This document shows positions 1-64,000 of a stretch of DNA of 64,000 nt, one piece after another. The DNA is from Acidihalobacter prosperus (lineage in GTDB: Bacteria > Pseudomonadota > Gammaproteobacteria > DSM-5130 > Acidihalobacteraceae): NCBI RefSeq assembly GCF_000754095.2, contig NZ_JQSG02000003.1, positions 547,397 to 611,396 on the forward strand. Reading direction: 5' to 3'. Under the pieces are notes generated by a model. It was given only the letters and a program-made list of their open reading frames with translations. It had not been told where the DNA came from and made no database searches. Numbering within the stretch: position 1 is the first letter of the stretch; each line of letters opens with the position of its first letter. The position numbers and the translations under genes are program-made.

Positions 1-1
1 G

Positions 2-307
2 TCGGTGCATGCCTATGAGGTGCTGGTGCGATATCTGGCCAAGCGCCGGCTCACCGGACTGCGGTTGTATCCCTTCCTGACCCAGGTGGATCGCCGACGC
101 CGGCTACACCGCGAACTCGTCGCGGCGCTGCCGGCGCAGATCCGCACGCTGCTGCACACCGCCATTCCCTACGCCTCGGCCGTCGAGCAGATGGGGCCGC
201 GGCGGCTGCCACTGCCGCTGTTCGCGCCGCGCACGCCGCCTGCGTTGGCCTACGCGGCCCTGTGGCAGGCGCTTGCCGGACTGCTGCGCCTGCACGGCGA
301 CGGCTAG
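2..307 (+). CDS. ParA-family ATPase, C-terminal fragment
   Basis: The frame is open from the first bases of the window to the TAG at 305-307, so only the last ~101 residues of a longer protein are visible. They resemble the C-terminus of MinD/ParA-like P-loop ATPases: a strand with a TQVDRRRRLH stretch (where family members have N-T-x-x-D plus arginines), followed by an IPYASAVEQMG segment with the usual R-x-P-L tail and a closing ALWQALAGLL helix. The Walker motifs would lie upstream of the window. This is a different gene from the chromosomal parA near 33 kb, whose sequence is distinct. The role (plasmid-type partitioning, cell positioning or other) cannot be told from this end. Family assignment is by recognition of the C-terminal pattern only. 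Confidence 0.6.
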   Translation, partial: SVHAYEVLVRYLAKRRLTGLRLYPFLTQVDRRRRLHRELVAALPAQIRTLLHTAIPYASAVEQMGPRRLPLPLFAPRTPPALAYAALWQALAGLLRLHGDG

Positions 308-483
308 GGTCTGTTCGCGCTAAGAATTGGCGTGCTGCAGAGTCGCTTTTCGTGGCAGGCCAGGTGCCGCGCGCGGCGTGGCCGGTCACATGAGCGCGCG
401 GCAACACCGCGAAACATGAATAGCGGCCCGACCTTGCGGTTTTTCAGTCACATCGGCACGCCACCCCATCGGGTGACCAGGCC

Positions 484-1017
484 CTAGAAACCGCCGCGCG
501 CCAACCACAGGCGTGCGCGCAAGCCCCAGCTCGAGGTCAGACCGACCAGCCGGAAGCGAATCTGGCCCGCCGGGCCGATCACGAATCCCGCAGGCACGGC
601 AACCACGCCCCAGCGGCGCGACATCGCGCCCTGCGGATCGGCGATGACCGTGAAATCGAGATGCCGTTCGCGCATGAAGGCCCGGATTTTGGCGGCATCG
701 CCCGAATCCATGGCCACGGTCACCACCGCCCAGTCGCGCGACAGCGCCTGCAGGGTGCTCAGCTCGGTACGGCAGATCGGGCACCAGGTGCCCCAGAACA
801 TCACCAGCACCGGGCGGCCATGCAGGGCATCGAGGCTGACGGGGCTGCCGTCGATCGCGTGCGCGGCCAGTGCCGGCGCCGAGCCGCTCGCAAGGTGACG
901 TGTCTGCCACAGCGATACCGCGGCGTATACGACCAACAGGATGGCGGCGTCGCGCCCCAGCCTCAGCCAGGTCCGGCGACCGGGGCGCAGACGCCTCAGC
1001 CAAGCCGACACGGGCAC
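484..1017 (-). CDS. Membrane-anchored thioredoxin-like protein (TlpA/ScsD type)
   Basis: A 177-residue protein with a hydrophobic segment at about residues 22-38 that should anchor it in the inner membrane with a periplasmic thioredoxin fold. The redox motif is W78-C79-P80-I81-C82, preceded by the typical VLVMFWGTWC strand. A cis-proline segment (VAVPAGFVI) and the G-x-x-x-F-R-x-x-G end pattern complete the fold. Length and layout match ScsD/TlpA 'protein disulfide oxidoreductase' proteins, which reduce or oxidise cysteines of periplasmic or c-type-cytochrome clients; the client here is unknown. The start ATG is at 1017, one base away from the stop of the upstream gene (1019-1021), so the two are probably co-transcribed. 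Confidence 0.8.
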   Translation of the reverse strand: MPVSAWLRRLRPGRRTWLRLGRDAAILLVVYAAVSLWQTRHLASGSAPALAAHAIDGSPVSLDALHGRPVLVMFWGTWCPICRTELSTLQALSRDWAVVTVAMDSGDAAKIRAFMRERHLDFTVIADPQGAMSRRWGVVAVPAGFVIGPAGQIRFRLVGLTSSWGLRARLWLARGGF

Positions 1018-1018
1018 C

Positions 1019-1447
1019 TCAGCGGATCACCTCGGCCTGCCCGGGACGTGCGGCAAGCCGCCGACGCTTGGGGCCCTTGCCGGCGGCCTTGCGTACCAGT
1101 GGGTCCTCGTCTCCCAGCAGGCGCTCGCGCTGCGCCTCGGTCAGCAATACGTTGCGGGCGATGAAATAGCGCAGATTGGGGTCGCGGTCCTCGACGCAGC
1201 GTGCCACCTGCTCGGGCGTCAGATCCTCGCGCCGTGCGCAGGTGATGCGCACGGTCTGGTCAGGATCCTCGATCAGCAGGGCGACTTCGTCCGGGCATAG
1301 ATCCGCGCGTCGCCCGAAATAGATCTTGACCAGGCTCCATTGGTCGCGCACCAGATGCGGACGAAACCCCGCGTCGAGATCCGCCGCCAGCGCCAACGCC
1401 TTGCGTTCCTCGATCGACAGGGCCCGGTAGGCCGCCGTATAGTCCAT
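1019..1447 (-). CDS. Leucine-rich-repeat-variant (LRV/HEAT-like) protein
   Basis: The frame is open further upstream, but the ATG at 1447 is preferred: it is preceded by an AAGGACAG ribosome site and begins [10 protein letters not shown], giving 142 residues. The body repeats a pattern of the type '[45 protein letters not shown]' (three to four helical units, each with D-P/D-x-x-V/L-R), which resembles leucine-rich-repeat-variant or HEAT-like repeats that form helical protein-binding solenoids. The C-terminus is very basic ([14 protein letters not shown]). It sits directly before the thioredoxin-like gene and divergent from nadA. Function unknown; a scaffold or chaperone role is inference only. 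Confidence 0.6.
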
Positions 1448-1578
1448 TTTTCTGTCCTTCCCGACGAAAGGCGTCAAATTACCGCCTGAGTCGCCGGACG
1501 CCAAGCCCCGCGGGGATGCCGCACTGCAATCGCTGGGTTACACTCGTGATTACGCACAGCCGTGAGAATCGTTCACGC

Positions 1579-2661
1579 ATGAGTCTGGCCGAAGCCATTC
1601 CCGAGATTCCCCGCATCGTCGTGCCGCGAACAGCGGGCGTGATCGCGCTGGACCCCCCGTTGACCGGACCGGCGCGCGATCAGGCCATGGCGCGCATCAA
1701 GCATCTGCTGCGCGAACGCGACGCGGTGCTGGTGGCGCATTACTACGTCGACGAAGCCCTGCAGCGCATCGCCGAGGAAACCGGCGGCACCGTCTCCGAT
1801 TCCCTCGACATGGCGCGTTTTGGTCATGAGCACCCGGCCAGCACCATCGTGGTCGCCGGCGTCCGCTTCATGGGCGAAACCGCGAAAATCCTCAATCCCG
1901 AAAAGCGCGTGCTGATACCTTCGCTCGAGGCCGAATGCTCGCTCGATCTGGAATGTCCGGCGGATGATTTCATTCCCTTCTGCGATGCCCACCCGGAACG
2001 CACGGTGGTGGTCTATTCCAATACCAGCGCGGCGGTGAAGGCCCGTGCCGACTACGTGGTCACCTCGAGCATCGCGGTCAAGCTGGTAGCGCATCTGCAC
2101 CGCCAGGGGAAAAAGATCATCTGGGCCCCCGACAAACACCTGGGCGCCTACGTGCAGGCGCAGACGGGGGCCGACATGCTGATGTGGAACGGGTCGTGCG
2201 TGGTGCATGACGAATTCCGCGCCCAGGCCCTGGAACAGCTCAAGGCCCGGCACCCCGAGGCCGCCGTTCTGGTCCATCCGGAATCGCCGGCATCGGTGAT
2301 CGCGCTGGCCGACGCGGTCGGCTCGACCACTCAGCTGATCGACGCGGCCCGCACCCTGCCCAACCCGGCCTTCATCGTCGCCACCGACAACCGCATCTTC
2401 CACAAGATGCGTCAGGCCGCGCCCGGCAAGACCCTGATCGAGGCACCAACCGGCGGACACGGCGCCACCTGCCGCAGCTGCGCGCACTGTCCGTGGATGG
2501 CGATGAACTCGCTGCGCGCGCTGCTCAAGACACTGGAAACCGGGGAGGGGGAAATTCACGTGGAGGAGAAGACCCGCGTCAAGGCGCAACAGGCCACCCA
2601 GCGCATGCTGGACTTCGCCGCCGAGCTCAGGCGCGAAGTCATGGGCCTTGGCGACGCATGA
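1579..2661 (+). CDS. nadA: Quinolinate synthase A
   Basis: NadA condenses iminoaspartate with dihydroxyacetone phosphate to quinolinate, the precursor of NAD, in the cytoplasm with a [4Fe-4S] cluster. The three cluster ligands expected for the family are visible as C120 (LEAEC), C207 (NGSC) and C304 (end of CRSCAHC); the [18 protein letters not shown] start and the SNTSAAVKA substrate segment are also present. The ATG at 1579 gives 360 residues, close to the E. coli length; an in-frame extension to 1516 has no family resemblance. The extra cysteines C298 and C301 near the last ligand are normal for this family. The next gene starts 7 bases after the stop. nadB and nadC are not in the window. 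Confidence 0.97.
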
Positions 2662-2668
2662 AGCCCGC

Positions 2669-3856
2669 ATGAGCGCCACCTCGCAACGCGGCACGCCGGC
2701 CATCACCCTGGAGGTGCTGCGCAAGCTGGTGCAGGATCTGCCGCCGGCCGAGATCGCCCGCCTGCCGGTCGAGAAGCTCCCCGACCACATCCCCGAGGAC
2801 CTCGTCGAAGAAGCACCCTACTACTCGCGCAACGCCATCGAAGGCCTGATCATGGAGGCCAACGCCTACCATCTTTCGCTGCGCGTCCGCCTGCAGGAAG
2901 CGATCGGCGACGACGCGATCACGGCTCTCGACCGTTCGCGCCACGCCGGCACCACGGCCAACATCCGCGTGTTCCGCAACAAACTGCTCGAACTCATCTC
3001 GCTGCGCCAGGACATCGCCCGCGGCGAGCGCCGCGCCGACTTCGTGCTGCTGGGCGCCAACATCAAGCGCATGAACGATCTGCTGATCGACGTGCGTGCC
3101 GAGCTGATCGAAACCATCCGCGCCCGCGAGCTGTTGCGCGAGCGCATGCCTCGCGATGAACGCCTCCAACCGCCCGTTCGGCAGGCCTGCGACCGCCTGG
3201 ATCACGCGATCAACGGCATCAATCAGCTGCTCGGCCAGTTCTTCACCCTGCGCCTGCAGCTGACCCGGCTGGAAATGTCGCGCAAGCGCGCCCTGGTCGA
3301 ATCGCTGCAGGAAAAGCGCGAAACCATCCGCCTCGAACTACAGCAGCTGTCCAAGGAACTGCAGGCCACCGGCGGCCTGCTTCAGCGCACACTGCAGCGG
3401 CGCAAGACCCAGGAGCAGCAGAGCGAGCTGCAGACCCGCATCATTCAGCTGGCGGCCGAACTCAAGAGCGCGGACGTCCCCATTTCCGAAACCGACCTGA
3501 CCAACTGGCTCGATACCATCGTCGACGCCAGCCTGCACCCGCAGGCGCGCGAATTCGTGCGCGAACTGCTCAGCCAGGCCCGCACCGCGCTGTATTACCT
3601 GCTCAACCAGTACTGCATGATGCAGGAACATTCCGCCCGCCAGATCGCCAGCAATCCGTTCCTGCAGGTCGACCCGCAGGGCGCCATCCGCTACGTGCTC
3701 AAGTCGGAGGAATTCATCCTGCTGTACTTCGCGCGCAAGCGCGAGCAGGCCACCGCCTGGCTGAGCAACGCGGCGCTGATCCGCATGGAAGACCTCGACG
3801 AACTCGAGAAAGACCTCGTGCAGGCGCTGCGCCGCAGCGCCCGTCTGATCGGCTGA
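2669..3856 (+). CDS. Unknown coiled-coil cytoplasmic protein
   Basis: A 395-residue protein from ATG 2669 (an upstream TTG at 2648 would overlap nadA). It has no signal peptide or membrane segment. Long stretches are rich in Leu/Glu/Arg/Gln heptads, especially about residues 180-270 (for example LQEKRETIRLELQQLSKELQ), so an extended coiled coil is expected between a helical N-terminal part and a helical C-terminal part ending in a leucine/arginine-rich tail. It follows nadA by 7 bases, suggesting co-transcription. I do not recognise the family; a structural or partner-binding role is all that composition suggests. Confidence 0.7.
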   Translation: MSATSQRGTPAITLEVLRKLVQDLPPAEIARLPVEKLPDHIPEDLVEEAPYYSRNAIEGLIMEANAYHLSLRVRLQEAIGDDAITALDRSRHAGTTANIRVFRNKLLELISLRQDIARGERRADFVLLGANIKRMNDLLIDVRAELIETIRARELLRERMPRDERLQPPVRQACDRLDHAINGINQLLGQFFTLRLQLTRLEMSRKRALVESLQEKRETIRLELQQLSKELQATGGLLQRTLQRRKTQEQQSELQTRIIQLAAELKSADVPISETDLTNWLDTIVDASLHPQAREFVRELLSQARTALYYLLNQYCMMQEHSARQIASNPFLQVDPQGAIRYVLKSEEFILLYFARKREQATAWLSNAALIRMEDLDELEKDLVQALRRSARLIG

Positions 3857-3881
3857 CCTCCGGCGCCAGCGACCGCGCGGT

Positions 3882-4097
3882 CTAAAGGCCGCGCAGCAAT
3901 TCGCCCCCCAGCCACGCCGCCCACTGCGCATGCAGCGAAACATCCACGCCGGCTTCGCGCGCGCGCGTCTGCAGATACCCCTGCAGCTCCTCCAGCAGCA
4001 CCGAATCCATCAGTTCCGGATTTTCTGGCAAGGCCGCGTGCAGGGTGCGGTAGATCAGCTTCAGCTCGTCCAGGGGATATCGTTCCAGGTGATTCAC
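3882..4097 (-). CDS. Small conserved-looking hypothetical protein, 71 aa
   Basis: A 71-residue frame, MNHLERYPLDELKLIYRTLH at the N-terminus, acidic and helical, with no membrane segment and no cysteines. It converges with the coiled-coil gene (stop 26 bases away) and diverges from the MarR/EmrAB cassette; its start lies about 50 bases from the marR promoter. Amino-acid composition is that of a real protein (no arginine/serine-rich shadow pattern), and nothing else covers the interval. The sequence 'YPLDELKLIYRTLHAALPENPELMDS' looks like a short domain with a partner-binding helix, but I do not recognise it. Confidence 0.6.
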   Translation of the reverse strand: MNHLERYPLDELKLIYRTLHAALPENPELMDSVLLEELQGYLQTRAREAGVDVSLHAQWAAWLGGELLRGL

Positions 4098-4146
4098 GCG
4101 CTACTCCATTGACCATCGGACGAGACATTGTCCGCCCTGGAAGTGC

Positions 4147-4185
4147 TTGTGCCAATAAGTAGGGCATGTATAATTAGGAAGCTAA
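4147..4185 (+). promoter_or_regulatory. Promoter with MarR-type operator before marR-emrAB
   Basis: A perfect TATAAT at 4169-4174 is preceded at 16 bp by a weak -35 (TTGTGC, 4147-4152). The inverted repeat TTAG-GAAG-CTAA (4174-4185), with further AT symmetry on both sides, overlaps the end of the -10 element and the likely transcription start. This is where a MarR-family repressor would act on its own promoter; autoregulation is inference from position and symmetry. Confidence 0.55.
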
Positions 4186-4210
4186 TAATTAACCCCATGC
4201 AGACATCGCC

Positions 4211-4642
4211 ATGAACGACTCCCATGAACAATTCGGCGGCCAACTCTCGGAAACGGCGCGCGTCTGGCGCAACAAGCTAGACCAGCGTCTGCGGCCGCTG
4301 GGGCTTAGCCAGGCCAAATGGATGGCCATTCTCTATCTCTCCAAGCAAGGCGACGGACTGATGCAGCGGGAGCTGGCCAATCTGCTCGGCATCGAGGGCG
4401 CATCGTTGGTCGGCCTGCTGGACCGAATGGCGCACGACGGCTGGATCGAGCGCCGCGAGCATCCCGAGGACCGCCGCTGCAAGTCGGTCCATCTGACCGA
4501 GCAGGCGCATGCCGTGTCGCGCGAGATCAAGGCGGTCGCCGGCGCGCTGCGACGTGAACTGCTCGACGGACTCAGCCCCGATGAAATCCAGTGCTGCACC
4601 CGCGTGTTGGCCCACATCAAGCAGCGTGCCAACCAGATCTGA
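4211..4642 (+). CDS. MarR-family transcriptional regulator
   Basis: A 143-residue winged-helix protein. The helix-turn-helix is in MQRELANLLGIEGASLVGLLDRM (about residues 55-77), followed by the wing DGWIERREHPEDRRCKSVHLTE, whose D-x-R motif is diagnostic of MarR/SlyA regulators. The family binds palindromic operators as a dimer and releases DNA on binding small aromatic or drug-like ligands. It is 30 bases upstream of a drug-efflux fusion protein and transporter gene on the same strand, and a candidate operator lies over its own -10 box, so it most likely represses the whole cassette. Confidence 0.93.
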   Translation: MNDSHEQFGGQLSETARVWRNKLDQRLRPLGLSQAKWMAILYLSKQGDGLMQRELANLLGIEGASLVGLLDRMAHDGWIERREHPEDRRCKSVHLTEQAHAVSREIKAVAGALRRELLDGLSPDEIQCCTRVLAHIKQRANQI

Positions 4643-4672
4643 TCATCCCGCAAACATGATATCGAGGACTTC

Positions 4673-5692
4673 ATGAAGCGCAGCCTGAAGATCGCCGCCA
4701 GTGTGATCGTCTTTGCCGGATTCACCGTCGCCGGCTATACCTACTGGCATCACCGGGAGTACTACCCGAGCACCGACGATGCCTACGTGGGCGCGCACGT
4801 TATCCGCGTGGCGCCGCGCGTGTCCGGCCGGATCGTCGCCGTTGACGTACACGATCATCAGCGGGTGACGGCTGGCGAGACGCTGTATCGCATCGACCCG
4901 ACCACCTTTGCGCTGCAGGTCAAAGAGGCCAGGGCCCGGCTTGAGCTGGCAAAGCAGCATGTCGCCGCCCTCCAGGCCGCAGTGAGCGCGGCGCGGGCCG
5001 ACGTCAGCCAGGCCGAGGTACGCTTGGCCAACGCCGAATCCAGGGCCAGGCGCCAGCAGGCACTCGCCAAGCGCGGCTACACCAACACCCAGGCCGTAGA
5101 GGACGCGACCGATGCCGCGCGTGCGGCACGCGCCGCGCTCGCAGTGGCACAGGCCAACCTGCAGCAGGCATTGGCGCAACAAGGCCCCAGCGGTCATGCC
5201 AACGGGGAAATCCGCTCCGCAGAGGCGGCGCTCGGCATCGCCGAATCCAATCTCTCGGACACCACGGTCAAGGCCGCCTGCGACGGTACGCTGTCGCAGC
5301 TGAGCCTGCGCCCCGGTGATTCGGTCACGCTCGGGCAACCCAATTTCGTCCTGGTCTGCGGCCGTCACTGGTGGGTGGATGCCAATTACAAGGAAACCGA
5401 TCTCGCACGCATCCACCCCGGCCAGTCGGCCACGGTGACCGTCGACATGTACCCGGACCACTCCTTCCACGGCAGAGTGGTCAGCATCAATCCCGCCAGT
5501 GGCGCGGCCTTCTCGCTGCTGCCGCCGGAAAACGCCACCGGCAACTGGGTGAAGGTCACGCAGCGGGTACCGGTACGCGTCGAGATTCTCGACACCGACC
5601 CCCGCTACCCGCTGCGGGTGGGCACCTCCGCCGAGGTCACCGTCGACACCGTCGACAAACCCGCCGCCGGAACAGGCCGCGCCTCGCCGTGA
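4673..5692 (+). CDS. emrA: HlyD/EmrA-type membrane fusion protein
   Basis: A 339-residue periplasmic adaptor of a tripartite efflux pump. One N-terminal membrane segment (about residues 6-24) is followed by STDDAYVGAHVIRVAPRVSG, the first half of the lipoyl-like domain. A long alpha-helical hairpin rich in Ala/Gln/Glu follows (about 75-175), then the second lipoyl half (TVKAACDGTLSQLSLRPGDSV) and a beta-barrel (WVDANYKETDLARIHPGQSA), the order seen in EmrA/FarA. It links the inner-membrane transporter encoded next to it to an outer-membrane channel (TolC-like, not in the window). Its stop overlaps the start of the transporter by four bases. Confidence 0.92.
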   Translation: MKRSLKIAASVIVFAGFTVAGYTYWHHREYYPSTDDAYVGAHVIRVAPRVSGRIVAVDVHDHQRVTAGETLYRIDPTTFALQVKEARARLELAKQHVAALQAAVSAARADVSQAEVRLANAESRARRQQALAKRGYTNTQAVEDATDAARAARAALAVAQANLQQALAQQGPSGHANGEIRSAEAALGIAESNLSDTTVKAACDGTLSQLSLRPGDSVTLGQPNFVLVCGRHWWVDANYKETDLARIHPGQSATVTVDMYPDHSFHGRVVSINPASGAAFSLLPPENATGNWVKVTQRVPVRVEILDTDPRYPLRVGTSAEVTVDTVDKPAAGTGRASP

Positions 5693-7209
5693 GCGCAGTG
5701 CAGACCGGCCCGCGCGAGCGGCTGCTCATCACCATTGCGGTGATGTCGGCCACCATCATGCAGGTGCTGGACACGACCATCGTCAACGTGGCCCTGCCGC
5801 ATATGCAGGGTCAGCTCAGCGCCACCCGCGACCAGATTTCCTGGGTGCTGACCAGCTATCTCGTCGCCTCCGGCATCTTCATGCCACTGACCGGTTATTT
5901 CACCGACCGGCTCGGCCAAAAGCGCTATCTCATGCTCAGCGTGGCCGGCTTCGTGGTCAGCTCGGCTCTCTGTGGACTGTCGACCAATGTCGCCGAAATC
6001 GTGATCTTCCGACTCGCGCAGGGCGTGTTCGGCGCCGCGCTGGTACCACTGTCGCAGTCTCTGATGGTGAACACCTACCCGCTGGAACAGCGCGGCCGCG
6101 CGATGGCGATCTGGGGCATGGGCGTGATGATCGGCCCGATCCTCGGACCCACCCTCGGCGGCTACCTCACCGAGGTGCTGAGCTGGCGCTGGACCTTCTA
6201 CATCAATGTGCCGGTCGGCATGCTCTCGCTACTGCTCGCCTGGCGCGTGGTGCCCGATACCGAACGGCGCGAACGGCGAATGGACTGGACCGGGTTCCTG
6301 CTCATGGGCCTGGCGATCGGCACGGTGCAGTACGTGCTCGACCGCGGCAACGAGGACGCCTGGTTTTCCTCGAACACCATCACGCTGCTTTCGGCCATCG
6401 CTGTCGTGAGCTTCATCGCCTTCATCGTGCACGCGGTACGAGCGGGCGATCACGCGATCTTCCGGCTCGGCATCTTCCGCGACCGCAATTTCACCACCGC
6501 CAGCCTGTTGATCGCCGTGTTCGGACTCGGCCTTTACGGCACCGCCCTGGTGCAACCGCTGATGCTGGAGGGACTGCTCAGCTACCCGGCGCTGACCACC
6601 GGCCTGGTCATGGCCCCGCGCGGCCTCGCCAGCATGTTCAGCATGATGCTGGTCGGCCGGCTGATCGGCCGCATCGACCCGCGCATCCTGATCGCGACGG
6701 GCATCGTGCTGGCGAGCACCGGCGCCTGGGCGATGACGCTCTACAGCCTGGACATCGACATCTACTGGTCGGTCTGGCCAATCGTGCTGCAAGGACTCGG
6801 CATGGGTCTCATATTCGTTCCCATGTCCACCGTCGCCTTCTCGTCGCTGCCGCCACGCGATTCGGCCGAGGCCGCCGGACTGTTCAGCCTGTTGCGCACC
6901 ATCGGTTCGTCCATCGGCATCTCCATCGTCTCCACGGTACTGACGCGCCACACCCAGATGGCCTGGAATCAACTCGGCGGTCATATCACCGACATGAACC
7001 CCGCCGTCGATGACTACCTGCGCGGCCTGGGCATGGGCGTACACTCGCCTGCCGCACCCCAGCTCCTCGGTCAGCTGCTGCACCGTCAAGCCGACATGGT
7101 GGGTTTTCTCGACGCCTTTTTACTGATCACCTGGGGATTCCTGATCATGTTGCCGCTGGTATTGCTGATGCGCCGCGTCGATCTCGGCCGACGTGCGCCC
7201 GGCCGCTGA
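5689..7209 (+). CDS. emrB: DHA2-family MFS drug transporter, EmrB type
   Basis: The inner-membrane proton-driven partner of the preceding adaptor. The start is a GTG at 5689, overlapping the TGA of emrA as GTGA; this gives 506 residues and about 14 hydrophobic segments, the DHA2 number. Family motifs include LDTTIVNVALPHMQG at the first helix, the loop 2-3 motif GYFTDRLGQKR, and GIGPxLGPTLGGY-like glycines in helix 5 (IGPILGPTLGGYL). The substrate is not predictable; relatives export hydrophobic uncouplers, fatty acids or antibiotics. The translational coupling and the MarR gene upstream indicate a single inducible efflux operon. Confidence 0.93.
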   Translation: MSAVQTGPRERLLITIAVMSATIMQVLDTTIVNVALPHMQGQLSATRDQISWVLTSYLVASGIFMPLTGYFTDRLGQKRYLMLSVAGFVVSSALCGLSTNVAEIVIFRLAQGVFGAALVPLSQSLMVNTYPLEQRGRAMAIWGMGVMIGPILGPTLGGYLTEVLSWRWTFYINVPVGMLSLLLAWRVVPDTERRERRMDWTGFLLMGLAIGTVQYVLDRGNEDAWFSSNTITLLSAIAVVSFIAFIVHAVRAGDHAIFRLGIFRDRNFTTASLLIAVFGLGLYGTALVQPLMLEGLLSYPALTTGLVMAPRGLASMFSMMLVGRLIGRIDPRILIATGIVLASTGAWAMTLYSLDIDIYWSVWPIVLQGLGMGLIFVPMSTVAFSSLPPRDSAEAAGLFSLLRTIGSSIGISIVSTVLTRHTQMAWNQLGGHITDMNPAVDDYLRGLGMGVHSPAAPQLLGQLLHRQADMVGFLDAFLLITWGFLIMLPLVLLMRRVDLGRRAPGR

Positions 7210-7314
7210 TCCGGGCCTGCCCGCCGCATCGACTATCCTCCGGGAATGGGGCAGAATTTCGCCACCGTGCCGGGTGCTGCGTACCGGCTCGACATGACTG
7301 ACAGGGGAAACGTC

Positions 7315-7782
7315 ATGTACCACACCATTCTGCTCGCCTACGACGGCACCCGCGAATGCCGCATCGCATTGCGCCAGGGCGCCGACCTTGCCGTACTCTG
7401 CGGCGCGAGCGTCGTCCTGCTCTCGGTGATGCCCATGTCGCTCGGCCTCTCCGTCGGCGAGGGCTTCAATGCCGGCGAGATACTCAATGCCGACCATGAG
7501 CGCTATCAGGCGATTCTCAACGAAGGCGTGACCCGGCTGCATCAGCGTGGGCTCAATGCGCATGGGCGTCTAGTGCTTGGCGACCCCGTGGATCAGGTGG
7601 TCAGCGTGGCGCGCGAAATAGAGGCCGATCTCGTGGTGCTCGGCCACAGTCGCCGCACCACGCTCACGCGCTGGTGGCGCTCCTCGCTGGGTGCCTCGCT
7701 GCTCGACGAACTCGAATGCAGCATTCTTGTCGCCCAGCACCCCGGCGAGGCGCACGCGCCAGCCGAGGTGGACGTCGCCTGA
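7315..7782 (+). CDS. Universal stress protein (UspA family)
   Basis: A 155-residue single-domain Usp. The ATG at 7315 follows an AGGGGAAA ribosome site and begins MYHTILLAYDGT, the typical first strand; the frame extends to 7246 but that extension has no family match. The ATP-binding motif near the C-terminus is recognisable but non-canonical: LVVLGHSRRTTLTRWWRSSLGAS replaces the usual G-x2-G-x9-G-S/T, so nucleotide binding is possible but unproven. The stop overlaps the next ATG by one base (TGATG), followed by further overlapping genes up to fkpB, so these three genes form one transcription unit. Confidence 0.9.
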   Translation: MYHTILLAYDGTRECRIALRQGADLAVLCGASVVLLSVMPMSLGLSVGEGFNAGEILNADHERYQAILNEGVTRLHQRGLNAHGRLVLGDPVDQVVSVAREIEADLVVLGHSRRTTLTRWWRSSLGASLLDELECSILVAQHPGEAHAPAEVDVA

Positions 7783-8102
7783 TGCCTTATAAACGCCCCG
7801 CCCGCGTGCTGTTCGTGGCCACCGACACGGCCGCCGCGGATATCGGCGCCCGCGCGGCACGCCTCGGCGCTGGCTGGATCGAGCCGCGCGCCGCGCTCGC
7901 CCCGCCGCAGGCCACGGCGCTGGCCTGGGCGGACCTCGTGGTGAGTCTCGATCAGGACGCGCGCGACACGTTGCCGCCACTGCCGCCCATCGCGCGCCAC
8001 GTCCACTGGCCACCCGCGAGCGCAACCGAACGCGAGCAGCGGATCCGCGGCATGCTCGGCGGCCTGCGCCTGCTCTCGCGGATCGAGGAGGACACGGCAT
8101 GA
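7782..8102 (+). CDS. Degenerate low-molecular-weight phosphatase-like protein
   Basis: A 106-residue protein starting at ATG 7782 within the TGATG junction with the usp gene. The outline matches low-molecular-weight protein tyrosine phosphatases/ArsC: an N-terminal strand and loop (RVLFVATDTAAAD) where active enzymes have V-C-x5-R-S, a central ADLVVSLDQ segment, and a late HVHWPP segment where active enzymes have the D-P general acid. The catalytic cysteine and the P-loop arginine are both replaced, so phosphatase activity is not expected. It may be a binding or regulatory relic. Fold assignment is by pattern only. Confidence 0.55.
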   Translation: MPYKRPARVLFVATDTAAADIGARAARLGAGWIEPRAALAPPQATALAWADLVVSLDQDARDTLPPLPPIARHVHWPPASATEREQRIRGMLGGLRLLSRIEEDTA

Positions 8103-8566
8103 GCGCCATCGTCGGCCCGCATAGCCGCGTGCGCCTGCACTACGCAATCACGCTCGAAGACGGCACGGTGGCCGACGCCACCGTGGGCGACGAACCGGTG
8201 GAAGTGACGCTCGGCACAGGCGCCCTGCATCCCAACCTGGAGAAACTGCTGATCGGGCGCTCGGTCGGCAGCAGCGACGTGGTGATGCTGCCGCCGGAAC
8301 GCGGCTTCGGCGCGCGCGACGCGGCGCTGGTGAAGACGCTGCCGCGTCACGAATTTCCGGCGGACATGGCCGTCGCGCCGGGCGACATCATCGGCTTCAC
8401 CACGCCCGGCGGCGACGAATTGCCCGGCGCCGTGGTCGAAATCGACGAGGCTGCCGTCACCGTCGATTTCAATCATCCCTTTGCCGGCCACGTGCTCACC
8501 GTCGGACTGCAGATCCTCGCCGTCGACGGGGCCGTCGACGGTACGCCCCCATCCGGCACGGGGTGA
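8099..8566 (+). CDS. fkpB: FKBP-type peptidyl-prolyl isomerase, SlpA/FkpB type
   Basis: A 155-residue SlpA-like FKBP. It begins with [21 protein letters not shown] (FKBP core) and has the inserted-flap domain typical of SlyD/SlpA (about residues 70-125, with [19 protein letters not shown]), then returns to the core with [19 protein letters not shown]. It lacks the His/Cys-rich metal tail of SlyD. The enzyme isomerises prolyl bonds and acts as a chaperone in the cytoplasm. Its ATG overlaps the stop of the previous gene (ATGA). ispH follows after 65 bases, the same pairing as fkpB-ispH in E. coli. Confidence 0.92.
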
Positions 8567-8631
8567 CTGCACACGGCGGCTGCGGTAACGTAGACGCCCC
8601 AACCGAACCTTCATTCAGCCGGGAATACGTC

Positions 8632-9576
8632 ATGGACATCCTGCTCGCCAATCCGCGCGGCTTCTGTGCCGGAGTGGACCGCGCCATCGACATCGTAGAG
8701 CGCGCCCTGACCTGCTTCGGCGCCCCCATCTACGTGCGTCACGAGGTGGTGCACAACCGCTTCGTGGTCGACGGGCTGCGCGCCAAGGGTGCGGTCTTCG
8801 TGGAGGAACTCGACGAGGTGCCGGACGGCGCGACCGTGATCTTCAGCGCCCACGGCGTCTCGCAGGCGGTGCGTCGCAACGCGGAAGCGCGCGATCTCAC
8901 GGTGTTCGACGCGACCTGCCCGCTGGTAACCAAGGTGCACATCGAGGTCGCGCGGTTTTCCCGCGAAGGCCGCGAGGTGATCCTGATCGGGCACGCCGGA
9001 CACCCCGAGGTCGTGGGCACCATGGGTCAGTTCGATACCCGTGCGGGTGGCCGGATGTATCTGGTCGAATCGCCGGATGACGTCGCCGCGCTGGACATCC
9101 GCGACCCCGAGCATCTCGCCTTCGTGACCCAGACCACGCTGTCGGTGGACGACACCAGCGCGGTGATCGACGCCCTGCGCGCGCGTTTCCCGGCCATCGA
9201 GGGGCCACGGCGCGACGACATCTGCTATGCCACCCAGAATCGCCAGGACGCCGTGCGTCAGCTGAGCGACGACTGCGATCTGATACTGGTGGTCGGCTCG
9301 CCCAACAGCTCCAACTCCAACCGCCTGCGCGAGCTTGCCGCCAAGGCCGGCATCCCGGCCCACCTCATCGACGGCGCCGACGACATCCGCCGCGAATGGC
9401 TGGAAGACCGCAAGCGCATCGGCATCACCGCCGGTGCCTCGGCGCCGGAGAAACTGGTGCGCGACGTGATCGCCCAGTTGCTCGCCTGGGGCGCCAACGG
9501 CGTAACGGAACTTAGCGGACGCGAGGAGAAAATCACCTTCAGCCTGCCGGCCGCGCTGCGCGAGGCCGGCGGCTGA
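8632..9576 (+). CDS. ispH: 4-hydroxy-3-methylbut-2-enyl diphosphate reductase
   Basis: IspH performs the last step of the MEP isoprenoid pathway, reducing HMBPP to IPP and DMAPP with a [4Fe-4S] cluster. The three cluster cysteines are at C12 (PRGFCAGV), C96 (DATCPLV) and C198 ([10 protein letters not shown]), and the catalytic glutamate lies in [10 protein letters not shown] at E126; these positions match E. coli to within a residue. ATG 8632 gives 314 residues; an upstream in-frame start at 8563 overlaps fkpB and adds residues with no family match. The pilE stop lies only 9 bases beyond, on the other strand, with no room for a classical terminator. Confidence 0.97.
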
Positions 9577-9585
9577 AGCCGCGGC

Positions 9586-10044
9586 TTACTTGCCCCAGCA
9601 CTGGCTGGCGGTGGCCGTAGCGCTCGTGACGCCTTTCTGCCCGAGCGCGTTGAGCGTGAATACCCCGCAGGCATCCTGACTCTGCCCACTCTGTTGAGTC
9701 GGGGTCGCGGTCAGTGTGTAAGTGTCGCCGGTGGTATCGGTCCCGTAACGGATATCGTAATAGGGGCTAGCCGCATTCGGTACCGGATAGATCGTTGCCG
9801 TATAACCCAGCGACGTCAGGCTTTGGGGGTAGATATTGTTGGTGCTGTAATACTTTTCCAACTGGCTGGCGACATTCAGCAAGTTGGTGATCGCCGTGGT
9901 GCGCCGGGAATCGCGCACCTCCTTGAGATAGCTGGGATAGGCGATCGCGGCGATGATCGCCACGATCGCCACCGCGACCATCAGCTCGATCAACGTGAAA
10001 CCGCCCTGTCCGACCCCGTCGGCGGCCGTACGCCCTCGTTGCAT
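9586..10044 (-). CDS. pilE: Type IV pilin-like protein PilE (minor pilin)
   Basis: A class III-signal pilin. The prepilin peptidase site is G15|F16 with glutamate at mature position 5 (GGFTLIELM), followed by a hydrophobic helix and a region of ~120 residues carrying two cysteines near the C-terminus (DACGVF and SQCWGK) that should form the D-loop disulfide. I prefer ATG 10044 because GGAG lies 5 bases upstream; an alternative ATG at 10059 overlaps the pilY1 stop as ATGA. As the last gene of the fimT-pilVWXY1 operon it corresponds to PilE of Pseudomonas, a minor pilin that primes pilus assembly, rather than the major pilin. Confidence 0.9.
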   Translation of the reverse strand: MQRGRTAADGVGQGGFTLIELMVAVAIVAIIAAIAYPSYLKEVRDSRRTTAITNLLNVASQLEKYYSTNNIYPQSLTSLGYTATIYPVPNAASPYYDIRYGTDTTGDTYTLTATPTQQSGQSQDACGVFTLNALGQKGVTSATATASQCWGK

Positions 10045-10055
10045 CGTCTCCGTCC

Positions 10056-13000
10056 TCATCGCAGTTGCCGCCAACTGATCCTGATGTTTTGTCCCGCCCC
10101 ACCGAGGCCGGTCGGAATCAGCTTCGTCTGGCCGTCATTGGTGCTAACGACCATATACACCACGCCGCCATAGGTGACCCAGGATGGACTGCCAACCGCG
10201 CCGACGGTTACGCCCGCATAGAGTCCCTCTAGGGTCGCTTGATTGAACGATCCGTTATAATCGCCGATGTTCTGTATCGTAAAGGCGTTGAAACTCAACA
10301 TCGCGCCATCGCTGGGGTCCAATCCCATGGACCAGCCACCGTTATTGTTGATGCCGCAGGTCAGGCCCAGCTGGCCGATGATGGTGGTATTAACCACAAA
10401 CACGCCGTAAGCGATATCCGGGTTGTAAACCACCATTTCACCCTGGTAACCGTTGACCGGCGATACCAGATCCAGATACCAGCCGTATTGCGTGCCCGGA
10501 GTGCCGTTGTAGCTCAGATCCGCCCACTGCACCGGGTTCTGACTGGTCTGCCGCAGCCCGACCTGGGTGCCGGACGAGTTGGTGCTGTAGATCTCCGAGG
10601 TGATGGTCTGTTGCAGCAAGGTGCTGCGCGAGATGCTCGGCGCCGTGCCGAGCGAGGCATACTGGGTGGCCGACGGTGGCACCGTGATGCCGCTGGCGGT
10701 GGTGTAGCCGCTATTCCAGTTCGACATGTCCCAGTCCCACACGCCGTAGAGGCTCTGCACGCCGGCCGCGGTGGTATTGGCAATGCCGTCCTGCGGCTCA
10801 AGCAGCTTGCCGGTGCCGAACAGCACCATCAGACGACTCTGCGGCTGGCCGGGCGACAGACCGGAGGGGATCGAGACCACCTGCACCTTGGTGGTGATCG
10901 CCTGCGCCGTGCCGGCGGCGTTGACCGCGCTGAACAGCGGCGTGCCGGCGGTGTTGCCGTAGGTCGAGACATGCCAGTCCAGCGGATTGCTGCTGGTCAG
11001 GTTGAAACGCCAGACGTTGCCGAACAGGTCGCCGGCATAGACGTAGTCGGTGATGTGATCGGCATCGAGGTCGACGGCGGTAGTGTAGCCGATGCCGTCG
11101 GGGCGGCTCTGGCCGGTCGGGTCCTGCGCCGGGCCATAGCCGGTGCCCAGCCAATAGACGCTGATCGCGCCGGAGGCCGGGTCGATCAGGCCGATGAAGA
11201 TGCCGGCCTCGCCGTTGGTGCTGTTGTAGCCGTTGCCCCAGATGATGCCCCACTCGCCGTTGTGGAAACGCCGGATCACGGGCGTGCCGAAGGTGTCGCC
11301 CAGATCCTGCGCGCAGTTGGCGTCGTTCACGCAGGTCAGGTTGGCGGTCGTCCAGTCGGCCTTGACCAGGCTGGCGGCGTTGGCCTGGCTGAAATTGGCG
11401 GGATTGCTGATGTCGAGCACGAACAGCTCCTTGCCACCCGCGCCGAGTCCGCTCGCCAGCCAGGTGTGCCAGGCACCGCCGTAGAACACGTCGCCGGTGG
11501 CGGGCGTGGCGTCGTCATAGTAATGGTGGTTGTACTGCGGATCGGTGTACTGATTGATATTCGCGTACACGCTCTGCGGCACAAAGGCCAGCACCTCCTG
11601 GCCGTCGTTATTCGTGGCATCGTAGGTCAGCGCGCCGGTGCTGCTGTTGTAGGTATAGCTGCCCGCGCGGAATCCGTGCAGCATGCCGTCGTTGGCGCCC
11701 ACGTAGACCACGTTGAGTCGGCTCCAGTTGTTGGCTTCGAACTGGGCGAAGGTCTGCGCGGCGTTGGCGTTTTCCGGCTGGCTTGCGGAAGGATACAGTT
11801 TGTCGGTCCAAGTCGCGGGCTGCCCCGGCGTGCTGGGGTAGGATTGGTCTGCATACCCCACCCACACGGGGCTGGAATGCACGATGTCACCAAGCACCCC
11901 CGTTCGGGTCCTCAAGGTACCGCCGTTACCCGCGCCTTCCTCCTCGCTGCGCGTACCGCGCAGATAATCCAGCCGCTGCTGGCCGAGGTTGTCGGCGCCG
12001 TTGAGCAGGGTCTGTTCGGCCGAGGAGAGGCTGGTCCACTCGAAGGGCACGCCCTGGGTACCGTTGTCGGTGATGATCACCCGGCTGCTGGGCGACTGCG
12101 CGGTCACCGAAGTCGTCGCCTGACCCTGTGTATTCGTGCCCATCGCCGGGCAGGCGCCGCCGGTCAGCACGCAGCTTGCGTCCCAATTGGCGTTGGCGCT
12201 CACGTAGGGCTGATTGTTGGTCGTATTGATGAGTATTGGCTTGGCCAGCAATTCGCCCCACCAGTTGAGCGGGTGGTAGAGCGCCTGATAGACCTGCGTA
12301 TCGGTCTGCACTTCGCCGGCCTTCTGTGCATTCACCGCCACCGACGAACCGGATGCGGTGCGCGCCACGATCTGATACAGCGTGCTTGCCAGCGCGCTGG
12401 CGAACTGCTGCGGGTTCTGTGCGCTGAGAAAGCCGCCGTGGCCGTCCACGCCCGCGTGCCACAGATCGTCGATGTTGGCATTGGAATTGGCGCCGGGCGT
12501 CGGCCAGTTGACCGTGCCATTCTGCAGCTCGGCATAAACGGCGGCCTGGGCCTGAGATTCGGTGGCGCCTGGATTTGCTTGCATGTAGGCCTGCACCAGG
12601 GTCGGCGTCACTCCGAGACCGATGGCGAAGGTCACCATGTGCTGCCAGAAGGCCGGGTCCTCGCCATTGGTCGGCACGTCGTTGACCATGCCGGACTGCA
12701 AATCGTTTTCCCAGTAGTACATCGCCACGTCAGCCAGCGTATTCGATGCGCCGTCCTGGTATGGATCTGCGGGCGTATATTGATAGGTTTGGCCGTTCGG
12801 CCCGGTAATGGTGGGGCCCGTCGAACCATCCACGTTGCCGACGTTGGGATTACTGCCATTCCAGGTACCGTCGGTCACCAGCACGGTGTAGTTGGCGCGG
12901 CAGGTGAGGTAGTTCGCCCCGTTGTTGGCCTGTTTCTCGGCCGCGCTGGTGCCCCAGGGCGCGGAGGCACCCGGCTGCTTGCCGAGCCAGCTGCCGACCC

Positions 13001-14279
13001 CCTTCAGGGCCTTGCGCAGCGGCGTACCGTCCTCCGGAATGGGCTGCTGGTAGAAGCGCTGCAGAAAACCCGCGCGATTGCCGTTCGAAAAGAGGAAAGG
13101 CTCGGTGGTGTTGAACTCAGGGTTGCCGCTGGTCGCCATCTGGTTGATGGTGCCGAAATCGACCCGGAAGGTATTGGGCAACTGCATGAAGGCGATGCCG
13201 GCACCGGCGCGGGCCATCAGGATGTGCGAACGATAGAATTGAAACCAGTTGGCGAAGTTCTGCATTTCCGCGGCATAGGTGCGGTCCACCTGGGTGCCGT
13301 CGCCCTCTATGTAGACGTAGTCGCCGTCGGTCTCGGTGTAGGTGTGATAGGGCAACGGCGACGCGGGCAGGGTGGGCGGCGGGGTGCAGGTGCCGGTATT
13401 GCCGTTGGAATTCGCGCTCAGCGTCGGCGGGCAGATCTGCACCTCCTGGAAATTGGCGATGTTGGTCAGATCGCTGTTGCTCGCCGGCCGCGGGCCGATG
13501 TAGTTCCAGTACACCGCCGGCCAGAAGCCGTAGCCGGTCGGATTATTGTCGCTATTGAGTCCACTCGGATAGGTACTCGTCCACCACTCGTAGCCATTGG
13601 GGCCGTCGACCAGCCAGTGCAGGTTGTTGGAACCCTGCGAATTGCCGATGTAGCCGTTGTTTGGCGTGTTGTTGTTGGAGTCCGTGGAATCGTTCCACAC
13701 GTTCAGCGCGCGCACATTGGAATTCGGATTGTTGTTGTTGTACGGATTCAGGAATGCGGCATTGGGATTGGCGTTCGGCATCACCCACAGGTTGACGTTG
13801 CTGTCCCAGTGGCAGGCGGGGTTGCCGGTCGTGGCGGTCTGGGTCGGCGTGGGTGTCTGCGTGCTGCTTTCGGGGTAGGGCGCAGGGCAGGCCCAGGGCG
13901 TGTAGGTCGCGCTCGGATTGTAGTAATTGGCGTTGACGTAGCTTGAGCGGAACTGCGCACCGTAGACGTTGCTGGCGCCGAAGCCTGGGATATAGTCGGA
14001 ATAGTTGCCGGACCCGTACACGATAGTGTTGCCCACCGGGTAGCCGTAGGTAAAGGCCCCGATCGAACCCTGGTCGCCCAGCCACTCCCACTGCATCGAG
14101 CCTGAATCGTCCAGCAGGAACATGATGTTGGGGTCGATGCCCTGCTGGACGATGGTCAGTGGTGCCTGCGCCAGATTGAGGTAGCTGGTCGCCGCCAGTG
14201 CGCGCGTGGCGGGCAGGAGCAGCAGGGCCGCCATGACCGGAGCTGCCCAGCGCGTTTGGAATCCGAATAGGGTCTTCAT
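10056..14279 (-). CDS. pilY1: Type IV pilus tip adhesin PilY1
   Basis: At 1407 residues, the largest gene here. A Sec signal peptide (cut after about residue 30, RALAA) is followed by a von Willebrand A-like region with the metal-site motif D57-x-S59-x-S61 (LLDDSGSM) and VLVTDGTWNG further on. The C-terminal half is a PilY1-type beta-propeller (for example VYVGANDGMLHGF, LFVLDISNPANF) with a calcium-loop motif DLDADHITDYVYAGD near residue 1070. In Pseudomonas and Neisseria, PilY1/PilC sits at the pilus tip, mediates adhesion and mechanosensing, and controls retraction through calcium. The middle is rich in Asn/Ser/Thr/Gly. A 21-base gap separates it from pilX. Confidence 0.95.
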   Translation of the reverse strand: MKTLFGFQTRWAAPVMAALLLLPATRALAATSYLNLAQAPLTIVQQGIDPNIMFLLDDSGSMQWEWLGDQGSIGAFTYGYPVGNTIVYGSGNYSDYIPGFGASNVYGAQFRSSYVNANYYNPSATYTPWACPAPYPESSTQTPTPTQTATTGNPACHWDSNVNLWVMPNANPNAAFLNPYNNNNPNSNVRALNVWNDSTDSNNNTPNNGYIGNSQGSNNLHWLVDGPNGYEWWTSTYPSGLNSDNNPTGYGFWPAVYWNYIGPRPASNSDLTNIANFQEVQICPPTLSANSNGNTGTCTPPPTLPASPLPYHTYTETDGDYVYIEGDGTQVDRTYAAEMQNFANWFQFYRSHILMARAGAGIAFMQLPNTFRVDFGTINQMATSGNPEFNTTEPFLFSNGNRAGFLQRFYQQPIPEDGTPLRKALKGVGSWLGKQPGASAPWGTSAAEKQANNGANYLTCRANYTVLVTDGTWNGSNPNVGNVDGSTGPTITGPNGQTYQYTPADPYQDGASNTLADVAMYYWENDLQSGMVNDVPTNGEDPAFWQHMVTFAIGLGVTPTLVQAYMQANPGATESQAQAAVYAELQNGTVNWPTPGANSNANIDDLWHAGVDGHGGFLSAQNPQQFASALASTLYQIVARTASGSSVAVNAQKAGEVQTDTQVYQALYHPLNWWGELLAKPILINTTNNQPYVSANANWDASCVLTGGACPAMGTNTQGQATTSVTAQSPSSRVIITDNGTQGVPFEWTSLSSAEQTLLNGADNLGQQRLDYLRGTRSEEEGAGNGGTLRTRTGVLGDIVHSSPVWVGYADQSYPSTPGQPATWTDKLYPSASQPENANAAQTFAQFEANNWSRLNVVYVGANDGMLHGFRAGSYTYNSSTGALTYDATNNDGQEVLAFVPQSVYANINQYTDPQYNHHYYDDATPATGDVFYGGAWHTWLASGLGAGGKELFVLDISNPANFSQANAASLVKADWTTANLTCVNDANCAQDLGDTFGTPVIRRFHNGEWGIIWGNGYNSTNGEAGIFIGLIDPASGAISVYWLGTGYGPAQDPTGQSRPDGIGYTTAVDLDADHITDYVYAGDLFGNVWRFNLTSSNPLDWHVSTYGNTAGTPLFSAVNAAGTAQAITTKVQVVSIPSGLSPGQPQSRLMVLFGTGKLLEPQDGIANTTAAGVQSLYGVWDWDMSNWNSGYTTASGITVPPSATQYASLGTAPSISRSTLLQQTITSEIYSTNSSGTQVGLRQTSQNPVQWADLSYNGTPGTQYGWYLDLVSPVNGYQGEMVVYNPDIAYGVFVVNTTIIGQLGLTCGINNNGGWSMGLDPSDGAMLSFNAFTIQNIGDYNGSFNQATLEGLYAGVTVGAVGSPSWVTYGGVVYMVVSTNDGQTKLIPTGLGGAGQNIRISWRQLR

Positions 14280-14300
14280 GTCCGCCTGCTCCCGGTCCGC

Positions 14301-14897
14301 TCAGGACCCGCCAAGATTGTTCGCCGCGGTGTGGCCGCCGCCGCCGCCGCCGACCAGATAGACGCTCTGGACCACCGCGACGGCGTTGGCGTTGCCGCCC
14401 GAGCCCCAGGCCGTGATCCGATAAAGGCTGCCGCCGGTGCCTATGCCGGGCCCGATATACTGGATGTAGAACTGCGGCGCCGAATTGTAGGTGTTCACCC
14501 CGCCCGAGCTGCTGAAGGTCATCACGCCCGACTGCGGCTGATAGGTACTGGCGGTCGTCCATGGCACGGTGGTCGCCGACGACAGCTGATTGGAGCACAC
14601 GCGGATGGGCGCGCTCGGGGACGGCGCGTTGTTGCAGACGACGCCCTGGGTCGCGTTGGCGCCCTGGGTCAGCCACCATTGCGCGTATTGCAGCGCCGTC
14701 TGCGCGGCGGCGAAGGCGCGATTTTTCTCGCGCGTGTTGCCGGCCATGCGCTCCTGCAGGCCGACATTGCCGAACATGCTGACGCCAAGCAGGGTCAGGA
14801 TGACCAGGATCAGCAGGCTGACCACCAGTGCGAAGCCGCGCTCGCGCGCATGCGTTCTGCAAGATGCATCCACGGCATGTCTTGCGTTGTTCATCAT
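14301..14897 (-). CDS. pilX: Type IV pilus minor pilin PilX
   Basis: A 198-residue minor pilin. The N-terminus has a long basic leader ending in G21|F22 (ERGFALVVSLLILVILTLLG), the PilX pattern in which mature position 5 is not glutamate. N-x-x-x-R-A-F-x-A-A-x-T-A-L-x-Y-A-Q-W-W follows, also typical. The ATG at 14897 overlaps the pilW stop as ATGA. PilX joins the minor-pilin complex that primes assembly and carries PilY1 at the tip. The C-terminal part ends in a glycine-rich stretch (VGGGGGGHTAANNLGGS). Confidence 0.9.
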   Translation of the reverse strand: MMNNARHAVDASCRTHARERGFALVVSLLILVILTLLGVSMFGNVGLQERMAGNTREKNRAFAAAQTALQYAQWWLTQGANATQGVVCNNAPSPSAPIRVCSNQLSSATTVPWTTASTYQPQSGVMTFSSSGGVNTYNSAPQFYIQYIGPGIGTGGSLYRITAWGSGGNANAVAVVQSVYLVGGGGGGHTAANNLGGS

Positions 14898-15649
14898 TTC
14901 ACCACGTTCTGCAGATCGATCACGCGCGTGAACGGCAGCGTCTGCGGCTGCCCGTTCGGATGCGCGGCGTTATAGAGCGGGTTGGCGAAATCCAGCGTCA
15001 CGACCAGGGTACGCACCTGCATCCAGGCATTCTGTGCCTGTACTTCGGCGGCGGTCAGATATTGGCGAACCGAACCGCCGGACAGCGCCGCCACCCCATA
15101 CAGCACCTGCAGGCCGGTGATGCCGCCACCCAAGGGGTTGTAGCCCATGTTGGCCAAGGGCGAGATGACAGGCTGTGGTGTATTGCCGTTGACCTGACAT
15201 TCCAGCTCGGACTGGGCCGGATCCACACTGATCACATTCACCGTCACCACCGCCAGGCTGCTGGCGTTGCTGCCGCCGTTGCAGTTGATCATGGGGCTGC
15301 TGCTGGCACCGCTTGGCGCCGCCACATAACGCACGACGATGGTGGAGCCGGTGCCGTAGATGAATTGACCCGCGGTGGTAAAGGTGCCGTTCGCCGGGAA
15401 TGCGATCAAATTCGTCGGGATGGTGCTGCTGTAGGGGAAATAGCCACCCTGCTGGATCACGTTCCCCAGCATCGAGCCGGCAAAGCGCTGATTCTCCTGC
15501 AATGCCGCCATCGCCTGCTGCTCGGCGTAGGTCTGCTTGGTGCTGACGAACACGGTCACGATACCGGCCAGCAGGAACAGGCTGAGCACCATGGCCACCA
15601 TCAGCTCGACCAGGCCGAGTCCCGCCTGATGCCGCATGCGCCTGCTCAT
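14894..15649 (-). CDS. pilW: Type IV pilus minor pilin PilW
   Basis: A 251-residue minor pilin whose start, ATG 15649, overlaps the pilV stop as ATGA. The prepilin site is G10|L11 with glutamate at mature position 5 (GLGLVELMVAMVLSLFLLAG), followed by the PilW signature V-S-T-K-Q-T-Y-A-E-Q-Q-A-M-A-A-L-Q-E-N-Q-R-F-A. Two cysteines (MINCNGG, LECQVNG) could form a disulfide. Frame analysis also shows a longer upstream opening to 16360, but that portion is an antisense-register shadow of pilV. Part of the tip-priming complex. Confidence 0.92.
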   Translation of the reverse strand: MSRRMRHQAGLGLVELMVAMVLSLFLLAGIVTVFVSTKQTYAEQQAMAALQENQRFAGSMLGNVIQQGGYFPYSSTIPTNLIAFPANGTFTTAGQFIYGTGSTIVVRYVAAPSGASSSPMINCNGGSNASSLAVVTVNVISVDPAQSELECQVNGNTPQPVISPLANMGYNPLGGGITGLQVLYGVAALSGGSVRQYLTAAEVQAQNAWMQVRTLVVTLDFANPLYNAAHPNGQPQTLPFTRVIDLQNVVK

Positions 15650-16215
15650 GGCTGGGTCACCAGCGAGTAGGTCTGCATGGTCGTCGACGGCGCGGGCGCG
15701 ACCGCGGTACCCGATGCGCCCGGCGCATTGAGGGCCAGCGTTTTCTCGCGCCATTGCACGGAAATCACGCAGGTCATCGGGTCGTTCACCGCCGTGTAGC
15801 AGGCCACGTGGCCCTGGGCCGCGGGCAGCTGGCGGCCCAGGCCGATGCCCCAGTTGCGCAAATCCCAGGCCGCCATGCCCTTGGCGCTGCAATTGCTGCT
15901 GGTCCCGGTGCAGCTGCTCGGCATCGCCGAGGCCAATACGCTGGCACCGGCACCGGTGAACGTGGCCGATGCGCCGATCGGCGTCACGGTCAAGCCGGCG
16001 GGCGCCACATAGGCCCAGTAGCTGGCATTGGCGGCCATGTAGGCGGCCATGTTGGAGGCTTCCATGGCCGCGATGCTGCGCAGACTCGCCGAATGCGTGT
16101 TGTTGACCGCCAGCGCCTGCAGGCCGGCGACGCCAAGCAGGCCGATGGTGATGACCAACAGCGCCACCAGCGCCTCGATCAGGCTGAAGCCATTCTGCGT
16201 GGTCCGGGGTTTCAT
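15646..16215 (-). CDS. pilV: Type IV pilus minor pilin PilV
   Basis: A 189-residue minor pilin starting at ATG 16215, which overlaps the fimT stop as ATGA. The leader is short (MKPRTTQNG) with cleavage G9|F10 and glutamate at mature position 5 (FSLIEALVALLVITIGLLGVAGLQ), a typical PilV N-terminus. Several cysteines (SSCTGTSSNC, HVACYT, MTCVISVQW) lie in the globular part, and VQWRE near the end is common in PilV. It helps prime pilus assembly with the products of the neighbouring genes. Confidence 0.93.
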   Translation of the reverse strand: MKPRTTQNGFSLIEALVALLVITIGLLGVAGLQALAVNNTHSASLRSIAAMEASNMAAYMAANASYWAYVAPAGLTVTPIGASATFTGAGASVLASAMPSSCTGTSSNCSAKGMAAWDLRNWGIGLGRQLPAAQGHVACYTAVNDPMTCVISVQWREKTLALNAPGASGTAVAPAPSTTMQTYSLVTQP

Positions 16216-16733
16216 GGACACACACCTCCGCTCTCCAGTCGCACCCGCCCGACCATCGAAACCACCAGACATTGCCGGCGACTGACCGTGTCCGCCTGAT
16301 CGTGCAGCGAGATGGTGCCGGCATTGGCGCTGAAACCACCGCGGTCGAAGGTGACGGCATTCAGATTGCCCGTGCTTGTGTTCGAGCTGCTGAAGCTGTC
16401 GGAGGAGGTCATGGCGTCATGAATGCGCAGCACCGGCCCGCCGACAACGGTCACGATCCAGCCGGCGTTCCAGCCAGTGGCCGGGTTGTCGCAGGTCGGC
16501 GGGCTGTTCTGCACATAACTCGCGCAGATGCTCACGTTGACGCCCCGCATGATCGCCTCGCTGCGCGCATACTGCATGTCTCCCATCAGGCTGTTGATTT
16601 CCGTCGACATCCGGTTGGTCGTGGTCATGCTGCGGTAGCCTGGAATGCCCACCAGCGCGAAAATCGCCACCAGCGCGACCACCACCATCAGCTCGATCAG
16701 CGTGAACGCAGTTTGTCTTGTTCTTTTTCCCAT
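16212..16733 (-). CDS. fimT: FimT/GspH-family pseudopilin, first gene of the minor-pilin operon
   Basis: A 173-residue protein from ATG 16733. The N-terminus MGKRTRQTA|FTLIELMVVVAL is a type IV prepilin signal, except that the residue before the cut is alanine rather than the usual glycine. The body matches FimT/GspH (QYARSEAIMRG, VSICAS, AGWIVTV, FDRGGFS) and ends with the FimT-like CLVVSMVGRVRL. In Acinetobacter and Legionella, FimT binds DNA for natural transformation. The gene is divergent from the DUF302 gene across a 180-base intergenic region that must hold the operon promoter; I saw no strong consensus box there. Confidence 0.88.
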   Translation of the reverse strand: MGKRTRQTAFTLIELMVVVALVAIFALVGIPGYRSMTTTNRMSTEINSLMGDMQYARSEAIMRGVNVSICASYVQNSPPTCDNPATGWNAGWIVTVVGGPVLRIHDAMTSSDSFSSSNTSTGNLNAVTFDRGGFSANAGTISLHDQADTVSRRQCLVVSMVGRVRLESGGVCP

Positions 16734-16913
16734 GCTCCCTATGTAAAGAGGTCCGCGAGGGCTGTAAAGGCTCCTCGAACCGGCAGCGGATGAAGCCCCG
16801 CTTACGGCTGACGAGCGGGGCGGCGCGCGCGCGCGAAGTCTCGCCTCAAGTCCGTTACCATGTGTGCGACCCGCCTCGACCGCGGGTTCACTGCAGAATA
16901 ACCGGAGGACGAT

Positions 16914-17309
16914 ATGGCATATGGTTTCTCGATCAGCCTGAATGCGGGTTTCGACGAGGTCATCGGACGCGTGACCGATGCGCTCAAGACCCAAGGTTTC
17001 GGCGTACTGGCGGACATCGATGTGGCCGGCACGCTCAAGGCCAAGATCGGCGTGGACAAGCGCCCGTACCGGATACTCGGCGCCTGCAATCCACAGCTCG
17101 CCAACCGCGCGCTGGACGCGGATCCCGACATCGGCCTGCTGCTGCCCTGCAACGTGGTGGTGCGCGACGATGGTGACGGCAAGGTCACGGTCGGCTTCAT
17201 GGACCCGCAGGCCGTACTCGGCCTGGTCGAGCGCGACGGCATCGGTGAACTCGCCGGCGAGGTACGCGGCCGCCTGGAGGCCGTTCGCGACGCGCTGGCC
17301 GCGGGCTGA
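16914..17309 (+). CDS. DUF302-family protein
   Basis: A 131-residue protein with the DUF302 layout: an N-terminal strand-helix (FSISLNAGFDEVIGRVTDALKTQGFGVLADIDV), the KAKIGVDKRPYRILGACNPQLANRAL core containing the conserved G-A-C-N-P, then LLLPCNVVVRD. The ATG at 16914 follows GGAGGACGAT, a strong ribosome site. The biochemical function of DUF302 is not established; proteins of this family often occur near redox or metal genes in sulfur- and metal-oxidising bacteria. Two cysteines (GACN and LPCN) are conserved family positions. It stands alone on the plus strand, between the pilus operon and a truncated haemoglobin. Confidence 0.9.
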   Translation: MAYGFSISLNAGFDEVIGRVTDALKTQGFGVLADIDVAGTLKAKIGVDKRPYRILGACNPQLANRALDADPDIGLLLPCNVVVRDDGDGKVTVGFMDPQAVLGLVERDGIGELAGEVRGRLEAVRDALAAG

Positions 17310-17362
17310 AGCCTGCCGCCCTGTCCGGCAAAGACGCGGGCAGGGCGGCTTTCCCGCACGCG

Positions 17363-17749
17363 CTAACGCGCGAGCGCCGTAGCGAGCCGCGCGGCGATGC
17401 CCTCGGCCATGCGCAGCCAGTCGGCCGACTGATCCGGAGGCAATTCGGCATCAAGGGTTTGCCGCAGCAATTCCAGCCATCGTGTGAAATGCGCCGCCCG
17501 CAGGTTCAGCCGCGCATGCACACCGACCATATCCACCGCCACCTCGTATTCAGGTGGTTTGCCGCCCATGGCGATCCACCAGAAATCCGCCACCCGACGT
17601 TCATGCGCGGGCCCATCGGGCAGGCTCGCAAAATTAGGTCCGAGCAGTGCGTCAGCACGCAGGCGGCGGTAAAATTCAGCGATCGTTCGCTCCACGGCTT
17701 CTCGGCCGATACGCTGACTCAGAGGGTTCAGGCGTCGATGTGTCGTCAT
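17363..17749 (-). CDS. Group III truncated haemoglobin
   Basis: A 128-residue globin (start ATG 17749; a GTG at 17755 is also possible). Family features: the phenylalanine-tyrosine segment IAEFYRRLRAD, DFWWIAMGGKPPEYEV with the conserved tryptophans, and the haem-ligating proximal histidine H78 in VGVHARLNLRAAHFTRWLELLRQTLD. Group III truncated haemoglobins bind O2 or NO; a role in NO or peroxide chemistry is proposed for relatives but not settled. The gene converges with the DUF302 gene and diverges from the fructosamine-kinase-like gene 39 bases away. Confidence 0.9.
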   Translation of the reverse strand: MTTHRRLNPLSQRIGREAVERTIAEFYRRLRADALLGPNFASLPDGPAHERRVADFWWIAMGGKPPEYEVAVDMVGVHARLNLRAAHFTRWLELLRQTLDAELPPDQSADWLRMAEGIAARLATALAR

Positions 17750-17787
17750 GCGCACATGCTATCACCGGGCGCCGGCCCACCCGCGGC

Positions 17788-18672
17788 ATGAACGATGACT
17801 TCTGGCCGGCGCTCGCCGCGCGCCTGGCGCGCGAGCGGGGTATCTCCGCACGAATCGAGCGCGTGCAGCCGGTACCCGGCGGCGATACCAGCCTTGCGTG
17901 GCGGTTGACGCTCTCCGGTTTGTCGTATTTCGTCAAATGCGGCCCCGCCCCTGCCCTGCAAATGTTCGCTGCCGAAGCAGAAGGGCTTGCGGCCATCAAC
18001 GCTACGGCCACGCTCCGTTGCCCGCGTCCGCTGTGGCACGGCGTCGTCGACGCCCGCGCCTGCCTGGTGCTCGAATACCTATCGCTTTCGTATCACGGCA
18101 AAGAGACCGCCCTAGGCGAACGGCTGGCGCAGCTGCACCGTCATACCGGCCCGCATTACGGCTGGCATCGCAACAATACGATCGGTGCCACACCGCAGGA
18201 CAATCGCCCCATGCGCGATTGGACGCGTTTCTGGTACGAGCGACGCCTCGCGCCGCAACTGCGAATGGCGGCGGATCATGGCGCGCCAAGGAGACTCATG
18301 GAGGCGGGCGATCGCCTGCTCGCCCGCCTGCCCGCACTGCTCGACGGTCATGCGCCGCCGGCCGCGCTGCTGCACGGTGACCTCTGGGGCGGCAATCACG
18401 CCTATGACGCCGACGGCAATCCGGTGATATTCGATCCGGCACCGTATTACGGCGACCGCGAGACTGACCTCGCCATGACCGAACTGTTCGGTGGTTTCGG
18501 CGCAAGCTTCCGCGCCGCCTACGAATCCGTCTGGCCGTTGCCGGGCGGCTATGAGAGCCGCAAGCACCTGTACAACCTCTACCACGTCCTCAATCACTAC
18601 AACCTGTTCGGTGGCGGCTATGCCGGACAGGCGCAAAGACTGATTGAAAACCTGCTGAGTCTCAACGGCTAG
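17788..18672 (+). CDS. Fructosamine/ketosamine-3-kinase family protein
   Basis: A 294-residue kinase-like protein starting at ATG 17788; upstream in-frame residues overlap the globin gene and lack similarity. Features of the FN3K/YniA family: YFVKCGP with the ATP-binding lysine, the HRHTGPHYGWHRNNTIGATPQ segment, the catalytic loop LLHGDLWGGNHAYD and the metal-binding FDPAPYYGDRETDLAM. The family phosphorylates sugar amines on glycated proteins, allowing deglycation. The C-terminal KHLYNLYHVLNHYNLFGGGY is highly typical. It converges with a short-chain dehydrogenase gene, 10 bases between stops. Confidence 0.93.
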   Translation: MNDDFWPALAARLARERGISARIERVQPVPGGDTSLAWRLTLSGLSYFVKCGPAPALQMFAAEAEGLAAINATATLRCPRPLWHGVVDARACLVLEYLSLSYHGKETALGERLAQLHRHTGPHYGWHRNNTIGATPQDNRPMRDWTRFWYERRLAPQLRMAADHGAPRRLMEAGDRLLARLPALLDGHAPPAALLHGDLWGGNHAYDADGNPVIFDPAPYYGDRETDLAMTELFGGFGASFRAAYESVWPLPGGYESRKHLYNLYHVLNHYNLFGGGYAGQAQRLIENLLSLNG

Positions 18673-18682
18673 ATTGCCACGC

Positions 18683-19363
18683 CTACCACGGCAGCTTACT
18701 GCCATCGATGTCGATAAAACGTCCGCTGTCGCGCATCTGTGCGCTTGCCACGTGCCGAAACAATTGCGCCGCACTCTGTTCCACGGACAGCGTTCCGTGC
18801 GCACCGCCCATATCCGTACGCACCCAGCCTGGATGCAGTATCAGTACCTTGATGTCATGCGGGCGCAGATCAATCGAGAGGCTCCTGAGCGCCGCGTTCA
18901 GCCCGGCCTTCGATGCGCGGTAGGGATAATGTCCCCCGGAACCATTGTCGCCGATACTGCCCATGCGGCTGGTCAGGGTCGCGATCGTTTTGAGCGCGCC
19001 GGCGTGCAGATTGGGCAGCAGCGCCTGCGCCAGGAGCAGCGGGGCAACCGTATTGACGCGCAAGGTATCCAGCAGGCCTTCGGCGTCCAGCGACCCGAAA
19101 CCGTCCACCGATGGGCCGTAGACACCCGCGTTATTGAACAGTACGTCTAGCGGGAGGCCCGACAGCGAATCGGCAAGCCGGGCCATCTGCTCCGGTTCGG
19201 CCACATCCAGCGCATGCAGGCTCAGATTGTCATCTGCAATCCGCTCCAGCTCGGCGCTGGCCTGCCGATGGCAGGCATAGACTCGCCAGCCAGCTGCGCG
19301 GTAATGCCTGGCCAAAGCCAAGCCTATGCCACGCCCGGCCCCCGTAATCAAAACACTGTGCAT
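18683..19363 (-). CDS. Short-chain dehydrogenase/reductase
   Basis: A 226-residue classical SDR. Start ATG 19363 gives MHSVLITGAGRGIGLALAR with the TGxxxGxG nucleotide motif at residues 7-14. Further family residues: NNAGVYGP, a serine in SRMGSIGD, and the catalytic Y-x-x-x-K in PYRASKAGLNAALRSLSIDL; the substrate side ends HPGWVRTDMGG. It resembles csgA/YciK-type oxidoreductases that use NAD(P)(H); the substrate is unknown. A 282-base gap, with several A/T-rich patches, separates it from the divergent secreted-protein gene. Confidence 0.92.
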   Translation of the reverse strand: MHSVLITGAGRGIGLALARHYRAAGWRVYACHRQASAELERIADDNLSLHALDVAEPEQMARLADSLSGLPLDVLFNNAGVYGPSVDGFGSLDAEGLLDTLRVNTVAPLLLAQALLPNLHAGALKTIATLTSRMGSIGDNGSGGHYPYRASKAGLNAALRSLSIDLRPHDIKVLILHPGWVRTDMGGAHGTLSVEQSAAQLFRHVASAQMRDSGRFIDIDGSKLPW

Positions 19364-19645
19364 GAATTCAAACCTCGCGACGCCGGCCATTGGTGGATTT
19401 CGCCACGCTCCTGGCCGGGAAAATATCCCGCTTAACCCTTTTAACACGGCATTCCTGGGCGGCGGGTTCCATTTCAGCCTTTGAGTCTTACGGATTACGA
19501 AAAATTCGCTTTATTTATCGCCAATACGGATTTTTCGGGAACTTTATTGCGCGTGTCTGCGTGCTTAGCCGTAACGAGACAGAGCACTGTCCGTTAGCAA
19601 ACGCATCGACGGGCTTTATCGACCGACTGAATTGGGAGAACGAAC

Positions 19646-20344
19646 ATGAAGCGTTACATCTACCTTTCCTACGCACTGCTGGGCATGACCGTTGCGGGCA
19701 TCACCGTGGCCGCCAGCCCCTTGACCGAACAGTCGCATCACAATGGGGTTCTCAAGGCCGAGTACACGCTGGCCAACCATGCCCGCCTGAAGATGGGCAT
19801 CGATCAGGCGCAGGTCACCCGCGCCAGCATCAAATACGGCACGCCCGGCCTCTTCGGTCAGAAGGACGTGAGTTACTGGATCGACCACGGCCAGCTGGTA
19901 AGCCGTTATTCGGCCCCCGGCGACACCGAGTCGAAGGCCCAGACCGTAACAAGCCCGCGCCGCCCGGGTCTCAACGTGGAACCCAGCAGCATCCGTGTCA
20001 TCCCGACCCACACGCAGGTCAATGTTGCCGGGCACATGGGCCAGGTGTATCGCATACAGGCACGCATCAATGGCCAGATGCACAGCTGGAACGCCGTGCT
20101 CGCCAAGGGCGACCAGATGCGCCGCCTGAACAAGGCCTGGAATCGTCTGGTCGGCCAACTCGGGCCGATCCAGTCTTCCGAGGAAGTGGCTACGACTTTG
20201 CTGGCGATCAATCTGCACCCCGAACTCTACGGCTATGCGCCGCTCAAGGTCGGCCACGCGGTCAAGCTCAAGCGTCTGCAGACCGATCTGTCGGTGGCGC
20301 GCATCTATCCGCCCAACACCGTCAACATGAGTATCGACGGCTAA
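19646..20344 (+). CDS. Unknown exported protein
   Basis: A 232-residue protein with a Sec-type signal (KRYIYLSYALLGMTVAGITVAAS, cut around residues 22-23). The ATG follows GGGAGAACGAAC. The mature part has no further membrane segments, no cysteines and no metal motif; it is rich in basic and polar residues with repeated beta-like stretches (VNVAGHMGQVYRIQARINGQMHSWNAV). I do not recognise a family. It is a single-gene unit: a strong terminator follows 50 bases after the stop. The upstream gap includes TTTATTTATCG and TTTTTCGGGAACTTTATTG patches, likely its promoter, though no clean -35/-10 pair was fixed. Confidence 0.7.
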   Translation: MKRYIYLSYALLGMTVAGITVAASPLTEQSHHNGVLKAEYTLANHARLKMGIDQAQVTRASIKYGTPGLFGQKDVSYWIDHGQLVSRYSAPGDTESKAQTVTSPRRPGLNVEPSSIRVIPTHTQVNVAGHMGQVYRIQARINGQMHSWNAVLAKGDQMRRLNKAWNRLVGQLGPIQSSEEVATTLLAINLHPELYGYAPLKVGHAVKLKRLQTDLSVARIYPPNTVNMSIDG

Positions 20345-20394
20345 GCCCGCACGACACGCTAGGCACAGCTCAGGCCTGAATCGGCAGGCCCTGC

Positions 20395-20431
20395 GCGGCA
20401 CGGATCCTTGCAGATCCGTGCCGCTTTTTTT
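20395..20431 (+). terminator. Rho-independent terminator
   Basis: A perfect 12-bp stem (GCGGCACGGATC / GATCCGTGCCGC) with a 6-base loop is followed immediately by seven T residues at 20425-20431. It ends transcription of the exported-protein gene that stops at 20344. Confidence 0.95.
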
Positions 20432-20742
20432 CATCGCGCAGCGACACGCACATACCGTCCCGAGAAGCGTGTCGACGGCGCTAAAGGCGCGCATACGCCG
20501 GTCATGCGCCACAGCTCCGCATCATAAGAATGACTTGAAGCGGCCGTTTGCGCGGGACATGATTACGCACTTGATCGATGGAACTTTTTTTTCGGCCGCG
20601 TCGTGTTAACAGACAAGACACATAACCGGAAACGATACCGGAGCGACCCGCGGGGACCATACCGCAGGAGACCGACCCAGGATAGCGCGTCCTATTGTGG
20701 CCTGCACAGCCCGATTGGAGACGCGCCTCGAGGATTGACGAC
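20432..20742. other. Intergenic region, no gene seen
   Basis: About 310 bases between the terminator and the glutamine-rich protein gene. No reading frame, RNA structure or riboswitch pattern was recognised. It has an A/T-rich patch (GGAACTTTTTTTTCGG, about 20580-20595), and the promoter and 5' leader of the next gene must lie here. A GAGG at about 20729-20732 precedes the ATG at 20743. Confidence 0.5.
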
Positions 20743-21156
20743 ATGCGACGCAACACCCTGGCAACCATGATGTTACTGACCGGCCTGGCACTTTCCGCCA
20801 ATGCGCAAGCCGCCGGTAGCGATCTTGACATCACCATCAACGTCGTGGGGCCCAATCAGGACGTCCAGGGCGCTATCGAGAATCACATCAGCATCCCGGC
20901 TGGCGACCATGCGCTCGTGCCGCCCCCCGGCGCCTCCGAGGCGCGTTCCGCCGCTCACGAATCGTCCGACGCAAGCGCTCAGGCCAGCGAATCCAGCCAA
21001 CAAGCCCAGGAATCCTCGCAGCAGGCTCAGGAGTCGTCGCAACAGGCTCAGGAAACGTCGCAGCAAACCCAGGAATCCTCACAGCAGGCCCAGCAGCAAG
21101 CCCAGCAGCAGGCCCAGCAGGACGCGCAGGATGCCGCCTCGCAACCGGACAATTGA
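20743..21156 (+). CDS. Exported Gln/Ser-rich heptad-repeat protein
   Basis: A 137-residue protein with a Sec signal (MRRNTLATMMLLTGLALSANAQAAG, cut near residue 23). A short globular part (DLDITINVVGPNQDVQGAIENHISIP) is followed by a proline kink and a low-complexity tail. That tail carries five consecutive copies of a seven-residue unit E-S/T-S-Q-Q-A/T-Q and then Q-Q-A-Q units, ending in DAQDAASQPDN. The tail would form a glutamine-rich, possibly helical or coiled-coil rod. Function unknown; surface or periplasmic filament-like behaviour is conceivable. An upstream in-frame start at 20695 is less likely, as it would hide the signal peptide. Confidence 0.7.
   Translation: MRRNTLATMMLLTGLALSANAQAAGSDLDITINVVGPNQDVQGAIENHISIPAGDHALVPPPGASEARSAAHESSDASAQASESSQQAQESSQQAQESSQQAQETSQQTQESSQQAQQQAQQQAQQDAQDAASQPDN
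20989..21093 (+). repeat. Five tandem 21-bp coding repeats
   Basis: Five exactly adjacent 21-bp units (starting 20989, 21010, 21031, 21052, 21073) encode E-S/T-S-Q-Q-A/T-Q each. Units differ mainly at synonymous sites (for example TCC/TCG, CAG/CAA), so the array is old enough to have diverged while the peptide was kept. Shorter CAG/GCC-type Gln-Ala units continue to about 21123. Confidence 0.9.
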
Positions 21157-21195
21157 GGTAGCGTTGCGGCTGCGCGTGACCGCCCAACCACGCGA

Positions 21196-23031
<1,836 letters not shown>

Positions 23032-23036
23032 GCGCG

Positions 23037-24413
23037 CTATTCCTTGTGCTTGGCCGGCCTGCGCCAGCCTTCTATCGTTGACTGGCGGGCGCGCGCCAGT
23101 GTGAGCTTGTCGTCGGGCGCGTCGCGCGTGATCACGGACCCCGCGCCGATGGTGGCCCCCGGGCCGACGCTCACGGGCGCCACCAGAGCGGTGTTCGAGC
23201 CTATGAACGCATGCGCGCCGATCCGCGTCCGATGCTTGTTCACGCCATCATAGTTGCAGGTGATGGTGCCGGCACCAACATTGACGCCCGCGCCGATGCT
23301 GGCATCGCCGATATAGCTCAGGTGATTGATTTTGCTGCCGCTGTCGATCTCCGCGTTCTTGATCTCCACGAAATTGCCCACATGCGCGCCAGCGGCCAGG
23401 CGCGTCCCAGGCCGCAGGCGCGCGAATGGTCCGATGCGACACCCAGCGCCGACCTCGGCGCCATCGATCACCGACTGCGCGAGCACTTCGGCCCCGCGCT
23501 CAAGACGGCAATTGCGCAATACGCAGTGGGCGCCGATGCGAACGCCGTCCGCCAGCGTGACATCGCCTTCGAAAACCGCGCCGTTGTCGATCTCGACATC
23601 GCTACCGACGTGGACATGCCCGCGGATCTCGATCGTATCGGGATTTCTCAGCAGCGCACCGGCCCGCATGAGCGCGCTCGCCCGCCTCGCGCGCAGGACG
23701 CGCTCCGCCTGTGCGAGCTGGCTTCGGTCGTTGACGCCCTGAGTTTCATCGATATCGTGGCAACGATGCGTCGCGATAGGAACGCCGTCCGCTTTCGCGA
23801 GCGCGATACAGTCGGTCAGATAGTATTCGCCCTGCGCATTGTCGCAGCCAACGCGCGACAACCAATCGGCCCAGCGCGCACAAGGCGCCGCCATGATACC
23901 GGTATTGACTTCTCGGAGTGCTTTTTGGGATTCGTCCGCGTCGCGTTCCTCGACAATGCCGACAACCGCACCGCTATCGTCGCGCACGATACGCCCGTAG
24001 CCGCTGGGGTCCGGCAACGTCACAGTGAGCAGTGCAAGCCCGTCGGAGGGGCGACTTGCCAGCAAGGCCTTCAGGGTCTGCGGACGTATCAGCGGGACGT
24101 CGCCGTAGAGCACCAGCACCACGGCGGCGGCATCGATGGCAGCGAGCGCACACTGCAATGCGTGGCCGGTGCCGAGCTGCGGCGACTGAGTTGCGGTGAC
24201 ATAATTGCCGCCCAGGGCCGCCTCCACCTGATCGGCAGCATGGCCGAGCACCACGACGGGCGGCGCCAACTCCAGCCCGCAGACGGTATCGAGTACATGC
24301 GCCAGCAAGGTCTTTTCGGCCAAGGCCTGCAAAACCTTCGGCCGGGCGGAGTGCATGCGTGTCCCTCGGCCGGCGGCCAGGATCACGGGAACTACCGGTA
24401 CATCCACGGGCAT
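23037..24413 (-). CDS. glmU: Bifunctional GlcNAc-1-P uridyltransferase / GlcN-1-P acetyltransferase
   Basis: GlmU acetylates glucosamine-1-phosphate and then transfers UMP to form UDP-GlcNAc for peptidoglycan and LPS. It is 458 residues. The N-terminal Rossmann domain has the nucleotide-binding L-A-A-G-R-G-T-R-M and the PKVLQALA loop; YGDVPLI binds the metal. The C-terminal half is a left-handed beta-helix of hexapeptide repeats (about residues 255-430, for example GAHVGNFVEIKNAEI and GVNVGAGTITCNYDG). glmS follows with a 5-base gap, and the ATP synthase operon lies upstream on the same strand, 52 bases away. Confidence 0.97.
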   Translation of the reverse strand: MPVDVPVVPVILAAGRGTRMHSARPKVLQALAEKTLLAHVLDTVCGLELAPPVVVLGHAADQVEAALGGNYVTATQSPQLGTGHALQCALAAIDAAAVVLVLYGDVPLIRPQTLKALLASRPSDGLALLTVTLPDPSGYGRIVRDDSGAVVGIVEERDADESQKALREVNTGIMAAPCARWADWLSRVGCDNAQGEYYLTDCIALAKADGVPIATHRCHDIDETQGVNDRSQLAQAERVLRARRASALMRAGALLRNPDTIEIRGHVHVGSDVEIDNGAVFEGDVTLADGVRIGAHCVLRNCRLERGAEVLAQSVIDGAEVGAGCRIGPFARLRPGTRLAAGAHVGNFVEIKNAEIDSGSKINHLSYIGDASIGAGVNVGAGTITCNYDGVNKHRTRIGAHAFIGSNTALVAPVSVGPGATIGAGSVITRDAPDDKLTLARARQSTIEGWRRPAKHKE

Positions 24414-24465
24414 CAGGTGCGATCCATCGGGCGGCAGTGGCCCGCCGGGCGCAAGCGCGTCTGGC

Positions 24466-24894
24466 TTAGCCGTGACGGCCCTGCTTGAGGTTGCGAATCA
24501 TGCGCAGACGCGCCTCGGCCTCCGCCAGTTCGGCCTGCGCGCGCGCGAAATCGATGTCGGCCTTGCGGTTCGCCATCGATGCCTCCGCACGCTCCTTGGC
24601 GGCCTTGGCCTCGGCTTCATCAAGGTCCTTCGCCCGCACCGCGCTGTCAGCCAGCACGGTCACGACGTGCGGCTGGACTTCCAGCACGCCGCCTGAAACG
24701 AAAAAATGCATCGTCTCGGCGGAACCTTCAGGCTTGACCCGGACCTCGCCGGGCTTCAGCTGAGAAAGCAGCGGGGTGTGCCTCGGCCAGATGCCGACCT
24801 CGCCCAGCGCGGCGGGTGCAAACAGATGCTCCGCCGTGCCGGAATAGATCGACTCTTCCGCGCTGACGATATTGACGTGCATGGTCATTGCCAT
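24466..24894 (-). CDS. atpC: ATP synthase epsilon subunit
   Basis: Last gene of the ATP synthase operon, 142 residues. The N-terminal beta-sandwich ([36 protein letters not shown]) and the C-terminal two-helix hairpin (from about residue 90, rich in Ala/Glu/Arg) are both present; the hairpin regulates ATP hydrolysis in bacterial enzymes. Three in-frame ATGs occur at the start (24894, 24888, 24882). It sits 20 bases after atpD. Confidence 0.95.
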
Positions 24895-24914
24895 CTTGGA
24901 CCCCGATCGTCAGC

Positions 24915-26360
<1,446 letters not shown>

Positions 26361-27221
26361 TTAGACGGCCGCGGCGCCGCCGACTATTTCCGAAATCTCT
26401 TGGGTGATCGCGGCCTGGCGGGCCTTGTTGTACACCAGCTGCAGCTCGTTGATCAGCGAACCCGCGTTGTCCGAAGCGCTCTTCATGGCGACCATGCGCG
26501 AAGCCATCTCACAAGCCACGTTCTCGACCACCCCCTGGTAGACAAGCGATTCGACATAGCGCTTGAGCAATTCGTCGAGCACCTGCTTGGCCTCGGGCTC
26601 GTACAGGTAGTCCCAGTGGTGCTCAAGGCGCTCGTCCTTGATCGGCTCGATGGGCAGCAACTGAGTGATCACGGGCTTTTGCGTCATGGTATTGACGAAC
26701 TCGTTCTCGACCAGATAGAGGCGATCGATACGGCCTTCCTCGTAAGCCGAAAGCATGGCACCCACCGAACCGATCAGATCACCGAGCCTCGGTTTGTCGC
26801 CGAGGTGTGTAGTCTGAGCGACGATGTTGCCGCCGAAGCGCTTGAAGAATGAGCTTGCCTTGGCACCGATCAGGCAAAGATCGATTTCCTTGCCCTGTTG
26901 CTGCCACTCACGCATAGACGCCAGCGCACGCTTGAACAGGTTCACATTGAGGCCGCCGCACAGCCCGCGGTCCGTGGAAATCAGCACGAAGCCGACCCGC
27001 TTGACATCGCGGTTCTCCATGTACGCATGGCGGTACTCGGGATGCGCCATCGACAGATGCCCGATCACCTCGTGGATTTTCTGCGCATAGGGGCGGCTCG
27101 CCTCCATGCGCTCCTGCGCCTTGCGCATCTTGCTCGCGGCCACCATTTCCATGGCCTTGGTGATCTTCTGAGTATTCTTGATACTCTTGATCTTCGAGCG
27201 GATCTCTTTAGCGGCTGCCAT
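26361..27221 (-). CDS. atpG: ATP synthase gamma subunit
   Basis: The 286-residue central stalk. The N-terminal helix [32 protein letters not shown] and the C-terminal helix ending [19 protein letters not shown] form the coiled-coil shaft that rotates inside the alpha3beta3 head; [13 protein letters not shown] is the family signature. It lies 6 bases after atpA and 45 before atpD. Confidence 0.97.
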
Positions 27222-27227
27222 TGCGCG

Positions 27228-28769
27228 TTACCAGACGTTGTTGGCCTTGAAATGCTCCAGAGCCTGCTTCATCTCCGCGGCAATCTCGTCGTTGAAATCA
27301 CCCTTCTCGTTGATGCGTGCAAGCAATTCGGCCTTTTCGGACCTCAGATAGCTGTGCAGGGCCGCCTCGAAGTCGACGACCTTCTTGACGTCGACGTCAT
27401 CCAGGAAGCCTTCGTTTGCGGCGAACAGCGAGAAAGCCATCTCCCCGATCGACAACGGCTGATACTGCTTCTGCTTCATAAGCTCGGTGACGCGCTGGCC
27501 GCGCTCAAGCTGCTTGCGCGTGAAGTCGTCCAGATCCGAGGCGAACTGCGAGAAAGCCGCCAGCTCACGATACTGCGCCAGCGCCAGACGCACGCCGCCG
27601 CCCAGCTTCTTGATGATCTTGGTCTGCGCCGCACCGCCCACGCGCGAAACCGAGAGGCCCGCGTTAATCGCCGGACGGATACCGGAGTTGAACAGGTCCG
27701 TTTCCAGGAAAATCTGGCCGTCGGTGATCGAGATCACGTTGGTCGGCACGAAGGCGGACACGTCGCCGGCCTGGGTTTCAATGATCGGCAACGCCGTCAA
27801 CGAGCCGGTCTTACCCTTGACCTTGCCACCGGTAAACGCCTCGACATAGTCGGCATTGACGCGCGAGGCGCGCTCCAGCAGACGCGAGTGCAGGTAGAAC
27901 ACGTCACCGGGATAGGCTTCGCGGCCCGGCGGGCGACGCAGCAGCAGCGACACCTGTCGGTAGGCCCAGGCCTGCTTGGTCAAATCGTCGTACACGATGA
28001 GCGCGTCTTCGCCGCGGTCGCGGAAGTACTCGCCCATGGCGCAGCCCGCGTAAGGCGCAATGTACTGCATGGCTGCTGAATCGGCGGCGGCGGCGGCGAC
28101 GATGATGGTGTGTTCGAGCGCGCCGTGCTCTTCCAGTTTACGCACCACGTTGGCAATCGAGGAGGCTTTCTGACCGACCGCCACGTAGATGCACTTAACG
28201 CCGGTGCCTTTCTGGTTGATGATCGCATCGACGGCCACCGCGGTTTTGCCGGTCTGGCGGTCGCCAATGATCAATTCGCGCTGGCCGCGACCGACCGGCA
28301 CCATGGCGTCGATGGCCTTGATGCCCATCTGCACCGGCTGGTCGACCGATTGGCGCTCGATCACGCCGGGCGCAATCTTTTCGATCGGCGAGGTCCCGTC
28401 CGATTCGATCGGACCCTTGCCGTCAAGGGGATTGCCCAGCGAGTCCACGACGCGGCCCAGAAGGCCGGGGCCGACCGGCACCTCGAGGATACGCCCAGTG
28501 CACTTGGCGGCGTCGCCCTCGCTGATGTGCTTGTAGTCACCCAACACCACGGCACCCACCGAATCGCGCTCCAGATTGAGCGCGAGGCCGTAGGTCTCGC
28601 CGGGGAACTCGATCATCTCGCCCGCCATCACGTCTGACAGACCATGAATGCGCACGATGCCGTCGGAAAGGCTGACCACCGTACCTTCGGTGCGGGCCTC
28701 CGCCACGGACTCGAAATCCTTGATGCGCTTTTTGATGAGATCGCTGATTTCAGTCGGATTGAGTTGCAT
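27228..28769 (-). CDS. atpA: ATP synthase alpha subunit
   Basis: A 513-residue nucleotide-binding, non-catalytic F1 subunit. It has the N-terminal crown, the P-loop [15 protein letters not shown] near residue 170, the [41 protein letters not shown] segment (with arginine finger context at [11 protein letters not shown]), and the helical C-terminus. The length equals that of E. coli AtpA. It lies 14 bases after atpH. Confidence 0.98.
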
Positions 28770-28783
28770 CTCTTAAATTCCTC

Positions 28784-29320
28784 TTAGCGGCTCATGGCCC
28801 GGGCCATCTGCCCGAGACGTCCTTTGAGTGAGCCATCGATGACCAGATCGCCTGCGTGTACGACAACGCCCGCCAGCAGTTCGGGATCCTCGCGCGTGCT
28901 GAGATTCACGTTCTTGCCCAGCCGCCGCTTGAGCGCCGCCACCAGCGAATCCCGCTGCTTTTCGTCCAGCGGAAAGGCGCTGATCGCCTCGGCCTCGACC
29001 GTGCCTTCCGCGGCATCGCGAAGCGACTCGAAGCAGGCGGCCAACTCGCCGGCTGCCTGCAGACGGCGGTTTTCGGCCAGCAGGCGCACTAGGTTGGACG
29101 ACTCAGCATCAAATACGTCACCGCCGGCATCGATGATGATCTGTGCCTGGACCAATGGCGGCACACGCGGGTCTAGGATCAGCGTCTGCACGTCGGGCAG
29201 GCGCACCAGCTCGGCCAAGGTGTCGACGGCCTTTTTCCAGGCATCGACGCGTTGCGAGGACTGCGCCAGCTCGAAAACCGCCCTGGCGTAGGGTCGGGCG
29301 TAGGTGATCTGCTCGGACAT
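28784..29320 (-). CDS. atpH: ATP synthase delta subunit
   Basis: A 178-residue peripheral-stalk subunit joining the b subunit to the top of F1 through the alpha N-termini. The N-terminal ARPYARAVFELAQ and the C-terminal signature DPELLAGVVVHAGDLVIDGSLKGRLGQM are family marks. It lies between atpF (14-base gap) and atpA (14-base gap). Confidence 0.96.
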   Translation of the reverse strand: MSEQITYARPYARAVFELAQSSQRVDAWKKAVDTLAELVRLPDVQTLILDPRVPPLVQAQIIIDAGGDVFDAESSNLVRLLAENRRLQAAGELAACFESLRDAAEGTVEAEAISAFPLDEKQRDSLVAALKRRLGKNVNLSTREDPELLAGVVVHAGDLVIDGSLKGRLGQMARAMSR

Positions 29321-29334
29321 AGTACGGGTCTCCG

Positions 29335-29805
29335 TCAGATCTGGCCGACGAGATCGTCGAGCGCCTGCTCGTGTACCTTGGCGTCGACCTCACGCACCAG
29401 CACACGGCCGGCGCCTTCGACGGCCAGGGTAACGACCTGACCACGCAACTGCTGCCGTGCCCTGGCGATCTCCTGGTTGAGCTCGGCTTCTGCAGCCGCC
29501 TTGATTCGATCGCTCTCGGCGGTAGCCGCATTCTTGGCCTCGTCGATGATCTCGGCGCTGCGCTTTTGCGCCTGCGCAATGATCTCAGCGGCCTGCGCCT
29601 TGGCTTCGCGTAAACGTTCCTCGGCACGCTGCTCGGCAAGTTCGTGTTCGCGACGCCCGCGTTCGGCGGCCGCAAGACCTTCCGCGATGCGGCTCTTGCG
29701 ATCCTCCAGCATGCGCGTCATCGGCCCCCACAGGGTCGCCTTGACGAACCATACCAGCAACCCGAACGTCAGGATCTGGGCAAAAAGTGTTGCGGTAATA
29801 CTCAC
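29335..29805 (-). CDS. atpF: ATP synthase b subunit
   Basis: A 156-residue peripheral-stalk subunit with one N-terminal membrane helix (TATLFAQILTFGLLVWFVKATLWGP) followed by a long charged coiled coil rich in Ala/Glu/Lys/Arg. The length is that of E. coli AtpF. A single b gene (no b' gene) indicates a homodimeric stalk. Confidence 0.96.
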   Translation of the reverse strand: MSITATLFAQILTFGLLVWFVKATLWGPMTRMLEDRKSRIAEGLAAAERGRREHELAEQRAEERLREAKAQAAEIIAQAQKRSAEIIDEAKNAATAESDRIKAAAEAELNQEIARARQQLRGQVVTLAVEGAGRVLVREVDAKVHEQALDDLVGQI

Positions 29806-29843
29806 GGTAGCCCCCCGGTCTGCAGGCTGGGTTTATCGGAAGA

Positions 29844-30176
<333 letters not shown>

Positions 30177-30202
30177 TCAATGGCTAGGTTAAAAGAACGT
30201 TC

Positions 30203-31138
<936 letters not shown>

Positions 31139-31495
31139 TCAGCGGCCGTTCGCACGCATGCTTATCAAGATGTATGCGGCCTGCGCACCTACAAAAGTGC
31201 CTATCAGCGGGAGGGGAGCGAGCTTGAACCAGCCCAGCCCTATCGCCAGCGCCGCCAGAACGAACACAAAGCGTAGAACAGCGCTGAGATAAAGTTGCGC
31301 CATTCCGCGCTGGGCGCTGACCGAAACCGCCGCTTCGACGCGCTCGATGCGGCGTACCAGCATCAAAGTATTGGCCAAGGCCACCGCGCCGCCATAGAGC
31401 GCGGCCTCGATACCATGTTGTCCTTTTGCGTAAGCGGCTAATCCTACCCCGATCAGCACCAATCCGGCCTGAAACATCAAGATTGCGCTGCGCAT
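31139..31495 (-). CDS. atpI: ATP synthase accessory protein AtpI
   Basis: First gene of the atpIBEFHAGDC operon, 118 residues with four hydrophobic helices (for example FQAGLVLIGVGLAAYA and FVGAQAAYILISM) and the AtpI charged loop RRIERVEA between helices 2 and 3. AtpI is thought to help assemble the c ring and may supply Mg2+; it is not essential. A strong sigma70-type promoter lies 58-86 bases before its ATG. Confidence 0.9.
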   Translation of the reverse strand: MRSAILMFQAGLVLIGVGLAAYAKGQHGIEAALYGGAVALANTLMLVRRIERVEAAVSVSAQRGMAQLYLSAVLRFVFVLAALAIGLGWFKLAPLPLIGTFVGAQAAYILISMRANGR

Positions 31496-31552
31496 ACCGC
31501 CCTCTTCGACCGGAAGGGCCCCGGGGCCTCCCCCCGTACATGCCCGCGGCGC

Positions 31553-31581
31553 AGTATAGAGAGTCGCCCTGACAGCGTCAA
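31553..31581 (-). promoter_or_regulatory. Sigma70-type promoter of the atp operon
   Basis: Read on the minus strand: -35 TTGACG (31576-31581), a 17-bp spacer, and -10 TATACT (31553-31558), each five of six to the consensus. Transcription would start near 31546 and give a leader of about 50 bases before atpI. That leader contains a perfect 12-bp palindrome GGCCCCGGGGCC at 31517-31528. Confidence 0.8.
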
Positions 31582-31593
31582 CCGAACACCTAA

Positions 31594-32445
31594 TTATTTG
31601 ATATGTGACAAAATCCCATCCAGTTCATCGAGACTGTTGTACTGGATGATCAGGCGGCCACTGCCCTTGTTACCCTGCTCGATACGCACCTTAGCCCCCA
31701 GTCGTTCGGCAATGTCCGTTTCCACCCTGGCGACGTCCGGAGAGGACTTCCTGGGGGCGACGGGCGCTTTCGCACGCGTGCGGATCAGCTGCTCCGCCTG
31801 CCGCACGCTCAGGCCTTTGGCCGCGATCTCGCGCGCCACGCGTGCCTGCTCGGCGGCCTCCAGCGCGAGCAAGGCACGGGCGTGGCCCATTTCGATGACT
31901 CCCGTCTCGAGCAACTGCCGCGCGACCTCGCCCAGTTCGCGCAGACGCAGCAGATTGGTTACCGCCGCGCGCGAGCGGCCGATGGCATCCGCGGTTTGTT
32001 GATGGGTCAGTCCGAATTCCTCGATCAGGCGCGCGAGCGCCATCGATTCCTCGATCGGATTGAGATCTTCGCGTTGGATATTCTCGATGAGCGACATCGC
32101 CGCCACCGCCTGGTCGGGCAGATCCCTGACCAGTGCCGGAATTTCACGCAATCCCGCGAGTTGGGCCGCGCGCCAGCGGCGCTCGCCGGCGATCAGCTCG
32201 TAGCCGTCGCCATGCTTGCGCACCACCACCGGCTGTATGAGCCCCTGGGCGCGGATGGACGATGCCAGTTCTTCCAGTTCCTCGCTGCGGATATTCATCC
32301 GAGGCTGGTAGCGTCCGCGCTGAATATGCTCCACCGCCAGTGTGCGCAGCTCGCCGTCCTCGTTGTCGTCTTCCGCGCTGTCCGCCTGACCGGACAAGAG
32401 GGCATCCAGTCCGCGCGAGCCCAAGCCTCGCTTACGCCTCACCAT
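31594..32445 (-). CDS. parB: Chromosome partitioning protein ParB
   Basis: A 283-residue CTP-dependent DNA clamp that loads at parS. It starts KRGLGSRGLDALL, the usual N-terminal Walker-A-activating peptide, and has the CTP-binding patch G-E-R-R-W-R-A (residues 87-93). The helix-turn-helix LTHQQTADAIGRSRAAVTNLLRL follows (about 143-165), then a C-terminal dimerisation domain ending LIIQYNSLDELDGIL. It follows parA with 14 bases between. A perfect parS palindrome lies in recF, about 11 kb away. Confidence 0.97.
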   Translation of the reverse strand: MVRRKRGLGSRGLDALLSGQADSAEDDNEDGELRTLAVEHIQRGRYQPRMNIRSEELEELASSIRAQGLIQPVVVRKHGDGYELIAGERRWRAAQLAGLREIPALVRDLPDQAVAAMSLIENIQREDLNPIEESMALARLIEEFGLTHQQTADAIGRSRAAVTNLLRLRELGEVARQLLETGVIEMGHARALLALEAAEQARVAREIAAKGLSVRQAEQLIRTRAKAPVAPRKSSPDVARVETDIAERLGAKVRIEQGNKGSGRLIIQYNSLDELDGILSHIK

Positions 32446-32459
32446 GTTTTCAGAGTCTC

Positions 32460-33251
32460 CTAATCGGTACCGTTTCGTGACCGCTCGTCGCGCCGGATGA
32501 TCTCGCCAGCCAGCGCGAGGTACGCCAGCGCTCCGCTGGAGGCGCGATCATAGTTCAATACGGGGATACCGTAGCTCGGTGCCTCGGCCAGACGCACGTT
32601 GCGCGGAATGATGGTCCGGTATACGCGGTCTCCGAAGTGCGCGATCAACTGCGCGGACACGTCGTTCGCCAGATTGTTTCTGGGGTCGAACATGGTCCTC
32701 AGCAGGCCATCGATTTCCAGCTCGCGGTTCACGTTCTCGCGAATCCGCTCAATGGTCTTCATCAGCGCAGTCAGGCCTTCAAGCGCATAGTATTCGCACT
32801 GGATCGGTATCACGACCCCATGCGCGGCCGCCAGCGCATTGACCGTGAGCATGTTCAGCGACGGCGGACAATCTATGAGCACGTAATCGTAACGTCCGAG
32901 TATCGGCTCGAGCGCGGCGCGCAGGCGGTATTCCTTTTCCTGCACCTGCATCAGACCGACCTCGGCCGCGGTAAGATCGCCGTTGGCCGGAATGATGTCG
33001 TAGCCGTGGTCCGCCGCCGGACGTATCGCATCGCTGGCGCCGACATCGCCCAGCATGAGATCGAGGGCGGAGTAAGCGAGATGGTATTTGTCTACCCCGC
33101 TGCCCATCGTGGCATTGCCTTGCGGGTCCATGTCCACCAACAGCACGCGCCGGCGCGTCGCCGCGAGCGACGCCGCCAAGTTGACACTGGTCGTGGTCTT
33201 GCCGACGCCGCCCTTCTGGTTGGCCAGCGCCCTGATCCTAGTTGTGGTCAT
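32460..33251 (-). CDS. parA: Chromosome partitioning ATPase ParA (Soj)
   Basis: A 263-residue deviant-Walker ATPase. Start ATG 33251 gives MTTTRIRALANQKGGVGKTT with the P-loop at residues 13-20. LLVDMDPQGNATMGSG and DYVLIDCPPSLNMLTVNAL complete the active site. It forms DNA-bound gradients that pull ParB-parS complexes apart. Its 5' end overlaps the end of rsmG by 14 bases, the usual gidB-parA-parB arrangement. Upstream in-frame residues are shadow. Confidence 0.97.
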   Translation of the reverse strand: MTTTRIRALANQKGGVGKTTTSVNLAASLAATRRRVLLVDMDPQGNATMGSGVDKYHLAYSALDLMLGDVGASDAIRPAADHGYDIIPANGDLTAAEVGLMQVQEKEYRLRAALEPILGRYDYVLIDCPPSLNMLTVNALAAAHGVVIPIQCEYYALEGLTALMKTIERIRENVNRELEIDGLLRTMFDPRNNLANDVSAQLIAHFGDRVYRTIIPRNVRLAEAPSYGIPVLNYDRASSGALAYLALAGEIIRRDERSRNGTD

Positions 33252-33882
33252 TCGCTTCCCAGCCGAGGTCCGCCAAATGTCTCCGGGCGTCCAGCCCCGG
33301 CACTTGCAATTCGTGCACCGCATGCACCCGCACGCCCGTCGGCAGGGCATCCAGTTCCGCAGCCGGATAGCGGCCCTTCATCGCCAGCATGTGCCCACCG
33401 GGTGACACGGCGTGTCTGACCGCCAGCGTGAAATCGGCCAGGGTCGCGAATGCCCGGCTGACGACTGTAGCAAAGCCCTCCACGGGCGTGTAGCGCTCGA
33501 TCCGTGCGTGCACGGCGACGACGTTGTCCAGGCCCAGCTCCAGTGCGCACTGCCGCAGGAAGCGCACGCGCTTCGCACTGGCGTCCAGCAAGGTGAAATG
33601 GCGCGCCGGATGGTAGATGGCCAATGGAATCCCGGGCAGGCCCGCACCACTACCAACGTCGAGCACACGGTCGCCGTGCAGAAATCGGTGAATGGACAAA
33701 CTGTCGAGCAAGTGATGCGACACCAGTTCGCGGTCGCCCTGTATGGCCGTGAGATTGTGCACCCGATTCCAGCGCACCATCAGTTCGAGGTAATGTTGCT
33801 GGGCCTGAATCCGCTCCGGGTCCCGATCCAGGCCCAGCGCCTCCAGGCCCGCCTCGAGGCGGGCAACGACCACGCCATCCAT
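33238..33882 (-). CDS. rsmG: 16S rRNA (guanine527-N7)-methyltransferase
   Basis: A 214-residue RsmG/GidB. It has the SAM-binding VLDVGSGAGLPGIPLAI motif and, later, PVEGFATVVSRAFATL with the catalytic-site arginine. The enzyme methylates G527 of 16S rRNA; loss gives low-level streptomycin resistance in other bacteria. It lies 3 bases from the end of mnmG. Confidence 0.96.
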   Translation of the reverse strand: MDGVVVARLEAGLEALGLDRDPERIQAQQHYLELMVRWNRVHNLTAIQGDRELVSHHLLDSLSIHRFLHGDRVLDVGSGAGLPGIPLAIYHPARHFTLLDASAKRVRFLRQCALELGLDNVVAVHARIERYTPVEGFATVVSRAFATLADFTLAVRHAVSPGGHMLAMKGRYPAAELDALPTGVRVHAVHELQVPGLDARRHLADLGWEANDHN

Positions 33883-33884
33883 GT

Positions 33885-35768
33885 TCAGGCGGAAACCCGT
33901 TCGCCGTGCCGGCGACGAAGGTGCACCAGCAACAGCGAGATAGCGGCCGGCGTCACGCCGGATATCCTCGAGGCCTGCCCCAGCGTCCGCGGTCGATGCC
34001 GGGACAGCTTCTGGCGGACTTCATGCGAAAGCCCGTCGACCGCCGCATAGTCGAGGTCACCGGGGATTTCCAGACCTTCCTGACTCAGGTTGCGGCGGAC
34101 TTCCGCCGTCTGCCGTTCGATGTACCCGGCGTACTTGGCTTGTATTTCGACCTGCTCCAGCACGGCCTCGTCCTCGCTCGCACAGCGGTAGACACCCGCC
34201 GCCTGCAGGTCGCGCATGCTCACGCCGGGGCGTCGTAGAAGCTCGGCCACGCGCAGTGGCTCCACGGGTATCTGTCCCATGCGGTCGGCAAGGTCGCCCT
34301 GCCGACAGTCCTCCGGCGTCAAACGCGTATCGTAGGCGCGCGTCTGCTCGCGTTCGATGGCCTCGCGCTTGCGCTCGAAGGCGGCCCAGCGGTCGTCGTC
34401 GATCAGCCCGAGACGCCGCGCCACCGGCGTCAGCCGCAGGTCCGCGTTGTCCTCACGCAGCATCAGCCGGTATTCCGCGCGGCTGGTGAACATGCGGTAG
34501 GGTTCAAGGGTCCCCTGCGTGATCAGGTCGTCAATCAGCACGCCGAGGTACGCCTCGTGGCGGGCCGGCGACCAAGGCGGCTCGCCACGCTGCCACAACA
34601 CGGCATTGACGCCCGCCAACAGACCCTGCGCAGCCGCTTCCTCGTAACCGGTCGTGCCGTTGACCTGACCGGCCAGAAAAAGCCCCGTGATTTCACGCGA
34701 CTGCAACGATGCCGCAAGCCCGCGCGGGTCGAAGTAATCGTATTCGATCGCGTAGCCGGGCCGGGTGATGTGGGCCTGTTCGAAACCCCGGATGCTGCGC
34801 ACCAGCGCGAGCTGGACATCGAACGGCAGACTGGTCGAAATACCGTTCGGATAGATCTCGCGGGTATCCAGCCCTTCGGGCTCCACGAAAATCTGATGCG
34901 AGTCGCGATCAGCGAACCGGACGACCTTGTCTTCTATGGACGGACAGTAACGGGGCCCAACGCCCTCGATCTGGCCCGAAAAGAGCGGGGAGCGGTCCAT
35001 TGCCTCGGCAATCAACGCGTGCGTTCGTGGATTGGTCCGCGCGATATGACAGGCCACTTGTCGCGGATGCTGATCACGCGAACCCAGAAACGAGAATACC
35101 GGTCTTGGCTCGTCGCCAGGCTGGATTTCGAGCACGCTGTAATCGATGCTCCTGCCGTCGATCCGCGGCGGCGTGCCCGTCTTGAGCCTGCCGACACCGA
35201 GCGGCAGTTCGCGCAGCCGCGCCGCAAGCGTCGTGGCGGGCGCATCCCCTGCGCGACCGCCTTCCCGTTGATGCTCCCCTATGTGGATACGGCCCGCCAG
35301 AAAGGTTCCCGCAGTCAGCACCACGCTGGCCGCGTTCACACGCAGCCCCATTTGCGTCACCACACCCGTGACGCGCCCGCCCTGCAGGATCAGATCGTCG
35401 ACCGACTGCTGGAACACGCTCAAACCGGGCTGCGTCTCCACGGCCGCGCGCACGGCCGCGCGATATAGGCTGCGGTCGGCCTGCGCACGCGTGGCGCGCA
35501 CGGCCGGACCCTTGCGCGCGTTCAAGGTCCGGAAATGTATGCCTGCGCGGTCGGCAGCGGCTGCCATGAGACCCCCCATGGCATCGATTTCCTTGACCAG
35601 ATGACCCTTGCCGATGCCACCGATCGCAGGATTGCAGCTCATCTGCCCGATGGTTTCGATATTGTGTGTGAGCAACAGCGTGCGCGCGCCCATACGCGCG
35701 GCGGCAAGCGCCGCTTCCGTACCGGCGTGGCCACCACCGACCACAATGACATCGTACTGTTCGTTCAT
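33885..35768 (-). CDS. mnmG: tRNA uridine 5-carboxymethylaminomethyl modification enzyme MnmG
   Basis: A 627-residue FAD protein that, with MnmE, modifies U34 of several tRNAs. ATG 35768 gives [20 protein letters not shown] with the FAD motif at residues 11-16. [21 protein letters not shown] and [23 protein letters not shown] are family signatures, and the C-terminal domain ends [14 protein letters not shown] longer open frame upstream is not part of the family. rsmG follows after 3 bases. Confidence 0.97.
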
Positions 35769-35796
35769 TAGCCTTCCCACGCGGCACTTAACCGCA

Positions 35797-35815
35797 GCCG
35801 GACACATTGTCCGGC
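35797..35815. repeat. Perfect 8-bp inverted repeat between mnmE and mnmG
   Basis: GCCGGACA - CAT - TGTCCGGC lies in the short gap between the mnmE stop and the mnmG start. There is no T-tract on either side, so it is not a standard terminator. It may be an attenuator-like hairpin, an mRNA-stability element, or a protein-binding palindrome. Confidence 0.6.
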
Positions 35816-35853
35816 AAGCAAGCCGGACCGTCAAAATGCGTTGCCTGCGGTCG

Positions 35854-37203
35854 TTACTTGCCGATACAGAAGGTCGAAAAAATCTCTCCGAGCAACTGGT
35901 CCGGCGTGACGCGGCCGGTGATCTCGCCCAGTCGATCGTGCGCACGGCGCAAGTCCTCGGCCAGCAGCTCGATGCCGAGTCCTTGCTGCAGGCCCGCGCG
36001 CGCCGCCTCGACCGCGTCGGCGCACTGTTTGAGCGCCTGCACCTGCCGACGCCGCGCCGTGAAGGTCGATTCGCCCTGTGCAGCTCCGGCGAGCCGCTGC
36101 GCCAGCTCGTCGGTCAGCAGATCCATCCCTTCCCCGGTCAGCACCGAGACGCCGAGCACGTCAGAACCGCTTAACCAGCCTGCGGGCTCGCCTCTCAGAT
36201 CGATCTTGTTCCTAACGCGCAGCACGGGTATCTGCGGCGGCAGCGTGACCGATGTCACGCCGTCTGTCGGCTCGTCGCCCGTGTCCATCGCCAGAATCAG
36301 GTCTGCCTGATCTATCGCCTGTCGCGCTCGCGCAACGCCCTCGCGTTCCACCGGATCCTCGGTTTCTCGAATGCCCGCCGTATCAACGATCCGTACCGGC
36401 ATGCCGGCGATCACGACATCGGTGCGCAGCAGATCGCGCGTGGTTCCGGCAATGGGCGTGACGATCGCCATGTCGTCGCCTGCCAACCGATTGAGCAGAC
36501 TCGACTTGCCCACGTTGGGCGCCCCGGCGATGACCATGACAGCGCCCTGAGCCAGTTTGCGTCCTTGCTCCGCCTGCATCAGCAATGCGTCGAGGCTCGC
36601 GGCAACGTCCGCAAGCGAGGCCGTCAGGCGGCGATCGCCGATTGGTCCGACATCATCCTCGTCGACGAAATCGATCGCCGCTTCCAGCTCGATTCTCAGG
36701 CCTACGAGGCGGGTGCGCAGCGCCTCGACGCGGGACGAGAACTCGCCGCGCAGTGACCGCATCGCACCGCGCGCCGCCTGCCGACTGCCTGCGTCTATCA
36801 GGTCGGCGATGGCTTCCGCCTGCGTCAGATCGATGCGCCCGTTGAGAAATGCCCGCTCGCTGAATTCCCCGGGGCGGGCCGGTCGCGCGCCCAGTGCCAG
36901 CAAACGCTCCCAGATGAGGTGCAGCAGAAGCTGGCCGCCATGCCCCTGGAATTCGATCACATCCTCGCCGGTGAAGGAATCCGGGCCGGGAAAGCACACC
37001 AGCAGACCCTGGTCGATGGCCTCGCCGCGGTGGTCCAGACAGGTGCGCAGAACGGCCGTACGTGGTGCGGGCGGATCGCGCCCGGTCAAGCGTTGCGCGA
37101 GCGCCAGGGCTTGCGGCCCGCTGGCCCTGACGATGCCGATCGCACCGCGCCCGGGCGCGGTGGCGATGGCGGCAATGGTGTCGCGCTCGTCAGGCGCGCT
37201 CAT
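35854..37203 (-). CDS. mnmE: tRNA modification GTPase MnmE
   Basis: A 449-residue partner of MnmG. The N-terminal domain starts [22 protein letters not shown]. The G domain has G1 [14 protein letters not shown] (near residue 227), the [11 protein letters not shown] switch, G3 DTAGI and G4-like RNKIDL. The C-terminus ends in the conserved C-I-G-K. yidC lies directly upstream with a 1-base gap. Confidence 0.97.
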
Positions 37204-37204
37204 G

Positions 37205-38845
37205 CTATTTCCCGCTGTCTTTTTCCATACGCTTGGTAATCAGCCATTGCTGGGCGATCGAAAGCGTATTGTTGACCACCCAATAGAGCACCAGGCCTGC
37301 AGGGAAAAAGGCCATGAACACGGCAAAACCCAGCGGCATGATGGTCATGATGCGTTTCTGCAGGGGGTCCATCGGCGCCGGGTTCAGGCGCTGCTGCAGG
37401 AACATGGTGATACCCATGATCACCGGCAGGACGAAGTAGGGATCCTTCGTCGACAGGTCATGAATCCAGAAGATGAATGGCGCCTGGCGCAGTTCGACGC
37501 TTTCGAGCAGCACCCAGTAAAGCGCGATGAATACCGGGATCTGCACCACGATCGGCAGACAGCCGCCGAGCGGATTGATCTTCTCGGTCCGGTATAGCTC
37601 CATCGTGGCCTGACTGAGCTTCTGGCGGTCGTCGCCATAGCGCTCCTTGAGTGCCTGCATCTTGGGCTGCAGGCTGCGCATGCGCGCCATCGAACGATAG
37701 CTCGTCGCGGACAGCTTGTAGAAAGCGAGCTTGATCATCAGGGTCAGCAGGATGATCGCGAAACCCCAGTTGCCGACGAAGCCGTGGATTCTGCTGAGCA
37801 ACCAGAACAGCGGCTTGGCGATGACGGTGAAAATGCCGTAACCCGTAGTCAGATCGAGGCCCGGCGCCACCTTCTCCAGCTTCTCCTGGAGCTCTGGCCC
37901 GATCCACATGCGGCTGCCTACCCGCGTATCGCCGCCGGGCGCGACATCGACCGCTCCGGTGCGATAGCCGATCAGATAAAGCGGCTGATTGCCGCCCGTC
38001 ACGGCCTTGCTGTAGTAATCGTAATCCTGATCCTTCGCGGGTATCCAGGCCACCAGGAAGTAATGCTGCACCATGGCCATCCAGCCGCCCTTGACCGTCT
38101 TGGACAAGGGCGATTTCGCCATGTCATCGAAGGGCACCTTCTGATAGCTGCCGTCGTAGTAGGCCGCGCCCTGGTAGGAGTGAGCCTGAAGAAAACTGCT
38201 GTGACTCTCCAGTGGTCCGTGCACGAGTTGCGAATAGAGCATCCCCTTCCAGGGTTTCGTGCCGGCGTTTTCGATGCGGTAGTCGACATCGACCAGGAAG
38301 CTGCCACGGTGGAAGATATAGGTCTTGGTCACCTTGACACCCTCCGGCCCGGTCCAGGTCAGCGGCACGCGCAGCGTGTTTTCGCCCTGCTTCATGTCGT
38401 AGGACGTCTGCGTGGTGCGATAGAGCGCGTAATGGTCCGGCGCCCGTTTCGCATCGGCCGAAACCAGACCCGATTGCGCTACGAAGGTACCGTCACGATC
38501 GAACATCAGGGTGAACGGGTCGTTCGGCTTGTTGACCGACACCGGGTAGGTCGGCAGCCTCGCCTCAAGAATATCGCCGCCGCGCGTGCTGAGCGTAAGA
38601 TCGAGCACGTCCGTGCGAATGTGGATGCGCTCGCCCTGCCCGGCGCCCTGTACGCTTGCGGCGGCGGGAGGTGCCCCCCGCGTGACGCTCGGCACGCCCG
38701 TGCCCTTGTCCGCCGTCATACCGCCGCCGCCCTGCGTCGCCGTTGCAACCGGTGGCTTGGGCTGATGGGCATGCTGCCAGTCCTGCCAGATCACGAACAG
38801 CACGAACAGCAACGAGATGTACAGCAGGGGGCGGAAGTTATCCAT
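37205..38845 (-). CDS. yidC: Membrane protein insertase YidC
   Basis: A 546-residue inner-membrane insertase, the length of the E. coli protein. One N-terminal helix ([17 protein letters not shown]) is followed by a large periplasmic beta domain (about 55-340). The five conserved helices come last, with [21 protein letters not shown], the cytoplasmic hairpin [16 protein letters not shown] and [24 protein letters not shown]. It inserts small membrane proteins, including ATP synthase c, alone or with SecYEG. It overlaps yidD by 8 bases. Confidence 0.97.
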
Positions 38846-39086
38846 CGTGTCGACTTGTTGGTTGTTTTATGGGTTCGTTCGGAAGGGGATCATGGCCGCC
38901 CGGATGCCAGGGATGGCAACGGGACAGGCGCCGGACCGCCAGCCAACCACCCTTGATGGCGCCGAAACGTTCCAACGCCTCGATGGCATAGGCGGAGCAT
39001 GTCGGTTGGAATCGGCAATGCTGCCCGATATACGGGCTCAGGAACAGGCGGTAACCCTTGATCAGTAAGATCAGCAAACCACGCAT
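38838..39086 (-). CDS. yidD: Membrane protein insertion efficiency factor YidD
   Basis: An 82-residue protein from ATG 39086, [18 protein letters not shown], then the conserved cysteines in [44 protein letters not shown]. It helps YidC insertion in E. coli. Located between rnpA and yidC, as in most gammaproteobacteria. Confidence 0.95.
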
Positions 39087-39090
39087 GGTT

Positions 39091-39435
39091 TTATCCGATC
39101 GATTGCCACTGTCGCTCCAAGGCCTCGCGCAGGCGCCGCTTGTCCAGTCTGGCTGCATCCGGTCTGCACATTACCACGATATCGACCGCCGGAAACGCCA
39201 ACCGCCGTTGACGGAAGCTTTCCCTGATTACGCGCTTGATTCGCTGCCTGACCACCGCCTGCTTGGCACACTTGCGGGATATCGCTAGCCCCAGTCTCGC
39301 TCTGCCGGTGTCGTTCGGCGTCCACTTCAGCAAAAAGACGCGGCCGCCAGACCTGTGCCTCCCCGCGAATACGCGTGAGTAGTCGGCGGCTTCCGTCAGC
39401 CTGGCACAGCGCGGAAAGGACTGTGCCGGAATCAT
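39091..39435 (-). CDS. rnpA: Ribonuclease P protein component
   Basis: A 114-residue basic protein (ATG 39435) that aids RNase P RNA in removing tRNA 5' leaders. The fold markers KRVFAG-like ([10 protein letters not shown]) and LGLAISRK are present. The RNR motif is altered: [15 protein letters not shown] has glutamine where the family normally has asparagine. It lies 8 bases after rpmH, the standard rpmH-rnpA order. Confidence 0.93.
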
Positions 39436-39443
39436 GGCCGACG

Positions 39444-39578
39444 TTACGGCGTCAGGCGATGGCGACCCTTCGCTCGGCGTGCGGCGATCACGGCACGGCC
39501 ACCCTGGGTACGCATGCGCGCGCGGAAACCATGGGTGCGCTTGCGATGGAGATTGCTGGGTTGGAACGTACGTTTCAT
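39444..39578 (-). CDS. rpmH: 50S ribosomal protein L34
   Basis: A 44-residue protein, [20 protein letters not shown]..., ending in GRHRLTP; this is a complete L34 and is too short to appear in ordinary long-frame listings. It is basic throughout and ends with a TAA at 39444-39446. It is the first gene of the rpmH-rnpA-yidD-yidC-mnmE unit, divergent from dnaA. Confidence 0.97.
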
Positions 39579-39598
39579 ATCGGTTCAATCCACTTGGC

Positions 39599-39620
39599 GA
39601 GACCGGGCCATCCCGGGCTC
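39599..39620. repeat. Imperfect inverted repeat in the rpmH-dnaA gap
   Basis: GAGACCGGG - CCAT - CCCGGGCTC: a 9-bp stem with one mismatch and a four-base loop, 21 bases upstream of the rpmH start in the leader of the minus-strand unit. It could form a leader hairpin in rpmH mRNA or be an operator. There is no adjoining T-run in the dnaA direction. Confidence 0.5.
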
Positions 39621-39775
39621 AGGAAAAAGAGGGGGAAAGTTACGCGGCGCCCGTCATGGTGTCAAGTACGTGCCACCTAGCCAAGTGGAACCGGATGATG
39701 CCTGCGTATACACTCTTTCGTCCGTCGAGCGTCATACGATCTCATCCGTTTTCCCGATCCCCCAGGGGGCAAGCT

Positions 39776-41107
39776 TTGGCTGGCAGTCCACTCTGGCAAT
39801 CCTGCATTGCCCAGCTCCAAAACGAACTATCCGAACAGCAGATCAACACCTGGCTGCGTCCACTGCATGCCGACGAGTCGGCCCAATCCCTGCGTCTTCT
39901 GGCCCCCAACCGCTTCGTGCTCGACTGGGTGCGCGAGCACTTTCTCGGGCGTATCAGCGAGATCGTCGCCGACCTCAGTCAGCGCGCGGATCTTCCGGTC
40001 CTGATCGAGGTCGGAAGCGCGGAAAGTCGTCCCAAGGCCAGCCCGGCCCGCAAGTCCGGCGCCGAGATCGAGCGCCGGGCCAGTGCGCGGCACAACATAA
40101 ACCCGAGCTTCAGCTTCGACAATTTCGTCGAGGGCAAGTCCAATCAGCTCGCGCGCGCGGCATCGTTTCAGGTCGCGGAAAACGTCGGCCGGGCCTACAA
40201 CCCGCTGTTCATCTACGGCGGCGTCGGCCTCGGCAAAACACACCTGATGTACGCCGTTGGCAATGCCATTCTCAAGCAGCGCCCGAACGCGAGGGTCATC
40301 TATCTGCATTCGGAGCGTTTCGTCGGCGACATGATCAAGGCGCTGCAGCACAACGCGATCGCCGACTTCAAACGCTACTACCGCTCGGTCGACGCGCTGC
40401 TGATAGACGATATCCAGTTTTTTGCCAACAAGGAACGCTCCCAGGAAGAGTTCTTCCACACCTTCAACGCGCTGCTCGAAGGCCAGCAGCAGATCATCCT
40501 GACCTGCGACCGTTATCCCAAGGAGGTCGACGGGCTGGAAGAACGTCTCAAATCGCGTTTCGGATGGGGATTGACCGTAGCAATAGAGCCGCCTGAGCTT
40601 GAGACGCGGGTAGCGATTCTGCAGCGCAAGGCCACGGCCGCCGGGATCGCATTGAGCAACGAGGTCGCCTTCTTCGTAGCCAAACGTATCCGGTCCAATG
40701 TCCGCGAACTGGAAGGAGCGCTGCGCAGAATCATCGCAAGCGCGCAATTCAGCGGCCGCGAGGTCACCCTCGACTTCACCAAGGAGGCCCTGCGCGACCT
40801 GCTGGCACTTCAGGACAAGCTGGTCACGCTCGACAACATCCAGAAAATCGTTGCGCAGTACTACAACATCAGGGTCGCGGACTTGTTGTCGACACGCCGC
40901 AGCCGTTCGATTACGCGCCCGCGTCAGCTGGCGATGTCGCTTTCCAAGGAATTCACCAGTCACAGCCTGCCTGAGATCGGCGATGCCTTCGGCGGCCGCG
41001 ACCACACCACCGTGTTGCACGCGTGCCGTAAAATCAAGGAGTTAAGGGCAAGCGATGCCCGTATGGAAGAGGATTACACCAATCTGGTAAGACTGTTGAC
41101 GAGCTAG
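39776..41107 (+). CDS. dnaA: Chromosomal replication initiator protein DnaA
   Basis: A 443-residue AAA+ initiator. The start is most likely the TTG at 39776: AGGGGG lies six bases upstream and translation gives the usual N-terminus, [10 protein letters not shown], of domain I. An upstream ATG at 39695 would add 27 residues without family similarity. The P-loop GGVGLGKT is at 148-155, Walker [10 protein letters not shown] near 206-214, and the DNA-binding signature [15 protein letters not shown] is near the C-terminus. It lies directly before the putative origin. Confidence 0.96.
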
Positions 41108-41354
41108 CGGAACGACCTGTGGATAAGCTGTATAAATAGTCTTGAAGTCCGATCGGGTGCAAAATGGCGAACAACTTATCCACAGCTAGATGACAGCCGG
41201 GGCGCCCGCTTACCCTAACCGATATCGCCCATAAATAACCTTTAAATCATATATTTATGATAGTTATGCACAGAAAGGCCGCTAGCCTATTACTATCATC
41301 TTTTATTTTTTAAACCTTAATAACCAGCCGACCCACCGACACTGGAAGCCGACC
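41108..41354. other. oriC: Putative chromosome origin (oriC) between dnaA and dnaN
   Basis: A 247-base gap with three matches to the DnaA box consensus TTATNCACA: 41118-41126 (minus orientation), 41176-41184 (plus, perfect TTATCCACA) and 41264-41272 (plus, TTATGCACA). The stretch from about 41225 to 41325 is strikingly AT-rich (runs such as AAATCATATATTTATGA and TTTTATTTTTTAAACC), as expected for a duplex-unwinding element. The region sits in the standard rpmH-dnaA-dnaN-recF-gyrB context. I did not compute GC skew. Confidence 0.8.
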
Positions 41355-42452
41355 ATGCGTTTTACGATCAGCCGTTCAGAACTCATCAAACCCTTGCAGC
41401 GCGTTATCGGTGCGGTCGAGCGCCGACAGACCATGGCGATACTGGGTAACGTGCTGCTGCAAATCGAGAACAATCGGATGAGATTGACCGCGACCGATCT
41501 CGAAATCGAGCTGGTGAGCCATTGCTTTCTGATCGATGGGGAAGATGGGGCCGCGACACTGCCTGCACGCAAGCTTTATGAAATCTGCAAGGCCTTGCCC
41601 GAGGATGCCGAGATATCGCTGGATTTCGAGGAAGGGCGCGCGATACTCAAATCGGGCGGTAGTCGATTCTCCCTGGTGACATTGCCCGCCAGCGAGTATC
41701 CGAACCTGGATGAATTCGTGGCGCAGGCCCAGTTTTCGCTCAATCAAGCGCAGCTCAAGGGCTTGCTGGTCCACAGTTCGTTCGCGATGGCTCAGCAGGA
41801 TGTGCGCTACTACCTCAACGGCCTGTTGCTCGAGGTCAATCCCGGCCAGGTTACCGCGGTCGCCACGGATGGCCATCGCCTTGCGCTGGCGAAACTGGAT
41901 AACGCGCCGGGTAGCGGCGAACATGCGGTGATCGTGCCCCGCAAGGCAATCATGGAACTCGTGCGTACGCTGGACGAACGCGATGCCCAGGTGACGATCC
42001 ACCTGGGCACTCAGGCGATTCGCCTGGAGTTCGATGACGTCCGGTTTACGTCAAAGCTCATCGATGGACGCTTCCCCGACTACAAGCGCGTTATTCCAAG
42101 CGGCGGTGAAAAAATACTGACCGTCTCACGCGAAACGCTGCGCCAGGCGCTGCAGCGTGTCTCCATTCTCTCCAACGAGAAGTACCGAGGCGTACGGATC
42201 GGGCTCGACAGACAATTGCTGCGTGTCGAGGCTCACAACCCCGAGCAGGAAGAAGCGCAGGTCGATCTGCAGGTGGACTACGACGGTGAGAGTCTGGATA
42301 TTGGATTCAATCTGACGTATCTGATGGATGTGATCGCAACGGTATCCGGCGATACGCTTCAGCTTTGTTTCAAGGACTCGAGCAGCAGCGTGCTGATCAC
42401 CGATCCGGACGAACCAAGCGCGCTGTACGTGGTCATGCCCATGCGCCTGTAG
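41355..42452 (+). CDS. dnaN: DNA polymerase III beta sliding clamp
   Basis: A 365-residue clamp (E. coli 366), starting MRFTISRSELIKPLQRVIGAVERR. Three repeated clamp domains are seen, each with DG-x-R/FP-like loops (for example IDGRFPDYKRVIPSG), and the C-terminus ends P-M-R-L, normal for this protein. It tethers Pol III to DNA. recF starts 17 bases after its stop. Confidence 0.98.
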   Translation: MRFTISRSELIKPLQRVIGAVERRQTMAILGNVLLQIENNRMRLTATDLEIELVSHCFLIDGEDGAATLPARKLYEICKALPEDAEISLDFEEGRAILKSGGSRFSLVTLPASEYPNLDEFVAQAQFSLNQAQLKGLLVHSSFAMAQQDVRYYLNGLLLEVNPGQVTAVATDGHRLALAKLDNAPGSGEHAVIVPRKAIMELVRTLDERDAQVTIHLGTQAIRLEFDDVRFTSKLIDGRFPDYKRVIPSGGEKILTVSRETLRQALQRVSILSNEKYRGVRIGLDRQLLRVEAHNPEQEEAQVDLQVDYDGESLDIGFNLTYLMDVIATVSGDTLQLCFKDSSSSVLITDPDEPSALYVVMPMRL

Positions 42453-42469
42453 CCTGGCGCATTGCCCGT

Positions 42470-45969
<3,500 letters not shown>

Positions 45970-46003
45970 ACTTATATATCAATAATTTAAATTTAGGTGC
46001 CCC

Positions 46004-48046
46004 ATGTATAACCCACTGCTCGAATCCCACGGGCTGCCCGCATTCGCGAGCATCGAGGCCGCTCACGTGGTACCGGCGATTACGCAAAAGCTGGCGGACA
46101 ATCGCCGACGCATCCTTGAGCGTCTCGACAGTGGCGAACCGGCGAACTGGAACAACGTGGCGGAGTGGGCGGCAGAACTGGACGAGGGGCTTGAGCGGGT
46201 ATGGTCGCCGGTCAGGCATCTGAATGCGGTTTCCAGCCACGAGGCATTACGCGAGGCCTATAACGCCTGCCTGCCGTTGATCTCGGCCTATCACACTGAG
46301 TTGGGTCACAACCGCGCCTTGTACGAGCTTTGGCGTGATCTGTCCGAGCGTGCGGAAGAGCTGGCGCTGGATGAAACCCAGCGCAAACTGGTCGACGATA
46401 CCTTGAGGGATTTTCATCTTTCCGGTGTCGACCTGGCACCGGCAGACAAGGAAGTGTTCTCCAGGTTGCAGCAGAGACTGTCGGCCTTGCAGTCGAAATT
46501 CGAAGAGAATCTCCTGGATGCGACGGATGGCTGGAGCGTGAACGTCAGCGACCAACACCGGCTTGCGGGCATGACGCCATCGGGTTTGGCACAGGCCAGA
46601 CAGGCAGCCGCTACACTTGGCGAAGCCGGTTACCGTCTGACTCTGGATTTTCCCTCCTACGATGCCGTTATCAGCTATTGCGATGACCGCGACCTGCGCG
46701 AGCAGATTTATACCGCCTATGCCACACGAGCGTCGGACCAGGGACCGCAAGCCGGACGCTGGAATAATTCCGAGATCATGTGTGAGATTCTGGATCTGAG
46801 GCTGCAACTGTCACATTTGCTGGGTATGCGAAATTTTGCCGAAGAATCGTTGATGACCAAGATGGCTTCGTCGGCAGAGGAAGTGATGGATTTTCTGCGA
46901 GATCTTGCAGAAAGGTCGCGTCAGGCAGCTCAACGAGAATTGGACGAATTACGAGCCTTTGCTGCGGAGCAACTTGATATACCACAGTTACAATCATGGG
47001 ACATGGCGTACGCCACGCAGAAGTTGAGAGAGCATCGATACCAATACAGTGAAGAGGAAGTCAAAGCGTATTTCCCGGTCGATCGTGTTCTGCAAGGCTT
47101 ATTCAACCTTGCCAATCGACTGTTCGGCATCAGTATTTCGCTCAGCGACGCCAAGATTGAAACCTGGCATGAGGATGTCCGCTTCTACGATGTGCACGAC
47201 AGTACGGGCGAGCTCCGAGCACAATTTTATGTCGACCTGCACGCGCGCAAGCATAAGCGCGGTGGCGCATGGATGGACGAATGCAGGGCTTATCACGCGG
47301 CGGCCGATGGTGTTCGTCACCCGGTTGCTTACCTGACATGTAATTCCTCACCGCCTGTTGATGGTAAACCGGGCCTGTTCACGCACGACGAGGTCGTTAC
47401 GCTGTTTCATGAATTCGGCCACGGACTTCATCACATGCTCACTCGAGTGCCGTATGCACAGCTCTCGGGTATACGCGGAGTTGAGTGGGATGCCGTCGAA
47501 TTGCCGAGCCAATTTATGGAAAACTGGTGTTGGCAGGACGAAGTCATCGAAAGCATTTCCGGTCACTATGAAACCGGCGCCTCGCTGCCGGCCACCTTGA
47601 GAGCCTCGTTACTGGCTACCCGAGATTTTCAAGCAGGCATGCAGATGCTGAGGCAGGTGGAGTTCGCGATGGTGGACATGCGTCTCCACATGTTGGAAAC
47701 AGCGCCGAATGCGGCGGAGATTCAGGCCATCGTCGATGAGGTCAGACAGGAGGTGGCGGTGGTAAGGCCGCCTGCCTTCAATCGTTTCCAGCACAGCTTC
47801 GCGCATATATTCGGCGGTGGTTATGCGGCAGGTTATTACAGCTACAAATGGGCCGAAGTCCTATCGGCAGATGCGTTCGCGAAATTTGAGGAAAAGGGCC
47901 TTTTCGACAGCAGTACGGGAACGGCATTCCTCGAGAATATTCTGGAAATGGGCGGTTCGAAGCCGGCCATGGAGCTATTCAAGCGGTTTCGTGGACGCGA
48001 GCCCAGGATCGATGCGCTCCTCAAACATATGGGGATAGCGGCCTGA
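46004..48046 (+). CDS. prlC: Oligopeptidase A
   Basis: A 680-residue M3-family zinc peptidase, the E. coli PrlC length. The zinc motif is H-E-F-G-H in LFHEFGHGLHHML with the third ligand downstream (GVEWDAVELPSQFMENW). It degrades signal peptides and other oligopeptides in the cytoplasm. The stop overlaps the start of the next gene by one base (TGATG). Codons here are visibly more AT-rich than in the atp operon. Confidence 0.96.
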   Translation: MYNPLLESHGLPAFASIEAAHVVPAITQKLADNRRRILERLDSGEPANWNNVAEWAAELDEGLERVWSPVRHLNAVSSHEALREAYNACLPLISAYHTELGHNRALYELWRDLSERAEELALDETQRKLVDDTLRDFHLSGVDLAPADKEVFSRLQQRLSALQSKFEENLLDATDGWSVNVSDQHRLAGMTPSGLAQARQAAATLGEAGYRLTLDFPSYDAVISYCDDRDLREQIYTAYATRASDQGPQAGRWNNSEIMCEILDLRLQLSHLLGMRNFAEESLMTKMASSAEEVMDFLRDLAERSRQAAQRELDELRAFAAEQLDIPQLQSWDMAYATQKLREHRYQYSEEEVKAYFPVDRVLQGLFNLANRLFGISISLSDAKIETWHEDVRFYDVHDSTGELRAQFYVDLHARKHKRGGAWMDECRAYHAAADGVRHPVAYLTCNSSPPVDGKPGLFTHDEVVTLFHEFGHGLHHMLTRVPYAQLSGIRGVEWDAVELPSQFMENWCWQDEVIESISGHYETGASLPATLRASLLATRDFQAGMQMLRQVEFAMVDMRLHMLETAPNAAEIQAIVDEVRQEVAVVRPPAFNRFQHSFAHIFGGGYAAGYYSYKWAEVLSADAFAKFEEKGLFDSSTGTAFLENILEMGGSKPAMELFKRFRGREPRIDALLKHMGIAA

Positions 48047-48852
48047 TGCCGGTCAAAATCGCAAGCTGGAATGTCAATTCGCTCAATGTACGGCTTCCGC
48101 ACGTGATTGAGTGGCTAGACGCGGAAAAACCCGACATTCTTGCCTTGCAGGAAACCAAACTTCCGGACGACCGTTTTCCCGCCGATCACTTTTCGGAATT
48201 GGGTTACGAGGTGCTTTACTCGGGCCAAAAGACGTATAACGGCGTCGCGATATTGGCGAGAACTCACTATGAAATTCGAAACCCGCTGACCGACATCCCG
48301 GGTCTTGACGATCCGCAAAGACGAATACTGGCCGCCGATATTGGGAATCTGAGAATATTGAATCTGTATGTCGTGAATGGACAGGAAGTCGGCTCGGACA
48401 AGTTCGCGTATAAAATGCACTGGCTGGATAAGGTGACGGATTACGTACGATCGGACGTAGGCGTTTACGACTATTACGTAATCCTTGGCGACTTCAATAT
48501 TGCGCCAGCCGATGAGGACGTACACGACCCGGATATGTGGCGAGACAAGATACTTTGTTCGGTACAGGAACGGTCCGCCTTGGAAAACATCAAATCGCTG
48601 GGCTTCAAGGATACCTTCAGGCTTTTTGAGCAACCTGATAATTCATTTTCGTGGTGGGACTACCGCGCAGCGGGCTTTCGTCGAAATCTCGGTTTGAGAA
48701 TCGACCTGCTACTGGCCAATACGGCATTGGCAAAGCGTTGCACTCGCGCCTGGATCGATCGTACGCCACGTGGTTGGGACAGACCGTCCGACCATGCGCC
48801 GGTGATCGGCGAATTCGATCTGGATAACGCAATGGATGTACAGGCACGATGA
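48046..48852 (+). CDS. xth: Exodeoxyribonuclease III family (xth)
   Basis: A 268-residue Mg2+-dependent AP endonuclease/3'-phosphatase. The start ATG 48046 overlaps the prlC stop. Catalytic motifs: LQETKLPDD (metal-binding E), [15 protein letters not shown] (N/D pair) and SDHAPV (catalytic His). Length and sequence are typical of ExoIII. ubiD begins at its stop by an ATGA overlap. Confidence 0.96.
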
Positions 48853-50315
48853 AGTACCGCGATCTCAGGGATTTCATGCGCCAACTCGAGTCGCGCGGTG
48901 AATTGCGACGTATCGCGGTGGAGGTCGATCCCGTACTTGAGATGACGGAGATATGCGACCGCATACTGAGAACCGGCGGGCCAGCGCTTCTGTTCGAAAA
49001 TCCGAGGAACCACCAGATTCCGGTACTGGCGAATTTATTCGGTACACCGGAGCGCGTGGCGATGGGTATGGGCGAGGAATCGGTCGAAGCCCTGCGTGAA
49101 GTCGGCAAGTTGCTGGCATTCCTTAAGGAGCCCGAACCGCCAAAGGGACTCAAGGCAGCATGGAAGAGCCTGCCCATATTCAGAAAAATTCTCGATATGG
49201 CGCCTAAACTGGTGACGGCTGCGCCTTGCCACGAGGTGGTGCTCGAGGGTGACGATGTCGATCTCTCACGCCTTCCGGTGCAAACATGCTGGCCCGGAGA
49301 TGCGGGTCCGCTGATCACGTGGGGACTGGTTACAACCAGGGGTCCATGCAAGGAGCGACAGAATCTGGGCATCTATCGGCAACAGGTAATAGGGCGAAAT
49401 CGGGTGATCATGCGCTGGCTGTCGCATCGTGGTGGCGCGTTGGATTTCCGCGACTGGCAGAAGGCACACCCTGGCGAGGGTTTCCCTGTCGCGGTAACGC
49501 TAGGCGCCGATCCGGCCACGATCCTGGCGGCGGTTACGCCGGTGCCCGACAGCCTGTCCGAATATGCGTTTGCCGGTTTGTTGCGTGGCAGCAAGACCGA
49601 ATTAACGCAGTGCCTGGGCTCGGACCTGTCCGTGCCTGCGTCGGCAGAAATCGTGCTTGAAGGGCGTATCATGCCCGACGATGAGGCCGATGAAGGGCCG
49701 TTTGGCGATCATACGGGTTATTACAACGAAGTCGATCGTTTCCCCGTTCTGACCGTGGACCGGATGACCCATCGGCGCGACCCCATCTACCATAGCACCT
49801 ACACCGGGCGCCCACCGGACGAACCTGCCGTGCTGGGCCTTGCGCTCAACGAGGTCTTCGTGCCGCTGCTGCAAAAGCAGTTTCCAGAAATCGTCGACTT
49901 CTATCTTCCGCCGGAGGGCTGTTCGTACCGGATGGCCGTCGTCAGCATGCGCAAACAGTATCCTGGGCACGCCAAGCGCGTGATGATGGGCGTTTGGAGC
50001 TTCCTGCGGCAGTTCATGTATACCAAGTTCGTGATCGTCGTGGACGAGGACATCGACACGCGGAACTGGCAGGATGTGATCTGGGCCGTCACCACACGCA
50101 TGGATCCGATACGAGACACGGTCCTTATCGACAATACGCCCATCGACTATCTTGATTTCGCATCGCCCGTGTCTGGACTCGGCTCCAAAATGGGCTTGGA
50201 TGCGACCAGCAAATGGCCTGGAGAGACGCAACGGGAATGGGGGCGCCCCATCGAGATGGATGAGGGCGTGAAGGCTCGCGTCGATGCGCTCTGGCCCAGC
50301 CTGAATCTGGGCTGA
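48849..50315 (+). CDS. ubiD: 4-hydroxy-3-polyprenylbenzoate decarboxylase
   Basis: A 488-residue UbiD (E. coli 497) that decarboxylates the ubiquinone precursor using prenylated FMN made by UbiX (not in the window). Markers: [20 protein letters not shown], the D/E-rich active-site segment with the conserved R-E-E residues ([16 protein letters not shown]), and the C-terminal [15 protein letters not shown]. The ATG at 48849 overlaps the xth stop. Confidence 0.97.
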
Positions 50316-50366
50316 TCCGCTTACGGGCCAAAACCAACACCAAAAACCAATACAAGGAGATCTCCC

Positions 50367-50513
50367 ATGCGTCGTCTGGGATTTGTGCTGACGGGTATCT
50401 GGTTGCTGCTGACGGGACTCAGCACACTGGTGCACATACGTTTTGAATATCGTGAGTTGCTGATGTCTGCTTTGGCGGTGGTTGCGGGGATCATGCTGAT
50501 TCTGCAACGATGA
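50367..50513 (+). CDS. 48-residue small membrane protein
   Basis: A short frame, MRRLGFVLTGIWLLLTGLSTL..., with a textbook AAGGAGA ribosome site 6 bases before the ATG and a TGA at 50511-50513. Two hydrophobic segments (about 5-22 and 33-46) are separated by a short charged turn (HIRFEYREL). Small two-helix proteins of this type are widespread and unnamed; no function can be inferred. It is only 51 bases after ubiD and may be in the same transcript. Confidence 0.7.
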   Translation: MRRLGFVLTGIWLLLTGLSTLVHIRFEYRELLMSALAVVAGIMLILQR

Positions 50514-50591
50514 CCGACCGCCGGTCCGTCATCGACGGCCGTTAGTCGACGAACTTGCCATCATCGGGAGCTTTCGCCTAACATCCATAGA

Positions 50592-50685
50592 CCGAATAGG
50601 GAAAAGGCAAACCCGTCGAAAGGCGGGGACGCAAAGCCAGGGGTCTACAGCTCGTCATGAGCCATGACAGCCGGTTGCCACAGCG
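50592..50685 (+). promoter_or_regulatory. GEMM-I (c-di-GMP class I) riboswitch
   Basis: All conserved blocks of the GEMM-I aptamer are present in order: GGCAAACC (50605-50613) in J1/2, a P2 hairpin capped by GAAA (CCGTC-GAAA-GGCGG), the invariant GACGCAAAGCC, a P3 arm with its own hairpin (GCTC-GTCAT-GAGC), and the 3' AGCCGGTTGCC that pairs back with GGCAA. By my alignment the ligand-contacting G20 is guanine, which favours c-di-GMP over cGAMP. The start codon of the secreted-protein gene lies ~105 bases downstream. Confidence 0.92.
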
Positions 50686-50790
50686 GATGAGATCCGTGGT
50701 GAATCTCCGACTCACTAAAGGTGCGGCGACGGATGACTATGCGACGGCTTGGGACTCCCTACCGATAAGTATATGAAGAGGGAGCTTGCG

Positions 50791-51135
50791 ATGAACCGAT
50801 TGAGCGGTATCCGTGCGTGGGCACTGGCCCTTTGCATGGCCATGCCGGCGCTCGCCGTAGCCAATACGGAGTTCGATCTGCCGCAGGACAACAGCCTGAC
50901 CTGGACATTGGTCGGAGCGCAGGCTCGGGCGGTTGCACCCGGGCTTCTGGTCAATGATGTCCGCATGCGTGCAGGCGGCATTCAGAGCGTCAGCGTCGAC
51001 GGTTACGCCCCGGCAAGATTGGGCTTTTACCTTGGAGCCGCGAGCGATCCGCCGGTTTCGATCGTCGGGCAGGACTTCCGTCCCGATATCGCGGGCAGGA
51101 TCAAGTACGGCTTCTACCTGGTCAGCACCTTCTGA
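50791..51135 (+). CDS. Small secreted protein under riboswitch control
   Basis: A 114-residue protein with a signal peptide (MNRLSGIRAWALALCMAMPALA, cut about residue 22) from ATG 50791, which follows GGGAG. The mature ~90 residues contain no cysteines and a beta-rich pattern (TWTLVGAQARAVAPGLLVND, GYAPARLGFYLGAAS). I do not recognise it. Control by a cyclic-dinucleotide riboswitch suggests a role in attachment, surface or motility, but that is inference. Upstream in-frame ATGs at 50749 and 50773 are weaker. Confidence 0.7.
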   Translation: MNRLSGIRAWALALCMAMPALAVANTEFDLPQDNSLTWTLVGAQARAVAPGLLVNDVRMRAGGIQSVSVDGYAPARLGFYLGAASDPPVSIVGQDFRPDIAGRIKYGFYLVSTF

Positions 51136-51170
51136 CGTCAGGCGTTCGGCGTTCGGCGTTAGTTAGGTGG

Positions 51171-52070
51171 TTAGGCGAGGGTACGCCGCCTGAAAGGGTT
51201 GGCCAATCCGACGTTGGTCAGATAGACCCCGCCGATCACCAACAGTCCGCCCACGACCAGTGAGCCATCGACCACCTCGCCCAGTATCAGGTGCCCCAGC
51301 GTGACCGCGCTGATCGGTACGATATTGATAAAAATGCTGGCGCGAGTGGCGCCGATACGCTTAATGCCCTGGTAGTACCAGACGAATCCCAGGGCGGTGC
51401 CCGCGATACCGAGATATGCGAGATTGCCCCAGTCCATCGCCGTATAGGCCCAGACCGCGCTGGCGACCCCGCCGTGCAGAGCTGGCCACAAGAGCATTAG
51501 CGCGCCTGCCATCGACGAATAGGTCACGGAAGCCAGCGGCGTAAGCCCGCGCATCACCTGTCGGCCGATCAACGAATAGGCGACCCAACTGACCAAGCAT
51601 ACCAAGATGTCCAGCGTGCCGCTGGGCAAACCGCCATCCAGCAGGCGGGCGGGTTCGCCATGCGAGATTACGATCAGAGCCCCGCATAGCGACGTGGCGA
51701 TGCCGAATAACCGCACACCGCTTAACGATTCGCGTAACAGAAGCCAGGACAGCAATGCGATCAGTGCCGGGTTCATGGCGATGGTCGCCGCCGCCCTTCC
51801 GGCGGCGAGTGTTTCAAGTGCCTTGAAGAAAAAAAGGTTGTAAGCGAAAACACCGGTCGCACCCAGCAGCAGAACGGCCAATACTTGACGACCGCCGAGC
51901 CTCGGCAATCCACCCTCGATCAGCTGCGCAAGAAACAAGAGGCAGATCGATGCGAAGGTAAAACGAATGAAAGCGGCTGCGGCAGGATCAACATGGCCGG
52001 ATAGCAGGCGTCCGGAAACGAATGTGCCACCCCAGAAGAGGGCCATCGCGAAAAGTTTGAGATAGGTCAT
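51171..52070 (-). CDS. EamA/DMT-family transporter
   Basis: A 299-residue protein with about ten hydrophobic helices arranged as two EamA repeats. Start ATG 52070 gives MTYLKLFAMALFWGGTFVSGRLL, the typical first helix, and overlaps the epimerase gene stop (ATGA). GGxxLxxxxxxxL-like glycine motifs lie in the last helices (GGLLVIGGVYLTN). Relatives export amino acids or other metabolites; the substrate here is unknown. Upstream frame residues to 52268 are shadow. Confidence 0.9.
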   Translation of the reverse strand: MTYLKLFAMALFWGGTFVSGRLLSGHVDPAAAAFIRFTFASICLLFLAQLIEGGLPRLGGRQVLAVLLLGATGVFAYNLFFFKALETLAAGRAAATIAMNPALIALLSWLLLRESLSGVRLFGIATSLCGALIVISHGEPARLLDGGLPSGTLDILVCLVSWVAYSLIGRQVMRGLTPLASVTYSSMAGALMLLWPALHGGVASAVWAYTAMDWGNLAYLGIAGTALGFVWYYQGIKRIGATRASIFINIVPISAVTLGHLILGEVVDGSLVVGGLLVIGGVYLTNVGLANPFRRRTLA

Positions 52071-52960
52071 TTTGCGAGGTAGCCGGGGTCGAGTCGGTTT
52101 TCGGCAAGATAGGCGGTCACATCCGGGTATTGCGGTGTGAAACCCAATGCATCTCGTAGTCTGCGAATGTCGATCCGCCGGGATTCGGTGAGATAGCTGA
52201 GTCCGGCCGGGCTGGCATGGCGTATGGCTTGCGCGAGAGGAATGCAGGGTGGCGGAGCGAGTCCGCATGCGTCGGCAACGGCGAGGACATATGCGCTCGT
52301 ACTGCTGGGATTGCCGTCAGTGACGTTGAACAACTCGTTTTGACCTGTCCGTGAAAGTGCCGCCAGGCAAACCGTGGCGAGGTCCTCGACCTGGATACGA
52401 TTGCTCCAGGGCGCTTGCGCCGGAATGACGATCGGCTGCCCTTGCCTGATGCGATCGAGCGGCAGCCTGTCGGGGCCGTAGATACCGGCCACGCGGAGCC
52501 GGGTGAGACTGCTTCCGGATGCGGCGCACCAGGCGGTGAATCGTGATTCAGCATCAAGCCGGCGATATGCACGCGCACTGGCGGGCTTCGGCGCCGTTTG
52601 TTCGTCGACCCAGCGGCCATCTTGATTGCCGTATATACCGGTCGTGCCGACGTAGACGGTATGGGTTGGCGCGTGATCGGCGAGGTGTCGCAATACGCGC
52701 TGCAGACGTGTGTCGACCTCGCCCTGCGGCGGCGGCGCGACGAGGTAGAGCAGGCGGTAGGGCGGCTCGGGCAGGGGCAGGCCGGCGATATCGTCACCAT
52801 CCAGGTCGAGGGCAACGGCCTCGACCCCCAGGTCGCGCAACCTTTCTGCCCGTTCCGGGCGTTGCGTGGTGGCGACGACGGTATGGCCAGGCTGGGCCCG
52901 CAACCGCTGCGCGACGCGCGTTCCCACGTAGCCGCATCCGATAATGAGCGTGGTCGTCAC
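52067..52960 (-). CDS. NAD(P)-dependent epimerase/dehydratase-like protein (YeeZ type)
   Basis: A 297-residue SDR of the atypical epimerase type. The N-terminal Rossmann motif is LIIGCGYVGTRVAQRL. Later family points are STSAYVL and GIYG (twice: TTGIYG, VAGIYG) and the YRRLDAE segment in place of the standard YxxxK. It resembles E. coli YeeZ. The substrate is unknown. It overlaps the EamA transporter gene by four bases and diverges from the ferredoxin-reductase-like gene. Confidence 0.85.
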   Translation of the reverse strand: MTTTLIIGCGYVGTRVAQRLRAQPGHTVVATTQRPERAERLRDLGVEAVALDLDGDDIAGLPLPEPPYRLLYLVAPPPQGEVDTRLQRVLRHLADHAPTHTVYVGTTGIYGNQDGRWVDEQTAPKPASARAYRRLDAESRFTAWCAASGSSLTRLRVAGIYGPDRLPLDRIRQGQPIVIPAQAPWSNRIQVEDLATVCLAALSRTGQNELFNVTDGNPSSTSAYVLAVADACGLAPPPCIPLAQAIRHASPAGLSYLTESRRIDIRRLRDALGFTPQYPDVTAYLAENRLDPGYLAK

Positions 52961-53025
52961 GGCCTTATATCCGTTGATTCAATCCCACATAATACTGCGT
53001 TTGCCAATACGCGGACGGAACGACT

Positions 53026-54078
53026 ATGAGTTTCACGGTGACTTTACGCCCCAGCGGCCACAGTTTCGAGGTGGATGACGACGAGCGTATCCTTGAAGCC
53101 GCGCTGCGCGAGGGGTTCGCGTTCCCCTATGGTTGCCGCAACGGCGCCTGCCGCAGCTGTTTAGGCCGCTTGATCGAAGGCGAAGTCGACTATGGACCCA
53201 GGAAACCCCCGGGCCTGAGCGCGCAGGACATCGAGTCCGGCAAGGTGCTTTGCTGCCAGGCCGTGCCCTTGAGCGACCTGGAGCTGGAAGTTCGCGACAT
53301 CGGTGCCGCGCGCGACATCGTGGTCAAGATCCTGCCGGTGCGCGTGGTCGCGCTGGAGCGGCTCAACCACGACGTGATGGAAATGCGCCTGCGTCTCCCC
53401 AGTACGGAGCAGCTGACGTTCCTGCCGGGCCAGTACATCGACATCCTGCTCAAGGATGGGCGTCGGCGCAGCTTCTCCCTGGCCAATCCGCCACATCGCA
53501 GCGAGTACCTCGAGCTGCACATCCGCCATGTCCCCGGCGGTCATTTCACGGGTAGCGTATTCGGCGGCATGGCGCCCAAGGCACTGCTGCGTATCGAAGG
53601 TCCGCTAGGCGCATTTTTTCTGCGCGAGGACAGCGAGCGTCCGCTGCTGATGGTCGCCGGAGGCACCGGGTATGCGCCTATCCAGGGCATGATCGAGCAT
53701 GCCATGGAAACGGGCGTCGAGCGGCCGATTCATTTTTTCTGGGGGGCGCGCGCGCGCGCGGACCTGTATCGCCATGAGCAAGTGCGGGCCTGGGCGGACG
53801 CATGGGCGCCACTGAGTTATACGCCCGTGCTGTCGGCGCCGTTGCCGGCCGATGATTGGTCCGGCGAGACCGGATGGGTGCATGAGTCGGTGCTCCGGGC
53901 ATACCCTGATCTGAGCGCATTCGACGTCTATCTCTGCGGACCTCCGGCGATGATCGCGGCGGCCGAAAAGGCCTTTCTGGCGCGCGGGCTGCCGGAAGAC
54001 CGATTGTTTTACGATAGTTTCGAGTATGGCGCGGATACGCTGGAAGCGCTGCAGTCGGACGATGGCGACGTCGGTTAA
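53026..54078 (+). CDS. 2Fe-2S ferredoxin-NAD(P)H reductase-like flavoprotein
   Basis: A 350-residue fusion: an N-terminal plant-type [2Fe-2S] ferredoxin with ligands C37, C42, C45 and C76 or C77 (YGCRNGACRSC and VLCCQA), then an FNR-like FAD domain (RRRSFSLANPPH) and an NAD(P) domain (GGTGYAPIQGM). This is the AscD/'CDP-6-deoxyglucoseen reductase-like' layout also found in oxygenase reductases. It passes electrons from NAD(P)H through FAD to the cluster; the acceptor is unknown. The stop shares TTAA with the hemY stop on the other strand. ubiD lies 2.7 kb away, so a role in supplying reduced flavin is possible but unproven. Confidence 0.9.
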   Translation: MSFTVTLRPSGHSFEVDDDERILEAALREGFAFPYGCRNGACRSCLGRLIEGEVDYGPRKPPGLSAQDIESGKVLCCQAVPLSDLELEVRDIGAARDIVVKILPVRVVALERLNHDVMEMRLRLPSTEQLTFLPGQYIDILLKDGRRRSFSLANPPHRSEYLELHIRHVPGGHFTGSVFGGMAPKALLRIEGPLGAFFLREDSERPLLMVAGGTGYAPIQGMIEHAMETGVERPIHFFWGARARADLYRHEQVRAWADAWAPLSYTPVLSAPLPADDWSGETGWVHESVLRAYPDLSAFDVYLCGPPAMIAAAEKAFLARGLPEDRLFYDSFEYGADTLEALQSDDGDVG

Positions 54079-55364
54079 ACCGTATAGATGTCGTCGACGT
54101 CGTTGACGAGGCGCTCGCTGATCTGCGGTCTGAGATAGCGATCCCTTTCTGGACGGATGTTGGCTTTTTCCAGCGCCTGTGCACCGTGGATCAGTAGACT
54201 CAGGCCGCGGTGGTAGCAGTCGCAGGCGGCGTCGTTCTCGCCGATCTGCACGAGCAGCTCGCCCAGTTCCAGATAGGCCTCGCCGCCGGGGTTTTCAGCG
54301 AGACTGGCTTCGTAATAGCTGCGGGCCTTGCCCCAGAGCTGGGCACCACGGCTGATGCGCGCCAGACTGAGCAGCAAAGCTCCGCTGTGCGGATTCGAGC
54401 GCAGCCAGGATTCCGCCTGCTTGAGCTGCTGTGTGGGCTCGGGCAGCGACAGCATGCCGTAACGCGCGGCAAGTGCATCGCTCCAGGAGCGGTTCAGGCT
54501 GCGCGCCAGCAGGCGCTCCGCCTGTTCCGTAGCGCCGAGCGCGATCAACTGGTCGACGTAAAGTCCGATCAGCTCGGGTCGCTGACGGCTTTTGCGCGGA
54601 AGCGCCTCCCAGAATCCACTCAGGCGTGACAGATCGGCCTGCTCCGTCTGCCGGGCGAAGAGTCCGCCGAACACCTTGATCTCCAGATCCTCGACGCGAT
54701 CGGGACTGATGGCCGTGGTACGTCGCAGACGCGGCAGCAGCTTGGCCAGTGCCTCCCAGTCGTTGAGCTGGATGTACAGACGGCCGAGCAGCTTGGAAAC
54801 GTAGGCGTGATCCGGCGCCACCTCGCGCAGATGGTTGAGCGTGGCGAGTGCCTGCTCGGTCTGCCCATGCGCGAGTTGCAGCTCGGCCTGGGTCAGCTCG
54901 ACGGCCACCTGTGCATTTGGGTTGCTTTCAAGGCCGCGACGCAGGTATTCGTCGCGCCGGTCGTAGGCCTGCTGCATCTGCGCGCTTCTGGCGGCCGCGA
55001 GGTAGTTGAGCAGCGGCGTCTGACTGCCGGAGGCGCTGCGGATCAGCAGCTTTTCCGACTCCTTCCAGCGTCCTTCGGCCAGCTCGATCAGGCCACGGGT
55101 CAGGCCGCGCCGTGCCCGCTCGGCGCGGCGCAGGTGCAGGCGCGCGGAAAGGTCGCGCGGGGTGCGCCAGACCCGGGCGATCAGACGTATCAGGCCGTAG
55201 AGCAGCACGAAGCACAGGGCCAGTACCACCAGTAGATCGACCAGCGACAGCTCGACGGACCAATGTCCCCAGGCCAGAACCGCGTAGCCGGGATCGCGCA
55301 GCGCCCAGTGCACGGCGGCACCGGTCACCAACATTGCCAGCAAGGCGGCGAACAGGAGTCTCAT
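54075..55364 (-). CDS. hemY: HemY-like protein (TPR)
   Basis: A 429-residue inner-membrane protein with two N-terminal helices (LLFAALLAMLVTGAAVHWAL and VDLLVVLALCFVLLYGLIRLI) and then a long run of TPR-like helices (about 110-400). It is the HemY of enterobacterial hem operons, which is not the protoporphyrinogen oxidase of that name; its role near haem biosynthesis is unsettled. It overlaps hemX by four bases, extending the hemCDXY order. Confidence 0.92.
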   Translation of the reverse strand: MRLLFAALLAMLVTGAAVHWALRDPGYAVLAWGHWSVELSLVDLLVVLALCFVLLYGLIRLIARVWRTPRDLSARLHLRRAERARRGLTRGLIELAEGRWKESEKLLIRSASGSQTPLLNYLAAARSAQMQQAYDRRDEYLRRGLESNPNAQVAVELTQAELQLAHGQTEQALATLNHLREVAPDHAYVSKLLGRLYIQLNDWEALAKLLPRLRRTTAISPDRVEDLEIKVFGGLFARQTEQADLSRLSGFWEALPRKSRQRPELIGLYVDQLIALGATEQAERLLARSLNRSWSDALAARYGMLSLPEPTQQLKQAESWLRSNPHSGALLLSLARISRGAQLWGKARSYYEASLAENPGGEAYLELGELLVQIGENDAACDCYHRGLSLLIHGAQALEKANIRPERDRYLRPQISERLVNDVDDIYTV

Positions 55365-56524
55365 GCAGACGGACCCCCGGCCGGCGCGGCGGCGGCGAGA
55401 TGTCTGAGCCGCTTGAGGGCCTCGCCGAGCGATGGCAGAGGCGGCGCCAGATCGACCGCGTTCAGCTTGTCGAGTGTGCTGAGCAGGCCGCTGCGCAGCG
55501 CCTGATCGCCATTGCCCTGGTGAAGGGCGTCCATGACGTGAGCGAGCGCCTGGTGATAGGCCCCGTTATCGCCCGCCAGTACGGCCGCGCGTGCGTTTTC
55601 GAGGTACAGATACAGCGACTGTGCGGCCTGCGCCTGCGTCGTGATCACGGCGAGGTCGTTCACGCGCTGGGGATAGTGGCGAATGCTCACGTGTTCGGAG
55701 ATGCTGTGCCATACGGCTTCGATGAAGCCGCGGAAGCCGCCGGGCTTCTTCGTCGTTTCGGCATGGACCGGGGTGGCGGTCGCGTCGCCGCGATCGAGCA
55801 GCGCCGTGCCGAGCGGTGTGGGCAGGACGATGTGGCTGAGGATCTGATTGAGCTGCAAAAGAATACCGACCTTGTCCGGAGCCTGGTAGTCGCGCAGCGA
55901 CTGGATCTCCGCGGCGAGCGCCTGGCGCACCGGCAGCAGATCGGGGTCGCCAAGATGCGCCAGGCGCTGGTCGGCCTGCGTCAACGCGGCCACGGCGCCA
56001 TGAACGTCGTGCAGAAGGTCGAGCCGGTAGCGCGCGATGCGCATCAGATACTCGACCTCGGAGACCGTCCAGCCGCGCTGATCACGCTGGTTCAGAACCT
56101 GGCTTTGCTGCAGGGCCTGGTTGAGCGACTTGAGGGCGTGTGACTGTGCCTGCTGCTGCGCGTCGAGCTGCCTGGTCTGCTGATCCAGGTCGGCGAGACT
56201 CGATTCGGAGGCCTTGCTGTCCAGCGTTTCGCGCAATTGCGCGAGGGTAGCCGCCTGCATGTCCATCGTGTGGCGGAACTGGGACCAGGCCCAGTAACCC
56301 GCGCCGCCGCCGGCGGCCAACAGGATCAGCGCGAGCAGCGCCAGTACCAGCGCCACGCGCCCGCTGGCCGAAGCGCGCGGAGGCGTCGGGGTTTCCCCGG
56401 CATCCGTTGCGGCGTCGTCGGCTGCCGGCGGCTCGGTTGCCGGGGCGTCCTGAGCGGTCGTAGGCGTGAGCGCGTCAGGCGCCGCCTGATCTCCGCGTTT
56501 GGGTTCGGAGGCTTCGCTTGTCAT
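55361..56524 (-). CDS. hemX: HemX-like membrane protein
   Basis: A 387-residue protein with one membrane segment after a Pro/Ala-rich cytoplasmic N-terminus (VALVLALLALILLAAGGGAGYWAW, about 59-82) and a long coiled-coil periplasmic domain. Sequence pattern matches the HemX (formerly 'uroporphyrinogen III methyltransferase') family; catalysis is unproven. ATG 56524 overlaps the hemD stop by four bases. Confidence 0.92.
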   Translation of the reverse strand: MTSEASEPKRGDQAAPDALTPTTAQDAPATEPPAADDAATDAGETPTPPRASASGRVALVLALLALILLAAGGGAGYWAWSQFRHTMDMQAATLAQLRETLDSKASESSLADLDQQTRQLDAQQQAQSHALKSLNQALQQSQVLNQRDQRGWTVSEVEYLMRIARYRLDLLHDVHGAVAALTQADQRLAHLGDPDLLPVRQALAAEIQSLRDYQAPDKVGILLQLNQILSHIVLPTPLGTALLDRGDATATPVHAETTKKPGGFRGFIEAVWHSISEHVSIRHYPQRVNDLAVITTQAQAAQSLYLYLENARAAVLAGDNGAYHQALAHVMDALHQGNGDQALRSGLLSTLDKLNAVDLAPPLPSLGEALKRLRHLAAAAPAGGPSA

Positions 56525-57327
56525 GTCGCGTCCCGGTGACTGGCCCAATTGGAGAGAGCATCGAACATCGCTTCGTCGCTTGGATCTTCGGCGACGATGG
56601 GCGGCAGCTGGTGACCCAGCTCGCGGGCGGTTTCCGCCAGGCGAGCGCTGCCGAGTATCAGAGGCGTTTTGCGCAGCCACATCTGGCCGAGCTTGCCGAC
56701 CATATCGAACAGGTTGTGCAGGCCCTCAGCACTCGTCACCATGACGACGCCGACCTCGCCGCGCGACCAGTGATAGAGCAGCGCACCGTTATCGCCGCTG
56801 GGCTTTTCACGGCGGTAGGCATTGGCGTAGACCACCTCGGCACCACGCGCGCGCAGGGTATCGCCGAGCATTTCCCTGCCGCCGTCGCCGCGAAAGATGA
56901 TCACGCGGCGACCGGCCATGTCCTGCAGCTCGGGCGCCTCCAGGAGCGCTTCGCTGTCGAAACGCCGGCCGGGCCGGATATCCACGGTAAGACCGCTCTG
57001 TTCGAGCGCACGGGCCGATTTCGCGCCAATGGCGGCAATGCGCACATTGGCGGGCCAACTGCGCCGTGCCTTGACCAGGTTCATGACCTTGTGCACGGCA
57101 TTGGGGCTGATGAAGATCGCCAGATCGAAGGTTTCGAGCTGGTCGATCTGCCGAATCAGCGGCGCGCGGTCGATGGGATCGAGTATTTCCAGAACGGGAA
57201 AGCGTATGGCCCGCCCGCCCGCGTCCTCGATGCGCGCGCACAAGGTTTCGGCCTGATGAGCCGGGCGGGTGATCACCACGCCAAGATGGGAGAGCGGGCG
57301 GTCCGACATGGGGGCGGGCATGGCCAT
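56521..57327 (-). CDS. hemD: Uroporphyrinogen-III synthase
   Basis: A 268-residue enzyme that cyclises hydroxymethylbilane to uroporphyrinogen III. Start choices are 57327 or 57309 (MSDRPLSHLGVVITRPAHQ); the former is listed because it sits 8 bases after the hemC stop. Family points: VVITRPAHQAETLC, ISPNAVHKVM, GRRVIIFRGDGGREMLGDTL and VMVTSAEGLHNLFD. It follows hemC and overlaps hemX. Confidence 0.95.
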   Translation of the reverse strand: MAMPAPMSDRPLSHLGVVITRPAHQAETLCARIEDAGGRAIRFPVLEILDPIDRAPLIRQIDQLETFDLAIFISPNAVHKVMNLVKARRSWPANVRIAAIGAKSARALEQSGLTVDIRPGRRFDSEALLEAPELQDMAGRRVIIFRGDGGREMLGDTLRARGAEVVYANAYRREKPSGDNGALLYHWSRGEVGVVMVTSAEGLHNLFDMVGKLGQMWLRKTPLILGSARLAETARELGHQLPPIVAEDPSDEAMFDALSNWASHRDAT

Positions 57328-57335
57328 GGGCGAGC

Positions 57336-58280
57336 CTAGTGGGCGACGTCGGGCGGTGCGATGCCGAGCGAGACCAAGACCTCGCCCGCGCCCTGCGCCA
57401 GCAGTGCTTCGCCGATTGCCGTGCCCAGTGCTTCGGGCATGTCCGCGGGGCCGTCTGCTTCCGCGCGGTAGATCCGGCCGCCATCGGGCGTGCCGACCAG
57501 ACCACGCAAGCGCAGGCGGTCGCCGTCGAGTTCGGCATAACCGGCGATCGGTACCTGGCAGCCGCCGTTGAGGCGTGCGTTCAGCGCACGTTCGGCGCGT
57601 ACGCAGCAGTGCGTATCGGCATGGTCCAGCGGTCCGATCAGCGCCTGCACGCGAGCGTCGTCCAGCCGGGTTTCGATGCCAAGGGCGCCCTGCCCGATGG
57701 CCGGGAGGGATTCGTCCGCGTCCATGACGGCGCGGATGCGCTCGCTCAGGCCGATGCGGCGCAATCCGGAGGCGGCGAGAATGATGGCGTCGTATTCGCC
57801 GGCATCCAGCTTGGCGAGTCGAGTGTTGACGTTGCCGCGCAGCGGGCTGACCGTGAAGCGCGGGAAGCGCGACATGATCTGCGCCTGTCTGCGCAGGCTG
57901 GCGCTGCCCACGTGCGCGTCGGGGGGCATGTCGGCCGGGCTGTCGTAGCGGTTGGAAACGAACGCGTCGAAGGGGCTGTCGCGTTCGAGGATGACCTGCA
58001 GCCCCAACCCTGGCGGGAAGGCCACCGGCACGTCCTTCATCGAGTGCACGGCGATGTCCGCCTCGCCGTCGAGCAGTGCCTGCTCCAGTTCCTTGACGAA
58101 CAGACCCTTGCCGCCGATCTTGGACAGCGGGCTGTCGAGCATCTGGTCGCCGCGCGTGCTCATGCGCACCAGCGTGACCTCCAGCCCGGGGTGAAGCTCG
58201 CGCAGCCGTCTGGCGACTTCCTCGGCCTGCCACACGGCGAGCGGGCTCTTGCGGGTGGCTATCCTGAGGCGATTCGTCAT
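57336..58280 (-). CDS. hemC: Porphobilinogen deaminase (hydroxymethylbilane synthase)
   Basis: A 314-residue enzyme that assembles four porphobilinogen units. The dipyrromethane cofactor cysteine is C241 ([14 protein letters not shown]); [15 protein letters not shown] opens the protein and [10 protein letters not shown] and RGNVNTRL contain substrate-binding arginines. First gene of hemCDXY on the minus strand; divergent from the SoxW-like gene. Confidence 0.97.
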
Positions 58281-58365
58281 AATCGATATGATGGTTGCGT
58301 GAAACAGGGCTATGAGTATATAGGATTAGCCTGCGGCGTTGTTCGGCGCGGGTCTGGGGGTCGGG

Positions 58366-58878
58366 ATGGTCAGAGAAGCGAGGATTTGGTGTGTCGTGGC
58401 GGGGCTGCTGCTGTTCGCCTCGGTGGGTGCGCACGCGGCCGGCAAGCTGCCGGAGGCGAGCGATCTGGCGGCGGTCGCAGCGGCAGCAGGCAAACGTCCC
58501 ATCCTGATCGAGATCGCTCAGCGCGACTGTCCCTATTGCATCGCCGTGCGGGAGGATTTCCTCGAACCGATGATCCTGAGCGGCGATTATCGCGATCGCG
58601 TGATCCTGCTGCAGCTCCACCGCGATTCGGGGCAGCGCCTGAAGGGGTTCGACGGCGCCTGGGTTTCGCCGGAGGCCTTTGCCGCGCGCTACAACGTCAC
58701 CGTGACGCCGACCGTGCTGCTGCTCGGCCCGGACGGGCGCCTGCTGACCAAGCCGCTGGTGGGATTGAGCACCCCCGACTTCTACGGCGCGTTCCTGGAC
58801 GAGGCGATCGATCATGCGGCTGCCGTGCTCAAAGACGCTGCACGGACTCCCTCACCTCAGCCGCGTGCCGGCGGCTGA
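58366..58878 (+). CDS. SoxW-like periplasmic thioredoxin
   Basis: A 170-residue thioredoxin-fold protein with a Sec signal (CVVAGLLLFASVGAHAAG, cut near residue 25) and a C55-P-Y-C58 redox motif (QRDCPYCIAVREDF). VSPEAFAARYNVTVTPTVLLLGPDGR contains the cis-proline. It is similar to SoxW/DsbE-like thioredoxins of sulfur-oxidising gammaproteobacteria; the link to Sox is inference because no sox genes are in the window. Its last 50 bases overlap the 3' end of algR on the other strand. Confidence 0.8.
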   Translation: MVREARIWCVVAGLLLFASVGAHAAGKLPEASDLAAVAAAAGKRPILIEIAQRDCPYCIAVREDFLEPMILSGDYRDRVILLQLHRDSGQRLKGFDGAWVSPEAFAARYNVTVTPTVLLLGPDGRLLTKPLVGLSTPDFYGAFLDEAIDHAAAVLKDAARTPSPQPRAGG

Positions 58879-59566
58879 CCTCCAGTCTTTCGTCGATGCC
58901 CTTGAAGTAGACGGTCAGCCGGCCGCGCGCGTCGCGCTCCAGCCCGGCAATATGCGCCCGTGCCGCCAAGGCGTTGCGGTGGATGCGCAGAAAACGACGT
59001 GGAAATTCCTCTTCTAGCGTTTTGAGCGATTCCTCGATCAGCATCTCTCCGCCGGGGTGGCGCACGGTCACGTACTTGTGGTCGGCGCGCAGGTAATAGA
59101 CCTCCTCGATCGGCACCAGATCCAGGCGCCCGCGTGAACGCGCGCACAGATGGCTGCGTCCTTCGCCGTCGTCTTCGGCATCCTGCAGCACGTGGGCCAG
59201 CTGCGGCCGCGTCAGCCGCTGCGCCTTGGCCAGGGCTTCCTGCAGACGTTCGCGGCGCACGGGCTTGAGCAGATAGTCGGTGGCCTGGGCCTCGAAGGCG
59301 GACAGGGCGTGCTGGTCGTAGGCGGTGGTGAAAATCACCGCGGGCGCGTCGCGCAGCTCGGCGAGCCGCCGCGCGGCGGCCATGCCGTCGATGCCCGGCA
59401 TGCGGATATCCATCAGCACGATGTCCGGCCGGCAGCGGGCGGCGGTCTGCAGTGCTTCCTCGCCGTTCGAGGCTTCGCCGCAGAGGGTGTAGTCCCCGCA
59501 GTCGGGCAGCAACGCCTTGAGGCGCTCGCGTGCCAGGGGTTCGTCATCCACGATCATCACGCGCAT
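58829..59566 (-). CDS. algR: LytTR-family response regulator AlgR
   Basis: A 245-residue regulator. ATG 59566 gives MRVMIVDDEPLARERL with a receiver domain; the phosphoacceptor is D53 (DIVLMDIRMPG). The C-terminal LytTR DNA-binding domain (about 145-245) has EEVYYLRADHKYVTV and FLRIHRNALAA. In Pseudomonas, AlgR with AlgZ controls alginate, type IV pili (through fimU-pilVWXY1Y2E) and cyanide; a link to the pil operon in this window is plausible. Confidence 0.95.
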   Translation of the reverse strand: MRVMIVDDEPLARERLKALLPDCGDYTLCGEASNGEEALQTAARCRPDIVLMDIRMPGIDGMAAARRLAELRDAPAVIFTTAYDQHALSAFEAQATDYLLKPVRRERLQEALAKAQRLTRPQLAHVLQDAEDDGEGRSHLCARSRGRLDLVPIEEVYYLRADHKYVTVRHPGGEMLIEESLKTLEEEFPRRFLRIHRNALAARAHIAGLERDARGRLTVYFKGIDERLEVSRRHAAEVRESVQRL

Positions 59567-60608
59567 CTTTTGCTTCCATCGGCAGGCGGAGTTGCACCGA
59601 GAACCGCTCGGCGTCCTGTTCGACCACGAGCTTCGCTCGGCCGTCGTAGGCCAGAGCGAGCCGTTCCCTGAGATTGTCCACGGCCATCCCGTTGCCGCGG
59701 TGCGGGTTCGCATCGGGCCCTGGCAAGGGGTTTTCGACGACCACGACCAGCTTCATGCCGTCGCGGCGCGCGTCGATGCGGATGGTACCGCCCGACGGCC
59801 TGGGCTGAATGCCGTGGTAAACGGCATTTTCCACCAACGGCTGCAGCGACAACGCCGGCATGCGTGCCGCATCCAATCCGGGCTCGATGCGCCATTCGAT
59901 CCGCAGTCGGTCGCCCAGGCGCAGGGCCTCCAGCGAGAGATAGTGCCGGCTCAGCTCCAGCTCCTCCGCCAGGGTGGACCAGTCCCGCTCCTCCAGCACC
60001 GAGCGGAAAACCGAGGCCAGATCGAGTACCGCCGTTTCGGCGACCGCAGGCCGGCTGCGGATCAGGGCCGCAATGCTGTTCATGCTGTTGAACAGGAAAT
60101 GCGGTCTGATGCGAGCCTGCAGCGCGGCCAGTCTTGCCCCCGTTCGCGCCTCGATGCTGCGTTTCCAATCGTGTTGCACATACATGTAGCGTAGACCGAC
60201 CGCGGTCACTATGGCGCTGATCAAGGTGTTGCGCATTAGAAACTGGAGGTCGCGGTCGAGGTTCACGTTGTCCGGCCGTACGACCCAATCGAGAAACAGC
60301 GCGGTGAGGGCCGAAAGTCCGAGCGTGACCAGAATCACGATGACGTAGGCGATGGCGGCGGCGACTACGGGCGGGCGCCGGTTCAGCCAGGGGCCGAGAC
60401 GGCAGAGCGCCGCGATCGAACCGAGCGCTATCCACTGGATGAACAGCGAGGTCAGGGCCAGCGCGCGCCAGAAGTGGACGCCGGTACCGCTATGCGCCAG
60501 CGACAGGATCACGGCCAGCAACTCGGCCATCAGGATCACGAGCAGCAGAGTGTTATCCCGGCAGAAATCCGGGAGAAACGGGCTCGATGGACTGCCCTCT
60601 ACGCGCAT
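59544..60608 (-). CDS. algZ: Sensor histidine kinase AlgZ
   Basis: A 354-residue LytS-type kinase. Start ATG 60608 (a GTG/ATG further up at 60665 is possible). Four hydrophobic helices (about 20-145) precede the HisKA-like dimer domain with H170 (RIRPHFLFNSMNSI) and an HATPase domain ending GNGMAVDNLRERL with its G box. It overlaps algR by 23 bases. Confidence 0.93.
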   Translation of the reverse strand: MRVEGSPSSPFLPDFCRDNTLLLVILMAELLAVILSLAHSGTGVHFWRALALTSLFIQWIALGSIAALCRLGPWLNRRPPVVAAAIAYVIVILVTLGLSALTALFLDWVVRPDNVNLDRDLQFLMRNTLISAIVTAVGLRYMYVQHDWKRSIEARTGARLAALQARIRPHFLFNSMNSIAALIRSRPAVAETAVLDLASVFRSVLEERDWSTLAEELELSRHYLSLEALRLGDRLRIEWRIEPGLDAARMPALSLQPLVENAVYHGIQPRPSGGTIRIDARRDGMKLVVVVENPLPGPDANPHRGNGMAVDNLRERLALAYDGRAKLVVEQDAERFSVQLRLPMEAKDARDDRG

Positions 60609-60700
60609 GCGGGTGTCTTTTATAGGATTTTCACCGATGGTCAGCGAGTTCGCCGGTAAACGCAAGTTGCGTATACTCGCGAGCCTACAGGAGGTAAAAG

Positions 60701-62095
60701 ATGAGCGATCAGCGTGTCGACAAGCTTTGGGGCGGGCGTTTCAGCGAATCCACGGACGCCTTCGTGGAGGCCTTCACCGCCTCGGTGGACTTCGACCGCC
60801 GGCTCTACCGGCACGACATCGAGGGCTCCAAGGCGCATGCGCACATGCTTGCCCACGTCGGCGTGCTCAGTGACCGCGAATGCGACGACATCGTCGCCGG
60901 GCTGGACGAGATCCTCGGCGAGATCGAGCGCGGCGAATTCGAGTGGTCCGTGGGGCTCGAAGACGTGCACATGAACATCGAGGCGCGGCTGACCGCGCGC
61001 ATCGGCGCCGCGGGCAAGAAGCTGCACACCGGGCGCTCGCGCAACGACCAGGTCGCCACCGACATCCGTCTGTGGCTGCGCGAGGAAATCGACCACATCC
61101 TCGCGGAACTCAAGCGCGCGCGCCGCGGCCTGCTCGATCTCGCCGAGCGCGAGGCCGACACCATCATGCCCGGTTTCACCCACCTGCAGGTCGCCATGCC
61201 CGTCACCTTCGGCCACCACCTGCTCGCCTGGTACGAAATGCTCGCCCGCGACAGCGCGCGCCTGCGCGATGCGCGTCGCCGGGTCAACGTCATGCCGCTC
61301 GGCGCCGCCGCGCTTGCCGGCACCACCTACCCCATCGACCGCGCCTACGCGGCCAGCCTGCTCGGCTTCGAGGGCGTCGCGGCGAACTCGCTCGACGCCG
61401 TCTCCGATCGCGACTTTGCGATCGAGACCTGCGCCGCCGCCGCGCTCATCATGACCCACCTCTCGCGCATGTCCGAGGAAATGATCCTGTGGGCCTCGGC
61501 GCAGTTTGGCTTCGTCGACCTGCCCGACCGCTTCTGCACCGGCTCGTCGATCATGCCGCAGAAAAAGAATCCGGACGTACCCGAGCTGCTGCGTGGCAAG
61601 GCCGGCCGCGTCAACGGCGATCTGATCAGCCTGCTGACCCTGATGAAAGGCCAGCCGCTCGCCTACAACAAGGACAATCAGGAAGACAAGGAACCCCTGT
61701 TCGATGCGGTCGATACCGTGCGCGGCAGCCTGCGCGTGTTCGCCGACATGGTCCCGGCCATCGAGCCACGCCGCGAGCGCATGCGCGCCGCCGCCATGCA
61801 GGGCTATGCCACGGCCACGGATCTGGCCGACTATCTGGTGCGCAAGGGCGTGCCCTTCCGCGATGCCCACGAAGTCGTCGGCAAGGCCGTGCGCCACGGC
61901 ATCGAGCGCGACCTCGATCTCAGCGAACTGCCGCTCGACGAGCTGCAGGCCTTCAGCGACCAGATCGGCCCGGACGTCTTCGACGTACTGACCCTGGAAG
62001 GCTCCGTCGCGGCCCGCGGCCACTACGGCGGCACCGCGCCCGACGCGGTGCGGGCGAGGATCAAGGAAGCGCGTACGACGCTGGAGAACGAATAA
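60701..62095 (+). CDS. argH: Argininosuccinate lyase
   Basis: A 464-residue enzyme that splits argininosuccinate to arginine and fumarate. SD is AGGAGGTAAAAG before ATG 60701. N-terminus [19 protein letters not shown]; signature [20 protein letters not shown] (near residue 280-300). It is divergent from algZ and its stop lies 74 bases from the integrase stop. The sequence from here on changes character. Confidence 0.97.
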
Positions 62096-62169
62096 ACGCG
62101 TCGCGGTCATTCACGCCGGTTCCGGCTGCTCGACGGCGGCGCATGCCGGCGCGACGCGTGAGGCCCGAA

Positions 62170-63183
62170 TCACATGTCCGAGGGGCTGACCACGCCGCGT
62201 CCGCCCTTGTTCAGCACATGCGTATAGCGCATCGTGGTTTCGACATGCCGATGGCCCAGCAGCTCCTGCACCGTGCGAATATCGTAGCCCGACTGCAGCA
62301 AATGGGTTGCGAACGAATGGCGTAGCGTGTGCGGCGTCGCCTGCTTGACGATGCCCGCATCGCGCACCGCCCGCTTCATCGCGCGCTGTATGCCCTTTTC
62401 ATCCAGATGATGGCGGCGCTCGACCCCTGAGCGCGGGTCGATGGATCGCTTCACCGAAGGAAATACATACTGCCAACCCCACTCGCGTCCTGCGCCGGGA
62501 TACTTCCGCGCCAGTGCGAACGGCAGATAAACCTCGCCGAAGCCCTGGGCAAGATCGTTCTCGTGCAGCGTCTTGACCTGGGCAAGATGCGCCCTCAACT
62601 CATCGGCCAGCCGGGTCGGCAGCATCGTTATCCGATCCTTGTTGCCCTTGCCTTCCCGGACCACGATTTCGCCACGCTCGAAATCCACATCCTTGACGCG
62701 CAGACGAATGCCTTCCATCAAGCGCATGCCCGTGCCGTACAACAGGCGCGCGAGCAGCGAGTGGATGCCTGACAAATGTCCCAACACCGCCTCGACTTCG
62801 TTTTTGGTCATCACGACCGGCAGCCGCTCGCCGCGCTTTGCGCTCGTCACGCCATCCAGCCAGGGCAGCTTGATGCCCAACACTTCGCGGTAAAGGAAAA
62901 GCAGCGCGCTTTTCGCCTGATTCTGCGTGGATGCGGAAACCCGCCCCTCGACGGCGAGGTGGCTCAGGAACGCTTCAATTTCGGCTGCGCCCAATTCCCG
63001 AGGATGGCGTTTGCCATGAAACAGAATGTAACGCCGGGCCCAGTCGACATAAACGGCTTCGGTGCGGATGCTGTAATGCAGCGTCCGCAAGCGTTCGCGG
63101 ACTTGATCGAGCAGTTTCGGCTTTGAATTCGTGTCCGAGGTGTGTTTGCGGGTGTTTATAGGGTGCGGTTGCTGACTTGACAT
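62170..63183 (-). CDS. intI: Integron integrase (IntI type)
   Basis: A 337-residue tyrosine recombinase starting at ATG 63183 (a GTG at 63228 adds 15 residues). Catalytic residues are R154 (GTGMRL), K179 or K182 (REGKGNKDR), H285-x-x-R288 (HTLRHSF), H311 and Y320 (MRYTHVLN). Between the second and third boxes lies the IntI-specific insertion (about 206-240) with [37 protein letters not shown], which binds the extrahelical bases of folded attC sites. The RGGVxSP-like C-terminus ([11 protein letters not shown]) also matches IntI. It faces argH; the candidate cassette lies on its other side. Confidence 0.95.
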
Positions 63184-63185
63184 GG

Positions 63186-63214
63186 TTGATAAGCATTGGT
63201 AAACCGAACATAAA
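63186..63214 (+). promoter_or_regulatory. Possible outward cassette promoter (Pc)
   Basis: On the plus strand: TTGATA (63186-63191), a 17-bp spacer and CATAAA (63209-63214), five and four of six to sigma70 consensus. It points from the integrase start region toward the candidate cassette, the position and direction of a Pc promoter. It is weak by sequence. Confidence 0.35.
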
Positions 63215-63221
63215 GTCAGTT

Positions 63222-63280
63222 TAGACACCTACTAGGTGTGATTCAACGCACCCGTTTAGGGTGTCTACTTTAAGTTAGCA
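63222..63280. repeat. attI: Candidate attI: nested inverted repeats and core site
   Basis: Between the integrase and the candidate cassette are three nested symmetries: ACACCTA-C-TAGGTGT (63225-63239), CACCC-GTTTA-GGGTG (63249-63263), and an outer pair TAGACACC (63222-63229) / GGTGTCTA (63260-63267). GTTAGCA at 63274-63280 is close to, but not an exact match for, the attI/attC core GTTRRRY, and is followed 7 bases later by the cassette ATG. Integrases bind direct and inverted core-like repeats at attI, so this is the expected place. Confidence 0.5.
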
Positions 63281-63287
63281 CTGAAAA

Positions 63288-64000
63288 ATGCCCCTTCGCG
63301 CTGTACTCGATAACATCAACCTGTTTGCCTATGAGCAAACCGTTGAGTCGTGGAACAAGCTGAAAAACTCGCCAGAGCGCAAGAAGCTAGCTATGCCTTG
63401 CTGCGGCGAACGAGCTATAGCGAAAACGAGCCCCCTAGGCACATTTTTCTTTGCTCACTATCGGAAGGCTACCGATTGCTATGCCGCACCAGAAAGCCCG
63501 GAACATGTTTATTTGAAGGAAATTATCGCAACATCAGCGAAGGCTGCTCACTGGGCGGTTATCACTGAACATCCAGGGGCTTCCCCAAAGGGAGATAAAT
63601 GGGTAGCCGATGTATTTTGCGAGAAAAAATCAGCTAAAATTGCTTTTGAAATTCAACTCTCAAAACAAACGCTTAGTGAGTTTAAATACAGGCAGGCTAG
63701 GTACAAAGAATCGGGCATTCGTGCAGCATGGTTTGTGTCAGCTAATGTCGCAAACTCCATCAACTATCCTCAATCAAAAGAACTGCCGATCTTCGTTGTT
63801 GAAGATTATTCCATTGAGGGCTCAATTCCATTGGTATCCGGCTTCAACTTGCCTCTTCGAGATTTCGTGAGAGACCTGTTGTCTGGGCTCATATCCTGGA
63901 AAACCGATCCAGAAGAAATGAATATCCACTACATCAAAGATACGTGTTGGAGTTGTGGAAAGCCGGTTAAACAACCCTACGGATACAGCATCGACGTCTA
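63288..64000 (+). CDS. CoiA-like nuclease, candidate first integron cassette gene (partial)
   Basis: An open frame of 237 codons from ATG 63288 that runs off the window end. Early residues have a cysteine pair (MPCCGE, C38-C39) and FFFAHYRK. A PD-(D/E)xK-like core follows: D108 in KWVADVF and E121-x-Q123 in IAFEIQLS, then the R-Q-A-R-Y-K and GIRAAWFVSA of CoiA-family competence/restriction-like nucleases. A CxxC pair (C220, C223: CWSCGK) could bind zinc further on. Base composition is visibly more AT-rich than neighbours, and codons differ (many AAA, GAA, ATT). The start has no clear Shine-Dalgarno. It is divergent from intI with the candidate attI between them. Family assignment is by pattern; the C-terminus is missing. 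Confidence 0.7.
   Translation, partial: MPLRAVLDNINLFAYEQTVESWNKLKNSPERKKLAMPCCGERAIAKTSPLGTFFFAHYRKATDCYAAPESPEHVYLKEIIATSAKAAHWAVITEHPGASPKGDKWVADVFCEKKSAKIAFEIQLSKQTLSEFKYRQARYKESGIRAAWFVSANVANSINYPQSKELPIFVVEDYSIEGSIPLVSGFNLPLRDFVRDLLSGLISWKTDPEEMNIHYIKDTCWSCGKPVKQPYGYSIDV

Follow-up and report, generated by a model that had tools for sequence, protein, structure and literature searches.

The GEMM-I aptamer and its gene

A GEMM-I riboswitch for c-di-GMP probably has a promoter of its own and controls a single gene for a small exported protein in the window, which is the whole stretch of 64 kb of Acidihalobacter DNA that was analysed (G+C content of 62.8%). When the whole window was scanned with cmscan, the aptamer was found on the plus strand at 50596-50682 as a match to RF01051 (c-di-GMP-I, GEMM-I), scoring 82 bits (gathering score 35) with an E value of 1.3e-14. 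It is the sole match above a gathering score in the window and it is full length, covering model positions 1 to 87 of 87 without truncation. The complete c-di-GMP-class aptamer announced by the original prediction was thus recovered, and the covariance search with the Rfam GEMM-I model, which had been proposed there as a check, returned a high score and not a low one.

The genome from which the window comes (G000, 3,359,675 bases) contains a single copy of RF01051. The three orthologous aptamers found in related genomes score 83.5, 80.7 and 68.7 bits, and in the class the model is present in 49 of 274 genomes, with a highest score of 83.9 bits. A search of the own genome for c-di-GMP-II gave no match, and there was no match in the control genomes either. 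In four genomes, the aptamer lies within the 5' leader of a co-directional gene. In the window this gene (50791-51135, plus strand) runs from ATG to TGA and starts 108 bases after the aptamer end, in agreement with the distance of about 105 bases given beforehand. As in Vc2 of Vibrio cholerae (Cd1, the other aptamer used for comparison below, is from Clostridioides difficile), the family model is covered in full length, with P2, P3, the GAAA loop, the conserved core and the selectivity G. Judged from sequence and conservation, the riboswitch itself is ordinary, a genuine and conserved c-di-GMP riboswitch.

A new protein, probably exported

The gene encodes a protein of 114 aa with homologues in the two other members of the genus (60 and 58% identity) and in a second genus (33%). 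Among the three genus members, pS varies from 0.73 to 0.85 and pN from 0.26 to 0.31, with pN falling to 0.07-0.14 in the last 45 columns. Since homologues exist in relatives and pS is well above pN, 50791-51135 is not a chance ORF, and the substitution pattern indicates that the gene is under purifying selection. All four proteins have a short, mostly hydrophobic N-terminus ending in A-x-A-like residues, as seen by eye in the alignment, and we read this stretch (about 50791-50862) as a putative signal peptide. The mature part comprises about 90 residues. Close to its beginning LTW is invariant, and its tail is conserved as GFYLG.A..PP.S.VG.D.R followed by YG.YL, the last residue being Phe.

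No known family was found for this protein. Neither Pfam nor NCBIfam gave a match at E values up to 1, and for three homologues Pfam remained empty up to an E value of 5. In PHROGs there is one weak match (E of 0.094), while a profile of the four homologues retrieved nothing from the PDB sequences at E values up to 10. The structure prediction for the full-length protein has a mean pLDDT of 41. With AlphaFold2 applied to the mature part, from four sequences only, the mean pLDDT is 61.8, and the model contains three strands, with values of 75-83 in blocks from residue 51; Foldseek searches with this model of mean pLDDT 61.8 found no significant match (best PDB E of 1.8). The description of a signal-peptide protein of 114 residues without a recognised family therefore holds, with the signal peptide assigned by eye from the alignment, and the structure prediction that had been suggested for it led to no recognised fold relative in Foldseek. 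The target appears to be a new, family-restricted exported protein without recognised relatives, its place and role being deduced from sequence.

Distribution of the riboswitch-gene pair

Five genomes of the family were compared, and the order likewise counts 5 genomes. Three belong to the genus (G000, the own genome, G001 and G002), one to a second genus (G003), and the fifth (G004) is a draft of 70 contigs, 99% complete. The protein is present in the 3 genus genomes and in 4 of the 5 genomes of the family, and each of these four also has a single RF01051 match. All four carriers have ubiD first, then the aptamer and, directly after it, the gene. Searches of the whole G004 genome revealed no aptamer and no such protein; in our reading of its locus, ubiD is directly followed by a membrane protein resembling a cation antiporter. 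The joint presence in four genomes together with the joint absence in the fifth supports a regulatory link.

A hydrophobic ORF of 48 aa (50367-50513, plus strand) lies between ubiD and the riboswitch. It is conserved among all three members of the genus, was not found in the G003 locus, and has no Pfam or NCBIfam family over the cut-off.

The searches in the class, the phylum and the genome contigs are samples or limited scans. In 369 class genomes, the profile found no convincing homologue beyond the family; the places retrieved were three family members and two weak ones containing stops, with G002 unlisted. In 398 phylum genomes, it found the own genome and one further place (E of 6.7e-4, positions 1-74) in a frame of 468 aa; we did not accept it as a relative and regard the similarity, in the signal-peptide region, as due to chance. 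Scans of genome contigs with the protein and the profile revealed no wider relatives; they also missed known family members, and near genomes were possibly left out of them. As far as searched, the protein appears to be confined to the family. We saw no account of this switch or of its target in the open-access literature; the lone mention of a riboswitch in the Acidihalobacter articles is a reference to a c-di-AMP riboswitch in Bacillus.

Promoter-like site, leader and probable mode of control

The site scan revealed a promoter-like site, TTGCCA and TAACAT separated by 18 bases, at 50555-50584 on the plus strand. It is the one such site in 50200-51300, against 0.4 on average in shuffles, and it ends 11 bases upstream of the aptamer, with a predicted transcription start near 50591. 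All three genus members share the spacing and, apart from one change in G001, the hexamers; in the G003 locus the site was not seen. The next downstream gene is on the opposite strand, so the transcribed unit would be one gene.

The scan of the window found no terminator-like site in the 108 bases from aptamer to gene; its one hit is inside the gene. Translational control, or Rho-dependent termination, is therefore likelier than an intrinsic terminator, and translational control seems to be the likeliest mode. In the minimum-free-energy fold, a predicted hairpin (50755-50784, plus strand) pairs CTCCCT with AGGGAG, the likely Shine-Dalgarno sequence at 50779-50784; in G002 and G001 the corresponding pairs are imperfect or displaced. 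When P2 and P3 were forced, the mean exposure of the Shine-Dalgarno region in the four leaders went from 0.38 to 0.38, 0.45 to 0.46, 0.42 to 0.40 and 0.48 to 0.51. As exposure stays the same in all four, a simple Shine-Dalgarno switch finds no support in equilibrium folding. The control of the gene by the riboswitch, as originally proposed, is thus favoured by a pair that is kept together in 4 of 5 family genomes, but not by the predicted access of the ribosome to its site. We also considered a ligand-free fold in which the 3' strand of the aptamer pairs with a segment further downstream, and rejected it, since 829, 879 and 831 of 1000 shuffled leaders reach a pairing of the same length.

The leader of G003 is different, with only 13 bases from the aptamer to the start codon. 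When P1 is forced in models of this leader that begin 6 or 15 bases upstream of the aptamer, the start codon reaches a mean unpaired probability of about 0.6, up from near 0, at a cost of 2.6-5.4 kcal/mol (the overall range of this cost in G003 is 2.3-5.4 kcal/mol). With 40 bases of 5' flank, the forced P1 gives the start codon little or no gain, and P1 is not favoured in the unconstrained model. In this leader, P1 competes for bases with a fold masking the start codon, and this single observation tips our preference slightly towards activation by high c-di-GMP. For Vc2, PMC9262584 describes a translational OFF switch.

The P1 helix and the 3' hairpin

P1, the helix that closes the three-way junction, is not among the pairs of the RF01051 model. 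Its position here is set by the Rfam end coordinates, uncorrected for indels, with pairs counted from model position 84 or 85. On this count, 1, 2 and 2 contiguous P1 pairs are possible in the three genus members and 4 in G003. For comparison we used 68 GEMM-I aptamers of the class (28 + 40 loci), which are part of all class matches and include some from one genome or near-duplicates. A P1 of at least 3 contiguous pairs is possible in 55 of these 68 and not possible in 13, against none of the three genus members.

Folding places a hairpin at 50679-50701 (plus strand), beginning at model position 84, the normal start of the P1 3' strand. A hairpin begins at this position in each genus member, with differing stem sequences and z values of -1.2, -2.7 and -4.4, and it is absent in G003. 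The P1 3' strand is also predicted to pair locally in 28 of the 68 comparison aptamers. For this reason, we rejected the replacement of P1 by a 3' hairpin as a speciality of the genus, and the hairpin may be the usual competing structure. The RNAalifold consensus of three leaders was mixed, many of the pairs in its leader part being broken, and the MAFFT alignment left the 3' hairpin unaligned, so a formal covariation count is not given for it. Beside Cd1, such P1-poor aptamers would offer a further natural test of the need of P1 for ligand binding.

Alternative explanations

Early termination of transcription, by Rho or by an unrecognised terminator, is an unlikely alternative to translational control, although the 108-base leader with its stable hairpin leaves room for it and equilibrium folding does not support a translational switch. 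Cd1 is described as an OFF switch acting on transcription (PMC9262584), whereas no terminator-like site separates aptamer and gene here, and in G003 the 13 bases before the start codon argue further against termination. We regard it as very unlikely that the aptamer is a P1-less, still-transcribed relic that binds weakly or not at all and no longer switches. Such a relic would agree with the nil effect predicted on the ribosome site and with the contrast between 55 of 68 comparison aptamers and 0 of 3 genus members in the possible P1 of at least 3 pairs. Binding is lost in Vc2 without P1 (PMC9262584), and in this need Vc2 differs from the three genus members, which have no canonical P1. However, their aptamers, with 82, 83.5 and 80.7 bits, are near the maximum of 83.9 among the 274 class genomes, and such a P1 is likewise missing from 13 of the 68 aptamers used for comparison. 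Moreover, Cd1 resembles the genus members as a GEMM-I aptamer with no detectable P1, yet is reported to bind c-di-GMP at 0.25 uM (PMC9262584), so P1 is not obligatory for GEMM-I membership. A more far-reaching idea, to which we give little credence, is that the genus aptamer gave up P1 and formed a hairpin of the 3' strand only under the ligand pocket, becoming a P1-independent translational switch whose one target founds a new exported family for a c-di-GMP-controlled surface step, e.g. mineral attachment, in halotolerant acidophiles.

A further alternative concerns the ligand, since the original prediction had left a GEMM-Ib (cGAMP) specificity open. GEMM-Ib aptamers are cGAMP riboswitches, such as that of pilM in Geobacter; they share the GEMM-I architecture observed here, but the natural ones carry A at the selectivity position. 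We take Rfam model position 11 as the equivalent of G11 in Cd1 and G20 in Vc2. All 4 aptamers, the one of the window (position 50606) and its three orthologues, have G here, and none has A. cGAMP synthases have Ser in place of an Asp in their GGDEF domains. The own genome has 47 GGDEF matches, of which 38 were read and nine left out; the motif GHxxGD with the usual Asp is present in 37 of those read, the 38th has GRAIGD, also with Asp, and no Ser-type domain was found among these 38 of 47. A G20A mutant of GEMM-I binds cGAMP (PMC6274999), and PMC9262584, which equates G11 of Cd1 with G20 of Vc2, regards this base as a factor in selectivity rather than as a hard filter. This latter point and the 9 of 47 domains outside the set read would leave some room for an aptamer that senses mainly cGAMP or is promiscuous; with G and not A in all four aptamers and Asp in 38 of 38 domains, we consider it highly improbable. 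The c-di-GMP class of the original prediction thus stands, its GEMM-Ib alternative is disfavoured, and c-di-GMP is clearly the better reading of the ligand, with binding predicted from these positions.

At model position 11, A was found in 7 of the 68 comparison aptamers (L022, L027, L028, L034, L078, L093 and L112, with L034 and L078 from one genome), provided that no indel shifts the count. These A-bearing aptamers of the class are possible cGAMP sensors outside the Geobacter group. The numbers of GGDEF matches from G000 to G004 are 47, 57, 51, 26 and 11, the fewest being in G004, which is also the genome without riboswitch and gene.

Proposed mechanism

With translational control by c-di-GMP as the preferred reading, transcription would start about five bases before the aptamer, which would fold while the RNA emerges. 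The fold of the 108-base leader, and with it the access of the ribosome to the start codon, would then depend on whether c-di-GMP is bound. The protein would act outside the inner membrane, most likely in the surface-attached state, as suggested by the usual role of the c-di-GMP signal. The genome thus combines 47 GGDEF matches with a single detected GEMM-I aptamer and one orphan exported target. A lone aptamer before an orphan protein makes this protein a well-marked entry into the c-di-GMP control at the surface of its hosts, probably bioleaching, halotolerant acidophiles.

Other GEMM-I loci in the class

One class genome (G170) contains 15 RF01051 matches on several contigs. In another class genome (G058:C36:975-1279), two RF01051 matches are found on one strand, 139 bases apart, and could form a tandem riboswitch. 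In L019, on the minus strand, a signal-peptide protein of 109 aa without Pfam family is encoded 61 bases after a GEMM-I aptamer. We rejected it as a relative of the 114-aa protein, since the hhalign probability is 0.2% and no relation is shown. The same locus contains a match to the anti-hemB sRNA with 50.7 bits.
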